NCBI RefSeq assembly: GCF_900162685.1
Contig: NZ_LT727828.1
Span: forward strand, 2,452,588 to 2,516,587
Length of the DNA: 64,000 nt
Reading direction: 5' to 3'
Origin: Terribacillus halophilus
GTDB taxonomy: Bacteria > Bacillota > Bacilli > Bacillales > Amphibacillaceae
Both the position numbers and the translations under genes were made by a program. Below, in pieces: positions 1 to 64,000 of the stretch. Numbering within the stretch: position 1 is the stretch's first letter; each line of letters begins with the position of its first letter. The notes beneath the pieces were generated by a model, which was not told the DNA's origin, made no database searches, and worked only from the letters and a program-made list of their open reading frames with translations.

Positions 1-3000
1 CGGTGCTGTATTGTCTACTGTTACAGACACTTTATCAGTAGCTTGTCCATCATTTGCTTCAATCGTATGCACGCCATCTTCTGCTGCTGCAGTATCCCAT
101 TCATAAGCATTGGATTGGAACTTCTCCTCATCAATGGTAAAAGTGAAATCCTGTACTGGGCGATAATTACCGTTATCCCCAACATCTATTACTTGAGCTG
201 GGTCGGCAAACGCCGGATCATAGAGCACAGTTCCATCGCCTAATACGAGCCGCACATTTTTCGCATCAAAGTCATCTCTATTCTCTGGAGATTCAAGCTG
301 GAATGGAGATGCCTTGTTTCCAGAGTGGATACTAATTGTATTTTTACCAGGATTTAATGTATTTGGATCAACTGGTACTGTGATCGTTGTATACGTATCA
401 ATCCAGTCATCAAATACATGCAGGACCTTTCCATCTTGTACGACAGCATTTTGGAAATACGTATTGATACCATTTACATCAAAAGCAAAGTATGCTTGTG
501 TTTCTAACGCTTTGTCGGTTTGCTCCACTTTCTTACCATCAATTAGTAAAGAGATGTCATGTTGCTTCATTTTGTCGGAAGTAGCCTTCAGTTTGTAAGT
601 TCCAGACAGTAGCTGCCCTTCCTCTACATTCAGACGCGGACTGCTTTCTTTTTGCTCCTGTTCAATGGTCACGCGCTTCGTTTCCGTTTTTGTCTGATTG
701 AATCCATCTGTAGCTGTCACATAGTATTCTACAAAATCTTTCCCGATCAGTTCCGGCGTATAAACTGTATGGTGATAATTGCCTGACTGCTCATTCCAAA
801 TTAAGTCTGTTTGATTAAAATCTGCTTGATCATCTGTACGATAATATACCGTTACACGCTTAATAGCTTTATCGTCAGAAGCTTCTACTGTTATATCTAA
901 GTTTTCCGTTTGCTTAACTGTTTCTTTATTCGTCAAATCTGTCACTATTGGGACTTCTTTGTCTTCCTCGATTTGAACTGGACTTCCAGGGACTTGATCT
1001 GCTGTAACAGTTCCAGGAGTTCCAACCTTTGTGCCAGCATCTAACTTCAGCATATTTGCAGAGTCATCCATCGGGTACTTAAAGTTGATTCCCATATTAG
1101 CAACTGTATCATCCGTACCATCAACTTCATTATATGTGGCATTTACGATCGGACTGCCAGCTTTGGTAGCCACACCCAGACTGCGCTGGCTCCCGTTTGC
1201 CATTCCCCCAGTCTGGACCTTGAATAAATTCTCACCCAATGTAAGTGATGTATGGTAGTTGGCATTAAAGTCTTCTGCTGTTAAATCACTATTTGCACCA
1301 TTGTCAACCCAGAATACGACTGTTTCTCCCGGCTGAATTACTGGGTATTCATCTGGAACCCACGTTGTCACTCTCGTATCAGGATACGTGTAAGTCAAAT
1401 GATAGTTCTGCATATCAATTGGAGCAGTTGTATTATTGTATACTTCCATAAACTCGTAACCATCTGCACCGTTGACATTAGTAGAGTCCGGCGTAACTTC
1501 TGTAACCAAGAGTCCAGGCAAAGAAGTGAAGTCCGTGTCTGGCTCCTCTACGTTCACTTTGTATGTGTCTGTTTTGGCACTATTAAAACCATCAGATGTT
1601 TCAATGTAATACTCCAGTGTGCCTTCCTTTAAGCCAACAGTAGGAATTTCCGCTTCGTAAAACTCTCCTGCTTGCTGCATGTTAACCTGCTGGAATTCTG
1701 CGTCGCCTTGTTTCTTAAGGAAAAGCGTTACATGCTGAATAAAGTTTTCCTCTGTTACCTTCGCTTTAATAGATAAAGGGTTAGGGACTGTAACCTTCTT
1801 TACAGCTTCATGTGAGATTGCAGGCGCAGTCTCATCTTTTTCCACTTTGACAGTTTCCGCAGGGACTTGGCCGTCAATCACTTCTCCTGGAGAAGCAAAT
1901 GTCTGTAAGCCAACCTTTGTCATCTCTGCCGTCCCGGAGGCTTTAAATGTGATACCTTGATTCACTTTTGTATCATCGATTCCTTCTGCATCATTGTAGC
2001 TTGCTGATACAAGCTCTGCTCCGCTATCGGATTGAAAGGCAATTGTCCGTTCAGATCCGTTGGCCATACCGCTATTAGCAAGCTCAATAACTTGATCCTC
2101 ACTCAAGCTGGTATGATAATGGCTGTTAAAATCAGCAAGGTTTAATGACTGGTTTGCATCATTCTTAATCCAAAAAATAGCCTTCCCTTTTGGCTCCAGC
2201 TGTACTGCACGATCAATATCCCAATCCGCAGACGAACCATTTGGATATTGATAAGCTAGTTTATAATCTTGTAAATTCAGCGGTTGATCAGAGTTGTTGT
2301 ACACTTCAACAAACTCATATGCATCAGATCCACCAACATTATCACTGTCCGGTGTAATCTCGGTAATAAGAACTGGCGGCTGTTTTTGCGGATCAGCTTC
2401 TGTTTGCTCTATTTCCGTTTGCTGATAGCCGTCTTCTGGGTAGCGCATTTCAGACGCTGCCCCCTGCACTTCAATGCTGTATTGAAAAACCGGGCTCCAA
2501 AGTGCGTGTTTCGACACAACCGCTTCCCAATTTCCGTCCCCTTTATCCGTCATATTCACTGTTTGTTCGCTCATGCCTGGTGCGGTTGTATACGTAAGGA
2601 TTACAGACGCATCGTCACTATTCTCAACAACTGCCCGAATAGTAAGATCCTCGCCGCCTTTTGCTGCCGTGACCGGATCATGTACGAGTGTTAGCTGCTC
2701 AGCTTTTTCACCCTTATCTGCTTGCTCCTGCTCTTCGTTTGCAGGCTGTTCTTCCTTTTCTTCAATTGATTCTGTTTCACCAGTAGCATCCTCCTGCACG
2801 ACTTCGCTAACAGGTTGTTCGTCTTTTGGATTTTCCGATTGCTTTTCTTGTACCTCATCCTTTGTTACCGCATCGGATTCTTCTTTCGCATTAGCAGTGG
2901 TTTCTTCGTCATCTTGCTTCTTCTGATCAGATGTGTCTGCTTCCTTCTCTTCTGGAGCTTGTACGATATCAGCAGAACCTGGTGAAGGTGCTGCGAGAAT

Positions 3001-3537
3001 GGCAGGTGTTTTTTGATTATCTTGGAAGTGAATGCTGTCTGTCTGTTTCACATCTTGAAAATGAAATACAGAGACAGAGGTTTGTTCGGTGGCTGTATCT
3101 GTTATAGAAAGCTGCTGTTCTTCATCTAGAAATATGTAGGGTTCCGTTACATTGGTGAAGGCTGTATCTGTTATATTGCTTCCAAATTGCGCGTTAAAAT
3201 CAGCAGCTGTAGCATCTGGATTCAAAGCGAGCACGGCATAACCGCCTGCTGGAATCTCTTCTTCTGCTTCTTGGGTGACAAGCTGTTCTTCTTGGCTGTT
3301 ATTGTATGTGACGCTTAAGTCTTTCCACGCTTTCGCTTCATCCGTGCCATTATGCACTTCGATGAATGCTAATTTTTCTGCATTTTGTTTTTGGCTCCCA
3401 TAGACTTCTGTGATGGAAATCTTGTTTTCGCGGAGCTTTTCCTCTGCTTTTACTACTGGCATGGATGCTGGGACCACTGCTTGCATCAGCAGCAAGCTTG
3501 CGCTAAGACCTGCTGCTGCTCGATAAAAACGCTTCAT
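1..3537 (-). CDS. Large secreted lamin-tail/Ig-repeat protein (C-terminus outside window)
   Basis: The frame is open from the left edge to an ATG at 3537, which follows a GGGGGAG ribosome-binding site; 1179 codons are visible. Residues 1-30 look like a signal peptide (MKRFYRAAAG, then a Leu/Met-rich core, cleavage near VKAEE). Three lamin-tail-like beta domains lie at about 36-170, 385-550 and 670-845. The last two share ITEITPDS/VTEVTPDS, YEFVEVYNN/YEFMEVYNN and GMANGSERT/GMANGSQRS, so they are internal repeats. An acidic Glu/Gln/Lys-rich linker fills about 175-290. Ig-like modules ending in LEYYIETSDGFN or VEYYVTATDGFN follow the second and third lamin-tail domains. Such exported proteins often carry a nuclease or metallophosphoesterase domain further on, but none is visible here. 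Cell-surface location is well supported; the activity is unknown. Confidence 0.82.
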   Translation of the reverse strand, partial: MKRFYRAAAGLSASLLLMQAVVPASMPVVKAEEKLRENKISITEVYGSQKQNAEKLAFIEVHNGTDEAKAWKDLSVTYNNSQEEQLVTQEAEEEIPAGGYAVLALNPDATAADFNAQFGSNITDTAFTNVTEPYIFLDEEQQLSITDTATEQTSVSVFHFQDVKQTDSIHFQDNQKTPAILAAPSPGSADIVQAPEEKEADTSDQKKQDDEETTANAKEESDAVTKDEVQEKQSENPKDEQPVSEVVQEDATGETESIEEKEEQPANEEQEQADKGEKAEQLTLVHDPVTAAKGGEDLTIRAVVENSDDASVILTYTTAPGMSEQTVNMTDKGDGNWEAVVSKHALWSPVFQYSIEVQGAASEMRYPEDGYQQTEIEQTEADPQKQPPVLITEITPDSDNVGGSDAYEFVEVYNNSDQPLNLQDYKLAYQYPNGSSADWDIDRAVQLEPKGKAIFWIKNDANQSLNLADFNSHYHTSLSEDQVIELANSGMANGSERTIAFQSDSGAELVSASYNDAEGIDDTKVNQGITFKASGTAEMTKVGLQTFASPGEVIDGQVPAETVKVEKDETAPAISHEAVKKVTVPNPLSIKAKVTEENFIQHVTLFLKKQGDAEFQQVNMQQAGEFYEAEIPTVGLKEGTLEYYIETSDGFNSAKTDTYKVNVEEPDTDFTSLPGLLVTEVTPDSTNVNGADGYEFMEVYNNTTAPIDMQNYHLTYTYPDTRVTTWVPDEYPVIQPGETVVFWVDNGANSDLTAEDFNANYHTSLTLGENLFKVQTGGMANGSQRSLGVATKAGSPIVNATYNEVDGTDDTVANMGINFKYPMDDSANMLKLDAGTKVGTPGTVTADQVPGSPVQIEEDKEVPIVTDLTNKETVKQTENLDITVEASDDKAIKRVTVYYRTDDQADFNQTDLIWNEQSGNYHHTVYTPELIGKDFVEYYVTATDGFNQTKTETKRVTIEQEQKESSPRLNVEEGQLLSGTYKLKATSDKMKQHDISLLIDGKKVEQTDKALETQAYFAFDVNGINTYFQNAVVQDGKVLHVFDDWIDTYTTITVPVDPNTLNPGKNTISIHSGNKASPFQLESPENRDDFDAKNVRLVLGDGTVLYDPAFADPAQVIDVGDNGNYRPVQDFTFTIDEEKFQSNAYEWDTAAAEDGVHTIEANDGQATDKVSVTVDNTAP

Positions 3538-3751
3538 AAAGCTCCCCCTCTCAATTGTCGGGAATTGTCTCCCTTCGTTCATTCTAATGTCTATATATGA
3601 AGGTTAAGTGAATGAAATGTAAATTGTCTTTAGAAGACTTCGACAAAATGATCGGAATGCTTCATAGAAACTAAATAAAACGATGAGAATTGCAGCTTGA
3701 ATTATTGTATTGGATTGTTGTATTGGATTGTTGCTGCTTCGAATTGTAGCT

Positions 3752-4636
3752 TCAACCCTGTAAACTTTTTGAATAAGCTAAAAGATGGTTAATGAATTGT
3801 CCACAAGCAGAAGAACGTACACTTCCTTCTCGAACAGCAATACCGATTTTTCTTTGTGTAGGCTCATGTAGAGGAATACTGCGAACATGCTGAACCTGAA
3901 GGTTTTCAAATGCCGGAAGAAGTGCCACGCCCTGTCCGGCCGCAACAAATCCAAGGATGGTCATGATATCTTCACTTTCGAAAGCTACATGGGGCTTCAA
4001 ACCATACTTCTCGACGATTTGTTCAAACATAACACGGGCACTGAACCCGGGTTTAATAAGCAGGAAGGGTTCTTTCTCTATTTCCTTTAATGTCAGCTGC
4101 TGTTTCATGGCAAGCGGATGCGCATCCGACACGTATACATACAGCTGATCGGACCATAACTGCTGCCAAGCTAGACCTTCTTCTCCCTGATCCATATTAC
4201 AAATACATAAATCTAATTTCCCCTCTTTCAGCTGGTTGATCAATTCCTCCGTCGATCCTTGATTTAGCGAAAACTGTACAGATGGATAACTCTCCTTAAA
4301 ATTTTTCATTACATGCGGAATATGCTGTAGTCCTTGCGACCTCATAAAACCAAGTGTAATTTCCCCATAATGTGGATCTTTCATTTTTTGAATTTTCTTT
4401 TCTGCTTGTTCCATTTCTCCCAAAATTTTAACAACATGTACATAAAAAGCATCTCCATACACACTTCGAACAATTCCTCGTCCCCTTTTCTCAAATAAAG
4501 GCACGCCTAGTTGTTCTTCCAGCTTCGCAATCGACCGGCTAAGAGCCGGCTGTGAGATAGATAAAGCCTTCGCTGCCTGTAGATAATGCTCGCGCTCTGC
4601 CACTTCCTTAAAATAAATCAGCTGCTGCCATTCCAT
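3752..4636 (-). CDS. LysR-family transcriptional regulator
   Basis: This 294-residue protein has the standard LysR layout. The N-terminal winged helix-turn-helix (about 1-60) contains FKEVAEREHYLQAAKALSIS followed by QPALSRSIAKLEEQLG. A linker helix and a two-lobed effector domain (about 90-290) follow, with GEITLGFMRS opening the first lobe. It is transcribed away from the TauE-like transporter gene across a 105-bp spacer with inverted repeats, so it probably regulates that gene and itself. The effector is not evident; a sulfur compound or organic anion would fit the neighbour, but this is inference. Length and domain order are normal for the family. Confidence 0.88.
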   Translation of the reverse strand: MEWQQLIYFKEVAEREHYLQAAKALSISQPALSRSIAKLEEQLGVPLFEKRGRGIVRSVYGDAFYVHVVKILGEMEQAEKKIQKMKDPHYGEITLGFMRSQGLQHIPHVMKNFKESYPSVQFSLNQGSTEELINQLKEGKLDLCICNMDQGEEGLAWQQLWSDQLYVYVSDAHPLAMKQQLTLKEIEKEPFLLIKPGFSARVMFEQIVEKYGLKPHVAFESEDIMTILGFVAAGQGVALLPAFENLQVQHVRSIPLHEPTQRKIGIAVREGSVRSSACGQFINHLLAYSKSLQG

Positions 4637-4656
4637 AGAATCACCTATAACCTTTC

Positions 4657-4720
4657 TGCATATTTCGTATGTTATTTATGCATTATACACTAGCATTTGT
4701 TTATGGTTAACTTAACATAC
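4657..4720. promoter_or_regulatory. Putative LysR operator between divergent genes
   Basis: Two inverted repeats lie in the 105-bp spacer: TGCATA (4657-4662) with TATGCA (4677-4682), and GTATGTTA (4667-4674) with TAACATAC (4713-4720). Dyads like these between a LysR gene and its divergent target are the usual place for LysR binding. The assignment rests on position and symmetry only. Confidence 0.45.
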
Positions 4721-4741
4721 AACAAGAAATGAGGGTCGTAT

Positions 4742-5512
4742 ATGGCTATTGAAATTATTCTTATTATGATTGCCGCCGGACTTATTGTCGGTTTTGTCGG
4801 TGCTGGCGGCTCCGGCTTCATTATTAGTATTCTGACCGTGCTGTTTGGATTTCCAATTCACGTAGCGCTTGGAACAGCACTCACCTCCATGCTGTTTTCA
4901 TCTTTCTCGGGGGCGCTCAGTCATTACCGTGAAGGAAATGTGACGTTGCGTGCTGGTATTATTATCGGGATCTTTGGCGCAGTTGGCGCCTTTATCAGTT
5001 CTCACTTTTCCGGGATTATACCGGAGGAAATTTTAAACTATCTGACAGCTGGTATGCTTGTACTATCAGGAGTTATTCTATGTATTCGTCTGCTATTAGT
5101 AGGCAAACCCACCAAAAAAGGAAATACCGTCAGCAGCTTTATCTATCAAAATAAAGTCATATATTTTATTGCAGCCGCTTTACTCGGTATTATCACTGGA
5201 GCCCTATCCGGTTTATTCGGAATCGGCTCAGCTCCTTTCATCCAAATTGGTTTGCTTATGCTGCTCGGCCTGTCCGCACAGCAATCTGCTGGAACGACGA
5301 TGATGATTATTATTCCAATTGCATTCGCTGGCGGAATAGGTTATGCGCAGCTCGGTTTTCTTGATATCAAATTATTATTGGAAGTTGTTGCCGGAACAAT
5401 GATTGGTTCTTATATCGGAGCTAAATTCACAAAACGCGTCCGACCTGTCTATTTAAAAACGGCAATGGTAGTACTTCCGATTTTTGCGGGTTTTCTGCTT
5501 TTATCCGCTTAA
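4742..5512 (+). CDS. TauE/SafE-family membrane transporter (sulfite/anion exporter type)
   Basis: This 256-residue, very hydrophobic protein has two homologous halves, each starting with a Gly-rich segment: LIVGFVGAGGSGF near residue 15 and IITGALSGLFGIGSAP near residue 145. This is the TauE/SafE (DUF81) pattern, with about eight membrane helices. Family members move sulfite, sulfoacetate or other organic anions across the membrane; the substrate here cannot be read from sequence. The start follows GAGGG, and the gene ends at a strong hairpin terminator. The divergent LysR gene is its likely regulator. Confidence 0.85.
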   Translation: MAIEIILIMIAAGLIVGFVGAGGSGFIISILTVLFGFPIHVALGTALTSMLFSSFSGALSHYREGNVTLRAGIIIGIFGAVGAFISSHFSGIIPEEILNYLTAGMLVLSGVILCIRLLLVGKPTKKGNTVSSFIYQNKVIYFIAAALLGIITGALSGLFGIGSAPFIQIGLLMLLGLSAQQSAGTTMMIIIPIAFAGGIGYAQLGFLDIKLLLEVVAGTMIGSYIGAKFTKRVRPVYLKTAMVVLPIFAGFLLLSA

Positions 5513-5522
5513 CAGCACAAAG

Positions 5523-5550
5523 AAGCCGCCAGATTATTCTGGCGGCTTTT
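5523..5550. terminator. Bidirectional rho-independent terminator
   Basis: An 11-bp perfect stem (AAGCCGCCAGA / TCTGGCGGCTT) with a TTAT loop and flanking A and T runs lies between the convergent transporter and prkA genes, so it can serve both strands. Confidence 0.9.
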
Positions 5551-5552
5551 AT

Positions 5553-7448
5553 TTATCTATTCAGTAAGCTTCCTACATAACGAAGCAGGTCGTTTGCTGA
5601 TGTGGAATTATAACCATACTCATCAATTAATGTAGCGACAACGTCATTCATTTTCTTCAACTGTCGCTCATCTGGTGTTTTAGTGGATGTCGTGATTTTC
5701 ACCACATCTTTTAGGTCAGCAAATAGTTTCTTCTGAATGGCCTCTCGCAGCCGTTCATGTGATTGATAATCAAATTTCTTTCCTTTACGGGCATATGCCG
5801 AAATACGGATAAGGATTTCTTCCCGGAATGCTTTTTTGGCATTTTCAGAGATTCCGATTTGCTCCTCTATGGAACGCATCAATTTTTCATCAGATGGCAT
5901 TTCATCCCCGGTTAATGGATCATGCAGCTTTGTTTTATTGCAATAAGCCTCAACATTATCCAAATAATTATCCATTAGTGTCTTCGCTGATTCTTCATAA
6001 GAATAAACGAAAGCTTTTTGCACTTCTTTCTTGGCAATTTCATCATACTCTTTACGCGCTACAGCGATGAAATTCAAGTAACGTTCCCGGTCTTCTTTCG
6101 AAATAGACGCATGGCTGCTAAGGCCATCTTTTAAGGAACGAAGTACATCAAGCGCGTTAATGGAACGCATTTCTTTTTTAATGATCGTGCTGGAGATTCG
6201 GTTGATCACATAACGCGGATCAATACCGCTCATCCCTTCATCGCTATGTTCATTTTTCAATTCTTGAATATCTGCTTCGCTGAAGCCTTCTAGCAGCTTA
6301 CCATTATACAGATGCATTTTCTTTAACAAGCTGGTGCCGCCTTGATTTGATTCTTTTAATCTAGTCAGGATGGTAAACATGGCAGCAACCTTCAGTGTAT
6401 GAGGCGCGATATGAACGTCCTTAATATCACTTTCAGAAATCATCTTCTCATAAATCTTCTCTTCCTCATCCACTTTCAAATTATAAGGAACAGGCATAAC
6501 GATCATACGGGAATGTAAAGCTTCGTTCTTTTTATTGGAAATAAAGGAGCGGTATTCCGATTCATTTGTGTGAGCGACGATGAGCTCATCAGCGGAAATC
6601 AAGGCAAATCGGCCTGCTTTAAAGTTACCTTCCTGCGTAAGAGATAACAAATGCCAAAGGAACTTTTCATCGCATTTCAGCATCTCTTGAAATTCCATCA
6701 AGCCGCGGTTTGCTTTGTTTAATTCGCCATCAAAGCGATAAGCTCGGGGATCTGATTCTGACCCATACTCCGCAATGGTGGAGAAATCAATCGATCCTGT
6801 CAGGTCGGCAATATCTTGTGATTTCGGATCTGAAGGACTGAATGTACCTATTCCGGAACGTTTGTCTTCGGAGAAGAAGATACGTTCGACAATAACATCT
6901 TCAATCCTGTTATCATATTCTTCTTCTAATCTCATTAAATTCAGCGGAGATAGATTCCCCTCAATACGAATGCCGTATTCGCTTTCAAAGTCTTTGCGCA
7001 AATGTACGGGAATTAAGTGAAGTGGGTCTTCATGCATCGGACAGCCCTTGATGGCGTAGACTGCTCCTTCATCTGTGAACGTATATTCCTCCAGTCCCCG
7101 CTTAAGCAGACTGACAAGCGTAGATTTACCTCCGCTCACTGGTCCCATGAGCAAGAGAATCCGTTTTTTCACATCCAGTCTTCTTGCTGCCGGATGAAAG
7201 TATTCTTCGACTAACTTCTCCAATGGTTCTTCCAAACCGAACAAGGCATCTTTAAAGAAATGATAATGCTTGACACCATCTACCTCGTCAATGCCTTTAT
7301 GCTTGATCATATTATATACACGGGAATGTGCAGATTGAGCAAGATAAGGACGGTCCTTTAACAAGTTCAAATAATCAGCAAGTGTTCCTTCCCAATGAAG
7401 CTTCTCTTGTTCTTGGCGATACTGCTGTACCTTATCCAATATATTCAT
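5553..7448 (-). CDS. prkA: PrkA-type serine protein kinase / AAA+ protein
   Basis: At 631 residues this has the full length of Bacillus PrkA. The N-terminal AAA+ region has a Walker A motif GPVSGGKST at about residue 102, after YFHPAARRLDVKKRILLLMG. The C-terminal region is the PrkA-specific kinase-like domain. In Bacillus PrkA is linked to sporulation and is reported both as a Ser kinase and as an AAA+ protease; the sequence cannot decide between these. The start follows a GGGAGG site. The common partners yhbH and spoVR are not next to it. The gene ends at the shared terminator with the convergent transporter gene. Confidence 0.95.
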   Translation of the reverse strand: MNILDKVQQYRQEQEKLHWEGTLADYLNLLKDRPYLAQSAHSRVYNMIKHKGIDEVDGVKHYHFFKDALFGLEEPLEKLVEEYFHPAARRLDVKKRILLLMGPVSGGKSTLVSLLKRGLEEYTFTDEGAVYAIKGCPMHEDPLHLIPVHLRKDFESEYGIRIEGNLSPLNLMRLEEEYDNRIEDVIVERIFFSEDKRSGIGTFSPSDPKSQDIADLTGSIDFSTIAEYGSESDPRAYRFDGELNKANRGLMEFQEMLKCDEKFLWHLLSLTQEGNFKAGRFALISADELIVAHTNESEYRSFISNKKNEALHSRMIVMPVPYNLKVDEEEKIYEKMISESDIKDVHIAPHTLKVAAMFTILTRLKESNQGGTSLLKKMHLYNGKLLEGFSEADIQELKNEHSDEGMSGIDPRYVINRISSTIIKKEMRSINALDVLRSLKDGLSSHASISKEDRERYLNFIAVARKEYDEIAKKEVQKAFVYSYEESAKTLMDNYLDNVEAYCNKTKLHDPLTGDEMPSDEKLMRSIEEQIGISENAKKAFREEILIRISAYARKGKKFDYQSHERLREAIQKKLFADLKDVVKITTSTKTPDERQLKKMNDVVATLIDEYGYNSTSANDLLRYVGSLLNR

Positions 7449-7546
7449 TATTCATTAACCTCCCAGGCATTGTTAGACAAAAGGCGATTACCTTAATGTA
7501 TGCCTGGAGCAGGGGTGTCATGCCAGCAAATCCATATTCCAATTGG

Positions 7547-8575
7547 TTACGGTTTTCGTTTCCAACCAATTTCAAGCGTTGCTTCGTCTTTATATGCATT
7601 AAACAAAACGTCATCCATTTCCAACATATCTTTCTCATTCGGGTAGATATGCATAAGCTGTGCCAGCTTTTTTACAATTTTCTTCGGATAGGCATCCGAC
7701 ATTTCCAGCAATAGCTGTATCGCTTCTTCTGCTGGCAGTACTTCTCGGTATGTTCGGGATAATGTTAATGCAGAAAACGTGTCCACAACAGCTAATATTT
7801 GAATATCAATTCCAAGCTCTGGTAAATAAGCGCCGTCAGGATATCCTTTTTTATTTAGACGTTCATGATGGCTCCGTGCATAGCGTCCCATCAAGGGGTC
7901 GCCGGCTTGCTGCAGAAGCATTTCTCCTTTGACTGTATGTGTCTGGACAATCTCATATTCCTCTTTTGTTAACGCCGTTGTCTTATCAAGAATTTCACGC
8001 GGAATCTCCAGCTTGCCGACATCATGAAACAAGTAACCTGTGGCGCAAAAATCCAATTGAACGACGTTCATATGATAAGCAAGCATCGTACCTATGACAA
8101 ATACATCCAAAGAATGAATGAAAGCATATGGATCTCGTTGTTCCAACATATGCCATAGACTGCTGCGCCCCATTGTTTTCAGACTCTTAACATATAAATC
8201 CTTTAAGAAACGGATGCTTTCTTCTCCGTAAAGCAGTTTTCCATAACGATACTCAAATGCAATATAAGATAAATTCGTATAAAAGTGCTTTTCCATACTG
8301 CGCTTGTACGTTGCTTGGTGATCGGTTTCCTTTTCCAAGAGCTGCTGAATCGTCTGCTGCAGCCGGTCTGACTTGTTGAATAAATTGGCAGCCGCTTCTT
8401 CTGTCGTCTCTACAACGACGGAGGGTACATTATTCTGCTTCAGCTGTTCCAGCACTTCTCGATTAATTACTGTACCTTTTTCAACTATTGTCTGATCTGC
8501 TAAGATGACGTCATTGCCAATCACATCATCCAGAAGTATATCTTGGATGCGTTTGCGTTTTAAAATCAATTCCAT
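7547..8575 (-). CDS. HD-GYP domain phosphohydrolase (c-di-GMP phosphodiesterase family)
   Basis: This 342-residue protein has an HD-GYP domain from about residue 150 to 310. Metal-site and signature motifs are visible: HSLDVF, HDVGKLEIP near 183, HTVKGEMLL, HHERLNKKGYPDG near 234 (the GYP signature) and VVDTFSALTL. The family hydrolyses cyclic di-GMP or related cyclic dinucleotides. The N-terminal region (1-140) has no recognisable sensor domain, and no GGDEF domain is present. The ATG at 8575 sits only one or two bases after an AAGGAG site. The in-frame TTG at 8569 has better spacing and may be the true start. Confidence 0.9.
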   Translation of the reverse strand: MELILKRKRIQDILLDDVIGNDVILADQTIVEKGTVINREVLEQLKQNNVPSVVVETTEEAAANLFNKSDRLQQTIQQLLEKETDHQATYKRSMEKHFYTNLSYIAFEYRYGKLLYGEESIRFLKDLYVKSLKTMGRSSLWHMLEQRDPYAFIHSLDVFVIGTMLAYHMNVVQLDFCATGYLFHDVGKLEIPREILDKTTALTKEEYEIVQTHTVKGEMLLQQAGDPLMGRYARSHHERLNKKGYPDGAYLPELGIDIQILAVVDTFSALTLSRTYREVLPAEEAIQLLLEMSDAYPKKIVKKLAQLMHIYPNEKDMLEMDDVLFNAYKDEATLEIGWKRKP

Positions 8576-8655
8576 TCTCCTTTTCCATTAAAAAAGCCGC
8601 CATAAATCGGGCAGCCTAACAACATATTCTTGGAACTGGCCGGCATTGAGAAGTT

Positions 8656-9024
8656 TTATTCTTTCGCTCTTAAAGTATTATGTATCTGTCCTTCAATCGT
8701 GCTGCCATATATATATGTTATCGTTTCCTGTCGGTGTCTTGCATCTAACTCGAGCAGCTTATAATAGTCTTCTTTTGCTGGCAAGAGTTCCCGCATCTCT
8801 ACATTTAAAGCAGACGCCAGTTTGCTAATACCAATAAAGGATATATTTCGCTTCCCATTTTCGATATCTGAGTAGTACGATCGATTAAAACCAGCCACGC
8901 CAGCCAATTCCTCTTGTGTCAGCATTTGTTTCTTTCTGAGATAACGGAGCTTATCTCCAAATGCCCGAAGCAATAGCGTGTAATCACTCACATTATTCAT
9001 GCATTTCATTATACAGCGTCGCAT
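8656..9024 (-). CDS. XRE-family helix-turn-helix regulator
   Basis: The protein is 122 residues from the ATG at 9024, which follows GGTGG at usable spacing; a GTG at 9036 and ATGs at 9009 and 9000 are alternatives. A Cro/C1-type HTH spans roughly residues 20-75: LRYLRKKQMLTQEELAGVAG, then FNRSYYSDIENGKRNISF and LASALNVEMRELL. The C-terminal 45 residues are helical and resemble the short dimerisation tail of SinR-like repressors. It stands alone on the minus strand between HD-GYP and trmL genes, so its targets are unknown. Confidence 0.82.
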   Translation of the reverse strand: MRRCIMKCMNNVSDYTLLLRAFGDKLRYLRKKQMLTQEELAGVAGFNRSYYSDIENGKRNISFIGISKLASALNVEMRELLPAKEDYYKLLELDARHRQETITYIYGSTIEGQIHNTLRAKE

Positions 9025-9133
9025 TCGTAAATCCACCGGATATAAGTGACATTAGTCTATTATTACCAAAAAAATTGTTCTATTAGAACAGTAAGTCTAA
9101 AGGAATCTAAGTACAATTAACTAGAAAAAAATA

Positions 9134-9154
9134 AACCGCACACAAGGTGCAGTT
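9134..9154 (-). terminator. Terminator after trmL
   Basis: On the minus strand AACTGCAC and GTGCGGTT form a stem around a short CTTGT loop, followed by TTTATTTTTTT. The hairpin begins in the trmL stop codon. Confidence 0.7.
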
Positions 9155-9627
9155 CAAGATAGTCCATCAAAGTTTTGTTGTCGAAGAGCTTCATAAATAA
9201 TGATTGCTGCGGTATTAGATAGATTTAGGGATCGAACTTTATCCGTCATATGAATTCGAAGACATTGTTCTTCTTTTCCTGCGAGCAAGTCTTTAGGAAT
9301 ACCAGTCGATTCCCGCCCAAATACAAACAGGATGTCTTGATTCGTATCACTAAAATCATAGTCCGAATAATGTTTCGTACCAAAATTCTCTATATAATAG
9401 TAGGCTCCTTCAGGGAATTGCTCATATAGTTCTTCAATACTATCGTAATATCGGATATTCACATCATGCCAATAATCCAACCCTGATCGTCTTAGCATCT
9501 TGTCATCCGTCGAAAACCCAAGTGGACGAATAAGATGCAAAGTAGTATCGGTAGCGAGACAGGTACGGGCGATATTCCCTGTGTTTGCTGGAATTTCTGG
9601 CTGGTATAGTACGATATGTCTTGGCAT
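9154..9627 (-). CDS. trmL: tRNA (cytidine(34)-2'-O)-methyltransferase TrmL
   Basis: A 157-residue single-domain SPOUT methyltransferase, the usual TrmL length. Family features are HIVLYQPEIPANTGNIARTC at the N-terminus, LIRPLGF near 35, the SAM-binding knot segment LFVFGRESTGIP near 108, and RIHMTDKVRSLNLSNTAAI near the C-terminus. TrmL methylates the wobble ribose of tRNA-Leu (C34/U34) in the cytoplasm. The ATG at 9627 follows AGAGGTG with seven bases between. The gene is monocistronic and ends at its own hairpin. Confidence 0.94.
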   Translation of the reverse strand: MPRHIVLYQPEIPANTGNIARTCLATDTTLHLIRPLGFSTDDKMLRRSGLDYWHDVNIRYYDSIEELYEQFPEGAYYYIENFGTKHYSDYDFSDTNQDILFVFGRESTGIPKDLLAGKEEQCLRIHMTDKVRSLNLSNTAAIIIYEALRQQNFDGLS

Positions 9628-9681
9628 TAACTTTCACCTCTGCTTTTAACTTTCAACCTTACTAGTATAGCACAGCAGAGG

Positions 9682-10533
9682 TCAGACCCCAATCTGGAAA
9701 AATTTATAGACAACATTTTCTGTATATGCCGGGGAATCACGATACGCCCAGTTCCGCATTCTGCTATTGGCTGTGTGCGCATTCACCAATGGCTCTCCTT
9801 GTGGATCCCGAGCCACTACAATTGTATTGTGGTTAAAGTTTCCATCTCCTTCGAAATCATAGCAAATCACATCTCCAGGACGAAGCAATCGTGCGTCTGC
9901 AACTTCTTTTCCTTGCAGCCCTTGTTTAGACCCACTTAAATACCAGCGCAATGCGTTCGCTACTGTGAAACTGTAGCTCCAGCTTTCTCCGTTATACCAC
10001 CAGCCTGAATTTCGATCCGGTTCTCCCCGCATTGGCGCTCCGCCAGCGTGTAAGCATTGTGAAATAAAATTCGTACAATCGACCTCAAACTTTTTGTAAG
10101 CCGGATTATAATCATTCCACCAGCGTTCTGCATATTGTACAGCAGCCCGTCTGTCATAGTTAAATTGCCGATCAAAGTTTTCATCATTGCTTTCATATCC
10201 AACAAGTCCATGGACATGCGGCTGGACAGCCTCATCCTTTTGCTCATGCCGCACAATTTGGCCATTACGCATATAGGCGGTATGCGTATGTACTTCTTCC
10301 TCATGATACGTTCCATGCTGCTTATGGACGAGAAATGTAGCACACAAGCTGTACGTGATTATATCTTCATCTTTGTCATGTTCTTCCCTTAGTATTGTGC
10401 CTTCTCCTTTAATTTGAGCTACTTTTGCACCTTCTTTCGCATGAGCGGCTATGCGTTCAACCAGCCAATTTCCTTCTTTCTGCTCTTCGACCTCCTGCAG
10501 CCAAAAATTCACCAACTGCTCATTCTTCCCCAT
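9682..10533 (-). CDS. Amidase_6 domain protein (putative cell-wall hydrolase)
   Basis: This 283-residue protein starts at the ATG at 10533, directly after a GGAGGG site. The C-terminal half (about 130-283) is a putative amidase domain with YDRRAAVQYAERWWNDYNP, VDCTNFISQCLHAGG (probable nucleophilic Cys), DVICYDFEGDG and NHNTIVVA (probable catalytic His). This is a papain-like/NlpC-like arrangement. No signal peptide is visible, so it may act inside the cell or forespore, or leave by another route. The N-terminal half is a charged cystatin-like region. A 38-codon membrane-protein gene overlaps its start. Confidence 0.8.
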   Translation of the reverse strand: MGKNEQLVNFWLQEVEEQKEGNWLVERIAAHAKEGAKVAQIKGEGTILREEHDKDEDIITYSLCATFLVHKQHGTYHEEEVHTHTAYMRNGQIVRHEQKDEAVQPHVHGLVGYESNDENFDRQFNYDRRAAVQYAERWWNDYNPAYKKFEVDCTNFISQCLHAGGAPMRGEPDRNSGWWYNGESWSYSFTVANALRWYLSGSKQGLQGKEVADARLLRPGDVICYDFEGDGNFNHNTIVVARDPQGEPLVNAHTANSRMRNWAYRDSPAYTENVVYKFFQIGV

Positions 10534-10636
10534 CTCTATCCCTCCTGTTCTTTCTGCGGTACGACATTGCATAGCCCCGTAAGAGAAGTAATCCTCCAAC
10601 AACAAAAACAGATATAATTGTCATGAACGTTTCCAT
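10520..10636 (-). CDS. Small single-span membrane protein (38 aa)
   Basis: ATG at 10636 follows AGGTGG with four bases between. The product begins METFMTIISVFVVGGLLLLR and ends with the basic, polar tail YRRKNRRDRDGEE. That is one membrane helix (about 4-20) with a cytosolic tail by the positive-inside rule. Its 3' end overlaps the amidase-domain gene by 14 bases in another frame, which suggests translational coupling. I do not recognise the family. Support comes from the ribosome-binding site, the helix-plus-tail architecture and the overlap. Confidence 0.62.
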   Translation of the reverse strand: METFMTIISVFVVGGLLLLRGYAMSYRRKNRRDRDGEE

Positions 10637-10779
10637 ACTGCCACCTCATTTGTATGTATGTAGAATCATGACAGTATATGCTTCATCAGCTTGACCGAAA
10701 CACAAAATGAAAGCGCAAACATTTTTTAGTTACAAATATGTCAATTTTGTGTATCCTTATAAGAAAGGGGGAGAATACG

Positions 10780-11529
10780 ATGTCAGATGTTATGCAAACT
10801 ATCCTTAACCACAAATCAGTAAGATCTTTTTCTGCTGATCCGCTTTCAGAGAAACAGGTACAAGAACTCGTCACGGCTGCCCAATCAGCATCCACGTCGA
10901 GCTTCCTTCAGGCTTATTCCATCATCGGGGTTAGCGACCCGTTAGTGAAAAAAGAGCTCAGTACGTATGCAGGAAGCCAGGATTATGTTGTGAAGAACGG
11001 TCACTTCTTTGTGTTTTGCGCCGATTTCTATCGTCATAAAGAAATGGCTCAAAACCTGCGAGCAGATATTTCTGCATCCATTCAAGGTACAGAAGCATTA
11101 CTGATAGGAACAATTGATGCCTCTCTTGCCGCTCAGAACCTAGCGATTGCTGCGGAATCAATGGGATTAGGAATCTGCTATATCGGCGGTCTTCGTAATA
11201 ACTTGGCAGGTGTCTCTGCAAGTCTTGGTATTCCTGCTCATGTACTGCCGCTGTTCGGAATTGCTGTTGGCTATCCCGAAACAGTGCATGAAAAAAAACC
11301 ACGTCTCCCATTCGCCAGCGTATATCACGAAAATCACTATAATGTAGATAAAGGCATGCTCAATGCACATCTCGAAGAATACGATCGTACCATCCAGTCC
11401 TATTATGTAAATCGTACGGAAAATACACGCAATACCAGTTGGACACAGCAGACTACCGACAAACTGCGTATACCGAGACGCGCTTACATGAAAGACTTTA
11501 TTACGCAAAAAGGTTGGGCGAAACATTAA
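10780..11529 (+). CDS. NADPH-dependent flavin/nitro reductase (NfrA/NfsA-like)
   Basis: A 249-residue FMN-dependent oxidoreductase of the NfsA/FRP type. The N-terminal NHKSVRSFSADPLS is the FMN phosphate-binding region. SSFLQAYSIIGVSDP, GTIDASLAAQNLAIAAESMGLG and YIGGLRN give the nitroreductase fold, and a long C-terminal arm with IPRRAYMKDFITQKGW is typical of the NfrA subgroup. Such enzymes use NAD(P)H to reduce flavins, nitro compounds or quinones in the cytoplasm. The start at 10780 follows GGGGGAG; an upstream in-frame extension to 10738 has no ribosome site. It is transcribed alone, convergent with queG. Confidence 0.9.
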   Translation: MSDVMQTILNHKSVRSFSADPLSEKQVQELVTAAQSASTSSFLQAYSIIGVSDPLVKKELSTYAGSQDYVVKNGHFFVFCADFYRHKEMAQNLRADISASIQGTEALLIGTIDASLAAQNLAIAAESMGLGICYIGGLRNNLAGVSASLGIPAHVLPLFGIAVGYPETVHEKKPRLPFASVYHENHYNVDKGMLNAHLEEYDRTIQSYYVNRTENTRNTSWTQQTTDKLRIPRRAYMKDFITQKGWAKH

Positions 11530-11559
11530 CCGAACTATGGAAAGCTAGCCCATCAATCT

Positions 11560-11587
11560 GATAACTGGAAACAGCTTTCCAGTTATC
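11560..11587. other. 12-bp hairpin downstream of the flavin reductase gene
   Basis: GATAACTGGAAA (11560-11571) pairs perfectly with TTTCCAGTTATC (11576-11587) around a CAGC loop. No T run follows, so it may protect the 3' end of the mRNA rather than terminate; a proper terminator follows at 11622. Confidence 0.55.
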
Positions 11588-11621
11588 AACTAAAGTTACT
11601 GCCTTTACATGCACCAAAACT

Positions 11622-11647
11622 AAAAAAGGAGCATTAGCTCCTTTTTT
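11622..11647. terminator. Bidirectional terminator between flavin reductase gene and queG
   Basis: AAAAAAGGAGC and GCTCCTTTTTT form an 11-bp stem around ATTA. A and T tracts on both arms allow use on either strand. Confidence 0.88.
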
Positions 11648-12794
11648 AGTGTGCTTTCGCGTATTCTTTTTCAAATTGCAATCCCTTTTCCATTTCTTCT
11701 CGTACTTGTGCGTCTTCCTCTTCACCCACCGCATGTTTGATAGCTTCAAAACCTTCCGGCACCCCAATTTTACCGATTGCCCATGCAGCAGTTCCGCGGA
11801 TAACAGGACGCGGGTCTTTTTCCATAAGCTCGATTAAATCTGGTACAGCTGACGTCGTTTTATAATGGGCCATCGTCAAAATAGCATTGCGCTGAATTGG
11901 TTTTTTACCGCGCCACGAACCAGAGATTATACCAAACTTTGTTTTAAATTCTTTATTAGACATTTTCAGCAATGGTTTCAATAATGGCTTCACAATCTCT
12001 GGATCAGGCTCCATTTCTTCATGAAGATGGAAATCCATTCCTTTGTTCTTTGGACAAACAAGCTGGCACGTATCACAGCCGTAAATACGATTACCGATTT
12101 TCGTTCGAAATTCATCAGGAAGGAAATCCTTCGTTTGTGTCAAATAAGCGATGCAGCGCTGGGCGTTCAGCTGCCCGCCTTGGATAAGCGCTCCTGTTGG
12201 GCAAGAGTCAATGCATTTTGTACAGCTGCCACAACTATCCTCAACCGCCTCATCCGGCTGGAAAGGTATATTCGTAATCATTTCACCAAGATAGACATAT
12301 GAACCAAACTCAGGCGTGATGACAAAGCTGTTTTTAGCACTGAAGCCGATTCCTGCTCGTTCTGCCACAGCACGGTCAGAGAGTTCTCCTGTATCGACCA
12401 TCGAACGATAAGCGAACCCTTCCACTCTTTCTGCAAGAAAAGCAGACAGCTTATTCAATCGGTCTCGCAGCACCTCATGATAGTCCATTCCCCAGGATGC
12501 ACGGCAAAACAACCCGCGCGGTTCTTCTTTTGTACTCTTTGGAGCATTAGGCAGTCGGGAAGGATACGCAAGCGCAATGGCAATAATGGATTGGGCTGAT
12601 GGCATGAGTTTTTTCGGCTCGGTTCGTTCTTCAATTGTTCCTTTTTCAAATCCAGATTGATAATTTTTTTCCTGTTGCTGCTTCAGTCTCTCCTTTAACT
12701 CTTGGAAGACATCCGCTGTTGTAAATCTGATTTTATCAACACCGATTTCCTTACTATAAGCAATCAGCTCTTGTTTCAACTTTTCCGTATCCAT
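11646..12794 (-). CDS. queG: Epoxyqueuosine reductase QueG
   Basis: A 382-residue cobalamin and 4Fe-4S enzyme for the last step of queuosine synthesis, reducing epoxyqueuosine to queuosine in tRNA. The N-terminal corrinoid-binding region contains GLFCRASWGMDYHEVLRDRL and RSMVDTGELSDRAVAERAGIG. Two ferredoxin-type cluster motifs follow: CGSCTKCIDSCPTGAL near residue 186 and CDTCQLVCPKN near 241. The C-terminal ~80 residues form HEAT-like repeats (AILTMAHYKTTSAVPDLIEL, then GTAAWAIGKIG), as in Bacillus QueG. It starts at an ATG after GGGAGGCGG. A possible attenuator or small RNA lies upstream. Confidence 0.95.
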   Translation of the reverse strand: MDTEKLKQELIAYSKEIGVDKIRFTTADVFQELKERLKQQQEKNYQSGFEKGTIEERTEPKKLMPSAQSIIAIALAYPSRLPNAPKSTKEEPRGLFCRASWGMDYHEVLRDRLNKLSAFLAERVEGFAYRSMVDTGELSDRAVAERAGIGFSAKNSFVITPEFGSYVYLGEMITNIPFQPDEAVEDSCGSCTKCIDSCPTGALIQGGQLNAQRCIAYLTQTKDFLPDEFRTKIGNRIYGCDTCQLVCPKNKGMDFHLHEEMEPDPEIVKPLLKPLLKMSNKEFKTKFGIISGSWRGKKPIQRNAILTMAHYKTTSAVPDLIELMEKDPRPVIRGTAAWAIGKIGVPEGFEAIKHAVGEEEDAQVREEMEKGLQFEKEYAKAH

Positions 12795-12855
12795 TGTGCC
12801 GCCTCCCTGCTTTTATCATTATTTCTAGCATTATTTCCATATTAGGCATAGTAAA

Positions 12856-12895
12856 AACGCAATGCCTCGTTACGTTTAAAACGAGACACTGCGTT
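12856..12895 (-). ncRNA. Terminator-like hairpin closing a short leader RNA or sRNA upstream of queG
   Basis: Read on the minus strand, AACGCAGTGTCTCGT and ACGAGGCATTGCGTT form a 15-position stem with two non-Watson-Crick positions, followed by TTTTT. Minus-strand transcription from the promoter at 12966-12994 would end here after roughly 110 nt, or read through into queG about 60 bases downstream. No coding potential is obvious. No preQ1 aptamer signature was recognised. Confidence 0.5.
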
Positions 12896-12965
12896 GGCTC
12901 AAGGGTAATGTACAAGTGCATGATGCGCGAAATGAATACCCCGGTTTATAAATAGTATGTTAAGT

Positions 12966-12994
12966 AGTATAACAAGGTTTTTACACACGTGCAA
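12966..12994 (-). promoter_or_regulatory. Sigma-A promoter for the queG leader
   Basis: On the minus strand TTGCAC and TATACT are separated by 17 bases (plus-strand 12989-12994 and 12966-12971). It precedes the hairpin at 12856-12895 and queG. Confidence 0.7.
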
Positions 12995-13046
12995 CATTCA
13001 AAGCAAAATTCGACATTTTTTTCACTTTCTCACTCCTTCTCCTCTG

Positions 13047-13060
13047 CTATACTTAATTTT
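13047..13060 (+). promoter_or_regulatory. Extended -10 promoter of the D-amino-acid aminotransferase gene
   Basis: TGCTATACT is an extended -10 element about 25-35 bases before the start codon; the -35 region is a poor match. Confidence 0.45.
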
Positions 13061-13083
13061 AACGAAATGGAGGTATTAAAAAA

Positions 13084-13950
13084 ATGAGCTTGTATAACTA
13101 TGTATGGACGCAGAATGGAATAACTGCAAAAGATTCTCTCGTCTATCCGTTTGAGGAAAGAGGATTACAGTTTGGAGACGGCATCTATGAAGTTATTCGT
13201 ATTTATCAAGGGAACTATGATTTACTCGAAGCTCACATCGACCGACTTTATCGTTCAGCAGAAGCAATTCGTTTGAAAGTACCTTTCAATAAGGAAACAA
13301 TCATCGCCTCTCTGCAAGAACTGGCAGAAAAAAATGCTGTGCAGACGGATGCAAAGGTCTATTTACAGATTACCCGTGGTTCTGCGCCGCGTGAGCATAC
13401 TTTTCCAGATGTGCCGAGCAATTTATACGCATATATCGAGGAAAGCCCACGGCCGGTTGCACAGCTTAAACAAGGTGTGCGAACAATATTAGCGGAAGAT
13501 ATCCGATGGGATTTATGCTACATCAAAAGCTTAAACTTACTGCCTAACATACTTGCAAAGCAAACAGCCAAGGAAAAAGGTGCATTCGAAGCTATTCTTC
13601 ATAGAAACGACAAAGTTACAGAAGGCTCTTCGTCCAATGTATTTATTGTGAAAGACAATGTCCTTTACACCCATCCAGCAGCAAAAAACATTTTGCACGG
13701 TTGTGTTCGAAACCGTGTATTAACTCTCGCAGCAGAATCAGCGCTGGAAGTACAAGAGACAATCTTCTCAACACAGCAACTTTTAGATGCAGATGAAGTG
13801 TTTATCACGAGTACAACAAGCGAAGTTATGCCTGTTATAGAAGTGAACGGAAATCGCATTTGTAATGGGGAGCCTGGTGTGATTACACGCCGTTTACAGC
13901 TTGCTTATGAGAAAGTTAGCGAAATCCAACGAACAGCATCTACATCATAA
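13084..13950 (+). CDS. dat: D-amino-acid aminotransferase
   Basis: A 288-residue class IV PLP aminotransferase. The N-terminal YPFEERGLQFGDGIYEVIR and RGSAPREHTFPD (alpha-carboxylate recognition) match D-alanine aminotransferases rather than branched-chain enzymes. The Schiff-base Lys is Lys148 in CYIKSLNLLPN. EGSSSNVF and FITSTTSEVMPV complete the cofactor pocket. It interconverts D-Ala, D-Glu and their keto acids, feeding peptidoglycan precursor pools. The start follows GGAGG. The gene is monocistronic, with the repeat element beginning right after its stop. Confidence 0.93.
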   Translation: MSLYNYVWTQNGITAKDSLVYPFEERGLQFGDGIYEVIRIYQGNYDLLEAHIDRLYRSAEAIRLKVPFNKETIIASLQELAEKNAVQTDAKVYLQITRGSAPREHTFPDVPSNLYAYIEESPRPVAQLKQGVRTILAEDIRWDLCYIKSLNLLPNILAKQTAKEKGAFEAILHRNDKVTEGSSSNVFIVKDNVLYTHPAAKNILHGCVRNRVLTLAAESALEVQETIFSTQQLLDADEVFITSTTSEVMPVIEVNGNRICNGEPGVITRRLQLAYEKVSEIQRTASTS

Positions 13951-14385
13951 AAAGACACTGGTACAGAACAAGATAAATTCATCCCAAAAGCAAACGATGA
14001 CTAGATCCATACTTTTTAATGCTGTCCTATGAGGTTGCTGCCTCCCCAACCTTAGCTATTATCGTCGGACAAGAATGGCTTTTGAAGTAGACACCGACAA
14101 GAAAATCGCTATCTTTTTCGAGGAGTCTACGTACTCTGCCTACACGAATGAAGGTTTCCCATCACACAAATCAGCGTGGGAAATACACGGAGACTCCCGC
14201 GGGAAAAAGGCCTCGGTTAGACCGCGCAGTGCTTTAGCACGAGGAGGCTCACCAGCCGCCCGCAGGAAAGCGGAGTGTATTTCCGAAGCGATGCTCTCAT
14301 CTTCGTTTCCAACGCAAAAAATCCAAACAATGCAGTATTGTTTGGATTTTTATATAGCTTAAACAAGTTATGTCCCGGCCTCTTC
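13951..14385 (+). repeat. Dispersed intergenic element, copy 1
   Basis: About 435 bp immediately after dat, strongly matching 29426-29829 in the same orientation. Nearly unchanged blocks include CGTCGGACAAGAATGGCTTT (from about 14064) and TTTCCGAAGCGATGCTCTCA (from about 14280). Relative to copy 2 it has about 40 extra bases near 14202-14241, including a GTGC-TTTA-GCAC hairpin, and lacks about 14 bases inside the terminal hairpin. The arms GGAAATACAC (14179-14188) and GTGTATTTCC can pair across the GC-rich centre. The ends are weakly inverted (AAGACACTGG and CCGGCCTCTT). No convincing protein frame is present. Confidence 0.85.
14321..14347. terminator. Terminator-like hairpin inside repeat copy 1
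   Basis: ATCCAAACAAT and ATTGTTTGGAT pair around GCAGT, with A and T runs outside the stem. It could end transcripts from dat (plus) and from the VTT-protein gene (minus). The same hairpin in copy 2 has a longer, 16-bp stem. Confidence 0.75.
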
Positions 14386-14479
14386 CTCTGCTTATTTATC
14401 CGCCCGAATACAAGACAAACTTCTTTCGATAGCAGCAAAATCATTTCCTGCCGAAACAAAAAAGACAGTCTAGGCTGCC

Positions 14480-15121
14480 TTAAGTTAGTATTTCTTTTAT
14501 TTTATCTCTTTTCCAAAACCCAATCAGAACACAAATTAACATAACCAATATAATAATAGCGAGATACATATAATTGAAGGATACGATACTTGCACCAACA
14601 AGAGCGTATGTCATCGTACCTGGCAGCACACCTACAATGCTTGCCACCATATAATGCTTGAATTTAACACGTGTCAGACCGGAAACATAACTAACCAAAT
14701 CAAAGTTAAAAACCGGCAGCACCCGCATGACGAGAACGTAAAAAAAGCCTGCATCACGCAATTTTTGTTTAATTCTCTCTGCCCGTTCACCAAAATCCTT
14801 ATCCCCAAACCGTTCAGAGAATATGCTTGCCAGAAAGTATGCGACAACGGCAGCACCAGCTGCGCCTATCAAAATAAAAATCGTTCCTTTTATAAATCCA
14901 AAAGCTAACCCCCCAGCAATTGAAAGTGCTGACGAAGGAAAAAAGATGATAGGTTTTACTGTGTAGATTCCAATATAAATTAAAGGGGAGACAATCCCAA
15001 ATGATACAATCCACTTTTGGATCTCTTCAGGTGATAGTTTCATATGTTCCCGGACAAACCAAATTAGAAAAAGTACAAGCAGCCCTAAACCCAAGCCCTT
15101 GATAACTTTGCTTCCTTTCAT
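14480..15121 (-). CDS. TVP38/TMEM64 (VTT-domain) membrane protein
   Basis: A 213-residue integral membrane protein from the ATG at 15121; the ribosome-binding site is weak. It has a first helix (about 5-22), then the VTT/SNARE-associated domain with FPSSALSIAGGLAFGFIKGT, the re-entrant region, DAGFFYVLVMRVLPVFNFDL and a final helix near 185-205. VTT proteins of the DedA superfamily are membrane proteins linked in several bacteria to lipid handling; the transported species here is unknown. It lies between the repeat element and the divergent MurA-like gene. Confidence 0.85.
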   Translation of the reverse strand: MKGSKVIKGLGLGLLVLFLIWFVREHMKLSPEEIQKWIVSFGIVSPLIYIGIYTVKPIIFFPSSALSIAGGLAFGFIKGTIFILIGAAGAAVVAYFLASIFSERFGDKDFGERAERIKQKLRDAGFFYVLVMRVLPVFNFDLVSYVSGLTRVKFKHYMVASIVGVLPGTMTYALVGASIVSFNYMYLAIIILVMLICVLIGFWKRDKIKEILT

Positions 15122-15430
15122 GATAAGCCTGCCTTTCCAGTGGTATAGTCCAGTCCATTTCATTGTAGCACAAAAGTTCGTTACTGGTAGTATATGAAGC
15201 TTTCGTACAGAAGTTCGGACTATAGGAAAATTCTACATACAGGAATACTTATTCCCTATCTACTTCTTGCGTGTTTAATGGTAAAATGGAGTTTATGTGC
15301 ATATGAGAGAAGATGAAAAAGAGCAGAAGGCCGTTTAAAATACAGGAAAAGCGAAGCAACTTAACATAATCGTTCTTCGCCTCTTGTTTTCTTGCCTTCC
15401 GAGCTGGAATTAGACAAGGAGCGTAATAGA

Positions 15431-16711
15431 GTGAACAATGCATGGTTTGAAGTTAGAAATAGCGGCCCGCTATTCGGAGAAGTCACGATTCCCGGCGCAA
15501 AAAACAGTGCTCTTGCACTGGTCGCAGCAGGCTGTTTGACAGATGAAACGATCACGATTCATGATATACCCGCTATTCGGGATATTTTATTAATAAAAGA
15601 AATTGCTGAAGATATTGGTTTGTATATGGAAGAGACAGAGAAAAACACCTATGAGCTTACCGGAAGGTATATCACTTCCGGTAAATTAGACGTGGCAAAA
15701 ACATCGGATTTTCGTGCTTCCTATTATTTTGTCGGAGCTTTACTTGCAAAAGTAAAGACTGTCCAAATTGGCTATCCAGGCGGAGATGACTTTGGCTCCC
15801 GCCCCATTGATCAGCACGTTAAAGCTCTTTCGGCACTTGGAGCAACATTTGACTTTAAGCAAAAGTATTATGAAGTATCTTGTGACAAACTTACAGGAGC
15901 GGATATTACCTTTGATGTAATTACTTCAGGTGCCACTATTAATGCCATGCTGGCGGCAGTTAAAGCAGAAGGCCGTACTGTATTGCATAATGCCGCTAAA
16001 GACCCGGAAGTTGTCGATCTAGGCAACTTGCTTAACTTAATGGGAGCTAAAATCAAAGGTGCCGGAACAGATAAAATCACCATCGATGGCGTTGCCTCTC
16101 TGCATGGCGGGATTGAACATACTGTTATTCCAGACCGCTTGATTGCTGGAGCATTCTTAATGGCTGCTGGTGTAACGAATGGCCGCATCACAGTGAAAAA
16201 CGTTATTCCAGAACATTTGGCAAGCTGTACAAACAAGTTAATTGAATTAGGTATGACGATTACCGAAGAAGACGATTCCATGACTGCTTCCGGTTCCGCT
16301 TTACATGGTGCACGAATCCAGACGGGTATGTACCCTGAATTAGCTACCGACCTGCAGCAGCCGCTGACAACTTTGCTCGTACTTGCTGCAGGATCCAGCT
16401 CCATTACGGATAAAGTATATCCAAACCGTACTGGTCACGTAGCTGAACTAAAGAAGCTCGGCGCAGATATTAACGTAGTAGACCATCAAATTATGATTAA
16501 TGGCGTATCCAAGCTAACGGGGGCAACCGTGAAGGCGCATGACGTACGAGCTGGCACGTCCTTAATCCTTGCAGGTCTCGCAGCTGACGGTGTTACGAAG
16601 ATTACAGATATTAAACATATTCAGCGAGGTTATGAAGATATTGTTGGTCTGTTCACACAGCTAGGTGCCGACATTACGTTACATCAGCCTGCACATCAAA
16701 CACAATATTAA
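15431..16711 (+). CDS. MurA-like enolpyruvyl transferase with Cys-to-Asp active site
   Basis: This 426-residue EPSP-synthase-fold protein belongs to the UDP-GlcNAc 1-carboxyvinyltransferase family. MurA active-site segments are present: GAKNSALALV (Lys/Asn, substrate), DFRASYYFVG (Arg), SRPIDQH, ELATDLQQPLTTLL (Asp) and VRAGTSLILAGLAADG with HIQRGYEDI near the end. The loop normally holding the catalytic, fosfomycin-targeted Cys (GGCxxGxRP) reads PGGDDFGSRP, with Asp at residue 119. Known Asp-type MurA enzymes are active and fosfomycin-insensitive, so either MurA activity or a divergent role is possible. The start chosen is GTG 15431, nine bases after AAGGAG. A terminator follows. Confidence 0.88.
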   Translation: MNNAWFEVRNSGPLFGEVTIPGAKNSALALVAAGCLTDETITIHDIPAIRDILLIKEIAEDIGLYMEETEKNTYELTGRYITSGKLDVAKTSDFRASYYFVGALLAKVKTVQIGYPGGDDFGSRPIDQHVKALSALGATFDFKQKYYEVSCDKLTGADITFDVITSGATINAMLAAVKAEGRTVLHNAAKDPEVVDLGNLLNLMGAKIKGAGTDKITIDGVASLHGGIEHTVIPDRLIAGAFLMAAGVTNGRITVKNVIPEHLASCTNKLIELGMTITEEDDSMTASGSALHGARIQTGMYPELATDLQQPLTTLLVLAAGSSSITDKVYPNRTGHVAELKKLGADINVVDHQIMINGVSKLTGATVKAHDVRAGTSLILAGLAADGVTKITDIKHIQRGYEDIVGLFTQLGADITLHQPAHQTQY

Positions 16712-16720
16712 TTAAATTTG

Positions 16721-16752
16721 AACGCTCTCCTCTTGGCAGGAGAGCGTTTTTT
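16721..16752 (+). terminator. Terminator after the MurA-like gene
   Basis: AACGCTCTCCT and AGGAGAGCGTT pair as a perfect 11-bp stem, followed by a T run. Confidence 0.92.
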
Positions 16753-16805
16753 ATGATTGCTAAAAGAAACATTTGGGTACTATGTCACTGACGGGAGGAA
16801 AACGG

Positions 16806-17312
16806 ATGCGTATTATCATTTTAGCTGATACACATATGCCTCGGATGGCAAAGATATGGCCCCCCGCTTTACTTCCTTATTTGGAGAAAGCCGACCATAT
16901 TGTGCATGCTGGCGATTTTAATGACCGACGAGTGCTTGATTCACTCGAGTCTTTTGCACCAATAACCGCTGTTTATGGTAATACAGATGGTCCGGATGTA
17001 ACGGAGATCTTACCAGATAGACAGATTATTTCCTTTCACGGTGTAACAGTGGGTATTACGCACGGCCACGGAAAAGGAAAAACGACGGAGCAGCGAGCTC
17101 GGGCAGCTTTTGCAGAGGAATCGTTGGATTTGCTCATTTACGGGCATTCTCATATACCTGAACACAAGACAGAAGAAAGAATGGTTCTCTTTAATCCAGG
17201 TTCACCAACGGATAAACGGCGCCAGGAGCAGTTTTCTTTTGGCGAATTAGTTGTAGAAGAAGATGGTACATGGAGAATAAAACATATTTATTACAAAGAT
17301 AAGAAAGGATGA
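16806..17312 (+). CDS. YfcE/MJ0936-type metallophosphoesterase
   Basis: A 168-residue calcineurin-like phosphoesterase. Metal-ligand motifs occur in order: ADTHMP (Asp, His), HAGDFND (Asp), YGNTDGP (Asn), GITHGHG (His) and YGHSHIPEH (His-x-His). The family hydrolyses phosphodiesters with Mn or Ni in the cytoplasm; the natural substrate is usually unknown. The ATG at 16806 follows GGGAGG. Its stop is followed after six bases by the start of the next dehydrogenase gene, so the two are probably co-transcribed. Confidence 0.9.
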   Translation: MRIIILADTHMPRMAKIWPPALLPYLEKADHIVHAGDFNDRRVLDSLESFAPITAVYGNTDGPDVTEILPDRQIISFHGVTVGITHGHGKGKTTEQRARAAFAEESLDLLIYGHSHIPEHKTEERMVLFNPGSPTDKRRQEQFSFGELVVEEDGTWRIKHIYYKDKKG

Positions 17313-17317
17313 ACAAG

Positions 17318-18058
17318 ATGGATTTTACAAGTAAAGTAGTTGTTGTGACTGGAGCAGGAAACGGAATTGGTAAGGCTGTGGCTTTGCAATATGCAGCAGC
17401 CGGAGCGAAAGTTGCAGCGGTAGATTTGAATAAGTCTGCTGTCGAACAGACTGTTCAGGAAATGGAAGGCGAGGGACTTGCATTGCAAGCCGATATGCGT
17501 CTCCATAAAGAAATAACTAATCTCATGAAACAAGCATACGAGCACTTTGGGAAAATTGATATTCTAATCAATAACGCCGGTGTTAGTGCGTTTAAAAATA
17601 TGTTCGAATTAGCCGTAGAAGAATGGGATAGTATTATCAATACCAACTTACGCGGCACCTTCCTGGCTAGCCGAGAAGCAGCCAGCTACATGAAACATGG
17701 CGGAAAAGGCGGTGCCATTGTGAACATCGCATCCACGCGCGCATCCATGTCCGAACCGGATACAGAGGCCTACGCTGCGACAAAAGGCGGCATCACCGCA
17801 CTTACGCATGCACTGTCAGTATCTTTACAGAATAATTATATTACCGTCAATTGCATTAGTCCTGGCTGGATTGAAACAGAGGATTACGACGCATTGCGAC
17901 CTGTTGATCACGATCAGCATCCTTCCAAACGAGTCGGCACTCCATCTGACATTGCCAGAGCTTGTTTGTTCCTGACAACCGCGGAGAATAACTTTATCAA
18001 TGGTGAAAATTTAGTTATCGATGGCGGAATGACACGTAAAATGATTTATGCACATTAA
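17318..18058 (+). CDS. Short-chain dehydrogenase/reductase
   Basis: A 246-residue classical SDR with cofactor motif TGAGNGIGKA, NNAGVS, catalytic Ser in NIASTRASMS, Tyr/Lys in YAATKGG and the SPGWIETED loop. The Asp in VAAVDLN at the end of beta-2 favours NAD(H). The substrate is unknown. The start is the ATG at 17318, eight bases after AAAGGA; the ATG at 17309 is too close to that site. It follows the phosphoesterase gene by five bases, so an operon is likely. A long palindromic terminator follows. Confidence 0.88.
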   Translation: MDFTSKVVVVTGAGNGIGKAVALQYAAAGAKVAAVDLNKSAVEQTVQEMEGEGLALQADMRLHKEITNLMKQAYEHFGKIDILINNAGVSAFKNMFELAVEEWDSIINTNLRGTFLASREAASYMKHGGKGGAIVNIASTRASMSEPDTEAYAATKGGITALTHALSVSLQNNYITVNCISPGWIETEDYDALRPVDHDQHPSKRVGTPSDIARACLFLTTAENNFINGENLVIDGGMTRKMIYAH

Positions 18059-18059
18059 A

Positions 18060-18087
18060 AGAGACAATGCCCGCGGGCATTGTCTCT
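18060..18087. terminator. Perfect palindrome terminator, bidirectional
   Basis: AGAGACAATGCCCG is followed directly by CGGGCATTGTCTCT, a 14-bp perfect stem, between two convergent dehydrogenase genes. A short T-rich tract follows on the plus strand. Confidence 0.85.
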
Positions 18088-18094
18088 CTTTCGT

Positions 18095-18892
<798 letters not shown>

Positions 18893-18901
18893 TTAGCTGC
18901 T

Positions 18902-19762
18902 TTATGATTTTGTATAACCTAAGAGAAAACCTGCAATAACGATTAGCACGATACCAATAGCGACACTAACCAGCTGCCCCCTCGTTTTCTTTTCACCTAA
19001 TATGAAAATACCGCCGAGTGTGGAAATGACAATTCCCATCTGAGACAAAGAAAAACTTGTTGCCACACCAACTCGAGGCTGCGAGATGAACAAAAACATA
19101 TTACCTGTTGCCCATATAACACCGGGGATAATATTTTTTATTGTATACATATCATACGGTTTGTATTTCACAGTTAAGATAAGTCCGCCAGCCACCATAC
19201 CAACAGCTTGCGGGAATAAAGCAGTCCAGCCGTCAACGCCAAACAATCTGGCGATAACAACATAAACTAAGTAACCTACTGTAGAAATAGCCAGGAAGAC
19301 CAAACCTTTTCGGAAAGCCCCACGACTTGCCTCATCCTCTTCTTCCCCTTTAGCTCGTCTGGAAGTAAGAATTGCTCCGCCAATAATAAGCAATAACGCC
19401 AGAATTCCGAGAATAACGGATCTTGATGTACTCCATTCTCCAAACACAATAACACCAAACAGAGAAGTAGAAACGAGCTGAGCTCCAGTTGAAATTGGCA
19501 TCGTGCGTGAAACGCCAATTGCATGAATACTTTTCAGCTGGAAAGTCTGGCCAAGCGACCAGAATACACCGGAAAGGAAACCGATTAAGAAGATGAAGCC
19601 TGTTAATTCCGGGCGTACAAAGAAATACAGTATGATTGATAACAGCAATGCACCAATCGTCGTACCGAGAATCTGATGATAAGGGGATCCGCCAAGCTTC
19701 ACATTGAATAGAACGATACTGCCCCAAAACAAGGCAGGCAGAACCGCCAGTAAGATATCCAT
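18902..19762 (-). CDS. glcU: Glucose uptake protein GlcU
   Basis: A 286-residue GRP-type sugar transporter with ten predicted membrane helices. MDILLAVLPALFWGSIVLFN at the N-terminus, SLGQTFQLKSI, SRTMPISTGAQLV and GVIWATGNMFLF are characteristic of the family. It imports glucose, probably by proton symport, and supplies the dehydrogenase encoded 21 bases downstream. The start is the ATG at 19762 after GGAG; a GTG directly before it is in frame but badly spaced. The sigma-G-like promoter lies 33-62 bases upstream. Confidence 0.93.
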   Translation of the reverse strand: MDILLAVLPALFWGSIVLFNVKLGGSPYHQILGTTIGALLLSIILYFFVRPELTGFIFLIGFLSGVFWSLGQTFQLKSIHAIGVSRTMPISTGAQLVSTSLFGVIVFGEWSTSRSVILGILALLLIIGGAILTSRRAKGEEEDEASRGAFRKGLVFLAISTVGYLVYVVIARLFGVDGWTALFPQAVGMVAGGLILTVKYKPYDMYTIKNIIPGVIWATGNMFLFISQPRVGVATSFSLSQMGIVISTLGGIFILGEKKTRGQLVSVAIGIVLIVIAGFLLGYTKS

Positions 19763-19794
19763 CACGTCACTCCATTTCAGTTATGCTTTAATGC

Positions 19795-19824
19795 TAGTAT
19801 GATGACGCTAGTATCTTTTTATGC
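19795..19824 (-). promoter_or_regulatory. Sigma-G-type promoter of glcU-gdh
   Basis: On the minus strand GCATA (plus 19820-19824) and CATACTA (plus 19795-19801) are separated by 18 bases. This matches the forespore sigma-G consensus, and glcU-gdh is sigma-G dependent in B. subtilis. Confidence 0.78.
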
Positions 19825-19832
19825 AAAAAAAA

Positions 19833-19854
19833 ATCCAAAGCAAATGCTTTGGAT
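19833..19854 (-). terminator. Terminator of the cydABCD operon
   Basis: On the minus strand ATCCAAAGCA and TGCTTTGGAT pair around TT, followed by nine T residues. The stem overlaps the stop codon of the last cyd gene. Confidence 0.9.
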
Positions 19855-21587
19855 TAAGTAGTTTGGAAAACCGCAGGGCGGTCCAATTCATACAGTTTTT
19901 TATAATGCGGCGATTCCTGCAGCAATTGTGCGTGCGTACCGCGCATCTTGACTTTACCTTCTTCCAAGAAGATGATTTCGTCCATTTGTTCCATCCCTAC
20001 TAGGTGGTGTGTCACCCATAGCAACGATTTCCCAGCTAAGCTATCGAAAATCGTATTCAGCAAATCACGTTCTGTAATCGGGTCAAGCCCTACTGTTGGC
20101 TCATCCAGCATAATAATTGGTGTATCCTGAAGCAGCACTCGTGCCAAGGCAATTCGCTGGCGTTCTCCACCCGAGAAACGCTGACCTGTTTCCTGCATAG
20201 ACGTTTGATATCCTTCTGGCTGACTGGCGACTAAGTCATGAAGCTTCACTTGTTTCATAACCGCTTTTACTTGTGCTTCGGTTGCACTTTCATTTGCCAA
20301 CAGCAAGTTGTTGGCCACACTTGTATAAAACAGATATGGATTTTGATTCAATACGGATACAAGCTTTGTCATATCCGGACGAATTGCCGAAGCATCATAG
20401 CCATTAATACGAACAGAACCACAATCTGGCTTGAGCATTCCTTGCAGCAGTTTCAAAAGTGTCGACTTGCCGGCGCCACTCTTCCCAATAATTGCAACTT
20501 TCTTTCCTTGGGTCAATTCAAGAGACAAGTTCTTGATGACGTTCTCTTCATCATCATAACCAAAATCGACATGCTGCATTGTTAACCCAGCTGTATCTAA
20601 TAAACCTTCATACGGTACCGAGACGAGCGTTTTTTCTGCATCTTCTTCCAGCTTCGTAACTCGATTCAGTGACTCTTCATAGCGTGGATACTTTTCTACA
20701 GCATTGGATACTGGCAAAATCGCCTCTGATAATGGAATAATTACAAGTACAAACGCCGCAATAAATACACCAGCAATTCTGCCGTCAGCAAATAGGTTAG
20801 CTCCGAAACCTAACATCGTAACTAGCATAGCAGCAACAATCACTTGTCCGATAAATTCCCGGTAATACGCCCAACTCTTCGACCGTCTATCCGCTATATC
20901 CTGCGTCTGCTGCTGTGCGAAGAAGCGGCTGAAGAAATGTTTTTTCTGCCCGCTTAACAGCCAATCATGAATTCCAAGAAAGCCATCTGTCACATATTGA
21001 TAAAGCTGATCTTTATCTTTCTTATATGCCTGATTGACTGCCCGCATATGCAGTAAGGAGAAAATCGGCATGACAACAACAAGCACAAAGAAGTAAATAG
21101 CCATGAGCAAAGCAAATCCTATGCTGAAATAACCAAGCGCACAAATACTGATAACATACAGCAGAACTGCAGACGCGGTAGGCAGAATCGTCCGTAAATA
21201 CAGATCTTGTAAGCTCTCGATATCCTCTGACAAAATACCTAACACTTCACCCGTTTTTATTGACTTACTGGTTGCCGCTTTCGGCTCAACCAAATGATAC
21301 AAACGTGTCCGCATTTTCGCCAGCACACGAAGAATGAAGTCATGGCTGACGAGCCTTTCGGAATATCGGAAAACGGAGCGACCAAGCCCAAATGCACGTA
21401 CCAGAACAATTGGCACATAAACAAGCAAGATATTCTCTGGACGCAAAGATGATTTAGAAATCAAAAAACCAGATGTGAACATCAAAGCTGCCGCTGAACC
21501 TACTGTCAGCATACTGAGCAGCATAATGGTCAGCATGCGATATTTATAGCGTTTAACATATGGCATGATCCAGTCACGATGCTTCAT
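19854..21587 (-). CDS. cydD: Thiol-reductant ABC exporter subunit, CydC type (Bacillus cydD)
   Basis: A 577-residue ABC half-transporter: six membrane helices in about 1-300, then an ATPase with Walker A GKSGAGKST, signature FSGGERQRIALARVLL, Walker B IIMLDEPTVGLDP and H-loop WVTHHL. Partnered with the next gene upstream, it exports cysteine/glutathione needed to mature cytochrome bd. The segment FRYSERLVSHDFILRVL identifies the CydC-type subunit; the Bacillus symbol for this position in the operon is cydD. The ATG at 21587 follows GGGGGA and overlaps the previous gene by 14 bases. The gene ends at the operon terminator. Confidence 0.92.
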   Translation of the reverse strand: MKHRDWIMPYVKRYKYRMLTIMLLSMLTVGSAAALMFTSGFLISKSSLRPENILLVYVPIVLVRAFGLGRSVFRYSERLVSHDFILRVLAKMRTRLYHLVEPKAATSKSIKTGEVLGILSEDIESLQDLYLRTILPTASAVLLYVISICALGYFSIGFALLMAIYFFVLVVVMPIFSLLHMRAVNQAYKKDKDQLYQYVTDGFLGIHDWLLSGQKKHFFSRFFAQQQTQDIADRRSKSWAYYREFIGQVIVAAMLVTMLGFGANLFADGRIAGVFIAAFVLVIIPLSEAILPVSNAVEKYPRYEESLNRVTKLEEDAEKTLVSVPYEGLLDTAGLTMQHVDFGYDDEENVIKNLSLELTQGKKVAIIGKSGAGKSTLLKLLQGMLKPDCGSVRINGYDASAIRPDMTKLVSVLNQNPYLFYTSVANNLLLANESATEAQVKAVMKQVKLHDLVASQPEGYQTSMQETGQRFSGGERQRIALARVLLQDTPIIMLDEPTVGLDPITERDLLNTIFDSLAGKSLLWVTHHLVGMEQMDEIIFLEEGKVKMRGTHAQLLQESPHYKKLYELDRPAVFQTT

Positions 21588-23295
21588 GATTATCCCCCAT
21601 TTGTGCTTCCAGCAAGCGGACATATTGCCCGCGTTTTGCTGCTAATTCTTCGTGCGTACCGTACTCTGCGATTCTGCCATGCTCCATCACAATGATAAGA
21701 TCCATTTCTTGCATCCAATGCAGCCGATGTGAAGCAAAGAACAGCAATTTATCCGCAGCCAATTCCTCAATTACTTCTTTCAATTCATATTCTGTCTCAA
21801 TATCAAGCTGCGCAGTTGGCTCATCCAAAAGGACGATGGAGCGATTACTAAGGAACGCTCTAGCCAACACGACTCGCTGCGCCTGCCCGCCACTTAAACT
21901 GCGAGCTCCTTCACCAATTAACGTATCAGACCCCTCAGGCAGCTTATTGATGACGTCACGCAGACCCGCATGATCAATTGCTTTTTCCACAGCTTCATCG
22001 GTTGCTTCTGGGGCATAAAAGCGAACATTATCTTTTACACTGCCTTGGAAGATGAATGGATGCTGCGGAATATATGCAGTTTGCTGCTGCCAAGCATCTG
22101 CGTTAAAGTCGATAGCTTTTCCGTCCAATTCCATTTGTCCGCTAGCAGGGTCAATAAAACCGCTAAGCAAATCAATAAAAGTCGATTTACCTGCACCGCT
22201 AGCTCCAATCAGCCCAACCTTTTGATTGCCTTTTATTCGAATACTTAAGTCTGTTAAAGCAGACTGATTTTCCTCATAAGCAACTGTTACATCACGCAGA
22301 ACCAGCTCGCTGCCTTGTTTCCACTTACCTGCATCTTTACCTTGACGTTTCCCTTGCGCAAGCTGAATAACAGCAAGCATCTGGTCACCGGCATCTTTGC
22401 CGTCCAATGTGGCATGATAGTCATTTCCTACTTCACGAATCGGCAGGAAATACTCAGGAGCAAGCAGCAAGATCATTAAAGCCGGCTCTAATAACAGCGT
22501 GCCATCAATTAAACGCAACCCAAGCGTTACTGCAACAAACGCAATTGCCAGCTGCGTAAACAGATCTAGTGCAAAACTAGATAGAAACGCAATTCGCAGC
22601 GTACCCAAAGTCGATTTGCGGTACTGCCCGCTTACCTTCTCGATTGTTTCACCGTGTTCTTTGCTGCGTCCAAGAAACTTCAATGTTTCCAGGCCCCGCA
22701 GTGAATCAACAAAATGATTGGAAAGCATACGATAAGCCTTCCATTGACTATCCATTTTCTTCTGAGCCGCTAAGCCAAGCAAAATCATAAATGCAATTAA
22801 GATAGGAATGGTTACGAGCAAGATCACACCGGAAATATCATCGTGCATCCAAATATAAATAAGCACAAGCCATGGCGTAATCATATTGGAAACGAGCTTT
22901 GGTAAGAATAGTTCGAGATAATCCCGAAGCTTGCCTACACTCTCCATCAAAAACGTAACCAGATTTCCAGTACCTTCTTGCTTGGTATAACGTGGTCCAA
23001 GCTTAAAGACACTCTCTAAGAATGCTTTCCGCATCTCTTCTACAGTCGCCTGTGCAAAGCGGAAACATATCTTTTTAATTATTAGTTGCAACAGCTGTCT
23101 AGCAAGAAAGGCTGCTACGAAGCAGCCTATAAGTGGAATTTGCGATGTAAAACTTTGTCCATGGAACAGGTGCGTAATGGCCTCCGCCAGCCACTTTGCT
23201 TGAAAGATAATGGCCACAGCTTGCAGCAGCGTGAACGCGGAGAGCACCACCAGCACCGTTTTTATTCCTTTGTAAGCCATTAAGTTTCTGCCCAT
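21574..23295 (-). CDS. cydC: Thiol-reductant ABC exporter subunit, CydD type (Bacillus cydC)
   Basis: A 573-residue ABC half-transporter with six N-terminal helices and an ATPase: Walker A GASGAGKST, signature LSGGQAQRVVLARAFL, Walker B IVLLDEPTAQLD and H-loop FFASHRLHW. QEGTGNLVTFLMESVGKLRDYLELFLPKL-type sequence in the first cytoplasmic loop is CydD-like. It forms a heterodimer with the following subunit. The ATG at 23295 overlaps the cydB stop (TAATG), indicating translational coupling. A second ATG five codons on is possible. Confidence 0.92.
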   Translation of the reverse strand: MGRNLMAYKGIKTVLVVLSAFTLLQAVAIIFQAKWLAEAITHLFHGQSFTSQIPLIGCFVAAFLARQLLQLIIKKICFRFAQATVEEMRKAFLESVFKLGPRYTKQEGTGNLVTFLMESVGKLRDYLELFLPKLVSNMITPWLVLIYIWMHDDISGVILLVTIPILIAFMILLGLAAQKKMDSQWKAYRMLSNHFVDSLRGLETLKFLGRSKEHGETIEKVSGQYRKSTLGTLRIAFLSSFALDLFTQLAIAFVAVTLGLRLIDGTLLLEPALMILLLAPEYFLPIREVGNDYHATLDGKDAGDQMLAVIQLAQGKRQGKDAGKWKQGSELVLRDVTVAYEENQSALTDLSIRIKGNQKVGLIGASGAGKSTFIDLLSGFIDPASGQMELDGKAIDFNADAWQQQTAYIPQHPFIFQGSVKDNVRFYAPEATDEAVEKAIDHAGLRDVINKLPEGSDTLIGEGARSLSGGQAQRVVLARAFLSNRSIVLLDEPTAQLDIETEYELKEVIEELAADKLLFFASHRLHWMQEMDLIIVMEHGRIAEYGTHEELAAKRGQYVRLLEAQMGDNHEAS

Positions 23296-24311
23296 TAGTA
23301 TTCCATATGCTCCTTATGATCTACTCGCTTACGGAAAACGTAGTAGCTCCAAATTTGATAACCTAACACGAACGGCAAAAGCGCCAAACTTAGGTAGGTC
23401 ATGATTTTCAAAGAATAATCTCCTGAAGATGCAGTTTGTACTGTCAGACTGTAAGCATCACTGATAGAACTGATCATTACCCGAGGGAATAATCCGATAA
23501 ATACAGATGCAATCAGCAGAATAATAATTAATCCTGACATCAAGAACGCCCAGCCATCACGTTTACGTGTGATGAAATAGCCGGATGCGATATAAACCAA
23601 GATACCGACCATGAATAGGTACTCTAACATATTGCCATGAACTGCGAACATATCTGTTTTAAAGAAAGTCATGCCCAGAAAGGCAATGAGTAAAACAGCA
23701 TTGATTGGCAGCAAGTTCTTTGCTGCACGGCGGCAGCGTTCACGAAGTGTATCCATTAAACGTAGTGTCCCGAAGATAAGACCGTGCCATACACACAGCA
23801 TCGTCAATGTTACGCCGCCAAGAACGGTATAGACATTAATAACATCGGTTACGCCAGCATGCATAATCATGTTTTCATCAATCGGTACACCTTGGATCAA
23901 AGCTGTGAACATAATTCCGAATGTGAGCGGCGGAATAATACTGCCGATCAGGATAACCCAATCCCATACTTTGCGCCATGTCGGATGCTCTGCTTTACCG
24001 CGAAACTCAAAAGCAACCCCGCGACCAATCAACCCGAAAAGGATAAATGCAAAGCAGAGATAAAAACCGCTCAGCATAGACGCGTACCAATTCGGAAAGG
24101 CAGCAAACATAGCCCCAATAGCTGTAATCAGCCACACTTCATTTGCATCCCAGAATGGGCCGATAGAGTTTATGAACGCGCGTCTTTCTAAATCATCTTT
24201 GGCGACGAATCTGCCGGCAATTCCAACACCAAAATCAAAGCCTTCTAAGAAGAAAAAGCCAACGAATAACACCGCAACAAGGATGAACCATAATTCATTA
24301 AGAGAAAGCAT
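23295..24311 (-). CDS. cydB: Cytochrome bd ubiquinol/menaquinol oxidase subunit II
   Basis: A 338-residue membrane protein with about eight helices. The N-terminus MLSLNELWFILVAVLFVGFF, followed by LEGFDFGVGI, is diagnostic of CydB, as are FWDANEVWLITAIGAMFAAFP and CVWHGLIFGTLRLMD. It pairs with CydA in the quinol oxidase that reduces oxygen at low tension. The start is the ATG at 24311 after AAGGAGGG; a longer in-frame extension only overlaps cydA. It overlaps cydA by 14 bases. Confidence 0.96.
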   Translation of the reverse strand: MLSLNELWFILVAVLFVGFFFLEGFDFGVGIAGRFVAKDDLERRAFINSIGPFWDANEVWLITAIGAMFAAFPNWYASMLSGFYLCFAFILFGLIGRGVAFEFRGKAEHPTWRKVWDWVILIGSIIPPLTFGIMFTALIQGVPIDENMIMHAGVTDVINVYTVLGGVTLTMLCVWHGLIFGTLRLMDTLRERCRRAAKNLLPINAVLLIAFLGMTFFKTDMFAVHGNMLEYLFMVGILVYIASGYFITRKRDGWAFLMSGLIIILLIASVFIGLFPRVMISSISDAYSLTVQTASSGDYSLKIMTYLSLALLPFVLGYQIWSYYVFRKRVDHKEHMEY

Positions 24312-25698
24312 GTTGACCCTCCTTCGTAAATGGATCCCCAATCGAATCAGATTGTTCAATATCGTGTTCTGGTCCTTTTTTAATCTCACGGACAAATAGC
24401 GTTATCATGACCGCGAACAAAATTAAATACAAAGCAGAGAATGTAAGGAGTGAGAATAACACTTGCCCTGCACTTACACCTGCACTGACTGCGTCTTCTG
24501 TTTGCATATAACCGAACACAACCCATGGCTGACGGCCGATTTCTGTCATAATCCAGCCGGCAGAACTTCCGATGAACGGGAAGCTAATGGCAACAATCAT
24601 CATACGCAGATACCATTTACTAGTAATAAGTTTTTTACGTGCATACAAGTACGCACCCCAAATTGTTAATGCAGCAATTGCACCGCCAAGTGCAGACATA
24701 ATCCGGAAGCTCCAGAATGTTGTTTTCACTGGCGGAATATAATCGCCAGGGCCGTACATATTTTCATAGCGTTCTTGTAAGGTATTCATACCTTCAACGG
24801 AGCCATGGAAATCACCATAAGATAAGAAACTTAACAAGTAAGGAATTTTAAGCTCACCTGTGTTTTCTCCAGCTTCTGTATCAATGTTAGCAATCACTGT
24901 CCAAGGAGCTGGATCAGCACTGTCTTCCCAAAGTCCTTCACTCGCTGCCATTTTCATTGGCTGTGTTTCTACTAGATAAAGCGCCTGTTCGTGTCCGGAC
25001 AACGCAATACCAATACCACTGATTAAACCAACAATGATTGCTATTTTAAATGATCCTTTATAAAAGGCTACATGCTTCTTGCGAAGAAGAGCAATAGCGC
25101 TGATTCCTGTTATGAATAACGCTCCAGTCGCAAATGAACCAAACAGAGTATGCGGGAACTCGACCCAGAGCTGCCCATTCGTCAAGATAGCTAAGAAATC
25201 ATTCATTTCTAATCTGCCGTTTTGCAGCACAGCCCCTACTGGATGCTGCATAAAGGAGTTCGCCGACAAAATAAAGAATGCCGAGAAAATCGTCCCTAAA
25301 GATACTAACCAAATGCATAATGCATGGAGCCATTTCGGCAGGCGGTCCCAGCCGAAGATCCATAAACCTAAGAAAGTAGATTCCATGAAGAATGCTAACA
25401 AAGCTTCTATTGCAAGCGGCGCACCGAATACATCCCCAACAAATCGGGAATATTCCGACCAGTTCATTCCGAATTGGAATTCCTGCAGGATACCGGTGAC
25501 GACACCGACTGCAAAGTTAATTAGGAATAAATGCCCCCAGAACTTTGCCATTTTTTTGTACTTATCGTCTTTTTTCACAACATACAATGTTTCCATGATT
25601 GCAATGATGAACACCAAACCTATACTCAATGGAACGAATAGGAAGTGGAACAAAGTCGTTGATGCAAATTGGATCCGAGATAGTTCTACAACATCCAT
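24298..25698 (-). CDS. cydA: Cytochrome bd oxidase subunit I
   Basis: A 466-residue membrane subunit carrying the haems. His18 in STTLFHFLFVPL is a haem ligand of the family. GRQPWVVFGYMQTEDAVSAG and the quinol-binding loop GDFHGSVEGMNTLQERYE are also typical. The loop is of the short kind usual in Firmicutes. It oxidises menaquinol and reduces oxygen to water. The start follows AAGGCGGC. First gene of cydABCD; the upstream region has two Rex-like boxes, one just after a TATACT -10 element, so expression should rise when the NADH/NAD ratio is high. Confidence 0.97.
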   Translation of the reverse strand: MDVVELSRIQFASTTLFHFLFVPLSIGLVFIIAIMETLYVVKKDDKYKKMAKFWGHLFLINFAVGVVTGILQEFQFGMNWSEYSRFVGDVFGAPLAIEALLAFFMESTFLGLWIFGWDRLPKWLHALCIWLVSLGTIFSAFFILSANSFMQHPVGAVLQNGRLEMNDFLAILTNGQLWVEFPHTLFGSFATGALFITGISAIALLRKKHVAFYKGSFKIAIIVGLISGIGIALSGHEQALYLVETQPMKMAASEGLWEDSADPAPWTVIANIDTEAGENTGELKIPYLLSFLSYGDFHGSVEGMNTLQERYENMYGPGDYIPPVKTTFWSFRIMSALGGAIAALTIWGAYLYARKKLITSKWYLRMMIVAISFPFIGSSAGWIMTEIGRQPWVVFGYMQTEDAVSAGVSAGQVLFSLLTFSALYLILFAVMITLFVREIKKGPEHDIEQSDSIGDPFTKEGQHAFS

Positions 25699-25738
25699 AT
25701 TGCCGCCTTCTTTCTTTAACGTAATGTAATCGGTAACT

Positions 25739-25756
25739 TTGTGAAAATAGTCACAA
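25739..25756. promoter_or_regulatory. Rex-like operator 1 upstream of cydA
   Basis: TTGTGAA-AATA-GTCACAA matches the Rex consensus TTGTGAA-N4-TTCACAA at 13 of 14 positions. It lies just downstream of a minus-strand TATACT (plus 25773-25778), where binding would block transcription. Confidence 0.8.
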
Positions 25757-25798
25757 TGTCCTGTTACATTTAGTATACTCCTTCTTCCCTATTTGAGA

Positions 25799-25816
25799 TT
25801 GTGAAATATTGAACAA
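25799..25816. promoter_or_regulatory. Rex-like operator 2 upstream of cydA
   Basis: TTGTGAA-ATAT-TGAACAA has one perfect and one imperfect half-site of the Rex consensus with correct spacing. A further perfect palindrome, TTTGTTAACAAA, lies near 25840-25851. Confidence 0.65.
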
Positions 25817-25854
25817 ATTGTGGCGTATTCGTCACAGCTTTGTTAACAAACAAA

Positions 25855-25878
25855 AAAATCCCTTCGCATAGGGATTTT
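25855..25878 (-). terminator. Terminator upstream of the cyd operon
   Basis: On the minus strand AAAATCCCT pairs with AGGGATTTT, followed by further T residues. It closes the small-enzyme cluster 25902-28361. Confidence 0.85.
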
Positions 25879-25901
25879 CATTGGTGTTGTTTCTATTCTT
25901 T

Positions 25902-26441
25902 TTACAATTCTTTTAGCAGCTTCTCCATTGTATGATTCGCTTCTGCCGGCATGCCTAATCTGCGTGCTTCCTCAAGGGTTTGACGGTTGGAAAGGCCATG
26001 AGATCGAAAATAATTCTCCATCAGTTCTCGCTTTGTTTCCTTATTTGGCAGCAGCCAGTACATCACATACCACGCCTCCATACTGCTAAGCGGTAGTATA
26101 CCAGCAACTGTTTGCTCCATAACTGCAGTAAACGGCATCCGGAATATAGTGTCTTCATATATAATCGCAAAGTCGGCCATCAAATCTACTTGTATATTAT
26201 CTAACATGGTAAAAGTGGTACATGCTTTTGTTAAAAAACAATCTTGAGGTGGCTTATCCTTTTTTCTAACGGCTCGTTTTTGCAGCACTTGTTTTGCTTG
26301 TGTAAAATTCTCTGGCTTTACCAAAAGGTCCACATCATTCGGCCGGACAGGCAGTCCTTTTAAAGACAATAGCAGCGATCCGCCAATGCTATAAGATACC
26401 TCATGCTCCTCCAACAGCTCTAAAACCGGTTGAAAATGCAA
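25902..26441 (-). CDS. Nucleotidyltransferase-fold protein
   Basis: A 179-residue protein with a minimal nucleotidyltransferase signature: YSIGGSLLLSLKGLPVRPNDVDLLV holds the Gly-Ser helix and the two metal-binding Asp residues, and a third acidic residue may be the Asp in IQVDLMADF. Relatives transfer nucleotides to small molecules or proteins, or act as toxins or antitoxins; the target cannot be stated. The start is TTG at 26441 after an AGAGGGCGG site. It is the last gene of a compact minus-strand cluster of acetyltransferases and a hydrolase. Confidence 0.72.
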   Translation of the reverse strand: MHFQPVLELLEEHEVSYSIGGSLLLSLKGLPVRPNDVDLLVKPENFTQAKQVLQKRAVRKKDKPPQDCFLTKACTTFTMLDNIQVDLMADFAIIYEDTIFRMPFTAVMEQTVAGILPLSSMEAWYVMYWLLPNKETKRELMENYFRSHGLSNRQTLEEARRLGMPAEANHTMEKLLKEL

Positions 26442-26463
26442 CCGACCGCCCTCTTTCTGCTGA

Positions 26464-26943
26464 TTACAAATTCTTTATATACCAAACGTCACATGCATAA
26501 TGCTCCGATTCGTTCAGCGGTTTGTCCATCTGCTGGAAACCTTGCTTCTGATAAAAGCGATTGGCAGCATGCATATTACTCAACGTTTCCAAGTAACACT
26601 GCTTATAACGCTCGCTCGCAAAGGTAAGAGCTGTCTGAAGCAGCTTCTCGGCAATGCCTGTTCCGCGCTGCTCTTTTTCTGCATACATTTTCTGCAGCTC
26701 ACAAACATCTTGATGCGCTGCCACAGGTCCAATACCACAGCCCGCCACTATATGTCCTTCCTCCTCTGCGACCCAATATTTTGAGCCAGGCTGCTGATAA
26801 AGAGAATAAAATCGGCCTAAATCTGGGTCACTCCAAGCTGTTCCAGGTTTGTCTGCGCCAAATTCCTTTAAGCATGTTCGTATTAACTGTTCTATAAGCA
26901 AGTTGTCTTTTTCTTCAATCTCCCTAATCTTCCTACTCCGCAC
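26464..26943 (-). CDS. GNAT-family N-acetyltransferase
   Basis: A 159-residue single-domain GNAT protein. VAEEEGHIVAGCGIGPV is beta-4, LQKMYAEKEQRGTGIAEKLLQ holds the acetyl-CoA pyrophosphate loop (Q/RxxGxG/A) and YLETLSNMHAANRFYQKQGF is the C-terminal motif. It transfers an acetyl group from acetyl-CoA to an unknown amine. The start is GTG 26943, with AGGGAAG located in the end of the DUF4177-like gene, three bases upstream, so the genes are probably co-translated. Confidence 0.85.
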   Translation of the reverse strand: MRSRKIREIEEKDNLLIEQLIRTCLKEFGADKPGTAWSDPDLGRFYSLYQQPGSKYWVAEEEGHIVAGCGIGPVAAHQDVCELQKMYAEKEQRGTGIAEKLLQTALTFASERYKQCYLETLSNMHAANRFYQKQGFQQMDKPLNESEHYACDVWYIKNL

Positions 26944-26945
26944 TT

Positions 26946-27128
26946 TTACGCTTCCCTTTCAAAGATTAGCTCAATACTGGCAGCCATTCCGTCATACCCC
27001 GGAATAGGATTCATACTATGCAAGCGCCATCCTTTCTGCGCATATTCCTGTACGATTTTCCGGTAATCGGTCTTCATTTTCCCAGTAAAACTCTTCATTT
27101 CAATTGTCTCAAATGCATATGTCATCAT
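26946..27128 (-). CDS. DUF4177-like small protein (60 aa)
   Basis: A 60-residue protein: YAFETIEMKSFTGKMKTDYR, then IVQEYAQKGWRLHSM and a final strand ASIELIFEREA. This beta-alpha-beta pattern with the conserved EYAQKGWRL segment matches the DUF4177 family of unknown function. It starts at an ATG seven bases after GGGAGGA, within the acetyltransferase cluster. Confidence 0.75.
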   Translation of the reverse strand: MMTYAFETIEMKSFTGKMKTDYRKIVQEYAQKGWRLHSMNPIPGYDGMAASIELIFEREA

Positions 27129-27163
27129 AAAAAAATCCTCCCTGTCAACTCATATATACATTT

Positions 27164-27580
27164 TCAAAGTCTTTTAACTAGATAGTAATGCGTATGACCA
27201 GCAGGGTGATCTTCTAGCTTGCCGTAAACAGAATACCCGTGCTTTTCATAGAAATGCGGCGCTTGAAAACTAAAGCTATCCAGTTTTATCAATCTAGCTC
27301 CGTTTTGTCGAGCAAAGTCCTCCGCCTTCATTAAAAGCTTTGTACCATAACCGCTATGCCGTTTGGTTTCATCTACCCAAAGAAAATCAATGTGCAAATG
27401 ATGCCAGTAGAAGGTACAAGTAACTCCCCCTGTGATATCGCCATTTTCATCTTGTATGGTGAATTCAGCTGTTTCCTTTTTTGCACCTTTTTCTCCTGGC
27501 AGCTGCTGCATGTTGTAAGCAATTACTTTATTGCGAACAAAATCTCTTACCTCATCATTGCTCGTTTGTTTGATTTCCAC
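27164..27580 (-). CDS. GNAT-family N-acetyltransferase
   Basis: A 138-residue GNAT protein. GGVTCTFYWHHLHIDFLWVD is the central sheet, ETKRHSGYGTKLLMKAEDFA the acetyl-CoA loop and APHFYEKHGYSVYGKLED the C-terminal motif typical of YdaF/PhnO-like enzymes. The substrate is unknown. The GTG start at 27580 follows GGGGGAG. Its first 26 bases overlap the end of the preceding alpha/beta hydrolase gene in another frame. Confidence 0.87.
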   Translation of the reverse strand: MEIKQTSNDEVRDFVRNKVIAYNMQQLPGEKGAKKETAEFTIQDENGDITGGVTCTFYWHHLHIDFLWVDETKRHSGYGTKLLMKAEDFARQNGARLIKLDSFSFQAPHFYEKHGYSVYGKLEDHPAGHTHYYLVKRL

Positions 27581-28361
27581 TACTATCTCCCCCTACTTGC
27601 TGCAGATAGAAGCGCTCCGTTTCATCAAAGAGAATAGCTCTGTCTGCCACAGTTGCCCAGCCGTGATTTGCACCTGTTACAGTGACAAGCTCCGCTGACT
27701 CTGGATATACTTCCATATACTTCTCTGCATATCGAATAGGTGCGATTTTGTCTGCATCTCCATGGATGATCTTGACTAACCCTCGGTAATGCGCTGCCAT
27801 ACCATAGATATCCAACACCTTTACATCATCTAATAAGGCAGGGCCAAGTTTTCTGCCGCGGATATCCATATAGCCTTGCGTTGCAAACACATCAATAGAC
27901 TGTCCTTGAATGGTCCGCTGTTGCGTTATTTCATCGACAATGACAGCAGCTGGCGACCACAGGCAGATGGACTTAATCAGCTCTGGATGTGTACCGGCAG
28001 CCATACTGGCCACGACACTCCCCAAACTCATACCAAGCAGATGGAACTGTTTGTGGTCAACGTAAGATTGACCACAGCAAAAATGGATAAGCGCGTTTGC
28101 TTCTTCGATTTGCTTAGTGACTGTCATATCGAAGAAATCACCCTCACTCTCGCCATTGCCGCTGAAATCAAATCGGAATACAGCAAAACCACCTGCTTCC
28201 AACCTGTTTCCCATATTAACAAAGCTGTCCTGACTGCCCATCCGATTAGATCCAAAGCCATGCAGCATCAAAACCGCCGGAAAAGATCCAGTCCCTTCCG
28301 GTATGTGGACAGACCCGCGCAAAAGCGTCCCCTTATGCTGATATTCGAGCATCTTCTTCAT
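27555..28361 (-). CDS. Alpha/beta hydrolase (esterase/acylaminopeptidase type)
   Basis: A 268-residue alpha/beta hydrolase. VLMLHGFGSNR forms the oxyanion loop, GMSLGS the nucleophile elbow, HGDADKIAP carries the acid and NHGWATVAD the catalytic His. There is no signal peptide, so it should be cytoplasmic. The closest type is the feruloyl/cinnamoyl-esterase-like S9/DLH group; the substrate is unknown. It heads the minus-strand cluster 28361-25902, whose close spacing indicates an operon. Confidence 0.87.
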   Translation of the reverse strand: MKKMLEYQHKGTLLRGSVHIPEGTGSFPAVLMLHGFGSNRMGSQDSFVNMGNRLEAGGFAVFRFDFSGNGESEGDFFDMTVTKQIEEANALIHFCCGQSYVDHKQFHLLGMSLGSVVASMAAGTHPELIKSICLWSPAAVIVDEITQQRTIQGQSIDVFATQGYMDIRGRKLGPALLDDVKVLDIYGMAAHYRGLVKIIHGDADKIAPIRYAEKYMEVYPESAELVTVTGANHGWATVADRAILFDETERFYLQQVGGDSSGNQTNEQ

Positions 28362-28439
28362 GTATAAATCCCCTCCTTATTTTACCATTAATATATTGTA
28401 AGAAAGATAACCAAACAAATTTTTAGCATATGTAAAGCA

Positions 28440-28463
28440 AAAACCAGACATTTGTCTGGTTTT
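28440..28463 (-). terminator. Terminator after the GAF-STAS gene
   Basis: AAAACCAGACA pairs with TGTCTGGTTTT around two T residues. It overlaps the stop codon of the GAF-STAS gene, and a T run follows on the minus strand. Confidence 0.9.
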
Positions 28464-29328
28464 ATACGGTATCCCGCTTTTCTACTATTAAACCTATCTT
28501 GTTCAGGGCACGTTCCAGATTCGCCTCTATCATAATATCCTTCAGCTCCATTTGCAGAGATCGGGCTTTTAATGCTAAGTCTGGATGAAAGCCAGTCAAT
28601 ATAGGTGTTACACCGACAAGCTTCAGTAAAGTTGCTATCTTTAGCAGCGAATTGCTGACAACATGATCAATTTGCGAGATGCCAGATAGATCAATAACTA
28701 GATAATCCAAATTCAGATCCTGGCTTTTCTGCAATGCTAGCTGAATGATATTTTCCGCCCTGACATCATTTATAAAACCCATAACAGGCAAAACAGCTAC
28801 CCCGGATGTAATTGGTACAAATGGCGCCGAGAGATTTTTAATTTGCTGGTTAGCACTATCCAGCTCCAACACAAAAGTTAAAAGAGATGCCATTGTCTCG
28901 AATAAACGGACGTGTTCTTCTGTAAATGGAAACGACTTTTTATCCAGTCCGCAAATCGTACCGTAATTATCACCATTCTCATAATAAATAGGAATGCCAA
29001 TAAAGCTGCCGCCGCCCAAATGTTTCGCTACATCTAGTGATTGTGTCAGTTCGCTTTCTGCCAAGTCAGAAATTATCAATATCTCTTCTCCATGATCAAC
29101 ACTAAGTTTACATAACGTTTCATTATAAGGTAGTGTTTCTCCCTCTTGTAAAAGCTCTTCATTCTGATTGACAACTTTGACAATCTGATTTCGTGCATTG
29201 TCATTTTTGGCGATGAAAAGTGTATTGATCTTAACAAATTCACTTATCATATTCAGTACACCTTGAGCCGCTTCATCAAAATCATGAAATAACTTGACCC
29301 GCTTTGTCATTTCTGTAACTGTTTTCAT
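28462..29328 (-). CDS. GAF-STAS sensor protein (RsbR-like)
   Basis: A 288-residue protein with an N-terminal GAF domain (about 15-155; ETLCKLSVDHGEEILIISDL, then GSFIGIPIYYENGDNYGTIC) and a C-terminal STAS domain (about 165-285). The junction LSAPFVPITSGVAVLPVMGFI is the RsbR-family hallmark, so it resembles stressosome sensor subunits feeding sigma-B or another partner-switch pathway. The segment IDLSGISQIDHVVSNSL has His where RsbRA has its phosphorylated Thr, and the second Thr position is Lys, so canonical phospho-control looks absent. No kinase or phosphatase gene is adjacent. Confidence 0.86.
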   Translation of the reverse strand: MKTVTEMTKRVKLFHDFDEAAQGVLNMISEFVKINTLFIAKNDNARNQIVKVVNQNEELLQEGETLPYNETLCKLSVDHGEEILIISDLAESELTQSLDVAKHLGGGSFIGIPIYYENGDNYGTICGLDKKSFPFTEEHVRLFETMASLLTFVLELDSANQQIKNLSAPFVPITSGVAVLPVMGFINDVRAENIIQLALQKSQDLNLDYLVIDLSGISQIDHVVSNSLLKIATLLKLVGVTPILTGFHPDLALKARSLQMELKDIMIEANLERALNKIGLIVEKRDTV

Positions 29329-29425
29329 TATTTAAGTACCTTTCTCTCTAGTCATAATTCGAATATCAATCTTTTACCCTAGACCACTGCTATTAAAACG
29401 TATTTTTAAAAGACATTACAAAAAA

Positions 29426-29829
29426 GAGAGCGAGACAAAACAAGATTAATTCATCCTAAAAGCGAACGATAACTAGATCCGTACTTTTTAATGCAGTTCT
29501 CTAACGACTGCTACTTTCCAACTTTAGCTGTTATCGTCGGACAAGAATGGCTTTTGAAGTAGACACCGACAAGAAAATCGCTATCTTTTTCGAGGAGTCT
29601 ACGTACTCTGCCTACACGAGTAAAGATTTCCTATAACAAAAATCAGCGTAGAAAATACACGGAGACTCCCGCGGAAGGAGGCTCACCAGCCGCCCGCAGG
29701 AAAGCGGCGTGTATTTCCGAAGCGATGCTCTCATCTCGTTTCCAACGCAAAAAATCCAAACAATACTGCTTTTAATTGCAGTATTGTTTGGATTTTTATA
29801 TAGCTTAAACAGTTATGTCCCAGCCTCTT
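29426..29829 (+). repeat. Dispersed intergenic element, copy 2
   Basis: About 404 bp matching 13951-14385 with many identical blocks. The ends form an imperfect inverted repeat: GAGAGCGAGACAAAAC on the left and GTTATGTCCCAGCCTC on the right, the complement of GAGGCTGGGACATAAC. It keeps the full terminal hairpin and lacks the roughly 40 extra central bases of copy 1. It lies upstream of the GAF-STAS gene and downstream of a small membrane-protein gene. No transposase or meaningful reading frame is present. It resembles a MITE-like or structured RNA element. Confidence 0.85.
29754..29793. terminator. 16-bp terminator hairpin at the end of repeat copy 2
   Basis: ATCCAAACAATACTGC and GCAGTATTGTTTGGAT pair perfectly around TTTTAATT, with A and T runs outside. 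On the minus strand it would end transcripts of the 46-codon gene and the quinone oxidoreductase. Confidence 0.85.
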
Positions 29830-29834
29830 ATCGT

Positions 29835-29975
29835 TTAATTTGCTTGTTTATATGATTGTGTTAGCTTTTCTGGTTCGTTCGAGAACTTTTGCTCGTCCTG
29901 TTTGACCATTTTCATCCAAATTGCGAAACAGCCAATAACACATGCGATTGCAATGAATCCTAATAGGTAGATCAT
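29835..29975 (-). CDS. Small single-span membrane protein (46 aa)
   Basis: ATG at 29975 lies seven bases after AGGAGAGG. The product begins MIYLLGFIAIACVIGCFAIW, one membrane helix, and continues with a charged tail (KMVKQDEQKFSNEPEKLTQ). Its stop lies six bases from the end of repeat copy 2. No family is recognised. Strong ribosome site, hydrophobic helix and polar tail support a real gene; function is unknown. Confidence 0.68.
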   Translation of the reverse strand: MIYLLGFIAIACVIGCFAIWMKMVKQDEQKFSNEPEKLTQSYKQAN

Positions 29976-30096
29976 ATTTGCACCTCTCCTAAGCATTTGT
30001 CATGATTATGCCATGAGAACAAAGGAGAAGGAAACCCTTTGTGACGATGTTCACAAACCGTTCATATTCTAACTGACACAGTTTTGTCACATAGGT

Positions 30097-31095
30097 TTAA
30101 TCCGCAATGCGCACTAGATAGCGTCCGCGAGCTTGTCCTTTTAGTAATTGAGGTAATGTTTCCGGAAGCTCATCTAAGGTTACTTCATTTAACACAAAGC
30201 TTTCCATATCACCTGGTTTAAAAGCTGTGGCCATTTGCAGCCAAATCTTTTCACGAGTTGGCTTCGGACAATAAACAGAATCTATGCCAAGTAAATTGAT
30301 TCCGCGCAAAATGAACGGAATAACAGATGTTGGTACACTTGTTCCAGCTGTCAAGCCGCTAACTGCAGCCGATCCATTGTACTTTAGCTGTGTCAGCAAG
30401 GAAGCAAGTGGCTCTCCGCCAACAGGATCAACCGCAGCTGCCCATCTTTGACTGGCAATCTGCTTCACCTCTCCATCATAAACTTCATCACGAGAGATCA
30501 CTCGTGTAGCACCAAGTTCCTTCAGATATTCTGCTTCTTCCGCTTTACCTGTGCTAGCTTCCACTTCAAAGCCCAGTTTGTTCAATATCGCTACAGCAAA
30601 GCTGCCCACTCCGCCAGTTGCACCTGTTACGAGAACAGGTCCATTGTCTTTATCTAATCCATTTTCCAATAAACGCTGAACAGAGAGTCCTGCAGTGAAT
30701 CCTGCTGTACCAATAATCATTGCTTCTCTTGTTGTCATTCCTTCAGGCAGCGCTACAATATACTCGGCTGGTACACGAGCGAATTCACTATATCCGCCAT
30801 GCCGGCTCACACCTATTTCATAACTTGTCGCAATAACATGGTCACCAGGCTGAAAGCGTTCATCCTCAGAAGAAACTACTTCCCCGGACATATCAATCCC
30901 TGGTACCATCGGATAATTTTTCACAATATTGCCATTCGCTATAGAAGCTAAACTATCTTTGTAGTTAACTCCGGAATAGTGAACCTTAATTAGTACTTCG
31001 CCTTCTGGTAAATCATCCACTGTAAGATTCTCCACCTGAACCGAAACGTCATCTGCTTGTTTATCTGCTACTAGTGCTTTAAAAGTGTCTGTCAT
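30097..31095 (-). CDS. YhdH/AcuI-type NADPH:quinone oxidoreductase / acrylyl-CoA reductase
   Basis: A 332-residue zinc-independent medium-chain reductase. HYSGVNYKDSLASIANGNIV and YPMVPGIDMSGEVVSS near the N-terminus and the Rossmann motif VTGATGGVGSFAVAIL near 150 are characteristic. No structural or catalytic zinc ligands are seen. Members reduce acrylyl-CoA or quinones with NADPH. The start follows AGGAGG with nine bases between. It is probably followed by the small membrane-protein gene in the same transcript. Confidence 0.9.
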   Translation of the reverse strand: MTDTFKALVADKQADDVSVQVENLTVDDLPEGEVLIKVHYSGVNYKDSLASIANGNIVKNYPMVPGIDMSGEVVSSEDERFQPGDHVIATSYEIGVSRHGGYSEFARVPAEYIVALPEGMTTREAMIIGTAGFTAGLSVQRLLENGLDKDNGPVLVTGATGGVGSFAVAILNKLGFEVEASTGKAEEAEYLKELGATRVISRDEVYDGEVKQIASQRWAAAVDPVGGEPLASLLTQLKYNGSAAVSGLTAGTSVPTSVIPFILRGINLLGIDSVYCPKPTREKIWLQMATAFKPGDMESFVLNEVTLDELPETLPQLLKGQARGRYLVRIAD

Positions 31096-31302
31096 TTTGC
31101 ATTACCTCCTGCTACTCATACTAGTTCTTTTCCCCATCAGATACAATTTATGTGCACATTGTACGATACTTTGCTACTTTTCCCTTTTCGGCTCCCAGAT
31201 ATTCTATTAAAAATCTTGTCAAGTAATATAGTAAGTCATCTGCTAGTATGATATAATCTCGTGGTTCATCAGTGAAAAAACAACTTAGAAGGGGGTTATC
31301 AG

Positions 31303-32151
31303 ATGAAACAAGTAAAACAGCGATTTCTCCGAGACCTGGTATTCCTCATTGCTGGTTCATTCATATTTTCTTTAGCAGTAAACGTATTTGCCATTCCCAG
31401 TGAATTGGGTGAAGGCGGCGTAACGGGTGTAACAATTATTTTGTTCTATGCACTTGGCTGGGCTCCGAGTATTGTGAATCTCATTATTAACGGTTTTCTC
31501 ATTATTATAGGATATCGTTTTTTGGATAAACAGACTATTTACTATACAATTATCGTCATTATTTTAAATTCTTTTTTCTTACATCTAACAGAAAGCTGGC
31601 GAATTGCTTCTGACCAAGTACTAGTTAACGCTGTATTTGGCGGCTTATTTGCCGGAGTCGGCATTGGCTTAGTATTAAAAGTAGGCGGCACAACAGCTGG
31701 AACAGCTATTCTAGCGCGACTTGCGAATAAGTATCTAGATTGGAACACAAGCTTTGCTTTGCTGTTCTTTGACTTAATCGTCGTAGCAGCATCGTGGTTT
31801 ATCATTGGTACTGAAAAACTGCTGATCACCGTTATTATGCTTTATATTGCTACCAAGGTGATGGAATTTGTTATCGAAGGCTTAAACCCAAAGAAAGCTG
31901 TCTTTATCATTTCGAATCAAAAAGACACCATAGCCCAGTCGATTTCAACTCAGCTTGACCGCGGTGTTACCTTACTAGAAGGACGCGGCTATTATACGCA
32001 GAATCAAAAAGAAATCTTGTATGTTGTAATTAATAAACAAGAATTGCTTCCATTAAAACGAATTGTTCGTACGATAGATTCCTCCGCTTTCATCACGCTA
32101 TATGATGTACGCGATGTATTTGGTGAAGGATTTATGGATATTTCAAAATAA
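31303..32151 (+). CDS. YitT/DUF2179 family membrane protein
   Basis: A 282-residue protein with five or six membrane helices in residues 10-185 (LVFLIAGSFIFSLAVNVFAI and VGGTTAGTAILARLANKY among them) and a C-terminal cytoplasmic DUF2179 domain (about 195-280: VFIISNQKDTIAQSI, GYYTQNQKEILYVVINKQEL). Function is unknown; the soluble domain is thought to sense a small ligand. Promoter: an extended TGATATAAT element near 31249. The start follows GGGGG. Confidence 0.88.
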   Translation: MKQVKQRFLRDLVFLIAGSFIFSLAVNVFAIPSELGEGGVTGVTIILFYALGWAPSIVNLIINGFLIIIGYRFLDKQTIYYTIIVIILNSFFLHLTESWRIASDQVLVNAVFGGLFAGVGIGLVLKVGGTTAGTAILARLANKYLDWNTSFALLFFDLIVVAASWFIIGTEKLLITVIMLYIATKVMEFVIEGLNPKKAVFIISNQKDTIAQSISTQLDRGVTLLEGRGYYTQNQKEILYVVINKQELLPLKRIVRTIDSSAFITLYDVRDVFGEGFMDISK

Positions 32152-32154
32152 CAG

Positions 32155-32195
32155 CAAAAGCGTACCCATCTCCTGCTTGGTGCGCTTTTTGCTTT
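32155..32195 (+). terminator. Terminator after the YitT-family gene
   Basis: AAAAGCGTACC pairs with GGTGCGCTTTT (one wobble), followed by T-rich sequence. Confidence 0.8.
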
Positions 32196-32334
32196 TTTTA
32201 TTGCATTGCAGTCAAAATACTGTGACTATCGATAAAATTACCTAATGAAAGGTAAAACTGGCATTCACCATATAGACAATTTATAATAGTACTTGACGTT
32301 TAAAATTAATTACACAAAAAGGAGTTCGGAGCCA

Positions 32335-33345
32335 TTGGAGAAGATGAACATTGGTGGCCTTCAATTCGGTTGGGAACTGGATAAGGGTAGGTTCACTTAC
32401 GAGAACGAAGATGCAGTACTTTTTTGGATCTCCAGTGCCATGCGGGCATTTTTTGATACCATAGAAGAAATTTCTGGAAAAGAGGCATCTAACCTTGTTT
32501 TCGAAACAACCGGTTACCGCCAGGGCGTTGTAGTCGGCGAGTACTTTCAAAACAAGCCGGATGTTGGATTGCATGAAGCTGCTGAATTAATTACGAATAC
32601 ATATGCTTCTGCCGGCTGGGGCAAGACAGCCATTAAAGATCTTGATCCGGAGAAATTCACCTTAACAGCTGAGCTGATTGACAGCTGGGAACATAAGTTA
32701 AATGTTTCGCAAGGCAAAACAGAAGGCGGCTCCTTCCTGCCTGCCCATTATGCCGGTATTTTCAGCGGGATGTTCGGAACAAATATATGGTACAAAGTGG
32801 AACGGTATCAACTGGAAGGTTACGAAAGCACAATCATCCGTTACTTCCCTTCCGATATTACTGTCACAGAGAATATCCATCAGTTGTCCCGAAGAAAAGA
32901 GCAAGACCAAATTGTGGAGCTAGAGGCAATTGTAGAAGATAAAACACGGGAACTGAAGAAGCTCGTCCGTGACTTATCCTCACCGATTATTCCTGTCCTT
33001 GATCACGTTGTCGTCGTTCCTTTAATCGGAACATATGATGAAGAACGATCCGAAGAGCTGCTATTCAAAACGCTGGAAAACTTACCAGCATACAAAGCCA
33101 ATTATCTTTTGCTTGATTTAACAGGGCTTGATAATGATATTAGCAAGTATACGGCAAACTTAATTAGCAAAGTAGGCTCGGCAGCTTCCATGATTGGAAC
33201 GAAAACCTTGCTAGTCGGCATCTCGCCAGAACTTGGCATGGAAATTACCAGCTCCGGAATTTCGCTAGATGCTTTTGATTGTTTCCAAACATTGCAGCAT
33301 GGTATTCATTATGCTTTAGGACAAATGGGCAAAAAAATTATGTAA
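32335..33345 (+). CDS. V4R-like sensor plus STAS protein (RsbR-like)
   Basis: About 336 residues from TTG 32335, ten bases after AAGGAG; the ATG at 32344 is an alternative. The N-terminal half resembles a V4R/XylR-N small-molecule sensor, with HYAGIFSGMFGTNIWYKVER before a helical linker (HQLSRRKEQDQIVELEAIVE). The C-terminal STAS domain starts with LSSPIIPVLDHVVVVPLIGT, typical of RsbR proteins. LDLTGLDNDISKYTANLI has Ser at the first phospho-Thr position, and GISPELGME has Glu at the second. It may be a stressosome-type input protein; the ligand is unknown. Confidence 0.8.
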   Translation: MEKMNIGGLQFGWELDKGRFTYENEDAVLFWISSAMRAFFDTIEEISGKEASNLVFETTGYRQGVVVGEYFQNKPDVGLHEAAELITNTYASAGWGKTAIKDLDPEKFTLTAELIDSWEHKLNVSQGKTEGGSFLPAHYAGIFSGMFGTNIWYKVERYQLEGYESTIIRYFPSDITVTENIHQLSRRKEQDQIVELEAIVEDKTRELKKLVRDLSSPIIPVLDHVVVVPLIGTYDEERSEELLFKTLENLPAYKANYLLLDLTGLDNDISKYTANLISKVGSAASMIGTKTLLVGISPELGMEITSSGISLDAFDCFQTLQHGIHYALGQMGKKIM

Positions 33346-33350
33346 GCACT

Positions 33351-33378
33351 AACCCTATCACATCGATGTGATAGGGTT
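33351..33378. terminator. 28-nt perfect palindrome between convergent genes
   Basis: AACCCTATCACATC is followed directly by GATGTGATAGGGTT, a 14-bp stem with no unpaired bases. It overlaps the acetyltransferase stop codon. T tracts are short, so it may act as a terminator or transcript-end stabiliser. Confidence 0.65.
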
Positions 33379-33844
33379 ATCTTGTATGTAAGACCATTTT
33401 AACGAACGGAAACACATTGCCGTTTGTAGACTGATCAAAATGCGCTGTCTCTTGAAATCCGATTCTCTTATATAAAGTTATTGCCCGTTGATTGAATGTC
33501 GCTACTGCAAGTGTAATATGATCAGGTCTGTATGTTTCTCGAATAGTTTCCACCAAGAAAGAAACAAATGCATATCCAAGACCTTTTCCCGTAAGATCAG
33601 GCCGCATACCAAATCCAATTTCGGCTATGTTGTTTTCCATCATTACTTCGGCAAACCCAACAAGCTCTTCTTCTTGCTTCACAGCAAATACCTTGTCTTT
33701 CCGCGCTTCTGGATCTAAAAATAACGCTAAATCTTCTTCATCTTGATCCAAGTTATAGAAACGATACACATCGTCATACTTCCACTCCGCTGCAATATAT
33801 TCTGCCTCACTCTGTGTCATCGGTATCATTTGGTACATTGTCAT
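33377..33844 (-). CDS. GNAT-family N-acetyltransferase
   Basis: A 155-residue GNAT enzyme with FAVKQEEELVGFAEVMMENN, IGFGMRPDLTGKGLGYAFVS (acetyl-CoA loop) and VATFNQRAITLYKRIGF. The pattern resembles RimI/YkkB-like acetyltransferases. The ATG at 33844 follows AAGGAG and overlaps the stop of the upstream 53-codon membrane-protein gene (ATGA), so the two are translationally coupled. The substrate is unknown. Confidence 0.86.
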   Translation of the reverse strand: MTMYQMIPMTQSEAEYIAAEWKYDDVYRFYNLDQDEEDLALFLDPEARKDKVFAVKQEEELVGFAEVMMENNIAEIGFGMRPDLTGKGLGYAFVSFLVETIRETYRPDHITLAVATFNQRAITLYKRIGFQETAHFDQSTNGNVFPFVKMVLHTR

Positions 33845-34002
33845 TTCTGCCGCTCCTTCTCTGCTTGCCATACTTTTATCATCTGTTGCTGCCTTCTCCG
33901 ATTGAATAGCTTAAATATAAAATAAACACTAATTACTGCGCTTATTAAAGCTAGGACAATAAGCGCCAAGATTGCTACGGTATATAAAGATACAATCGTC
34001 AT
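33841..34002 (-). CDS. Small single-span membrane protein (53 aa)
   Basis: ATG at 34002 follows AAGGAG with a five- to six-base spacer. The protein has one long hydrophobic helix at about 8-32 (VAILALIVLALISAVISVYF) and a basic, amphipathic tail (FNRRRQQQMIKVWQAEKERQ). Its TGA overlaps the ATG of the acetyltransferase. This coupling suggests that the two act together or need matched expression. No family is recognised. Confidence 0.65.
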   Translation of the reverse strand: MTIVSLYTVAILALIVLALISAVISVYFIFKLFNRRRQQQMIKVWQAEKERQK

Positions 34003-34195
34003 ATATTTCTCCTTCTGTCCTTACCAAAGTTAATTTCATTATAGATTGAAATCCATATCTACACTAGCGAATAATATGGAGGGAAAATTCAATCATTCTT
34101 GGACCCATAAAACTTGCTTAGGTGCACGTTTCTATTCTTTTATATTCCGTAAGACTTGCCGCTCTCGGTCATTAATGACAAGCTGTGCAACAAAA

Positions 34196-34217
34196 AATCC
34201 CGGCATCAGCCGGGATT
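34196..34217 (-). terminator. Terminator after the 94-aa membrane protein gene
   Basis: AATCCCGGC and GCCGGGATT pair around a four-base loop, with six T residues following on the minus strand. Confidence 0.9.
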
Positions 34218-34220
34218 CTC

Positions 34221-34505
34221 TCATTTATTCGCTTTTTCTTCTGCTCGTTTAATATCTTCTTCTGTTGGCGTAAGCGTGTTTGCAACCCATTCTTCTTTGT
34301 ACGCGTGGTCAAGTGCAGTCAAGCCTCTTTCCTCTCGCTCAAACTCTGCTTCCGGGCTCGGCATCTTGTCTTCGCGTTCTTTGTCTTGAAGGTTTGACCC
34401 AGTTACCTTGGGCTCCTCTTTCTTCTTTTTCAAATAAGAAAAGGTACCTGCTGCGGCTAATGCGACGGTTCCACCTGCTATCAATCCAATATTTGATTTC
34501 TTCAT
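34221..34505 (-). CDS. Hypothetical membrane-anchored protein (94 aa)
   Basis: A short N-terminal helix (IGLIAGGTVALAAAGTFSYL) is followed by a Lys/Glu-rich soluble region to the C-terminus (KKKKEEPK, then EAEFEREERG, ALDHAYKEEWVANTLTPTEE). Probably membrane-anchored with a cytoplasmic charged tail. I recognise no family. The start follows GGGAAG. Monocistronic, with its own terminator. Confidence 0.72.
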   Translation of the reverse strand: MKKSNIGLIAGGTVALAAAGTFSYLKKKKEEPKVTGSNLQDKEREDKMPSPEAEFEREERGLTALDHAYKEEWVANTLTPTEEDIKRAEEKANK

Positions 34506-34587
34506 TTGTTACTTCCCTCCACTCATTTGTGTTTCAGTAACGTTCTCTAAAGTATATATTCCTTATCTGCGCTTACTTTAAACTACT

Positions 34588-35166
34588 TTAAGCTTCTTGC
34601 TTTAACTCGAATTCTACTAGGTTTTCCCCAAGTACACTGAGAGTTATATGATTATCACTCATATTGATATAGCCGTATTTCGAACTAGAGGTGTCGGTAA
34701 TACTCTGCCTTAAATTCCCAGGCACTTTCCGTTCTCCGTTTTTATAACATGTATAAATATGATCAATGGTAACGTCCGAAATATGCAAAATATTCTTCAA
34801 GTAATAGACTGCTACCGTGTTAAATTTAATATTTGAATTGACTTCATAGCGCTCAAGGAAATCACGGAATGGCTCTACACCGCTTTTACCAAGCAAGTCT
34901 AAATCCTTTACCATGCTATAGGAGTCCTTGTTGCGGCGAATAGGACGCTTCTTAATTGGCTGGACACGATTGGAGTCAACTACCGAAATATGCTGCATCG
35001 GCTCTGGCTCTGGTTCTTCCATAGTCGCAGCTTCGTAGGTTTGATCACCAAGATAGCTTTTGACCATAATATCGAAAACTTTTCCTTGCAGATTCTCCGG
35101 GAACTTTTGAATCACTGTCGAAATACGTTCCATTTCCGCTACTAATTCTTCATAAGACGTCGTCAT
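34588..35166 (-). CDS. Hypothetical protein with possible C-terminal winged-helix region
   Basis: A 192-residue protein starting at the ATG at 35166, which follows GGAGGGG; the frame extends upstream without a better start. The N-terminal 40 residues are helical (EELVAEMERISTVIQKFP). Then comes a Glu/Pro-rich, disordered linker and a basic patch (VQPIKKRPIRRNKDS). The C-terminal ~90 residues (LLGKSGVEPFRDFLERYEVN, then VAVYYLKNILHISDVTIDHI) look like a helical HTH-type domain. Not recognised. It follows the PTS gene by 169 bp on the same strand. Confidence 0.65.
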   Translation of the reverse strand: MTTSYEELVAEMERISTVIQKFPENLQGKVFDIMVKSYLGDQTYEAATMEEPEPEPMQHISVVDSNRVQPIKKRPIRRNKDSYSMVKDLDLLGKSGVEPFRDFLERYEVNSNIKFNTVAVYYLKNILHISDVTIDHIYTCYKNGERKVPGNLRQSITDTSSSKYGYINMSDNHITLSVLGENLVEFELKQEA

Positions 35167-35335
35167 GATTCCCCTCCTATAGCCTTTTTTTATTTCTTTC
35201 TCGATGACAGACAGAATTTCCTGCATGAATTTCAATTTTTCTATATTGAAAGATAACTTTAAATAACTTTCCACAATCCTTCTCTTTTCACACTTCTTCA
35301 GATTTATGTTGCTTCTATGTAGAAGAAAGAGCAAA

Positions 35336-36649
35336 TTACTGCTCTTCTCCCCCTGCCTCCTCAGCTGCTTTTTGTTTGTCCCAGAGGCGAAAGAATGGAT
35401 AATAGATACAAAACGACAATCCTAGAATTATTACCTGCAAAATCGCTCCTGATATGCTGCCGGTTATTAAATATCCCTGCAATATAGGCGGCATCGTCCA
35501 AGGGGGTACAATACCAATTGGCTTGGCGACAAGTCCCCAGTCCATGGCGAGATACGTAATCAAGACAGATAGAAGCGGAGTCATGATAAAAGGAACAATT
35601 AACAGCGGGTTCATCACAATCGGCATCCCGAATAGTACCGGTTCATTGATATTGAAAATTCCGGGACCAATACTGAGCCTGCCTAGCTGTTTCATTTGCT
35701 GACTTTTTGCTAACAGCAGCATGGCCAGAACAAGGCCTAGCGTTGTTCCCGAGCCGCCGATAAAGACAATATCATTTATTTCATTTGTAACAATATGCTG
35801 GACTGGTTCACCAAGTTCAAATGACTTCGCATTCTCTGCTGTCAGCGTCAGCCAAATCGGACCTGTTACAGCTCCGACAATCGTTGCTCCATGCAGTCCT
35901 GTACTCCAAAGTAATGTGATTAAAAGGAAGATTACCATCGTTCCAACAAGGCTCGTTCCGACAGAAGTGAGCGGCTTCTGGAGCAGCACCGTAATAACGT
36001 TATGAATGCTTTCAAAGGAACCAACATTTTCTACTAAAAGTCTTAGCAGCCAAACGGCAATGATGGCAAAGAATCCCGGTATAAGTGCAGTGAATGAGCG
36101 CGCTACTGCTGGAGGTACTCCATCTGGCAGTTTGATGACGATATTTCGCTGCACAATAATGCGATAAATCTCTGTACACAATAATGCAATAAGCATTCCG
36201 ACAAATAACCCTTTACTAGTAAACATCGCTGTTTGGTACGCTGTTTCTGTAATAGCTGCTCCTTCAGGAGTCTTGCCGATCACATACGTAACAAAGGGTG
36301 TACCGACAAAATAAGCCGACAAAGAAACTGCACCTGCTGCCAACGGATCAACTTTATAAGATTCGGCAAGCCGATATCCAATCCCAAAAACAGCAATCAA
36401 TGTCATTAATTCAAATGTACCTCGATACGGATACAGCAAGCTTTCTTTCAGCTGCGGCCTTTCTGCTAAGAAATCTATATAAGGCTGTATTGGGAAGTTT
36501 GCAAGTATTAGAAAGAACGAGCCAATAATAATTAGCGGCATCGATAAGATTAGACCGTCACGTAATGCATTCAAATGCCGCTGTTGTGCTACCTTCGCTG
36601 CGACAGGCATAACTTTCTCCTCTAAGAACTGGTTTACTTTGCTCATCAT
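35336..36649 (-). CDS. PTS lactose/cellobiose-family EIIC permease
   Basis: A 437-residue membrane permease of the cellobiose/lichenan (CelB/LicC/GmuC) group, with about ten helices. RHLNALRDGLILSMPLIIIG near the N-terminus, TLIAVFGIGYRLAESY and NINEPVLFGMPIVMNPLLIV (sugar-site region) are diagnostic. It moves a beta-glucoside or aryl-glucoside with phosphorylation by an EIIB/EIIA pair, but no EIIA, EIIB or phospho-glucosidase gene is adjacent. The start is one of two tandem ATGs after AAGGGGG. The promoter overlaps a CcpA-type cre site, implying carbon catabolite repression. Confidence 0.9.
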   Translation of the reverse strand: MMSKVNQFLEEKVMPVAAKVAQQRHLNALRDGLILSMPLIIIGSFFLILANFPIQPYIDFLAERPQLKESLLYPYRGTFELMTLIAVFGIGYRLAESYKVDPLAAGAVSLSAYFVGTPFVTYVIGKTPEGAAITETAYQTAMFTSKGLFVGMLIALLCTEIYRIIVQRNIVIKLPDGVPPAVARSFTALIPGFFAIIAVWLLRLLVENVGSFESIHNVITVLLQKPLTSVGTSLVGTMVIFLLITLLWSTGLHGATIVGAVTGPIWLTLTAENAKSFELGEPVQHIVTNEINDIVFIGGSGTTLGLVLAMLLLAKSQQMKQLGRLSIGPGIFNINEPVLFGMPIVMNPLLIVPFIMTPLLSVLITYLAMDWGLVAKPIGIVPPWTMPPILQGYLITGSISGAILQVIILGLSFCIYYPFFRLWDKQKAAEEAGGEEQ

Positions 36650-36666
36650 CGTACCCCCTTAGCTGA

Positions 36667-36695
36667 ATTACAGCATCTTATGTAAACGCTTACAA
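36667..36695 (-). promoter_or_regulatory. Promoter of the PTS EIIC gene
   Basis: On the minus strand TTGTAA (plus 36690-36695) and TGTAAT (plus 36667-36672) have a 17-base spacer. The -35 and spacer overlap the cre site. Confidence 0.65.
36681..36694. promoter_or_regulatory. CcpA cre site
   Basis: TGTAAACGCTTACA fits the catabolite-responsive consensus TGWAANCGNTNWCA at every defined position and is itself a near-perfect palindrome. It sits across the -35/spacer region, a repressing position. Confidence 0.82.
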
Positions 36696-36845
36696 TTTGA
36701 TGAAGGGTTATTGCCTAAATATGAAAACACACCTGCAATTTTCATGCTTCTTTCATCCAGTTACAATTCTTGATGCGCTGTAATTCTTATTTGCATTGGC
36801 TGCATTTGACTAGTTTAAAATCTATGCTATATATACCTGCACAAA

Positions 36846-36881
36846 AAAGAGGCGCTCAATTATAGAACGCCCCCGCCTCAC
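36846..36881 (-). terminator. Terminator after the MMPL gene
   Basis: On the minus strand GAGGCG and GCGCCTC form a stem around a long loop, followed by TTTTTT. The inner part can extend through GCG/CGC pairing. Confidence 0.6.
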
Positions 36882-36883
36882 AC

Positions 36884-39055
36884 TTACTTATCTTTTTCTT
36901 TGTTATGAAGAAGTGCTTCTCCTTCTACATCGATATTCGGCAAAATTCTATCTAGCCATTTCGGCATATACCATGCCGCTTTACCCATTAAGGACATCAC
37001 AGCTGGTACAATCGTTAATCGTACGACAAAGGCATCAAACAGTACACCAAATGTGAGAGCCATACCAATCGATTTAATCATAGCGTCAGGAGTTACCATG
37101 AAACCGACAAATACGGATATCATAATTAATCCTGCAGCAACGACGACCTTCCCGCTATCCCGCATACCTGCAAGAATCGCTTCTTTAGGATCTTGTGTTT
37201 GCGAGTACACTTCTCTCATGCGGCTGACAAGGAATACTTCATAGTCCATAGCTAAGCCGAAAAGAATACCAATCGCAATAATCGGCAGGAATGCCAAGAT
37301 GGGACTTTCACCTGGGAATCCAAACAGATTGATTAAGTTTCCATCTTGAATAACAAACGTTACAAATCCTAATGTAGCTCCGATAGAAAGCAAGAATCCT
37401 AGAACAGCCTTAAGCGGCAGCAGGATGGAGCGGAATACAAGAACTAGCAGCACATAAGCTAATCCTACAATCAGCAATGCAAAAATAGGCAGTGCATCGT
37501 TCAGTTTCTGCGCTATATCAATGTTGACAGCGGCCGTACCGGTAACAAGAAATTCAATATTCTTATTGGACATGCCTCTCATTTCGTTTACTATATCTTT
37601 CGTTTCTTGATCATTTGGTCCTGTTTCAGGTGTTACATTAATAATAAACACATCGCCTGCTTCATTTGGCATTGGCGGTGTAACACTTTTAACGTTGTCC
37701 AGCTCACTGACATCTTGACTGAACGCCTGTAGATCTTGCTGCACCTGCTCAGCACTCTCAGCTGCTTCGATTTTTGCTGCAACAATGAGCGAAGCATGGT
37801 ACCCATCCCCATAAGCATCTGCCAGTATATCGTATGCTTTTCGTTCTGTTGTATCTTCTTGTTTTGCTACTCCATCATCCGGAAGTCCTAATTCCATGTG
37901 TGTGAACGGAATCGTAATGACTAGCAAAATGGCTACTGCAAGGAACGTCACAAGCCATGGTCGTCTCGTAACAAACTTACCCCACACGTTTTTGCTAGTT
38001 TTCCCCTCTTTATACCCCGTGACCTTCTTCAGAAATATATTGCCATTCGCAGGAGCTATTCTTGAACCAAGCATTCCCAGTACAGCTGGCAGAACAATGA
38101 TTGATACTAAAACTGCTAGTAAAATACTGATAGAAGCAGCGATTCCCATCACTGTTAAGAACGGGATACCGGTAACTGCCAGCCCTAGTAAACCGATAAT
38201 AACTGTTATACCTGCGAATACAACAGCACTGCCGGATGTACCAATTGCGATGGCCACGGATTCTTTAACAGCATGCCCTTCTGCCAGCTGTTGTCTGAAG
38301 CGGTTCATGATGAATAAAGCATAGTCAATACCAACTGCAATTCCTAACATAGCCGCCAAAGATAAGGATACATTCTGAATATCAAAGAAATTAGATCCTA
38401 TCACGATAGTCAGCAAACTAATTCCTAAACCGATCAAAGCAGATAGAATTGGCATACCTGCAGCTAGGAAGGAAGTGAATGTGACTGCCAATACAAGGAA
38501 AGCAACGACAATCCCAACAACCTCACCGGCTCCGAGATGTGTACCTGAAAACTCTACATCACCTGTCAGCTCCGTCTGAATGCCTTCATCTCTTGTTTGT
38601 TCCACTTTATCGGTAATATTATCGATAGAATCTTGCGTTACTTCCTCGGCTTTATTCTCAAATGTTACCGTACCATACCCAATTGATTTATCTTCCGTTA
38701 GATTTTGAAGCTGAGCCGGTGTTGCAACAGATACAACATCCGCATCATCTTCTTTAATGCCATTCAGCATATCTGTAATAACTGTATTCGCCTCTTCTGA
38801 ATCAAGGGTTTCGCCATCCTGCGCTTTGAACACAACTTGCACTTGTGCTCCTGACTCAGCATTTGGGAAGGCATCCCGCAGCACATCATTGGCTTCTTCA
38901 GCAGGTGTGTTCGGTATAGACAAATCTTCATTAAATGCAGTGCCCATCTTTGCTGTTACAAGTCCTAAAACAACAAGTAAAGCTAAAGCACCAAACACGA
39001 TTGTTTTGCGATGGTTTACTGCCCATTTTCCTAATTTATATAAAAGCTTTGCGAT
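36884..39055 (-). CDS. MMPL/RND-superfamily exporter, apparent ATC start
   Basis: About 723 residues in two homologous halves. Each has one helix, a large extracellular loop and five more helices. GIAVGIDYALFIMNRFRQQL in the first half and IAIGILFGLAMDYEVFLVSR in the second carry the proton-relay Asp typical of the family. MMPL proteins of Bacilli export lipids or drugs by proton motive force. The best ribosome site (GGAGG, 39064-39068) is eight bases before an ATC codon at 39055, giving IAKLLYKLGKWAVNHRK; no ATG lies in frame nearby. The alternative TTG at 39085 lacks a ribosome site. A divergent TetR gene lies 197 bp upstream. Confidence 0.9.
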   Translation of the reverse strand: MAKLLYKLGKWAVNHRKTIVFGALALLVVLGLVTAKMGTAFNEDLSIPNTPAEEANDVLRDAFPNAESGAQVQVVFKAQDGETLDSEEANTVITDMLNGIKEDDADVVSVATPAQLQNLTEDKSIGYGTVTFENKAEEVTQDSIDNITDKVEQTRDEGIQTELTGDVEFSGTHLGAGEVVGIVVAFLVLAVTFTSFLAAGMPILSALIGLGISLLTIVIGSNFFDIQNVSLSLAAMLGIAVGIDYALFIMNRFRQQLAEGHAVKESVAIAIGTSGSAVVFAGITVIIGLLGLAVTGIPFLTVMGIAASISILLAVLVSIIVLPAVLGMLGSRIAPANGNIFLKKVTGYKEGKTSKNVWGKFVTRRPWLVTFLAVAILLVITIPFTHMELGLPDDGVAKQEDTTERKAYDILADAYGDGYHASLIVAAKIEAAESAEQVQQDLQAFSQDVSELDNVKSVTPPMPNEAGDVFIINVTPETGPNDQETKDIVNEMRGMSNKNIEFLVTGTAAVNIDIAQKLNDALPIFALLIVGLAYVLLVLVFRSILLPLKAVLGFLLSIGATLGFVTFVIQDGNLINLFGFPGESPILAFLPIIAIGILFGLAMDYEVFLVSRMREVYSQTQDPKEAILAGMRDSGKVVVAAGLIMISVFVGFMVTPDAMIKSIGMALTFGVLFDAFVVRLTIVPAVMSLMGKAAWYMPKWLDRILPNIDVEGEALLHNKEKDK

Positions 39056-39184
39056 TTGAATCTCCTCCAGTTGTGATTGATTCAAGTACAGTTACGTTTC
39101 CATATGCAAGCGCTGCTTCTCACAGCTAGATTGACTTGTGTTTTGCATTCCATTACACTTACCCGTAATTAAAGTTAACGTTTG

Positions 39185-39202
39185 TACTTAAATTTGTAAG
39201 TA
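39185..39202. promoter_or_regulatory. Putative TetR operator over the MMPL promoter
   Basis: TACTTA (39185-39190) and TAAGTA (39197-39202) are inverted around AATTTG. The right arm overlaps a minus-strand -10 (TATACT, plus 39199-39204), which has TTGAAG 16 bases upstream. Repression of the exporter by the divergent TetR protein is the likely arrangement. Confidence 0.55.
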
Positions 39203-39281
39203 TACTATCGTGTTAAAATTCTTCAATCATCTTGTGATAAATTGAGCATAAAACGAACAAACAGACAGGAAGTGTTAGCTT

Positions 39282-39827
39282 TTGAGAAAATCAAGGCAAG
39301 ATAGTTTATATTCACAGCAATATATAATGGAGGCGCTCAGTCAATTGCTTGAAGAAAATGATTTAGAGGATATTACTATCACTGACATTTGTAAGAAAGC
39401 AGGTGTAGCACGGGTTACCTTTTACAAGTACTATCACTCTATTTATGATGTCATGAACGCCAATGTTGAAGTTACCGTAAAAAGCCTCATTGAGAGACAC
39501 GTGATACCGACCCCTTATAAAGATATCCGCGATGTGATTGCTAATATGATGGAAGAGCTGGCTGCCAACCCCACTGCATTGAAGCGCCAAATAGACACAA
39601 ATATGTCTGGCATACTGCTGGATTACTTCATCTATGCCATCGACAAACTAGCCCAATCTGGTGCATTCTTCAACAAAGATATGGATCGAGCGAGTATATT
39701 GTTCGTTGCAGGCGGGATGTTCAGTGTTATTACAGATTGGTTTAAACATGATTTAAAAGAATCTCCGCAGTCTATCGCTGCTAAGATTGCCGATGTTCTG
39801 CCAGATGTGGTGCTGAAAAAGGAATAG
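39282..39827 (+). CDS. TetR-family transcriptional regulator
   Basis: A 181-residue TetR regulator. The N-terminal HTH contains YIMEALSQLLEENDLEDITI followed by TDICKKAGVARVTFYKYYHS. The C-terminal ligand domain includes IDTNMSGILLDYFIYAIDKL and resembles the TetR_C_8 (AcrR/DhaS-like) type. The start is TTG at 39282 after AGGAAG. It is divergent from the MMPL exporter and very probably controls it, with induction by the exported compound. Confidence 0.9.
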   Translation: MRKSRQDSLYSQQYIMEALSQLLEENDLEDITITDICKKAGVARVTFYKYYHSIYDVMNANVEVTVKSLIERHVIPTPYKDIRDVIANMMEELAANPTALKRQIDTNMSGILLDYFIYAIDKLAQSGAFFNKDMDRASILFVAGGMFSVITDWFKHDLKESPQSIAAKIADVLPDVVLKKE

Positions 39828-39840
39828 ATGATAAAGCGCA

Positions 39841-39880
39841 AAAAGATCGAAAATGGTTTTTACCATCCTCGATCTTATCA
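39841..39880. terminator. Bidirectional terminator
   Basis: AAGATCGA-AA-ATGGT and ACCAT-CC-TCGATCTT form a two-part stem around TTTT between convergent genes. Confidence 0.75.
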
Positions 39881-40402
39881 GCGGCTTATAACAACATACT
39901 GCCGATCGTGCCACCGGAATTTTTGCGATAAGCTCTCTATGCGATTATCCTGCCTGAAAGAGCGTTCAGTTTCTCCGGAGATAAACCTGCCTTCTTCCAA
40001 TAAGATCTCCGTATCACAAGCTGCAATCCTTGGCTGTTCTTCTTCTCCATCGAAACAAGTATATAATTCCACCTTATCGCCGAAATCCAACTTCTCTTCA
40101 ATAAACCGAAACAGAATCTTATAAGCGAGCCTTTCATCTGGGCAATCTAGTTCGTAAATAAACTTATTCTCAAAGTGCGGGATATACATCTCTTTTTGCC
40201 GTTCCACGGTAATACCCACCGCATCTTCTCTTGTCTTGCAGATGAGCCAGTATTTCTTCTTCTTTATCTCACGCACTTGTGCGAAATAAATTTTCTTTAG
40301 CATCTCCTCATCTACCTCTTCACTGGGCAGCCAGATTTCGTTTCTTCCATAGCTACCATGCTGCAATCTTTTGTTCACTGCAAGATAATGTTTTTCTGTC
40401 AC
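39878..40402 (-). CDS. Hypothetical protein (174 aa)
   Basis: A soluble, charged protein with GTG start at 40402 after AGGTG. Notable segments are GRNEIWLPSEEVDEEMLKKI, KKKYWLICKTREDAVGITVE, YELDCPDERLAYKILFRFIE and DGEEEQPRIAACDTEILLEE. Alternating strands suggest a small alpha/beta domain. There is no signal peptide or membrane helix. I do not recognise a family, and the neighbours (TetR and MocR regulators) do not suggest a role. Confidence 0.65.
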   Translation of the reverse strand: MTEKHYLAVNKRLQHGSYGRNEIWLPSEEVDEEMLKKIYFAQVREIKKKKYWLICKTREDAVGITVERQKEMYIPHFENKFIYELDCPDERLAYKILFRFIEEKLDFGDKVELYTCFDGEEEQPRIAACDTEILLEEGRFISGETERSFRQDNRIESLSQKFRWHDRQYVVISR

Positions 40403-40452
40403 TTATACACCTGCCCCCTCTTTTATATAACACATCATATACAAAAATCATG

Positions 40453-40484
40453 CTATACTATTTTCACTATAACAAGCTATAACA
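40453..40484 (+). promoter_or_regulatory. MocR promoter with direct repeats
   Basis: TATACT at 40454-40459 is the likely -10. CTATAACA occurs at 40467-40474 and 40477-40484, ten bases apart, and a related CTATACTA lies at 40453-40460. Repeats one helical turn apart fit autoregulation by the GntR/MocR product. Confidence 0.45.
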
Positions 40485-40501
40485 CATAGGAGATAGATTA
40501 G

Positions 40502-41962
40502 ATGATTACAATTAATAAAAGCGAAGCTATTCCTCTCTCCAAGCAAATTTATATGTCCTTCGTAGATAAAATTCGTTCTGGACTATTGCCAAGCGGATCA
40601 AAGCTGCCAACAGTTCGGCAGCTGGCAAAAGATATTGAGGTAAGCCTTGTTACGGTAATGAAAGCTTATAAACAGCTAGAGGAAGATGGATTCATTGAAT
40701 TAAGCAAAGGTAAAGGGACGTATGTAAAGATGCAGCTTCAGCCAGAGACAAGTAATCCGGAACAGGATTTTGACTGGCAATTAAGCATTCCCGATTATTT
40801 GCATCGTTCCCAATATGCGCGTTTCCAAGATTCAGATGCGAGCTACCATTTCTCGTCTTCTATGATTGACCCTGCTTTGTTCCCAAATCAATATATGGAC
40901 CAGCTAATTGAACAAGTTTTCAAGCAAAATCCTCGAATTCTTTCCCAATATGGCGGTATTCAAGGCGACCTTGCTTTGCGGGAGAAAATGACACAAAACT
41001 TGTTAAAATCTAAGATAGAGACTACCGCAGAAAACCTGTTAATCACTAGCGGTTCCCAGCAAGGTATTGATTTAGTCGCCCGTACTTTCGTCGGTCCTGG
41101 TGACGTTGTTATTATGGAGGCGCCGACTTATCCAGGTGCCATTGATGTATTCCGCAGCCGTGGCGCTACTATCTTGACAGTTCCTATTGATAAAGACGGC
41201 ATGCGTGTCGACATGCTGCACGCTTTATGCGAAAAACATAACCCGAAGCTTATTTACACAACACCGACTTTTCATAATCCTACGGGCACAATCATGCCTC
41301 TTCAGCGGCGCAAAGTATTATTAGATATCGCCGAAAGTCATCATTGCTTAATTATGGAGGATGACCCTTTTAGTGATATTTATTTCGACAGAAAACCGCC
41401 CTTACCTATTAAATCTCTGGATAAATCCGGGCATGTTATCTATTTAAAAGGCTTAAGCAAGACAATCGCACCAGGATGCCGAATCGGTTTGTTAGCAGCT
41501 TCAGGTTCTATCTTTAAACGCTTATATGCTGCTAAGGCAAACATGGATCTTGGCAGCCCGCTGCTTACGCAAAAGGTGATCGTGCCGCTTGTAGATTCTG
41601 TGAAGACGGAACAGCATCTTAAGCGGCTGCGAGCTGCCTTAAAAAGCAGACGCGATGTTGTATTGGCCGTTCTAAAAGAGCATGCACCCAGTGGCGTGAC
41701 ATGCTTCATCCCAAAAGGCGGCCTAAATGTATGGATCCAGCTTCCTTCTTGGATTGACAGCAATGTCTTATTATACGAAGCAAATAAGCGTCATGTTTCT
41801 TTCCTGACCGGGTCCGCGTGTTTTGCAATTGAAAATGAACACAGCACGTTACGGCTAAGCTATTCCTACGCGAATGAAAAACAGCTTCAAGACGGCGTCA
41901 TGATTCTTTGTGAGATTATGCGGGCGATGCAGTCAGCAAGCACCTCTTCGCCTACTTTTTAA
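40502..41962 (+). CDS. MocR-type GntR regulator with aminotransferase domain
   Basis: A 486-residue fusion. Residues 10-75 form a GntR winged helix (PLSKQIYMSFVDKIRSGLLP, LPTVRQLAKDIEVSLVTVMK). Residues 110-475 form a fold-type I aminotransferase with the PLP Lys in YLKGLSKTIAPGCRIGLL, plus TTPTFHNPTG and EDDPFSDIYF. MocR proteins use PLP or an aldimine as ligand and usually control vitamin B6, GABA or amino-acid genes. No target gene is adjacent: pdxST lies 2 kb away on the other strand, beyond other genes. Closest in style to NorG/YdfD regulators. Confidence 0.9.
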   Translation: MITINKSEAIPLSKQIYMSFVDKIRSGLLPSGSKLPTVRQLAKDIEVSLVTVMKAYKQLEEDGFIELSKGKGTYVKMQLQPETSNPEQDFDWQLSIPDYLHRSQYARFQDSDASYHFSSSMIDPALFPNQYMDQLIEQVFKQNPRILSQYGGIQGDLALREKMTQNLLKSKIETTAENLLITSGSQQGIDLVARTFVGPGDVVIMEAPTYPGAIDVFRSRGATILTVPIDKDGMRVDMLHALCEKHNPKLIYTTPTFHNPTGTIMPLQRRKVLLDIAESHHCLIMEDDPFSDIYFDRKPPLPIKSLDKSGHVIYLKGLSKTIAPGCRIGLLAASGSIFKRLYAAKANMDLGSPLLTQKVIVPLVDSVKTEQHLKRLRAALKSRRDVVLAVLKEHAPSGVTCFIPKGGLNVWIQLPSWIDSNVLLYEANKRHVSFLTGSACFAIENEHSTLRLSYSYANEKQLQDGVMILCEIMRAMQSASTSSPTF

Positions 41963-41968
41963 TGAGGT

Positions 41969-41996
41969 AAAAGCTATCCCTAAACGGATAGCTTTT
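41969..41996. terminator. Bidirectional terminator
   Basis: AAAAGCTATCC and GGATAGCTTTT form an 11-bp stem between the convergent MocR and zinc-ribbon genes. Confidence 0.88.
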
Positions 41997-42204
41997 AACC
42001 AAAAAATAAGTCCAGCAAATTACTGCCTTGGGAAGATTTTTTATTATAAAACTCTGAATAACCACATGCTTTACACGAAATGACCAGAAACTGATTGTTC
42101 TGCACATCAAATAGCTTTGACAAACCCGTGCCCGTCATAGCAACTTCCTTTTGTGTAATCTCTGAACCTCCGCATTTCACACAGCCTCTTTCAGACATGT
42201 TCAT
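41995..42204 (-). CDS. Zinc-ribbon protein (DUF2082 type, 69 aa)
   Basis: A 69-residue protein with two Cys pairs: CVKCGG near the N-terminus and CKACGY near residue 47, a zinc ribbon of the DUF2082/nucleic-acid-binding type. GTGLSKLFDVQNNQFLVISC and a C-terminal NLLDLFFG are typical. Function is unknown. The start is ATG 42204 or 42198; the ribosome site (AAAGAAG) is weak. Confidence 0.8.
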   Translation of the reverse strand: MNMSERGCVKCGGSEITQKEVAMTGTGLSKLFDVQNNQFLVISCKACGYSEFYNKKSSQGSNLLDLFFG

Positions 42205-42321
42205 CACTTCTTTCTTTTTCTTCTTTCTTTATCATACGAAAGTAGCTTAATCCAGGTTTCAATTTAATCATTGCCAATCCACTGCTTTCCTATAAAATAC
42301 AGAAAGAGGTGAAGGAAATAA

Positions 42322-42561
42322 ATGAATAAGTTAATAGTTCGTATTCTAATAGTCGGTAATATACTATCTGCAGCAGTATCATTTTATTTTATACGCGAGA
42401 TGGATTGGAACGATGAATGGGGCGTTTATTTCAAGCCGTTAACAACGGATCAATTATTGATGTTTGTTAGTGTGTTGAATACCGTCCCTCAGCTCTTCGC
42501 TATGAAATTGGCTAATAAGCTTAAACATAGAGCAACTGATAAATTTAAGCAAAATCTATAA
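42322..42561 (+). CDS. Hypothetical small membrane protein (79 aa)
   Basis: Two hydrophobic segments, KLIVRILIVGNILSAAVSFY and QLLMFVSVLNTVPQLFAMKL, flank a polar, tryptophan-containing loop (DWNDEWGVYFKP). The C-terminus is basic. It follows GAGGTGAAGGA with a normal spacer. Not recognised. Monocistronic, with a strong terminator. Confidence 0.72.
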   Translation: MNKLIVRILIVGNILSAAVSFYFIREMDWNDEWGVYFKPLTTDQLLMFVSVLNTVPQLFAMKLANKLKHRATDKFKQNL

Positions 42562-42578
42562 ATTACATACATACACGA

Positions 42579-42616
42579 AAAAGAGGAGTCAGTCTAATTC
42601 GACTGACTCCTCTTTT
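42579..42616. terminator. Bidirectional terminator
   Basis: AAAAGAGGAGTCAGTC and GACTGACTCCTCTTTT form a perfect 16-bp stem with a six-base loop. Confidence 0.92.
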
Positions 42617-42632
42617 ATTTTCTTCATTTAAT

Positions 42633-43928
42633 TTAACGCTTCAATATACTCTTATAATGAGAAAATGTATCAAAGCTTGCTTTCCCATGATATGCTCCCA
42701 TACCACTTGCTCCGACTCCGCCGAATGGCAAGTAATGAGATGTCATATGGCTGAGTGTATCATTTATTGCTCCGCCGCCGAATGAAATGCTAGTTAGTAT
42801 TTCATCTTGCAAAGCCTCATCTTCTGTAAATAAGTAAAGCGCAAGTGGTTTTGGCCGCTCTGCAATACGGTTGATAATATCGGATGTATCGTTGTATTCC
42901 ATCACTGGCAAAATGGGTCCGAAAATTTCATCCTGCATAATCGGATCTTCCCAAGAAATAGAATTCAAAATTGTTGGTTCAATGATTAGTTGTTCGCGAT
43001 TTGTTTGCCCGCCTGTCACCAGTGTTCCATTGTCTAAGAAGCCTGCGAGACGGTCAAAATGTCTGGCACTGACAACATGCCCGAAGTTAGGATTTTCTAC
43101 AATGTTCTCTCCGTACATGCTTGTGATAGCAGCTTTTAATTTAGCTAACAACGTATCTTTTACGCTGCTATGAACTAATAGATAATCCGGTGCAACACAC
43201 GTTTGACCGGCATTAGCGAATTTACCACGTGCAATACGGAGCGCCGCTTCATCCAAATTTGCATCTTTATGAACAATCGTCGGACTTTTCCCGCCAAGTT
43301 CAAGTGTTACTGGTGTTAAATGCTTAGCTGCTGCTTCTGCCACAATCTTACCGACACCTGTGCTGCCTGTGAAAAAGATATAGTCAAAGTCTTCTTTTAA
43401 CAGCGCCGTGCTCGTCTCTACTTCCCCTTCTACAACGCGGAGATATTCTTCCGGGAAATGTTCATTAATAATAGCAGATAGAACTGCTGATGTTTTCGGT
43501 GTTAGTTCCGAAGGTTTTAACACCGCTGTATTTCCACCCGCAATCGCGCCTACTAATGGTGATACGGCGAGCTGAAATGGATAATTCCACGGTGCAATAA
43601 CAAGGGCACTGCCGTAAGGTTCCGGCTGGATAAAGCTTTTTGCGCCCGCATGCGATTCGGCTGTTGGAACTTCTTTTGTTTCTGCCCAAGATTCTAAGTT
43701 ATCCAGCGTGAAGTTGATTTCACTTACTACTAAACCAACCTCTGCGCGCTTTGCCTCCATCTCGGACTTGTTCAAATCTTCTTTTACAGCATCCAGAATA
43801 GCTTGTTCATTTGCCTGAATAAGTTCTTTCAAAGCTTGTAATGATTTTATCCGAAATTGTACATCCTTCGTTCTTCCGCTTCTGAAGAAAGTACGCTGTT
43901 TATTTAAAAGCTCTTGATAGTTCTCCAT
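42633..43928 (-). CDS. Aldehyde dehydrogenase (class-3-like)
   Basis: A 431-residue NAD(P)-dependent aldehyde dehydrogenase. The start is the ATG at 43928 after GAGGAGA. Motifs are APWNYPFQLAVSPLVGAIAG (cofactor), FFTGSTGVGK, catalytic Glu in LELGGKSP, nucleophilic Cys in GKFANAGQTCVAPDYL and EIFGPILPV. The short form with a C-terminal THYKSILK-like ending (FSHYKSILKR) is typical of the class 3/YwdH group acting on aromatic or medium-chain aldehydes. Monocistronic. Confidence 0.92.
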   Translation of the reverse strand: MENYQELLNKQRTFFRSGRTKDVQFRIKSLQALKELIQANEQAILDAVKEDLNKSEMEAKRAEVGLVVSEINFTLDNLESWAETKEVPTAESHAGAKSFIQPEPYGSALVIAPWNYPFQLAVSPLVGAIAGGNTAVLKPSELTPKTSAVLSAIINEHFPEEYLRVVEGEVETSTALLKEDFDYIFFTGSTGVGKIVAEAAAKHLTPVTLELGGKSPTIVHKDANLDEAALRIARGKFANAGQTCVAPDYLLVHSSVKDTLLAKLKAAITSMYGENIVENPNFGHVVSARHFDRLAGFLDNGTLVTGGQTNREQLIIEPTILNSISWEDPIMQDEIFGPILPVMEYNDTSDIINRIAERPKPLALYLFTEDEALQDEILTSISFGGGAINDTLSHMTSHYLPFGGVGASGMGAYHGKASFDTFSHYKSILKR

Positions 43929-44081
43929 GGTAAGTCTCCTCTGCAGATTAGGTACATCTAGTAAAACTAGCAAATCTTGCAATATATAATTAATTGATAG
44001 CTCAATGATTAGCCGAGGAAAAATATAATATACTGGATAACATATTGCAAGAGATACGACTTACAGGGTAAACAAAAAAGA

Positions 44082-44103
44082 AGAAGATCTCTGAAGATCT
44101 TCT
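44082..44103 (-). terminator. Terminator of pdxST
   Basis: On the minus strand AGAAGATCT pairs with AGATCTTCT around a four-base loop, followed by TCTTTTTTG. Confidence 0.88.
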
Positions 44104-44105
44104 CC

Positions 44106-44696
44106 TTAATTATGCGCAACTTTTCCAGCCGCGTCTTCTACCATTCTTAAAAAATATCCCATTAATCTTGTATCTTTCGTCAGCTCTGGGTGGAAGGCAG
44201 TTGCTAAATAATGACGATCTCTCGCCGCTACGATGCGTCCAGTATCTTCACTTAATATCTCGACACCGTCTCCTGCTTCGAGAATATAAGGAGCTCGAAT
44301 AAATACTGCTGGAAAGTCCTCCGCTACACCTTTAATGGCAAGGTCTGCTTCGAAGCTGTCCACTTGCCGCCCGAAAGCATTTCGCTCGACGGTCATATCC
44401 ATCAGACCAAGATGGCTGGATTCTTGATTATGAATCTGTTTGGCCAACAGAATCATCCCAGCACAAGTCCCGAAGATTGGTTTGCCCGAAGCCCCAAAAG
44501 CGCGTAACGGCTCCAAGAAGTTGTACCGATCAATCAGTCTGCGCATCGCAGTACTTTCACCACCAGGCAAAATCAATCCATCCAAATCAGCTAGCTGTTC
44601 CACACGTTTCACTAGAACCGCTTCAGCCCCAACAGCTTTTACTGTTCGCACATGCTCCGCTACCGCTCCTTGAAGTGCTAAAACACCGATTTTCAT
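44106..44696 (-). CDS. pdxT: Pyridoxal 5'-phosphate synthase glutaminase subunit
   Basis: A 196-residue class I glutaminase, the expected length. [13 protein letters not shown] and [15 protein letters not shown] lead to the nucleophile Cys in [11 protein letters not shown]; the catalytic His/Glu lie in TAFHPELT. It releases ammonia from glutamine for PdxS in the PLP synthase complex. It lies 17 bp after pdxS on the same strand. Confidence 0.97.
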
Positions 44697-44713
44697 GATA
44701 TAATCTCCTTCCT

Positions 44714-45598
44714 TTACCAGCCGCGCTCCTGCATTCTGTTTTCTGGAGATAAGCTTGCGATATCAATACCTTTCATCGGTGTGCCAAGCCCTTTGGAAAG
44801 TTCAGCAATCAGCTTGTAATCTTGGTAATGTGTTGTTGCTTCTACGATTGCTTTAGCGAATTTCGCTGGGTTATCAGATTTAAAAATACCAGATCCGACA
44901 AAGACACCATCTGCTCCGAGCTGCATCATCAAAGCCGCATCAGCAGGAGTTGCCACGCCGCCAGCAGCAAAGTTTACAACAGGAAGTTTGCCAGCTTCAC
45001 GGATCTGAAGCAATACTTCGTAAGGCGCTCCTATTTCTTTCGCAAATGTCATTACTTCATCCAAGTCCATGGAAGTCAATTTGCGAACTTGCGACTGCAC
45101 CATACGCATGTGCCGAACAGCTTCGACAATATTGCCTGTTCCCGGCTCCCCTTTCGTCCGCAGCATAGAAGCACCTTCCCCAATACGGCGCGCAGCTTCA
45201 CCAAGATCACGGCTTCCGCATACGAATGGTACCGTGAAATCACGTTTGTTCAAATGATACTGTTCGTCTGCCGGTGTAAGCACTTCACTTTCATCTATGT
45301 AATCCACACCCATTGATTCTAATACGCGAGCTTCTACGATATGCCCGATACGAGCCTTTGCCATGACAGGAATAGATACAGCATTCAATACTTCTTCTAC
45401 AATTGTCGGATCCGCCATCCGCGCAACACCGCCAGCAGCACGAATATCAGAAGGTACACGCTCCAGTGCCATAACTGCTACTGCACCAGATTCCTCTGCA
45501 ATTTTCGCTTGCTCGGCATTTACGACATCCATGATGACGCCACCCTTTTGCATTTCTGCCATTCCTCGTTTGACTAAATCTGTACCTGTTTTCGCCAT
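44714..45598 (-). CDS. pdxS: Pyridoxal 5'-phosphate synthase lyase subunit
   Basis: A 294-residue TIM-barrel enzyme, exactly the usual length, from the ATG at 45598 after GGGGGAG. The two essential lysines lie in [11 protein letters not shown] and [12 protein letters not shown]. It builds PLP directly from ribose 5-phosphate, glyceraldehyde 3-phosphate and ammonia. First gene of pdxST. A likely promoter is TTGTTA, 18 bases, TATACC in the upstream region. Confidence 0.98.
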
Positions 45599-46005
45599 GT
45601 TGACTCCCCCTGCTCTTTTTCCGTTGTCGGAAAAGTTTGATAGGTACATTGTACATAGTTAAGGGGTATAACACGCAATAGATGAGTATAACAATGTAAC
45701 GCAACATTTATAGATCAGCTATGTACTGTTCTTTCTATTAACATGGTCTTTCCAATTGCTTTTGTTAGATTAGCTTGTCCCAATAGAAAAACACCTCAAA
45801 GTTTTATTTCGGATAATACAATCCGTTTAAAACTTAAAGGTGTTTTCAGTTTAGGAGAAAACCTCTTTTGACTATTGCTTTCATCTTCTATGGACTTTTG
45901 CTTGCACTAGAGTGTGAGAAAGAAGGAGTTACAGTTTAGCATCTAACTTTCGCTGTTTATAGTTACGAATTCAGAACGAAATGAAACGAACTATAACCTG
46001 CCTAC
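45599..46005. other. Gene-free stretch between pdxS and the SDR gene
   Basis: About 407 bp with no credible gene. It holds the pdxST promoter region next to pdxS and the long hairpin at 45788-45846. The 150 bp nearest the dehydrogenase gene show no feature I can support. Confidence 0.6.
45788..45846. other. 59-nt long hairpin
   Basis: AAAACACCT...AAAGTTTTA pairs with TAAAACTT...AGGTGTTTT, and an inner CGGAT/ATCCG helix closes the loop. On the minus strand, about 160 nt downstream of the dehydrogenase stop, it is followed by a short T run, so it may be that operon's terminator. Confidence 0.55.
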
Positions 46006-46740
46006 TCAAATGACCGGTTTAACGACCAGTTCGCTTACATCAACAATATCTGGCTGTTCAAGCGCATACATGATAGCACGGGCAATAGCCGTCGCTGGCA
46101 GTGCAATACGCCGGTATTCCTTCATAACTTCCCTTGCCTCGTTGTCTGTAATGCTTTCCGCTAGTTCTGATTCCGTTACTCCTGGCGATACAAGTGTCAC
46201 GCGGATGCCTTGCCCCGCAGTTTCCAGCCGTAATCCCTCTGATATGGCGCGTACAGCATATTTAGTCGCGCAATAAACAGCAGCTGTAGGACTCACTTCA
46301 TAGGCGCCGATAGATGCTATGTTAATGAAATGCCCAAATCCTTGTTTTTTCATAATCGGAAGCCCTGCAGCAATTCCATGGAGTACTCCGCGAATATTGA
46401 CATCGATCATACGGTTCCATTCTTCAATCTTCAAAGATTCCAGCGGAGAGAGCGGCATCACACCAGCATTGTTAATAACAGCGTCCACTCGTCCGAAACG
46501 ACTTTGTGCTGTGTTAAGAAACTCCTGCATCTGTTCCAAATCTGTCACGTCAAGCTGTTGAACTGCTACAGTACCACCTTCTGCCCGAATATCTGAAGCC
46601 AGTGCCTCTAGTCTCTCCACTCGCCTTGCTCCAATTACAAGTTGAGCCCCTTGACTTGCAAGAAGCCGCGCTGCTGTTTTACCAATTCCGCTGCTTGCTC
46701 CTGTAATCACAACCACTTTCCCACGAAGTAATGACATCAT
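46006..46740 (-). CDS. Short-chain dehydrogenase/reductase
   Basis: A 244-residue classical SDR. TGASSGIGKTA (cofactor), GARRVERL (basic residues after beta-2, favouring NADP), NNAGVMPLSPL, Ser in NIASIGAYEV, Tyr/Lys in YCATKYAV and VSPGVTESEL are present. It resembles YdfG-like serine/3-hydroxy acid dehydrogenases. It overlaps the Atu4866-like gene by four bases (ATGA) and has its own GGGAG site. The pair is divergent from an AraC regulator. Confidence 0.9.
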   Translation of the reverse strand: MMSLLRGKVVVITGASSGIGKTAARLLASQGAQLVIGARRVERLEALASDIRAEGGTVAVQQLDVTDLEQMQEFLNTAQSRFGRVDAVINNAGVMPLSPLESLKIEEWNRMIDVNIRGVLHGIAAGLPIMKKQGFGHFINIASIGAYEVSPTAAVYCATKYAVRAISEGLRLETAGQGIRVTLVSPGVTESELAESITDNEAREVMKEYRRIALPATAIARAIMYALEQPDIVDVSELVVKPVI

Positions 46741-47012
46741 TTCTTGCTCCCTTCCCTGTTTTCTTCCCGCTTGAGCACCATACCGGCATGGTATAGTACC
46801 CCGTTGATGAAGTCTCCGTCCGCAGTAAAACCTGTATCATCAATATATTCGATATGATCGCCTTTCATCGTATAACTTCCTTGATAGGCGCTTTTGCGGT
46901 TACCGCGGGCTTCATCGTATCGACCGTTCAGAAGTAACTCATGTCGAATATGACCGTCTGCCGTTACCCACATGCCGACATAAGGATGAGCATTTCTATG
47001 TTCTTTTTTCAT
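46737..47012 (-). CDS. Atu4866-family small protein (91 aa)
   Basis: A 91-residue protein: YVGMWVTADGHIRHELLLNG, RYDEARGNRKSAYQGSYTMK and IEYIDDTGFTADGDFINGVL give a small beta-barrel typical of the Atu4866 family, usually found next to short-chain dehydrogenases. Function is unknown. The ATG at 47012 follows AAAGGAGA. It forms a two-gene operon with the dehydrogenase. Confidence 0.82.
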   Translation of the reverse strand: MKKEHRNAHPYVGMWVTADGHIRHELLLNGRYDEARGNRKSAYQGSYTMKGDHIEYIDDTGFTADGDFINGVLYHAGMVLKREENREGSKK

Positions 47013-47235
47013 TACACTATCTCCTTTCACTGATCAAGAATGATACTTGAATGATAATAGAGCCGGTAACAGAAACATCCTCCCGCTACAAAGTTTCTGA
47101 CCACAATTTCATTATGAATTGTTACGAATAGAGAGCGGTATTCGGAAGCTACATGATGATTGCCTAATCCTCCAATAAACTATAATATGTAGAACAAGAG
47201 CAAAAAAACATTTAATGGAAATGGGGGAGTTGTTA

Positions 47236-48117
47236 TTGCACAGAACGAAGGAACTAGCAGCGTCAATAGAGAAAAGTGCAACAGCAGATGGAACACATAA
47301 TACATCTATACCTGGCTTACAGCTTATTCGAGCTTCTCGAATCTCTGATCCTGTATACGCTGTTTATGAACCTTCCCTATGTGTCGTGGCCCAAGGCTCA
47401 AAGATGGTGATGCTAGGAGATGAAAGCTATACATACGATTCGGCCAGTTATTTGACTGCTTCTGTTCATCTGCCAATCACAGGGCAAGTAGTAAAGGCTT
47501 CACCGGAAAGTCCTTATTTAAGTGTAAGTTTACAGCTTGATATGAATTTAGTTTTAGAAGTGCTTCAATCCTCAAATCAAATTACCCAAGACCAATCCCC
47601 AAGTCGTGGTCTAGTCATCAATCGGGTAGACAACTCGCTTATCGAAGCAGTGCTGCGGCTCATCAAGCTACTGGAAACCCCGCAGGATATACCAGTACTT
47701 GGCACCAGTATTAAGCGAGAAATTATATACCGTGTTCTGCAGCATGATTACAATGATTCCATGAAACATTTTGCGCTTGCAGGTAGTCAGGGGCAGCGAA
47801 TTGCGAAGGTGATTGGAATGCTGAACCGAAAATTTGTCCAGCCGCTAAAGGTAAATGAATTGGCGAAAGAAGCCAGTATGAGCTCTTCATCATTTTATAG
47901 CCATTTTAAAGAGATAACAGGCATGAGCCCCGTCCAGTACCAGAAACAACTCCGTCTGCAGGAAGCACGCCGATTGCTCTTAACAGAAAACCTGGAAGCA
48001 GCTGAGGCTGCGTTCCAGGTAGGGTATGAAAGTCCATCACATTTCAGCCGAGAATACAGCCGAAAATTCGGTCTGTCGCCTATTAAAGACATACGGCGTC
48101 TGCGGGAATTGTTATAA
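47236..48117 (+). CDS. AraC-family regulator (AraC_N type)
   Basis: About 293 residues from TTG 47236, six bases after GGGGGAG; the ATG at 47215 lacks a ribosome site. The N-terminal cupin-like AraC_N domain contains VYEPSLCVVAQGSKMVMLGD and ASVHLPITGQVVKASPESPY. The C-terminal double HTH has VNELAKEASMSSSSFYSHFK and FQVGYESPSHFSREYSRKFG. This subtype commonly sits opposite the dehydrogenase it activates. Here that is the Atu4866-SDR pair. Confidence 0.9.
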   Translation: MHRTKELAASIEKSATADGTHNTSIPGLQLIRASRISDPVYAVYEPSLCVVAQGSKMVMLGDESYTYDSASYLTASVHLPITGQVVKASPESPYLSVSLQLDMNLVLEVLQSSNQITQDQSPSRGLVINRVDNSLIEAVLRLIKLLETPQDIPVLGTSIKREIIYRVLQHDYNDSMKHFALAGSQGQRIAKVIGMLNRKFVQPLKVNELAKEASMSSSSFYSHFKEITGMSPVQYQKQLRLQEARRLLLTENLEAAEAAFQVGYESPSHFSREYSRKFGLSPIKDIRRLRELL

Positions 48118-48166
48118 GAAAATGGGATTACTGGTATCCTGTATTAATGATGCAACTAAAAAAAAA

Positions 48167-48207
48167 AAACCAAACGGCACTGTAATTTAAGCAGTACCGT
48201 TTGGTTT
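48167..48207. terminator. Bidirectional terminator
   Basis: AAACCAAACGGCACTG and CAGTACCGTTTGGTTT pair with one mismatch around a nine-base loop, with an A tract on the left that reads as T on the minus strand. Confidence 0.85.
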
Positions 48208-48252
48208 GACTCTTTAAGCAAACATAATAAAGTTCTTTGAACCTACATCACG

Positions 48253-49158
48253 TCATTCAGCTCTCGACTCTGTCTCGTCTGTCATCACATCATACTCACT
48301 ATTCTGCCGTATCAAAAACAGCAGTACTCCAATCAAAGCAATCGCCCCGCCTGTAAACTGAAGCAAAGTCAATTTTTCACCTAACAGCCAAACGGCAAGA
48401 AGCGTTGCGCCTACAGGTTCACCTAGCACACTCATGGATATGGCAGTAGTATTTACATAGTTTAATAGCAGATTAAAGATGACATGTGCTATTGTTGGGA
48501 AAATAGCCAATAAGATGAAGATTTTCCATTCATCAAAGTTATAACCGCGAATTGGAATGCCTGCTGCAAGATTATAGATATTCAGCCACACAGCTGCTGA
48601 TAAGAAGACACAAAAACTGTAGATCCAGTGTGATACTTTCTTTACATTATTCTGTCCAATCAGCAAATACGCAACGACAGCAATAACACTGCAGAAAGAC
48701 AGCAAATCCCCGATCAAAACCGTTGATGATTGCAAACCAAAGTCTCCCCAACCAACCATCACAACACCTACAATGGAAATACAGATTGTCGCGATAACAG
48801 TTTTTGATGCTTTCTCTTTATATAAAAAAAATCCTCCAGCCATTGCGACGATCGGCTGAAGAGAAAGAATAATAGTAGAGCTCGCCACAGTTGTCAGCTT
48901 TAAAGAACTGAACCAAAGTGCAAAATGTGCCGCCAAGCAAGCGCCTGACAAGACGAAAAATAATGCTTCTCTGCTGCCAATTTTCTTAAATTCTTTTCTA
49001 CTCATCCAAACAACTGGCAAAAGAAAAAAGCAGGCCAAGTACATACGATTCATACTGAGAATCGTGGCTGGTGCATCAGACCACTTCACGAAAATAGCTG
49101 CAAAAGAGATGGCAATAATAGAAATGACTAAAAGAATGGCAACCCGGTTCGACTGCAC
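48253..49158 (-). CDS. EamA/DMT-superfamily transporter
   Basis: A 301-residue membrane protein with ten helices in two EamA repeats. FAAIFVKWSDAPATILSMNR and LSGACLAAHFALWFSSLKLT lie in the first; AHVIFNLLLNYVNTTAISMS and LGEPVGATLLAVWLLGEKLT in the second. Members export amino acids or metabolites; the substrate is unknown. GTG start at 49158 after GAGGAGGG. Confidence 0.9.
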   Translation of the reverse strand: MQSNRVAILLVISIIAISFAAIFVKWSDAPATILSMNRMYLACFFLLPVVWMSRKEFKKIGSREALFFVLSGACLAAHFALWFSSLKLTTVASSTIILSLQPIVAMAGGFFLYKEKASKTVIATICISIVGVVMVGWGDFGLQSSTVLIGDLLSFCSVIAVVAYLLIGQNNVKKVSHWIYSFCVFLSAAVWLNIYNLAAGIPIRGYNFDEWKIFILLAIFPTIAHVIFNLLLNYVNTTAISMSVLGEPVGATLLAVWLLGEKLTLLQFTGGAIALIGVLLFLIRQNSEYDVMTDETESRAE

Positions 49159-49223
49159 AGCGAACCCTCCTCACTTCTGATTGGAATATTTAGTTTGTTA
49201 GTTAGCTTGATTATTTGTTTAGT

Positions 49224-49252
49224 AATCCCTAACAACTCTGTATTTAGGGATT
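49224..49252. other. Hairpin in the EamA leader region
   Basis: AATCCCTAA and TTAGGGATT pair around an 11-base loop, between the lipA terminator and the transporter gene. It is not followed by a T run. Confidence 0.45.
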
Positions 49253-49269
49253 GTGTATGTACCAATAGC

Positions 49270-49300
49270 AAAGGAACATACCGACCAGGCATGTTCCTTT
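49270..49300 (-). terminator. Terminator of lipM-lipA
   Basis: AAAGGAACAT pairs with ATGTTCCTTT around an 11-base loop just after the lipA stop codon. Confidence 0.78.
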
Positions 49301-49303
49301 GTC

Positions 49304-50227
49304 TTATTGCGCACAGCCGCCAAACTGACGCTGTCTCGCTTCTGGATTTACTTGTTCGTCTGCGTGATAGGAGGAACGGACCATAGGGCCTGCTTCGCAA
49401 TGGCTGAAGCCTTTTTGCAGTGCAATTTCCTTTAGTTCCGCGAATTCATCTGGATGATAGTATTTCTGTACTTTCAAGTGCTTGAAAGATGGCTGTAAGT
49501 ATTGGCCAATTGTCATAATATCCACACGGTGTTCCCGCAAATCATCCATCGCTTGAATGATTTCTTCTTTTGTCTCACCTAAACCAAGCATGATGCTGGA
49601 TTTGGTCGGCACATCGGGTGCAATTGTTTTTACGCGGTCAAGCAATTCAAGTGAACGATCGTATGTGGCGCGGTGACGAACGGACGGCGTAAGTCGACGC
49701 ACTGTTTCAATATTATGGTTAAAGATATCCGGTTTGCTATCCATTAAAGTTTTAATGCTTTCGTATGTACCTTTCATATCAGATGGCAATACTTCAACCG
49801 TTGTATTCGGCATCTTACGGTGAATTGCACGTACCGTTTCTGCAAACACTGCGGAACCGCCATCTTCCAGATCATCACGTGCAACAGCTGTTACGACTGC
49901 ATGACGCAGTCCCATTTTAGCAACAGAATCAGCAACTCGCTCGGGCTCGGCCCAATCAAGCTCTGTTGGTTTGCCAGATGTGACAGCACAAAATCGGCAG
50001 CCTCTTGTACATATGGAGCCTAGAATCATAAATGTCGCTGTTTTACGTACAGACCAGCATTCATAAATATTCGGACATTTTGCTTCTTCACATACCGTAT
50101 GTAAGTTCATTTCACGCATCATTTTCTTTAAATCCATATAATCTTCGTTCGTATTGAAATCAATCTTCAGCCATTCCGGTTTGCGGAGCATGCCTTCCCG
50201 CCGCTCTGCCATTGTTTTTTTTACCAT
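49304..50227 (-). CDS. lipA: Lipoyl synthase
   Basis: A 307-residue radical-SAM enzyme. The auxiliary cluster motif is [12 protein letters not shown] near residue 46 and the radical-SAM cluster motif CTRGCRFC near 73. A C-terminal RSSYHADEQ holds the Ser ligand. It inserts two sulfurs into octanoyl-protein to form lipoate. The start follows AAGGAGG. It is 12 bp downstream of lipM, an operon for making lipoate de novo. Confidence 0.97.
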
Positions 50228-50239
50228 TTCCGTTCCTCC

Positions 50240-51052
50240 TTAACGTGCATATAAGAATTCGTGATTCTGGTATTTTTCCTTCGCTAGCTGTTCAATTGCT
50301 TCTAGTTGGTCTGCTGACAACTCCAATCTTTCAAACGTTACACCCAATCCTTTTTGAAAACCGTCTAAAAATGCAGCCCGTATATCTTCGATAGTCATAT
50401 CCGACGGAATAAATTCCTGCAAACTAGCTGCCTTTTTGGCGAAACTTTTGTAAGTACGTTCTTTCACTCGTTCATTGGGGTAGATAAATAATTCCAATAG
50501 ATCCTCCAGATCAAGCCAAATTGGAATTGATCCATGCTGGAGGATGACACCTCTCTGTCGTGTCTGTGCACTGCCGGCCGTTTTTCTTCCGTCAACATTG
50601 ATTTCATACCAAGAAGCTTCTTCAAAGCAATTCGCTGTACCTTTCGGCTTGGAATCAGCCGGTATAGCGAACTCCGCTTTTATACCAAGATTCGCAAAAC
50701 CAAGCAGCAGTCCCTCTGATAAAACCTTGTATGCTTCTTTGATGGTCGATGGCATGCCAGGGTAATCTTCGGAAACAATCATGCTATACGTCAGTTCGTT
50801 ATGGTGCAGGACAGCCTGTCCGCCAGTTGGACGGCGCACCAATTCAAATCCTCGTCTTTGGATTTCTTCCAAATCAAATCGCTTTTTTGTCTTTTGAAAA
50901 TAGCCTATCGAAAAACCTCCAGGCTTCCACCCATAAAAACGTAATACTGGGGCGATCTGTCCCTCTCGGTGCCATTGCATCAGCATATCATCAGCTGCCA
51001 TGTTAAAGGCTGGCGTATGATCACCGTCGTCCCAGAAAACCCAATTCCGCAC
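50240..51052 (-). CDS. lipM: Octanoyltransferase LipM
   Basis: A 270-residue member of the biotin/lipoate ligase-like transferases. FNMAADDMLMQWH, LRFYGWKPGGFSIGYFQ, RRPTGGQAVLHHNELTYSM and GRKTAGSAQTRQRGVILQHG are characteristic. The catalytic Cys lies in GTANCFEEASWYEI. LipM moves octanoate from acyl-carrier protein to GcvH. Co-transcription with lipA supports this over the amidotransferase LipL. No own T-run terminator. Confidence 0.93.
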   Translation of the reverse strand: MRNWVFWDDGDHTPAFNMAADDMLMQWHREGQIAPVLRFYGWKPGGFSIGYFQKTKKRFDLEEIQRRGFELVRRPTGGQAVLHHNELTYSMIVSEDYPGMPSTIKEAYKVLSEGLLLGFANLGIKAEFAIPADSKPKGTANCFEEASWYEINVDGRKTAGSAQTRQRGVILQHGSIPIWLDLEDLLELFIYPNERVKERTYKSFAKKAASLQEFIPSDMTIEDIRAAFLDGFQKGLGVTFERLELSADQLEAIEQLAKEKYQNHEFLYAR

Positions 51053-51260
51053 ATTGTCACCTTCTTAGTTTAAAAAGTTCAAATAATCTTAACAATTCTC
51101 ATTTTAGCTCCCGTTAAGCGCAATTCGCAACCGCTTTCTCAAAACCCGACTATTATACTAGGATAATTGTACCTTTTCTTCCATGGAAATTTTTATCATA
51201 ATGTGAACGTTAATAAATCCTATACTGGTTTTCTTCTACACGCCAAATCTCCCAGCTCAT

Positions 51261-51301
51261 GGACAAGAAGACCGTCAATATAATTGACGGTCTTCTTGTC
51301 C
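51261..51301. terminator. 19-bp hairpin after yxjG
   Basis: GGACAAGAAGACCGTCAAT pairs with ATTGACGGTCTTCTTGTCC almost without loop, immediately after the yxjG stop. No T run follows, so it may be a transcript-end barrier rather than a classical terminator. Confidence 0.65.
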
Positions 51302-52408
51302 TTACTTGTCTGCCCACACAGTATTCGCAACATCCACAATAAAGCGCAGCTTATCCCACTGCTGTTCTTCTGTTAGTTTGTTGCCATGATGTGTGGAAGC
51401 AAAGCCGCATTGCGGGCTCAGGCAAATTTGATCTAGCGGTACGTATTTTGCTGCCTCTTCAATACGTTTAATGATATAATCTTTATCTTCCAACTCACCA
51501 AACTTGGATGTTACAACTCCTATTACTACCCTTGCTCCTCCTTCTGGAATGTAAGCAAGCGGTTCAAACGAGCCAGAACGCTCATCATCGTATTCTAAAA
51601 AGAACCCGTCTACTTTTTCCTTCGCCAGCAGATCTTTGGCAATAAGATCATAGCTGCCACCAAAAGCATAAGTAGAGCGATAGTTTCCGCGGCACAGATG
51701 AGTTGTCACTGCCAAATCTTCTGGTTTGCCTTCCAACACACCATTAATGACCCGGCGTGCTAGATCAATTAGAAATTCCCTGGAATGTTCTCCACTTAGT
51801 TTTAAATCAGGTGAAGATAATCCCGCGATATATACGTCATCCAGCTGTAAATAACGGACACCGGCATCATAGAACGCTTGAATTGCGTCACGATAAGCTT
51901 GAATCACATCAACAGCAAAATCTTCAATATCAGGATAAACACTGCGATCACGGATATCTTCATGGAAAAGCTGGTTCGGACTTGGAATCGTCTGCTTTGC
52001 AACTGCACGACCGTCTACAATTTCATGGAAAACCTTATAATCTTCGACAAATGGATGATTGGGATTAAAGGAGACTTTTCCTGTGTTTTTAATATTGTAG
52101 CGTTCTGTTTCCTCACCTTTGAATAGATATCCTGTGTCCGGAATATACCCAGTAATACCATTCAAATTTTCCAGAAAATCAGTGTGCCAGAATCTTCTGC
52201 GGAATTCCCCGTCTGTTACAAGCTCCAGACCTACTTCGATTTGTTTATCAACAATACGCTTAATTTCTGTTGTTTCAATCGTACGAAGTTCTTTCTGGCT
52301 GATATCGCCATCCTTAAACTGCTGTCTCGCTTTGTGCAGGCTTTCCGGGCGCAGTAAGCTCCCTACGTGATCCGCTCTGAATGGTGCTGTTTTCGTTGTC
52401 GTTGTCAT
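51302..52408 (-). CDS. yxjG: YxjG-type methionine synthase (MetE C-terminal-like)
   Basis: A 368-residue protein equivalent to the catalytic half of cobalamin-independent methionine synthase. FRADHVGSLLRPESL and VTDGEFRRRFWHTDFL at the N-terminus, and the zinc ligands in THLCRGN and LSPQCGFAST. YxjG/YxjH proteins methylate homocysteine using an unconventional methyl donor. The ATG at 52408 is seven bases after GGGAGA and overlaps metC by 14 bases or so. It is the third gene of the S-box-controlled metI-metC-yxjG operon. Confidence 0.9.
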   Translation of the reverse strand: MTTTTKTAPFRADHVGSLLRPESLHKARQQFKDGDISQKELRTIETTEIKRIVDKQIEVGLELVTDGEFRRRFWHTDFLENLNGITGYIPDTGYLFKGEETERYNIKNTGKVSFNPNHPFVEDYKVFHEIVDGRAVAKQTIPSPNQLFHEDIRDRSVYPDIEDFAVDVIQAYRDAIQAFYDAGVRYLQLDDVYIAGLSSPDLKLSGEHSREFLIDLARRVINGVLEGKPEDLAVTTHLCRGNYRSTYAFGGSYDLIAKDLLAKEKVDGFFLEYDDERSGSFEPLAYIPEGGARVVIGVVTSKFGELEDKDYIIKRIEEAAKYVPLDQICLSPQCGFASTHHGNKLTEEQQWDKLRFIVDVANTVWADK

Positions 52409-52422
52409 GTTCATCTCTCCCA

Positions 52423-53595
52423 TTATGGTTTTATCGTTTCTGTTACTTGTGCTGCAGCAGCTAAAGCTTGCTGCAGGTCTTCCAGCAGATCATTTGCATG
52501 CTCCAATCCGACGGACAAACGAAGCAATCCATCTGTTATGCCTCGTTTCTTCCGCTCTGCTTCCGGCATCGCAGCATGTGACATGGAAGCTGGATACGAT
52601 AGAATCGATTCTACTGCGCCAAGACTTACAGCAAAGATTGGAATTTGCAGCTGTTCTACAAATACCTTTGCATGCTCTCTGCTCGGCAGCACAAAGGATA
52701 ATACTGCACCATTTCCACTGGCTTGCCCTGTATGTATGTCATGTCCCTGATGATTGGGCAAGCCAGGATAATACACATTTTCCACAAGCGAATGTTCAAA
52801 CAGGAAACCTGCAACTCGCTCAGCTGTGTTTGACGCTTGATGTAATCTTGCTCCTAGCGTCTTCATGCCTTGCAGCAGTAAATAGCTATCCTGGGCACCG
52901 AGTATGGCTCCAAAAGTGTTTTGAATAAATGCCAATCGGGAGCCTAGTTCTTCATCTTTTGTAATCGCCAGACCGGCAATGATGTCACTGTGACCAGACA
53001 AAAACTTTGTAGCACTATGAAGCACCACATCTACTCCCAGTGACAAAGGCTGCTGATACAGCGGCGTCAAAAATGTATTGTCCAAAAACGTTAAGCAGTC
53101 CTGCTGTCTGGCTAGCTGAACAATCGCACGGATATCTGTCACTTTTAAACAAGGATTAGAAGGTGTCTCCAGGTAGATTACTTTTGTATTCGGACGTATG
53201 GCTTCTCTTACAGCAGTCAGATCTGTCAAATCAACGAAAGAGTAACTAATCTGGAACTTTGGCAGGATTTCACTTACAAACCGGTATGTTCCCCCGTACA
53301 CATCCTCTGTCACAATGACATGATCCCCTGCAGACAGAAGCATGAAGGCAGAAGATATAGCTGCCATGCCGGATGAAAATGCTAAGGCGCGCGTGCCGCC
53401 TTCCAGCTCGGCTGCTTTTTGTTCCAATGCTTCCCGAGTCGGGTTACCAGAGCGACTGTAATCAAATGGACCAAAGCCGTCAAAGCTTTCCTGATGAAAA
53501 GTAGAAGATAAATAGATTGGCACATTCACCGCACCCGTGCGCTGTTCTCTATGTGTTCCGCGGATACATGTTGTTTCTGTTTGCTGTTTATACAT
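52423..53595 (-). CDS. metC: Cystathionine beta-lyase
   Basis: A 390-residue Cys/Met-metabolism PLP enzyme, the length of B. subtilis MetC. FDYSRSGNPTREALEQKAAE, LEGGTRALAFSSGMAAIS, TEDVYGGTYRF and PLP Lys in VLHSATKFLSGHSD are present. It cleaves cystathionine to homocysteine, pyruvate and ammonia. It lies 11 bp after metI and overlaps yxjG, so all three are one operon. Confidence 0.94.
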   Translation of the reverse strand: MYKQQTETTCIRGTHREQRTGAVNVPIYLSSTFHQESFDGFGPFDYSRSGNPTREALEQKAAELEGGTRALAFSSGMAAISSAFMLLSAGDHVIVTEDVYGGTYRFVSEILPKFQISYSFVDLTDLTAVREAIRPNTKVIYLETPSNPCLKVTDIRAIVQLARQQDCLTFLDNTFLTPLYQQPLSLGVDVVLHSATKFLSGHSDIIAGLAITKDEELGSRLAFIQNTFGAILGAQDSYLLLQGMKTLGARLHQASNTAERVAGFLFEHSLVENVYYPGLPNHQGHDIHTGQASGNGAVLSFVLPSREHAKVFVEQLQIPIFAVSLGAVESILSYPASMSHAAMPEAERKKRGITDGLLRLSVGLEHANDLLEDLQQALAAAAQVTETIKP

Positions 53596-53606
53596 AAGAT
53601 GACCTC

Positions 53607-54707
53607 CTAATCCAAATTAGCAAAAGCCTGCTGCAGATCTGCAATCAAATCTTCCGCATCTTCAATGCCGACTGAGAAACGAAGCAGCCGATTACAAATC
53701 CCTCTGGCTTCTCTCTCTTCAACAGGTATGTCAGCATGCGTCTGTGTTGTTGGATAAGTGATAAAGCTTTCAACCCCGCCAAGGCTCTCCGCAAATGTAA
53801 TCACGTTTAAGCTGCGGAGAAACGGATCAATCCAGCTGCTGTCCTGGACACGGAAGGAAAGCATCCCGCCTTTTCCTGCGTACAGCACATCCTTCACTTT
53901 TGGCTCTTCTTCGAGATAAGCAGCGATTTGCTCTGCATTGGATTGATGCTGACGCATTCGTAGCGGCAGTGTCTTCAAACCTCGAATGAGCAGCCAGGCA
54001 TCAAGCGGAGCTAGTACGGCACCTGCACCATTATGGAGCACCGCCAAACGATTGGATATTTCTGTTCCTTTGCTGACAACCAACCCAGCGAGTACATCAT
54101 TATGGCCGCCAATGTACTTGGTTGCACTATGAATAACAATGTCTGCCCCGTCTGCAATTGGCTGCTGTAAATAAGGCGTTAGGAATGTGTTGTCGACAAT
54201 CAGCAGCAGGTTATAGGTCTTAGCTAATTCGCTGTAAGCCGCGATTGAAAATTCCTGCATAAGCGGATTTGTGGGTGTTTCAAGGAAAATAGCTTTCGTA
54301 TTCGCTGTAATTGCAGCTGCTGTCTCTTCCACCGTCCGAAAAGGAGTATATATCGGCTTTATGTCGTATGCTTCTTCATAGAAATCAAACAGCCGGTATG
54401 TGCCGCCGTATATATCTTCCGGAACAAGAAGTTCATCGCCACTGCGAAATAATGATAAAACCAATTGAATGGCTGCCATTCCTGAACTGCATGCAAAGGC
54501 ACAATCACCTTTCTCCAGCTCAGCAAACCCTTCTTCAAGTACCGTTCTAGTTGGATTCTTCGTACGTGTATAGTCATAACCTGTTGATTCGCCAATACCC
54601 GGATGTGCATAAGCAGTTGATAAATACAATGGCGGATTTACTGCTCCTGTTGTCATGTCGCTGCGATTTCCTAATTGTACGAATGCGGTTTCCAAGTTGT
54701 TTTTCAT
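53607..54707 (-). CDS. metI: Cystathionine gamma-synthase / O-acetylhomoserine sulfhydrylase
   Basis: A 366-residue PLP enzyme. TTGAVNPPLYLSTAYAHPGI, GYDYTRTKNPTRTVLEEGFA, PEDIYGGTYRLFDF and the PLP Lys in IHSATKYIGGHNDVLAG are diagnostic of MetI. It joins an acylated homoserine with cysteine (or sulfide), feeding MetC. The ATG at 54707 follows AGGGTGAG. First gene of the operon, directly behind a SAM-I riboswitch and terminator. Confidence 0.94.
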   Translation of the reverse strand: MKNNLETAFVQLGNRSDMTTGAVNPPLYLSTAYAHPGIGESTGYDYTRTKNPTRTVLEEGFAELEKGDCAFACSSGMAAIQLVLSLFRSGDELLVPEDIYGGTYRLFDFYEEAYDIKPIYTPFRTVEETAAAITANTKAIFLETPTNPLMQEFSIAAYSELAKTYNLLLIVDNTFLTPYLQQPIADGADIVIHSATKYIGGHNDVLAGLVVSKGTEISNRLAVLHNGAGAVLAPLDAWLLIRGLKTLPLRMRQHQSNAEQIAAYLEEEPKVKDVLYAGKGGMLSFRVQDSSWIDPFLRSLNVITFAESLGGVESFITYPTTQTHADIPVEEREARGICNRLLRFSVGIEDAEDLIADLQQAFANLD

Positions 54708-54729
54708 CTTGCTTCTCACCCTTCTAATC

Positions 54730-54764
54730 AAAAAAAGAACCTTCTCCCAAAAGGAAGAAGGTTC
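54730..54764 (-). terminator. Riboswitch expression-platform terminator of metI
   Basis: On the minus strand GAACCTTCTTCC and GGGAGAAGGTTC pair, followed by seven T residues, between the S-box and metI. Confidence 0.92.
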
Positions 54765-54784
54765 AGTAATAACCGAATCAGCTT

Positions 54785-54883
54785 CTTATCTTTAAGGCAG
54801 ATACCTTTTGGATTTAGCACCGTGTCTCTTCGACTGGTTGCTGAGACATCACAGGGCCAATTCCCTCCGTCTCTCTTGATAAG
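54785..54883 (-). ncRNA. SAM-I (S-box) riboswitch controlling metI-metC-yxjG
   Basis: On the minus strand P1 CTTATC pairs with GATAAG (plus 54785-54790). Core elements follow in order: AAGAGAGACGGAGGGA, TTGGCCC, CTCAGCAACC, GGTGCTAAATCC. The aptamer is followed by a terminator. When SAM binds, transcription of the methionine operon should stop. Promoter: TTGACT, 16 bases, TAGAAT (plus 54914-54941). Confidence 0.96.
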
Positions 54884-54913
54884 AAAAAATATTTAATTTT
54901 TAATATTAAAGTT

Positions 54914-54941
54914 ATTCTAACATACAAAAAATAGCAGTCAA
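54914..54941 (-). promoter_or_regulatory. Sigma-A promoter of the metI operon
   Basis: On the minus strand TTGACT (plus 54936-54941) and TAGAAT (plus 54914-54919) with a 16-base spacer, about 30 bases before the S-box. Confidence 0.75.
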
Positions 54942-55033
54942 TATATTTTTAGAAATTTTCTGCCAAATAAACTTTTCTTTATTGATATTTTTAGCATCAT
55001 CTGGCAATTTCCTAAGTAAGTATGAAAAGAGGA

Positions 55034-55062
55034 TTGACAATCTATCGTTTTCCGTCTATTCT
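55034..55062 (+). promoter_or_regulatory. Sigma-A promoter of the amidohydrolase/ABC operon
   Basis: Perfect TTGACA at 55034-55039 and TATTCT at 55057-55062 with a 17-base spacer, just upstream of the second S-box. Confidence 0.88.
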
Positions 55063-55080
55063 GTTTCTTACAAATGATAT

Positions 55081-55189
55081 TTCTTATCAAGATTGGTGGA
55101 GGGAATGGCCCGTCGAAACCAAAGCAGCAGGCTGTAAACACCAGCACTGTGCTAATTCCAAGTGTGACATACACTGAAGATAAGAAGAG
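55081..55189 (+). ncRNA. SAM-I (S-box) riboswitch controlling the amidohydrolase/ABC operon
   Basis: P1 TTCTTATC (55081-55088) pairs with GATAAGAA (55179-55186). Inside are TTGGTGGAGGGAATGGCCC, GAAACCAAAGCAGC, the core GTGCTAATTCCA and a P4 hairpin AGTGT/ACACT. The AAC of the usual GCAAC joining region is changed to AGC, and its P3 partner reads CTGTGC, so pairing is kept. AAGAAGAG (55182-55189) can instead pair with CTCTTCTT (55212-55219), the antiterminator. This is a complete SAM-off switch. Confidence 0.93.
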
Positions 55190-55210
55190 CGGAATTGCGG
55201 CATCATCCCC

Positions 55211-55238
55211 CCTCTTCTTTCTGAAGAGGATTTTTTTT
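55211..55238 (+). terminator. Riboswitch expression-platform terminator
   Basis: CCTCTTC pairs with GAAGAGG around TTTCT, followed by A and eight T residues. Its 5' arm overlaps the antiterminator sequence. Confidence 0.92.
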
Positions 55239-55295
55239 GCGAACAATCCCGATTATTTTGATTGGATATATCAAGATTTTTATAGGAGGTAAAGA

Positions 55296-56492
55296 ATGGA
55301 AATGCACACAAAAAACCTAGCTGATGTACATATCGACTTAGAAAACGATTTTACGGAGGTTGTTGAATGGCGACGATACCTCCATCAGCATCCGGAATTA
55401 AGTTTTCAAGAAACCGAAACCGCCCGGTTTATTGCTGACAAACTCCGAAGTTTCGGCTACGAAGAAATAAAGACAAATGTTGGCGGATATGGAATTGTTG
55501 CCACGCTGACAGGAAAAACAGAGGGACCGACAATCGCCTTGCGAGCAGATTTTGATGCGCTGCCGATTGAAGACGAAAAAGATGTCCCTTATCGTTCCAA
55601 AGCAAACGGTGTTATGCATGCTTGCGGACATGATGGACATACCGCTGCGCTCCTCGGAACCGCTAAAGCACTTATTAATCAAAGAAACAGCCTTAAGGGG
55701 AAAGTAGTATTTTTATTCCAGCCAGCTGAAGAAGTGCCGCCAGGCGGGGCAAAAGCGATGATTGAAGATGGTGCACTTGAAGGTGTCGACTATGTGTATG
55801 GCGCTCACCTCAATTCTGCTTCCCCGGTAGGAAAAGTTAATGTTGGCGAAGGCTTCAAGATGGCTGCTGTCGATAAATTTGCAATTACCATTCAAGGAAA
55901 AGGCGGTCATGGCGCAGCGCCACAAGAAACGGTTGATCCCATCGTCATTGGCAGTGATATCGTCAGCGCCCTACAAAAAATTGTCAGCCGACGAGTCAGC
56001 CCGCTGGAATCTGCAGTCGTCACACTTGGGGTTTTCCAGTCCGGTCAAGCGTTCAACGTAATCCCAGATACCGCAACAATTGAGGGTACTGTCCGTACAT
56101 TCAATGCAGCTATCCGTCAGCAAGTACAAGAGCAAATTGAAGCAATTGTTGCCGGAATTACGAGCGGTTTTGGCGCAACGTATTCTATTGATTACTTGAA
56201 TGGTTATCCTGCTCTTTACAACCACCCAGAAGAAACCGCTTTGCTAAAGCAGCTATTTACGGAAGAGTTCGGGGAGGAACAAGTTATACCGTTTGAAACA
56301 GGCATGGGTGCAGAGGATTTTGCTTATTACTTACAAGAAAAGCCGGGCAGCTTTTTCAAAGTTGGCTCTCGCAATGAAGATACTAGCACGCACTTCCCGC
56401 ATCATCATCCGAAGTTTGACATTGATGAACGCGCACTGCTCATTACAGAAAAGGCATTTACAAAAATTGTATTCTCGTTATTAGGAAGCTAA
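55296..56492 (+). CDS. M20-family metal-dependent amidohydrolase
   Basis: A 398-residue M20D peptidase (hippurate/N-acyl-amino-acid hydrolase type). Metal and catalytic motifs are HACGHDGHTA near residue 108, PAEEVPPGGA near 144, GGHGAAPQETVDP in the dimerisation lid domain, TGMGAEDFAYYL, and a C-terminal HHHPKFDIDE supplying the last His. It removes acyl groups from amino acids, or cleaves dipeptides, in the cytoplasm. The start is an ATG after AGGAGG. It leads an operon with an oligopeptide-type importer and an S-box, so an N-acyl or peptidyl methionine-type substrate is likely; this is inference. Confidence 0.92.
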   Translation: MEMHTKNLADVHIDLENDFTEVVEWRRYLHQHPELSFQETETARFIADKLRSFGYEEIKTNVGGYGIVATLTGKTEGPTIALRADFDALPIEDEKDVPYRSKANGVMHACGHDGHTAALLGTAKALINQRNSLKGKVVFLFQPAEEVPPGGAKAMIEDGALEGVDYVYGAHLNSASPVGKVNVGEGFKMAAVDKFAITIQGKGGHGAAPQETVDPIVIGSDIVSALQKIVSRRVSPLESAVVTLGVFQSGQAFNVIPDTATIEGTVRTFNAAIRQQVQEQIEAIVAGITSGFGATYSIDYLNGYPALYNHPEETALLKQLFTEEFGEEQVIPFETGMGAEDFAYYLQEKPGSFFKVGSRNEDTSTHFPHHHPKFDIDERALLITEKAFTKIVFSLLGS

Positions 56493-56504
56493 GGAGGAAT
56501 TAAC

Positions 56505-58085
56505 TTGAAGAAACTCGCACTTATTTTATTCGGATTATTAGGAGCCATCGCGCTGTTCGGCTGCTCTAACAATTCCAGCAGCAGTTCGGCTGGCGGCAGC
56601 GGGGAACCTGTCGAAGGCGGCGACTTAAACGTTGCCATGGGCTCAGAACCTGACACTTTGGACTGGATGTATTCTGGTGAAAGTGCTACACGGAAAATCG
56701 GCTGGCATATATATGAAGGATTATTCGCCTTAGATAAAGAATATCAGGCTCGTCCGTTGCTAGCGGAAGATTATACAGTAAGTGATGACAAGAAAACCTA
56801 CACGATTACACTTCGTGATGGCCTCAAGTTCCATAACGGCCAAGATGTTACTGCAAATGACGCGAAAGCATCACTTGATCGCTGGACAAAGGTATCTTCT
56901 GTGGGAAAAATTGCGTCTAGCCACATCAATTCTATTGAAGCAACAGACGATAAAACGTTAGTTATTACGCTAAAAGACGTGTATACCTCTTTACTGACAG
57001 ACCTAGCCGCACCAAAAGCTTCAGCAATTATCATCCCATCTGATGTTGCCGAAGCAGCAGGTGAGCAGCCGCTGACAAATGAACAATTTATAGGTACTGG
57101 ACCATTCCAATTCGAGTCTTGGAAAAGCGGAAATGAGATTGTTCTCTCGAAGTTTGCAGACTACAAATCACGTGACGAAGAAGATTGGGGCGGTTTAACA
57201 GGTAAGAAAACAGCTTACCTGGATTCCATCCACTTCAAAGTAGTGAAAGATCCGCAAGTTATGCTCAATGGTTTGAAAACAGATTTGTATGATTATGTGC
57301 AATCCATCCCGCTTGATTTGTATGAAGTAGTCACTTCTACACCGAATGTGGAAGCTGTTACATCAAGTAATGGTTATTCCGTCATCACACCGGATAAGTC
57401 AGAAGCACCATTTGATGACTTAAAAGTCCGTCAAGCGCTCCACGCTGCTTTAGATAAAGAAGCAATGGCAAAAGCAACTTACGGGAACGATGATTTTTAT
57501 GAACTGGACGGTGCATTATTCACACCAGATCAAACCGCACTTTATTCAGATGAAAATATTGATAACTTTGCTGCCTTCGACGAAGAAGAAGCGAAAAAAC
57601 TGCTAGAAGAAAGCTCCTATGACGGCCAGCCAGTGAAGATTATCTTCTCTAATGACAACGCAGATTATGCGAAGATTGCTGAGATTGCTGAGCAACAGCT
57701 GGAAGCCGTTGGATTTACGGTAGAGCTGGAATCGTATGAATGGGCAACGTACTTGGAAAAATGGGGCGATGCGAAGAATTGGGATATGGTCGTTGTTGGC
57801 TGGTCGCCATTCTTCTCCCCGAACCAAGCTGGTATGGTAAGCCGCGAAAACAACAGCAGCGGCTGGTATCACAGTGATCGCTGGCAAGAACTTCTCGCAC
57901 AGTGGGGAACAGCAGATGAGGGTGAGCAGCAGCAGATTTTAGCTGAGCTCAACAAAACGCTTTATGAAGAACTTCCGTTTGAAAAAGTGACGAATATTTC
58001 TGCTTTGGACGCCCGCACGACAGATTTGCAGGGCTTTGACGAGTGGTATGGGCCTCGCTTCTGGAATACTTGGAAAACGAAGTAA
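56505..58085 (+). CDS. Peptide-type ABC transporter substrate-binding lipoprotein
   Basis: A 526-residue family 5 (DppA/OppA-like) binding protein with TTG start after AAGGAGG. The lipoprotein signal ends in LFGC (Cys20), followed by a Ser-rich linker. GSEPDTLDWMYSGESATRKI, YTITLRDGLKFHNGQDVTAN, GTGPFQFESWKSGNEIVLSK and DLKVRQALHAALDKEAMAKA are family landmarks. It captures the ligand outside the membrane for the two permeases that follow. It lies 12 bp after the amidohydrolase gene. A strong hairpin follows it, which may raise its level relative to the permeases. Confidence 0.93.
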   Translation: MKKLALILFGLLGAIALFGCSNNSSSSSAGGSGEPVEGGDLNVAMGSEPDTLDWMYSGESATRKIGWHIYEGLFALDKEYQARPLLAEDYTVSDDKKTYTITLRDGLKFHNGQDVTANDAKASLDRWTKVSSVGKIASSHINSIEATDDKTLVITLKDVYTSLLTDLAAPKASAIIIPSDVAEAAGEQPLTNEQFIGTGPFQFESWKSGNEIVLSKFADYKSRDEEDWGGLTGKKTAYLDSIHFKVVKDPQVMLNGLKTDLYDYVQSIPLDLYEVVTSTPNVEAVTSSNGYSVITPDKSEAPFDDLKVRQALHAALDKEAMAKATYGNDDFYELDGALFTPDQTALYSDENIDNFAAFDEEEAKKLLEESSYDGQPVKIIFSNDNADYAKIAEIAEQQLEAVGFTVELESYEWATYLEKWGDAKNWDMVVVGWSPFFSPNQAGMVSRENNSSGWYHSDRWQELLAQWGTADEGEQQQILAELNKTLYEELPFEKVTNISALDARTTDLQGFDEWYGPRFWNTWKTK

Positions 58086-58092
58086 TGCCTGC

Positions 58093-58127
58093 AGAGAATC
58101 GCCTGCGTTACATGCAGGCGATTCTCT
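58093..58127 (+). terminator. Intercistronic hairpin after the binding-protein gene
   Basis: AGAGAATCGCCTGC pairs with GCAGGCGATTCTCT (14 bp) around seven bases, followed by TCTATTTTTATTA. It probably acts as a partial terminator or mRNA stabiliser inside the operon. Confidence 0.75.
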
Positions 58128-58156
58128 TCTATTTTTATTAAAAGGAGTGTGGAAGC

Positions 58157-59104
58157 GTGCTCGGTTATACGATTCGCAGATGCTTATCTGTTATTCCGGT
58201 TATGTTTGTTGTGAGCATTATCGTTTTCTTACTTGTTCACCTAACACCTGGAAATCCTGCACACATTATTCTTGGAGAAGATGCATCCCCTGAAGCGGTA
58301 GCACAACTTGAAGAGCAGCTCGGGTTAAATGATCCATGGTATATTCAATTTTTTGATTGGCTGAAACAAGTCGTTACAGGTGATCTCGGTACGAGTGTCT
58401 TTTCTGCACAGCCGGTAACGGAATTGATCTTCTCCAATTTTGGTCCAACTTTCAGCTTGATGATCTTGTCACTTCTTTTCATCTTGGTTATCTCCATACC
58501 ATTAGCCATTTTGATCGTTTCTTTACGAAAAACCATTTTAGATCCTTTATTCACATCTGCATCGCTTCTAGGTGTGTCGGTGCCTGAATTTTGGCTAGCT
58601 ATCTTACTTGTACTTGGCCTCGGTGTATCAATTCCGATTTTCCCAGTAGCTGGCTATATGCCAATTGCAGAAGGATTTGGATCCTGGCTTTACCATTTAC
58701 TGCTGCCAGCATTTGTGTTAGCCATACTAGAAATCGGCATCATCGCTCGTATGCTTCGTGACAGCATGCTTGATTCTGTTAACCAGGATTATACGAAGAC
58801 TGCCCGAGCAAAGGGTGTTCGTGAACGCGATGTGTTAATGAAACATGTCTTTGCCAATGCCTTAATCCCAACAACAACTGTACTCGGTGCCACCGTTGCC
58901 GGTTTGCTTGGCGGAACAGTTATTATTGAGACACTCTTCACGATACCCGGAATTGGACAGCTGCTGATCGACTCCATCCATCGCCGCGATTATCCAGTGA
59001 TTCAAGGTGTGGTGTTGTTTATCGCTGCAATCTATGTATTGGTTAACTTAATTGTCGATCTGCTATATGCATTTTTAGATCCAAGAATCCGTTATGACGA
59101 ATAA
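58157..59104 (+). CDS. Peptide-type ABC permease, DppB-like
   Basis: A 315-residue permease with six helices. YTIRRCLSVIPVMFVVSIIV and LVHLTPGNPAHIILGEDASP are the usual N-terminus; the EAA-type coupling loop is in YTKTARAKGVRERDVLMKHV. GGTVIIETLFTIPGIGQLLI and a C-terminal DLLYAFLDPRIRYD are typical. It forms the channel with the next gene product. GTG-type start after AAGGAG. Confidence 0.93.
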   Translation: MLGYTIRRCLSVIPVMFVVSIIVFLLVHLTPGNPAHIILGEDASPEAVAQLEEQLGLNDPWYIQFFDWLKQVVTGDLGTSVFSAQPVTELIFSNFGPTFSLMILSLLFILVISIPLAILIVSLRKTILDPLFTSASLLGVSVPEFWLAILLVLGLGVSIPIFPVAGYMPIAEGFGSWLYHLLLPAFVLAILEIGIIARMLRDSMLDSVNQDYTKTARAKGVRERDVLMKHVFANALIPTTTVLGATVAGLLGGTVIIETLFTIPGIGQLLIDSIHRRDYPVIQGVVLFIAAIYVLVNLIVDLLYAFLDPRIRYDE

Positions 59105-59119
59105 GGAGGTACATAACCG

Positions 59120-59971
59120 ATGATGTCAAAAAAAAGGAATCTAATTGCTTTAGCTATTTTCTTATTAATAGCATTAGGGACAATTACAGCAAACTTATGG
59201 CTGCCACTCTCCCCTACCGCCATTGATGCAGAACAGCGACTGCTGTCACCATCTGCCGCTCACTGGTTTGGTACGGATGATTTTGGACGCGATATCTTTG
59301 CACGGGTTGTCGTCGCTGCCCGCGTTTCACTTGCTGTCGGCGTCATTGTAGCGATTGTCGCTACCGTGGTCGGTACATTGATTGGACTTATATCAGGCTA
59401 TTTCCGTAAAACGGATTTTATCCTCATGCGTATTGTAGATGGATTTCTTGCCTTCCCTGCCCTATTGCTGGCGTTAGCGCTAGTTGCAGCACTTGGCGGA
59501 AGTATTACGAATATCGTCATCGCATTGACTATCGCCTTTTTCCCAGTCATGTCACGTGTAGTCCGTTCAGCCGTATTGCAAATCAATAATGCGCAATATA
59601 TAGAAGCAGCCAAAACGACCGGAACAAATAACTTTGTCATCCTTTTTCGATATGTTTTGCCAAATGTACTTTCACCGATTATTGTGCAAAGTACCTTCAT
59701 CTTTGCTAAAGCAATATTGGCGGAAGCTGCGCTCAGCTTTCTTGGTGTCGGAGTTAATCCTTCCACACCAACATGGGGAAACATGCTGCAAGAGTCGCAA
59801 ATTTATATTACCATTGCGCCTTGGTTTTCAATCTTCCCAGGTGTTGCAATTGTCATTACGGTATTGTCATTGAATATACTCGGTGATGGACTTCGAGACG
59901 CTTTCGATCCACACAGCATGAAGAGAAAAAAGAAAAAACGCAAACCGAAACAAACAGCACCAGCTGCTTAA
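59120..59971 (+). CDS. Peptide-type ABC permease, DppC-like
   Basis: A 283-residue permease. HWFGTDDFGRDIFARVVVAA (the signature of DppC-type subunits), LIGLISGYFRKTDFILMRIV and the coupling loop YIEAAKTTGTNNFVILFRYV are present. ILAEAALSFLGVGVNPSTPT, followed by WGNMLQE, is conserved. The C-terminal tail is very basic (MKRKKKKRKPKQ). The start follows AAGGAGG, 15 bp after the DppB-like gene. Confidence 0.93.
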   Translation: MMSKKRNLIALAIFLLIALGTITANLWLPLSPTAIDAEQRLLSPSAAHWFGTDDFGRDIFARVVVAARVSLAVGVIVAIVATVVGTLIGLISGYFRKTDFILMRIVDGFLAFPALLLALALVAALGGSITNIVIALTIAFFPVMSRVVRSAVLQINNAQYIEAAKTTGTNNFVILFRYVLPNVLSPIIVQSTFIFAKAILAEAALSFLGVGVNPSTPTWGNMLQESQIYITIAPWFSIFPGVAIVITVLSLNILGDGLRDAFDPHSMKRKKKKRKPKQTAPAA

Positions 59972-59983
59972 GGGGGAATTACG

Positions 59984-60982
59984 ATGCTAGAAGTTAATGA
60001 TTTGCATGTACATTTGGAAACACCAGCTGGCCTCGTCAAAGCAGTTGATGGTGTCTCCTTCCGGCTTGAAGCTGGTCAAACAATTGGTATCGTCGGCGAA
60101 TCTGGCAGCGGAAAAAGCGTCCTTGCTCACTCGCTGACTAAGCTAAATCCCGAACCGCCGGCAACCTACCCAAAAGGAGAAATACTTTTCCAAGGGGAAA
60201 ACATTTTAACAATGAACAAACGCCGTCTGCGCAGTATGCGCGGGAATGAGATTGCAATGATCTTTCAAGATCCAATGTCGAGTTTAAACCCTGTTTTCAA
60301 GATTGGAAAACAGCTTATTGAAGCCATTCAAACGCATCAGAAGCTATCTAAAAAAGAAGCTCAGCAAAAAGCAATTGAATTGCTCACAGACGTAGGGATT
60401 CCCGACCCAGAACGCCGGATGCAAAGCTATCCGCATCAGTTTTCCGGCGGGATGCGGCAGCGCGTGCTCATCGCCATTGCATTGGCAGCCAGACCAAAGC
60501 TGCTCATTGCCGATGAGCCGACAACAGCCTTGGATGTAACGATTCAGGCACAGATTATTGAGCTGTTAAAATCCATCCAGCAAAAATACGGAACAGCGAT
60601 CATTATGATTACCCATGACCTTGGCGTGGTAGCCAATCTGGCTGATCGCATCCTCGTCATGTATGCCGGCAAAATTGTTGAATCCGCTAGTACAGCAGAT
60701 ATTTTTTATAAGACGGCGATGCCTTATACGTGGTCTTTGTTACGTTCCATCCCAAGACTTGATGCTGGTGCTTCGGAAAGACTGCTGCACATCGAAGGAC
60801 AGCCGCCAAATCTTATTGACCCGCCACAAGGCTGCAATTTTCATCCGCGCTGTCCATTTGCTAGAGACGCATGCCTCCAAGAAAATCCGCCGCTTGGTGA
60901 ACGCGGCCCGGGACACTTGGCCGCTTGCGTACTCAGCCAGCCGGAATTCGAGAAAGAAAAGAAAGGAGTGCTGCTGTCATGA
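59984..60982 (+). CDS. Peptide-type ABC ATPase, DppD-like
   Basis: A 332-residue ATPase: Walker A GESGSGKSV, Q-loop IFQDPMSSLNPVF, signature FSGGMRQRVLIAIALAARPK, Walker B LLIADEPTTALD and H-loop MITHDL. The C-terminal oligopeptide domain with CNFHPRCPFARDAC carries the Cys cluster that binds an iron-sulfur centre in some homologues. It powers the importer with the DppF-like subunit. It overlaps the next gene by four bases (ATGA). Confidence 0.94.
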   Translation: MLEVNDLHVHLETPAGLVKAVDGVSFRLEAGQTIGIVGESGSGKSVLAHSLTKLNPEPPATYPKGEILFQGENILTMNKRRLRSMRGNEIAMIFQDPMSSLNPVFKIGKQLIEAIQTHQKLSKKEAQQKAIELLTDVGIPDPERRMQSYPHQFSGGMRQRVLIAIALAARPKLLIADEPTTALDVTIQAQIIELLKSIQQKYGTAIIMITHDLGVVANLADRILVMYAGKIVESASTADIFYKTAMPYTWSLLRSIPRLDAGASERLLHIEGQPPNLIDPPQGCNFHPRCPFARDACLQENPPLGERGPGHLAACVLSQPEFEKEKKGVLLS

Positions 60983-61980
60983 CCGCGTTATTGGAAATTA
61001 AAGATTTGCACGTACATTTCCCTATCAAAAATGGCACATTCCAGAAGAAGACAGGCAAAGTGAAAGCGTTGAATGGGATTGATTTGGCCGTAAACAAAGG
61101 AGAAGTATTGGGAATCGTCGGAGAGTCAGGCTGTGGGAAAAGCACTTTAGCCAGAAGCATTGTTGGGTTGCAAAAGCCTACTTCCGGCGACATCCTTTTC
61201 AACGGAGAGGCATATACCGACGCATCCGCCAAGGAAATTTACGAGTTGCGCCGCAATATGCAAATGGTCTTTCAGGATCCCTATACAAGCTTGAATCCGC
61301 GGATGAAAGTGAGCGATAGCATAGCCGCTCCGCTGAAGGCATATAAACAAACGAAGAATCTAGAATCTCGTGTCAAAGAACTGATGGAGCTTGTTGGATT
61401 AAATCCAGATATGCATTATAATCGGCTGCCGCATGAATTTTCAGGTGGTCAGCGCCAGCGCATTGGAATAGCACGTGCTATAGCGCTTGAACCAAAGTTA
61501 ATTGTATGCGATGAACCAGTCAGCGCATTAGATGTTTCCGTTCAAGCTCAAGTAATCAATCTATTTCAGGATTTGCAGAAGAAACTAAATCTGACTTATG
61601 TATTTATCGCGCATGATTTATCAGTCATCAATCACATCGCCGATCGAGTTGCAGTTATGTATCTCGGAAAAGTGATGGAAAAATCTAATCGGGAAACATT
61701 CCAGGCACACGCCCAGCACCCATATACGAATGCACTGCTATCAGCTGTACCATTGCCTGATCCAGACAAGGAACGAACGCGCGAACGGATTGTGCTAAAA
61801 GGCGAGCTTCCTTCCCCAGCCAATCCGCCATCCGGCTGCGTGTTTCATACACGCTGTCCGAAAGCGACAGAATTTTGCAAGACAAATATACCTGTGCCGG
61901 AAGAACGAGGCGTACCCGGACAGGAAGTTGCCTGCTTTTATCCTGTTGGTGAGGAAGAAAAAGTGAGGATTACATTATGA
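60979..61980 (+). CDS. Peptide-type ABC ATPase, DppF-like
   Basis: A 333-residue ATPase from the ATG at 60979, after AAAGGAG. Walker A GESGCGKST, Q-loop VFQDPYTSLNPRM, signature FSGGQRQRIGIARAIALEPK, Walker B LIVCDEPVSALDVS and H-loop IAHDL. The C-terminal region holds VFHTRCPKATEFC. Last gene of the importer operon; a strong terminator follows. Confidence 0.94.
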   Translation: MTALLEIKDLHVHFPIKNGTFQKKTGKVKALNGIDLAVNKGEVLGIVGESGCGKSTLARSIVGLQKPTSGDILFNGEAYTDASAKEIYELRRNMQMVFQDPYTSLNPRMKVSDSIAAPLKAYKQTKNLESRVKELMELVGLNPDMHYNRLPHEFSGGQRQRIGIARAIALEPKLIVCDEPVSALDVSVQAQVINLFQDLQKKLNLTYVFIAHDLSVINHIADRVAVMYLGKVMEKSNRETFQAHAQHPYTNALLSAVPLPDPDKERTRERIVLKGELPSPANPPSGCVFHTRCPKATEFCKTNIPVPEERGVPGQEVACFYPVGEEEKVRITL

Positions 61981-61981
61981 T

Positions 61982-62011
61982 AAAAGCAGCCTGTTTTGGC
62001 AGGCTGCTTTT
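61982..62011 (+). terminator. Terminator of the amidohydrolase/ABC operon
   Basis: AAAAGCAGCCTG and CAGGCTGCTTTT pair as a 12-bp stem around TTTTGG, starting two bases after the last stop codon. Confidence 0.93.
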
Positions 62012-62059
62012 CGTCTATCTACTTAGTAATCTGTGAAATTTCACCCTGCTTGAGCGACT

Positions 62060-62340
62060 GCTATACGCTTATGTATGCTTTGGATACGCCAACAGGTACT
62101 CAGTTGAAGCCCTTGATCTCCGCATTTGCCACGTGACTTCTACGGTTGTTGGATAAACGTTATTAATCCGAATGTCGTTTTCAATCAATGACCGCTGATA
62201 TTACATAGGAAACAACATCGGCATTAGCCATGGCAGCTGAAGATCCATGCTTCCACTATTAATTCATGTAAACCCTCCAGCATTTCATTACATTGCTTCC
62301 GCTTGTGCTGTTGCACCTATTACAATAATCTTGTAAAGAA
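62060..62340 (-). pseudogene. Decayed short-chain dehydrogenase fragment
   Basis: No intact frame exists here, but pieces in the correct order resemble an SDR on the minus strand. These are KIIVIGATAQAEAM (62332-62291, a broken cofactor loop), SAAMANADVVSY (about 62243-62205, the Ser/Tyr region) and ENDIRINNVYPTTVEV (about 62185-62138, the conserved RVNxVxPT loop). Stops, frame changes and large gaps separate them. The match is weak and based on motif memory. Confidence 0.42.
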
Positions 62341-62397
62341 ACGCTCCCCTTCAATTTAAATTACTGTTTCTTAACTAGCAAGTTGGTACACTTCTAA

Positions 62398-63021
62398 TCA
62401 GTCAAAAACACTAGCTTTACTTTGATTATGAAGAAAGGTAAATAGCATCTGGATTTGTGCTTCTGTATTCCGCTTCAACGATAATGGCGGCAGCGCTGAT
62501 TCTCCGAAGAAACCAATCTCACTCGTCTCCACACCCTTTTGTGCTCCGCCGCCAACAATCTCGCATTGAAGAAAAACTTTGTAATAATGAAACAGCTGTG
62601 GTTTGTCGGTGTGCTTATCAGAATCCAAAACTGCCAGCAGCTTCACAGGTTTCACATCAAATCCAGACTCTTCTTTTATCTCTTTTACGACATTCTCTCC
62701 AGCTGATAAACCTATTTCACAAAACCCACCTGGCAGAGACCAGCGATTGTCCATCTTCTCTTTCACGAACAGCAGTTTATCATCCCTAAATACAATCCCC
62801 CGCACATCTAGTTTCGGCGTAGGATATCCTTCTTCTGCTGCCAGCATCTTTCCAATATGCTCTGCCGTTTCCCCTGTATAAGCGGCAATAATCTCTGAAC
62901 TAAGCTGCTGAAGCTCTGTGTATCTTTCTTTGTCAAAAACATCCTTTGAAAAATGCAGTCCTGCTTGGGAGATTGCTTGCATTCTTCTTGCCCATTCTAA
63001 CCATTTTTCCAAGACTATCAC
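62398..63021 (-). CDS. Nudix hydrolase with N-terminal helical domain
   Basis: A 207-residue protein. Residues 1-65 are the helical 'Nudix hydrolase N-terminal' region (EKWLEWARRMQAISQAGLHF). The Nudix box near 97-119 reads GGFCEIGLSAGENVVKEIKE, then ESG, with Lys in place of the usual Arg of REUxEE, as in the ADP-ribose-type relatives I know. RWSLPGGF and FHYYKVFLQCEI flank it. It hydrolyses a nucleoside diphosphate derivative, possibly ADP-ribose. Confidence 0.87.
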   Translation of the reverse strand: MIVLEKWLEWARRMQAISQAGLHFSKDVFDKERYTELQQLSSEIIAAYTGETAEHIGKMLAAEEGYPTPKLDVRGIVFRDDKLLFVKEKMDNRWSLPGGFCEIGLSAGENVVKEIKEESGFDVKPVKLLAVLDSDKHTDKPQLFHYYKVFLQCEIVGGGAQKGVETSEIGFFGESALPPLSLKRNTEAQIQMLFTFLHNQSKASVFD

Positions 63022-63041
63022 CTATTATCCTGTTGTTTTTT

Positions 63042-64000
63042 TTATGCTTCGTCAACTAGTTTATGCATCAGTTCCTGCACAGTGATAGGCATTGCAGCAT
63101 TTGGGTTTTGTCCGCACCACAAGCTCATAGCTTCTCTATCATGTTTTTGTGCGGCGGCGGAACGAATCGATTTGGTTAATGTATTTTGTATAGGAAAGGC
63201 AGGTAGTTCTGTCTCCACTTTACGCATGTCACGAATAAAGTTATTTTCAATTCCCCTGGCTTCCTTGCCAGAAAAAGCGCTTGTTAAGGTTGTCTTGTCT
63301 TCTTGATGCTTTTCGAGAATGGCTTGCTTATGCAAGTCATTTGCACCGCTTTCTTTACAAGTTAAAAATGCTGTGCCAAGCTGTGCTGCTTGTGCACCAA
63401 GACATTTGGCAGCCTGTATTCCGCGCCGATCCATAATGCCGCCTGCAGCGATGACAGGTATACTTACTTGATCGACAGTTTGGGGAATTAGCGCCATCAG
63501 CCCAATCATACTTTGCTCTACTCCTGCTAAGAAATTGCCGCGGTGGCCGCCTGCTTCACTGCCCTGCATCACGACAGCATCCATTCCCGCTGCTTCAACG
63601 GCTAAAGCTTCAGACACCGTAGTTGCTGTGCCGATTGTATAAATACCTGCTAGCTTGAGAGATTGGATTATTCTATCAGAAGGAATGCCGAAAGTGAACG
63701 AACATACCGCTACCTTTTCCTCTATAATGACAGCGACTTGGTCATGGAAATCCTTTTTTGTTTGCTCATAAGATTTGAATACACGAACCTTGCTCGATCT
63801 CCGGAAAGAATGCATCGCTTCCTCTGATTTCCTAATCTTCTCCTCGTCTATCTGATAAGACTGCGGAACGAACAGATTAATACCAAAAGATTTATTTGTC
63901 TTTTTCTTCACGTCTTGAATCTGCTGTCGTGTGCTTTCTGCATTTAAGTACCCTGCCCCAATCATCCCTAATCCGCCCGCTTCAGACACAGCCGTAACTA
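63042..64000 (-). CDS. Nitronate monooxygenase-like FMN enzyme (N-terminus outside window)
   Basis: The frame stays open to the right edge, so the start lies outside. VTAVSEAGGLGMIGAGYLNA is the usual second beta-alpha unit of 2-nitropropane dioxygenase-type TIM barrels. FGINLFVPQSY, QGSEAGGHRG (FMN phosphate and catalytic His), PVIAAGGIMDRRGIQAAKCL, GAQAAQLGTAFLTCKESGA and MSLWCGQNP at the C-terminus fit the family. Such enzymes oxidise alkyl nitronates, often as detoxification. The N-terminal ~25 residues are missing from the window. Confidence 0.9.
   Translation of the reverse strand, partial: VTAVSEAGGLGMIGAGYLNAESTRQQIQDVKKKTNKSFGINLFVPQSYQIDEEKIRKSEEAMHSFRRSSKVRVFKSYEQTKKDFHDQVAVIIEEKVAVCSFTFGIPSDRIIQSLKLAGIYTIGTATTVSEALAVEAAGMDAVVMQGSEAGGHRGNFLAGVEQSMIGLMALIPQTVDQVSIPVIAAGGIMDRRGIQAAKCLGAQAAQLGTAFLTCKESGANDLHKQAILEKHQEDKTTLTSAFSGKEARGIENNFIRDMRKVETELPAFPIQNTLTKSIRSAAAQKHDREAMSLWCGQNPNAAMPITVQELMHKLVDEA

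Follow-up and report, generated by a model that had tools for sequence, protein, structure and literature searches.

An operon of Terribacillus halophilus that encodes an M20D amidohydrolase and an Opp-type importer lies behind a SAM-I riboswitch (S-box) in the window, the whole 64,000-nt stretch of DNA that was analysed. The aptamer, the terminator and antiterminator, the gene families, their recurrence in relatives and the sulfur-related neighbours are read directly from the sequence. There is about an even chance, in our estimate, that the operon serves S-box-controlled organosulfur scavenging, in which a sulfur amino acid with a blocked amine, probably N-acylated, is imported and deacylated in the cytoplasm when SAM is low. 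Terribacillus, the host of the operon, is a soil bacterium.

Leader and genes of the operon

The following leader elements precede the first gene.

55034..55062, + strand: sigma-70-type promoter TTGACA-17-TATTCT, 10 of 12 consensus matches
55081..55186, + strand: SAM-I (S-box) aptamer of the M20D-opp operon (RF00162, 82.4 bits, E 6.3e-18)
55182..55219, + strand: antiterminator, AAGAAGAG (55182-55189) pairing with CTCTTCTT (55212-55219), from folding and a shuffle test
55211..55238, + strand: intrinsic terminator, a 7-bp stem (55211-55229) followed by A and eight T (-10.7 kcal/mol)

The earlier note had described this promoter, a complete SAM-I aptamer and an antiterminator mutually exclusive with a T-tailed terminator, and all three are borne out for the window leader. 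TTGACA-17-TATYCT is kept in all 10 Terribacillus leaders. The window leader also has an inverted repeat at its -35 box, which was dropped because the genus does not conserve it. The proposed Rfam search returned a match over the whole model (1-108), above the gathering score of 44.4. The antiterminator uses the 3' strand of P1 and overlaps the terminator stem, and is thus mutually exclusive with the terminator; a complement of such length arose in 4 of 1000 shuffles. Over relatives the outcome is mixed: of 15 leaders treated in the same way, three had no simple terminator (L144a, L198 and L201). Eight of the 12 testable leaders beat their shuffles at 5% (at most 40 of 1000), and the antiterminator was no better than shuffles in the other four (L144b 674, L197 900, L214 156 and L217 148 of 1000). 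A variant allowing G-U pairs was set aside, since A/T runs governed its outcome. The predicted energies of a transcript ending at 55219 are -37.3 (P1) and -37.2 kcal/mol (antiterminator), and those of the full leader are -47.0 kcal/mol with P1 and terminator vs -42.6 kcal/mol with the antiterminator forced. The full leader is thus predicted to be 4.4 kcal/mol more stable in its OFF form without SAM, so the ON state must be kinetic.

Downstream lie six genes and one intergenic hairpin.

55296..56492, + strand: M20D amidohydrolase, 398 aa (TIGR01891, 411.3 bits, cut-off 153.75; PF01546, PF07687)
56505..58085, + strand: oppA-like substrate-binding lipoprotein, 526 aa, TTG start as listed (PF00496, 263.1 bits)
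58093..58127, + strand: hairpin of 16 bp in the oppA-oppB gap, with a T-rich tail (intergenic fold)
58157..59104, + strand: oppB-like permease, 315 aa (PF00528, PF19300; NF045470, 323.4 bits, cut-off 350)
59120..59971, + strand: oppC-like permease, 283 aa (PF00528)
59984..60982, + strand: oppD-like ATPase, 332 aa (PF00005, PF08352)
60979..61980, + strand: oppF-like ATPase (PF00005, PF08352; NF008453, 408.7 bits, cut-off 408)

All six match, in Pfam and NCBIfam, the families that the earlier note had assigned to them; its description of tight spacing fails between oppA and oppB, where the 71-nt gap holds the hairpin. This could be a partial terminator or an mRNA stabiliser, and a clear stem is predicted in 8 of 10 folded ortholog gaps (absent in L144 and L200). 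The start of oppF is likely the ATG overlapping oppD, as read from the translation; the ORF list has a TTG at 60925. The domain set of the importer (SBP_bac_5, two BPD_transp_1, two ABC_tran with oligo_HPY) is of the Opp/Dpp type. In the M20D protein, the catalytic and putative metal motifs HACGHD, QPAEE, AHLNS and HHHPKF align in position with those of 4EWT and YxeP. Neither Pfam nor NCBIfam gave a match for a protein of about 140 aa encoded downstream, as searched in two members, and its poor model (pLDDT 64.2) gave no Foldseek match at E <= 0.001.

Recurrence, sulfur neighbours and a second type of control

A survey of relatives, as the earlier note had suggested, found that the link of the S-box to M20D and opp recurs and is not a one-off. 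An S-box stands before an M20D-opp operon, M20D without opp or opp without M20D in 10 genera of four families. The importer occurs in 28 of the 159 genomes of the family searched, 17 with an S-box and 11 without, a status that Rfam also confirmed for nine of the 11. All 10 Terribacillus genomes have the S-box before the operon, as do G032, G013, G139, G176, G107, G113, G301 and G340; it precedes M20D without opp in G445, G335 and G503, and opp without M20D in G036. A tree was built from 75 of 132 distinct M20D rows (all with at least 55.5% identity plus 20 lower; 12 duplicate groups collapsed), with no streptococcal HmrB sequence among them and without L085 and L198, whose M20D is broken into fragments. 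Within one supported clade (100/99), 20 of the 44 rows carry an S-box, as against none of the other 31. As a control, none of 15 more distant M20D loci had an S-box in front, and among 68 further named loci (L061-L128), searched with our own model R1 at E up to 0.1, the only one was at L085, where the gene is of the clade type.

In the wider clade, some M20D genes likewise adjoin sulfur genes. A MetNIQ-like set lies immediately 5' of M20D at L056, and an SsuA family protein (192.3 bits, cut-off 163.5) is encoded beside it at L146, with similar sulfonate-type SsuABC operons at L147, L224 and L228, making four genomes. A cystathionine gamma-lyase gene is found nearby at L230 (605.2 bits, cut-off 594); at L229 and L230 an opposite-strand gene separates M20D from the cysteine genes. 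No sulfur neighbour was seen at clade members L053, L054, L057, L218, L225, L226 and L227. A sulfur role is well supported, given that clade M20D genes lie beside MetNIQ, SsuABC or cysteine-synthesis genes; the SsuABC, MetNIQ and mccAB-like contexts disagree on a single compound.

In ten of the 11 importer genomes without an S-box, the -35 box is instead covered by a shared palindrome, which is present at 13 of 14 non-S-box opp loci with at least 13 of 17 positions matched. Elsewhere in the 159 genomes the exact intergenic palindrome occurs once, in G019, where a methyltransferase-LuxS gene follows some 540 nt downstream, and with one mismatch allowed there are 17 sites vs 5 for a backward-read control. 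Two mismatches add two sites (L257 and L258) upstream of an FMN reductase gene, with the -35 facing away, which are not evidence because backward-read controls matched as often or more in the same 13 genomes (15 in total). The palindrome may belong to CymR; the available portion of PMC2869319 contains no motif. Control of these operons by a T-box or other Rfam element was rejected, as none lay directly upstream at the 12 loci scanned (L202-L205, L207, L209-L212, L219, L220 and L060, with L206 and L208 left out). T-boxes were found about 1.7 kb upstream at L202 and L209; at L058, in the same genome as L202, the T-box directly precedes a gene that resembles, by eye, that of tyrosyl-tRNA synthetase. 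Together, the SAM riboswitch and the shared palindrome are two types of control that link a single orthologous importer with sulfur metabolism; they also yield a short list of ligands that is open to experiment.

The ligand and competing explanations

In the proposed scavenging route, low SAM would permit read-through of the leader, and M20D and OppABCDF would be made. The substrate of the importer would be a sulfur amino acid with a blocked amine, most likely N-acylated, for which N-acyl-methionine and N-acyl S-alkyl-cysteine are candidates, and we infer that cytoplasmic M20D would cleave the amide to release a free amino acid that feeds the synthesis of methionine and SAM. High SAM would hold P1, the terminator would fold and the operon would be switched off. 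A more specific version is possible, and we put it forward tentatively: scavenging of N-acyl-methionine (or N-acyl S-alkyl-cysteine) by an Opp-type importer blind to free amines, with control having shifted between the SAM riboswitch and the palindromic -35 operator, both of which occur in some species. The earlier note had proposed SAM-controlled import and cleavage of a methionine-related conjugate, methionine peptides included. Recurrence and gene neighbours lend good support to such a route for a sulfur- or methionine-related conjugate, and the binding protein disfavours the peptides; the amino acid may be methionine or, more widely, another sulfur amino acid.

For many binding proteins of the Opp/Dpp family, we know of no identified ligand. 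In DppA, D436 binds the amine of the dipeptide, and the R383D+D436R exchange abolishes binding (available text of PMC12136057). The corresponding position (D445 in OppA) is Phe or Arg in all nine orthologs of the operon's binding protein in two of three MAFFT modes, and the third places a gap at that column in all nine. This absence argues against plain methionine peptides, although two other binding proteins of the same genome (L232 and L233) likewise lack the Asp, so its loss does not prove that the ligand is something other than a peptide. The operon's binding protein also falls under every NCBIfam cut-off shown, with its best score for GsiB (146 of 594 bits) and lower ones for DppA (72.3 of 1005) and OppA (84.4 of 947), and reaches none of the equivalog cut-offs for Opp/Dpp, GsiB and NikA binding proteins. 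An AlphaFold model from eight sequences was too poor for use (mean pLDDT 40.6, pTM 0.34).

These results make it unlikely that methionine peptides are imported by a true Opp/Dpp transporter, with M20D acting as a carboxypeptidase or dipeptidase. The Opp/Dpp architecture, the oligo_HPY ATPases, an oppF that barely passes the dipeptide-transporter subfamily NF008453 and an M20D score of 411.2 bits against carboxypeptidase CpsA (NF040868) would suit such a role, but that score misses the CpsA equivalog cut-off of 500, and the binding protein is far under the peptide-binder equivalogs and has, in two of three alignments, its amine-binding Asp replaced. We also consider it improbable that the operon handles another amide-bearing sulfur compound, such as an N-acyl sulfonate, to be oxidised by S-box-controlled monooxygenases encoded elsewhere. 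Operons that encode LLM or DszC/SfnB-like enzymes do lie behind six of the genome's 18 S-boxes, one of these operons with a second Opp importer, and SsuABC lies beside M20D in the four genomes above; against this, the operon has no oxygenase, and the MetNIQ-like and cystathionine gamma-lyase neighbours indicate amino acids.

On the other side of the promoter lies a divergent pair of methionine genes with an S-box of its own, which was absent from the earlier note.

54783..54885, - strand: second SAM-I aptamer, before metI-metC (RF00162, 88.3 bits)
53607..54731, - strand: metI, methionine biosynthesis PLP-dependent protein (NF006095, 629.9 bits, cut-off 585)
52423..53595, - strand: metC-like gene downstream of metI (ORF; named by position and similarity)

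The metC-like gene adjoins metI also at L049-L052 and L144. With 195 nt between the two divergent S-boxes, that of the operon could be a carried-along duplicate of the metI leader, in an operon that has nothing to do with methionine; this is very unlikely, as the S-box precedes the operon with no metI in the fetched flank at L145, L197, L200, L214 and L217, and G032 has a second S-box inside the operon, before a second oppA. Import of nickel, cobalt or a metallophore by a Nik/Cnt-like member of the Opp family is hardly credible: OppB has as its best match Opp2B, described as a nickel permease, OppC has Opp2C second, and M20D with metNIQ is read as metal transport in the available text of PMC12452182, but all listed nickel and Cnt equivalog cut-offs are missed (binding protein 120.3 of 393, Opp2B 323.4 of 350), and a dedicated amidohydrolase with sulfur neighbours fits poorly.

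Related operons

Methionine-importer operons that include an M20D gene have been described before, some of them under SAM riboswitches; what is new here is the Opp-type importer. The gene set is closer to known S-box regulons than the earlier note supposed, in that M20D-type genes occur in SAM- or methionine-controlled metNIQ-type operons (available text of PMC5359408 and PMC12452182). The literature searched contained no case of an S-box in front of M20D together with Opp; a listing in the supplementary regulon tables of PMC3766115 is possible.

In Streptococcus pneumoniae, metQ-hmrB-metNP is a Met-repressed operon with an M20D-type gene for a putative N-acyl-amino-acid amidohydrolase (available text of PMC5359408). 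Like the Terribacillus operon, it combines an M20 amidohydrolase with an importer, and it is on when methionine is scarce, but it has a MetNIQ-type importer and the activator CmhR in place of an Opp-type importer and an S-box. Bacillota metN-metI-metQ operons with amhX (COG1473) likewise place an M20D gene and an ABC importer under SAM riboswitches, in this case tandem ones, or under T-boxes; they differ in importer, are read as metal transport, and contrast with the single S-box here (available text of PMC12452182). By its S-box and genes, the Terribacillus operon shares with HmrB and AmhX an M20D gene in an importer operon under predicted methionine or SAM control; its importer is Opp-type rather than MetNIQ, the type that L056 of the same clade does adjoin. 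The name hmrB reportedly goes back to Rodionov 2004.

The Bacillus subtilis yxe (scm) operon, YxeKLMNOPQ, also pairs an importer with an M20-type deacetylase, YxeP, which frees a sulfur amino acid from its N-acetyl form by deacetylating N-acetylcysteine (available text of PMC9706529), and is listed as CymR-repressed in the available text of PMC2743287. Unlike yxe/scm-type operons, the six Terribacillus genes include no acetyltransferase, FMN monooxygenase or 2SL lyase. The five-subunit architecture and domain families are those of DppABCDF and OppABCDF, from which the binding protein differs by lacking the amine-binding Asp (two of three alignments) and by scores below the equivalog cut-offs.

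If N-acyl-methionine is the ligand, this would explain the presence of M20D genes in methionine-importer operons, where they have so far been annotated as putative N-acyl-amino-acid amidohydrolases (PMC5359408) or linked to metal transport (PMC12452182), as far as the available text of each goes. In Clostridioides difficile, a lysine riboswitch precedes the gene of an amino acid antiporter, which is followed by an M20D gene (available text of PMC11477304); the pairing of M20D with an amino-acid-linked riboswitch is thus a recurrent one.

The predicted SAM-I switch and the operon behind it

The window lies on contig C13 of a 3.45-Mb genome (G000); among the named relatives in the genome collection, Terribacillus aidingensis (L049) stands closest, with an M20D of 95% identity. 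Rfam placed two divergent SAM-I aptamers in the locus, and a strong hairpin separates the first two importer genes:

54783-54885, minus strand: SAM-I aptamer before metI-metC (Rfam, 88.3 bits)
55081-55186, plus strand: SAM-I aptamer before the M20D-opp operon (Rfam, 82.4 bits)
58093-58127: strong hairpin between oppA and oppB

The second aptamer bears out the one read from sequence in the earlier note, and the promoter, antiterminator and T-tailed terminator lie where that note had placed them. The six genes were likewise confirmed, encoding an M20D amidohydrolase, an SBP_bac_5 lipoprotein, two permeases and two ATPases. When the antiterminator has just been made, the two predicted folds are evenly balanced (-37.2 versus -37.3 kcal/mol), and in the full leader the OFF state is favored (-42.6 versus -47.0 kcal/mol), so that SAM would need to act during transcription. 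Hairpins like that between oppA and oppB often set how much binding protein is made relative to permease, and this one may do so here. A clear stem was predicted in eight of ten folded oppA-oppB gaps from orthologous loci, being absent from L144 and L200.

Recurrence of the S-box with M20D and opp

The association of the S-box with this operon is recurrent rather than a one-off. An OppA ortholog (E 1e-100 or better) was present in 28 of the 159 family genomes searched, and an S-box precedes the operon in 17 of these. It was found by Rfam in all ten Terribacillus genomes and by our own search model, R1, in G032, G013, G139, G176, G107, G113, and G036, the first two being matched by Rfam as well. 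Outside the family, 23 of 397 genomes of the order encode M20D at E 1e-145 or better, and five of 17 neighborhoods from this search (L214-L230) carry an S-box directly before M20D, with opp in G301 and G340 and without it in G445, G335, and G503, all three of family f27. In G036 the S-box precedes oppA and no M20D lies within the 13 kb fetched. Occurrence of the S-box with oppA lacking M20D, and with M20D lacking opp, suggests that importer and hydrolase are each independently linked to SAM. The survey of S-boxes upstream of M20-Opp operons proposed in the earlier note thus found the operon, or parts of it, linked to an S-box in 10 genera of four families. G032 has two tandem oppA copies, with one S-box before M20D and another before the second oppA; a third lies on its divergent metI-metC (L144). 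In G176 the M20D match behind the S-box is split in two pieces (L198:9059-9959), while each opp gene is in one piece.

The 20 S-box rows of a 75-row M20D tree all fall within one clade of 44 (support 100/99); the 31 rows outside it have none. No SAM riboswitch was found in 15 more distant M20D loci (L034-L048, 50-55% identity). When 68 named loci (L061-L128) were scanned with R1, only L085 and L121 matched; in L121 the S-box lies downstream of M20D, not upstream, and in L085 the clade-type M20D gene is in pieces. The latter, on a Bacillus sonorensis NBRC 101234 contig, combines an S-box with a Terribacillus-like M20D in two frames, without opp (L085:9787-11198), and 1.4 kb away is a gene resembling the one for the VOC protein that adjoins SsuABC elsewhere. 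This arrangement may be a transfer remnant or an assembly matter.

The earlier note did not count the gene set among the standard members of S-box regulons. The M20-type gene has already been published within a methionine-importer operon (PMC5359408); among the metNIQ operons under tandem SAM riboswitches or T-boxes counted in PMC12452182, nearly a third include a COG1473 gene. Some of those operons share an M20-type gene and a SAM riboswitch with the window operon, but their importer is MetNIQ, whereas here it is of the Opp type. An S-box joined to both M20D and an importer of this type did not come up in our literature search, which did not cover two likely sources of an earlier listing; as far as that search reaches, this combination is new.

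Sulfur context and the probable ligand

The S-box regulon of the window genome comprises 18 aptamers. Family searches identified an S-methylmethionine permease with homocysteine methyltransferase, metI, and an SsuA-family importer behind a metY-like gene, as well as a MetNPQ-like set below the family cut-off; metK, hom, metA, metY, and a second MetNPQ-like set were named by eye. The family searches also placed such enzymes in six operons: four score above the cut-off as NtaA/DmoA-family monooxygenases, and two that resemble SfnG or DszC fall below it. Six of the 18 S-boxes stand before operons encoding oxygenases of the LLM flavin or DszC/SfnB-like kind (L129, L131, L133, L137, L139, L140), which would form a wide organosulfur arm of the regulon. 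Two of the six SBP_bac_5 binding proteins in the genome lie behind S-boxes, namely the window OppA and L234, which follows one of these monooxygenases. L139 (G000:C13:2526000-2536500) is a second S-box-controlled Opp-type operon, containing an NtaA/DmoA-family monooxygenase, an SBP_bac_5 protein, two permeases (by eye), and a fused OppD-OppF-like ATPase.

Within the wider M20D clade, which spans 52 tree rows, members without this opp set can adjoin other sulfur genes. One is that of Neobacillus paridis (L056), where M20D immediately follows genes for a MetN-like ATPase carrying a NIL domain, a MetI-like permease, and an NlpA-type lipoprotein, a set that passed Pfam and missed the NCBIfam MetNIQ cut-offs. 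Downstream of M20D, G034, G043, G312, and G256 carry genes for a VOC protein and an SsuABC-like set (G034 SsuA family score 192.3, cut-off 163.5). G348 and G373 carry a cysteine synthase-like gene and cystathionine gamma-lyase (605.2 in G348, cut-off 594) near M20D on the same strand, separated from it by one opposite-strand gene. Neighbors were unrelated, or the Opp set different, in L053, L054, L055, L057, L213, L215, L216, L218, L225, L226, and L227. A family of proteins of about 140 amino acids adjoins oppF or M20D in many relatives (L145:3675-4103, L222:7665-8081, and similar); the two members tried had no Pfam or NCBIfam match. It is absent from the M20D-opp locus of the window genome, which encodes a 34% paralog elsewhere.

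In E. coli DppA, R383 holds the dipeptide carboxylate and D436 the amine, and double charge reversal abolishes binding (PMC12136057); according to PMC3295651, HbpA2 is kept from binding dipeptides by an Arg at the equivalent of this Asp. Nine OppA orthologs, drawn from eight loci, were aligned with DppA and OppA of E. coli and with the five other binding proteins of the window genome (L232-L236). In two MAFFT modes, all nine orthologs have Phe (window, L214, L217) or Arg (the six others) at the D436 position; a third mode left a gap there. The Asp is retained in L235 and L236 and missing from L232 and L233 too. Given this replacement, the window OppA probably does not bind ordinary peptides through their amine. 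The recurrent S-box and the sulfur neighbors favor the link to sulfur proposed in the earlier note; of the conjugates it named, a Met peptide is disfavored by two of the three alignments. M20D enzymes hydrolyze N-acyl amino acids. YxeP, an M20-type enzyme, releases cysteine from N-acetylcysteine (PMC9706529). Together with the missing Asp, these activities suggest, as the likely ligand, a sulfur amino acid whose amine is blocked, probably by N-acylation.

A palindrome over the -35 box

Eleven of the 28 importer-bearing family genomes lack the S-box. The promoters of opp operons without an S-box have in common a palindrome over the -35 box, CCTAGTTGACAACTAGG, which might, as a guess, be a CymR site. 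At least 13 of its 17 positions match in 13 of 14 such loci (the 11 of the family plus L219, L220, and L060), the exception being L211 with 12. It also occurs in three of 11 tested S-box loci (L145, L199, L197); the other eight match at no more than 11 positions, as do 16 other M20D loci.

Palindrome-bearing leaders: L202-L210, L212, L219, L220, L060, L145, L199, L197

At these leaders the palindrome replaces or accompanies the S-box, and 27 of the 28 family importer genomes have one or both. PMC2743287 lists yrrT, yxe, ytm, and ssu of B. subtilis among the CymR-repressed operons.

Allowing at most one mismatch, 17 sites were found in 16 of the 159 genomes, versus five matches of a backward-read control, and none in the ten Terribacillus genomes. 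Ten precede M20D-opp, two precede M20D genes 61-63% identical to that of the window (G119, G125), one exact site sits some 540 nt ahead of a methyltransferase-LuxS gene (G019), and four fall within coding genes. Sites with two mismatches, among them those at an FMN-reductase gene, were rejected as evidence, being no better than the control; this left the odds as they were, because the case for the operon had not depended on these sites. The sole family importer genome with neither S-box nor clear palindrome at its opp operon is G154 (L211), where a cobalamin riboswitch lies just 3' of oppF (L211:2394-2595, minus strand).
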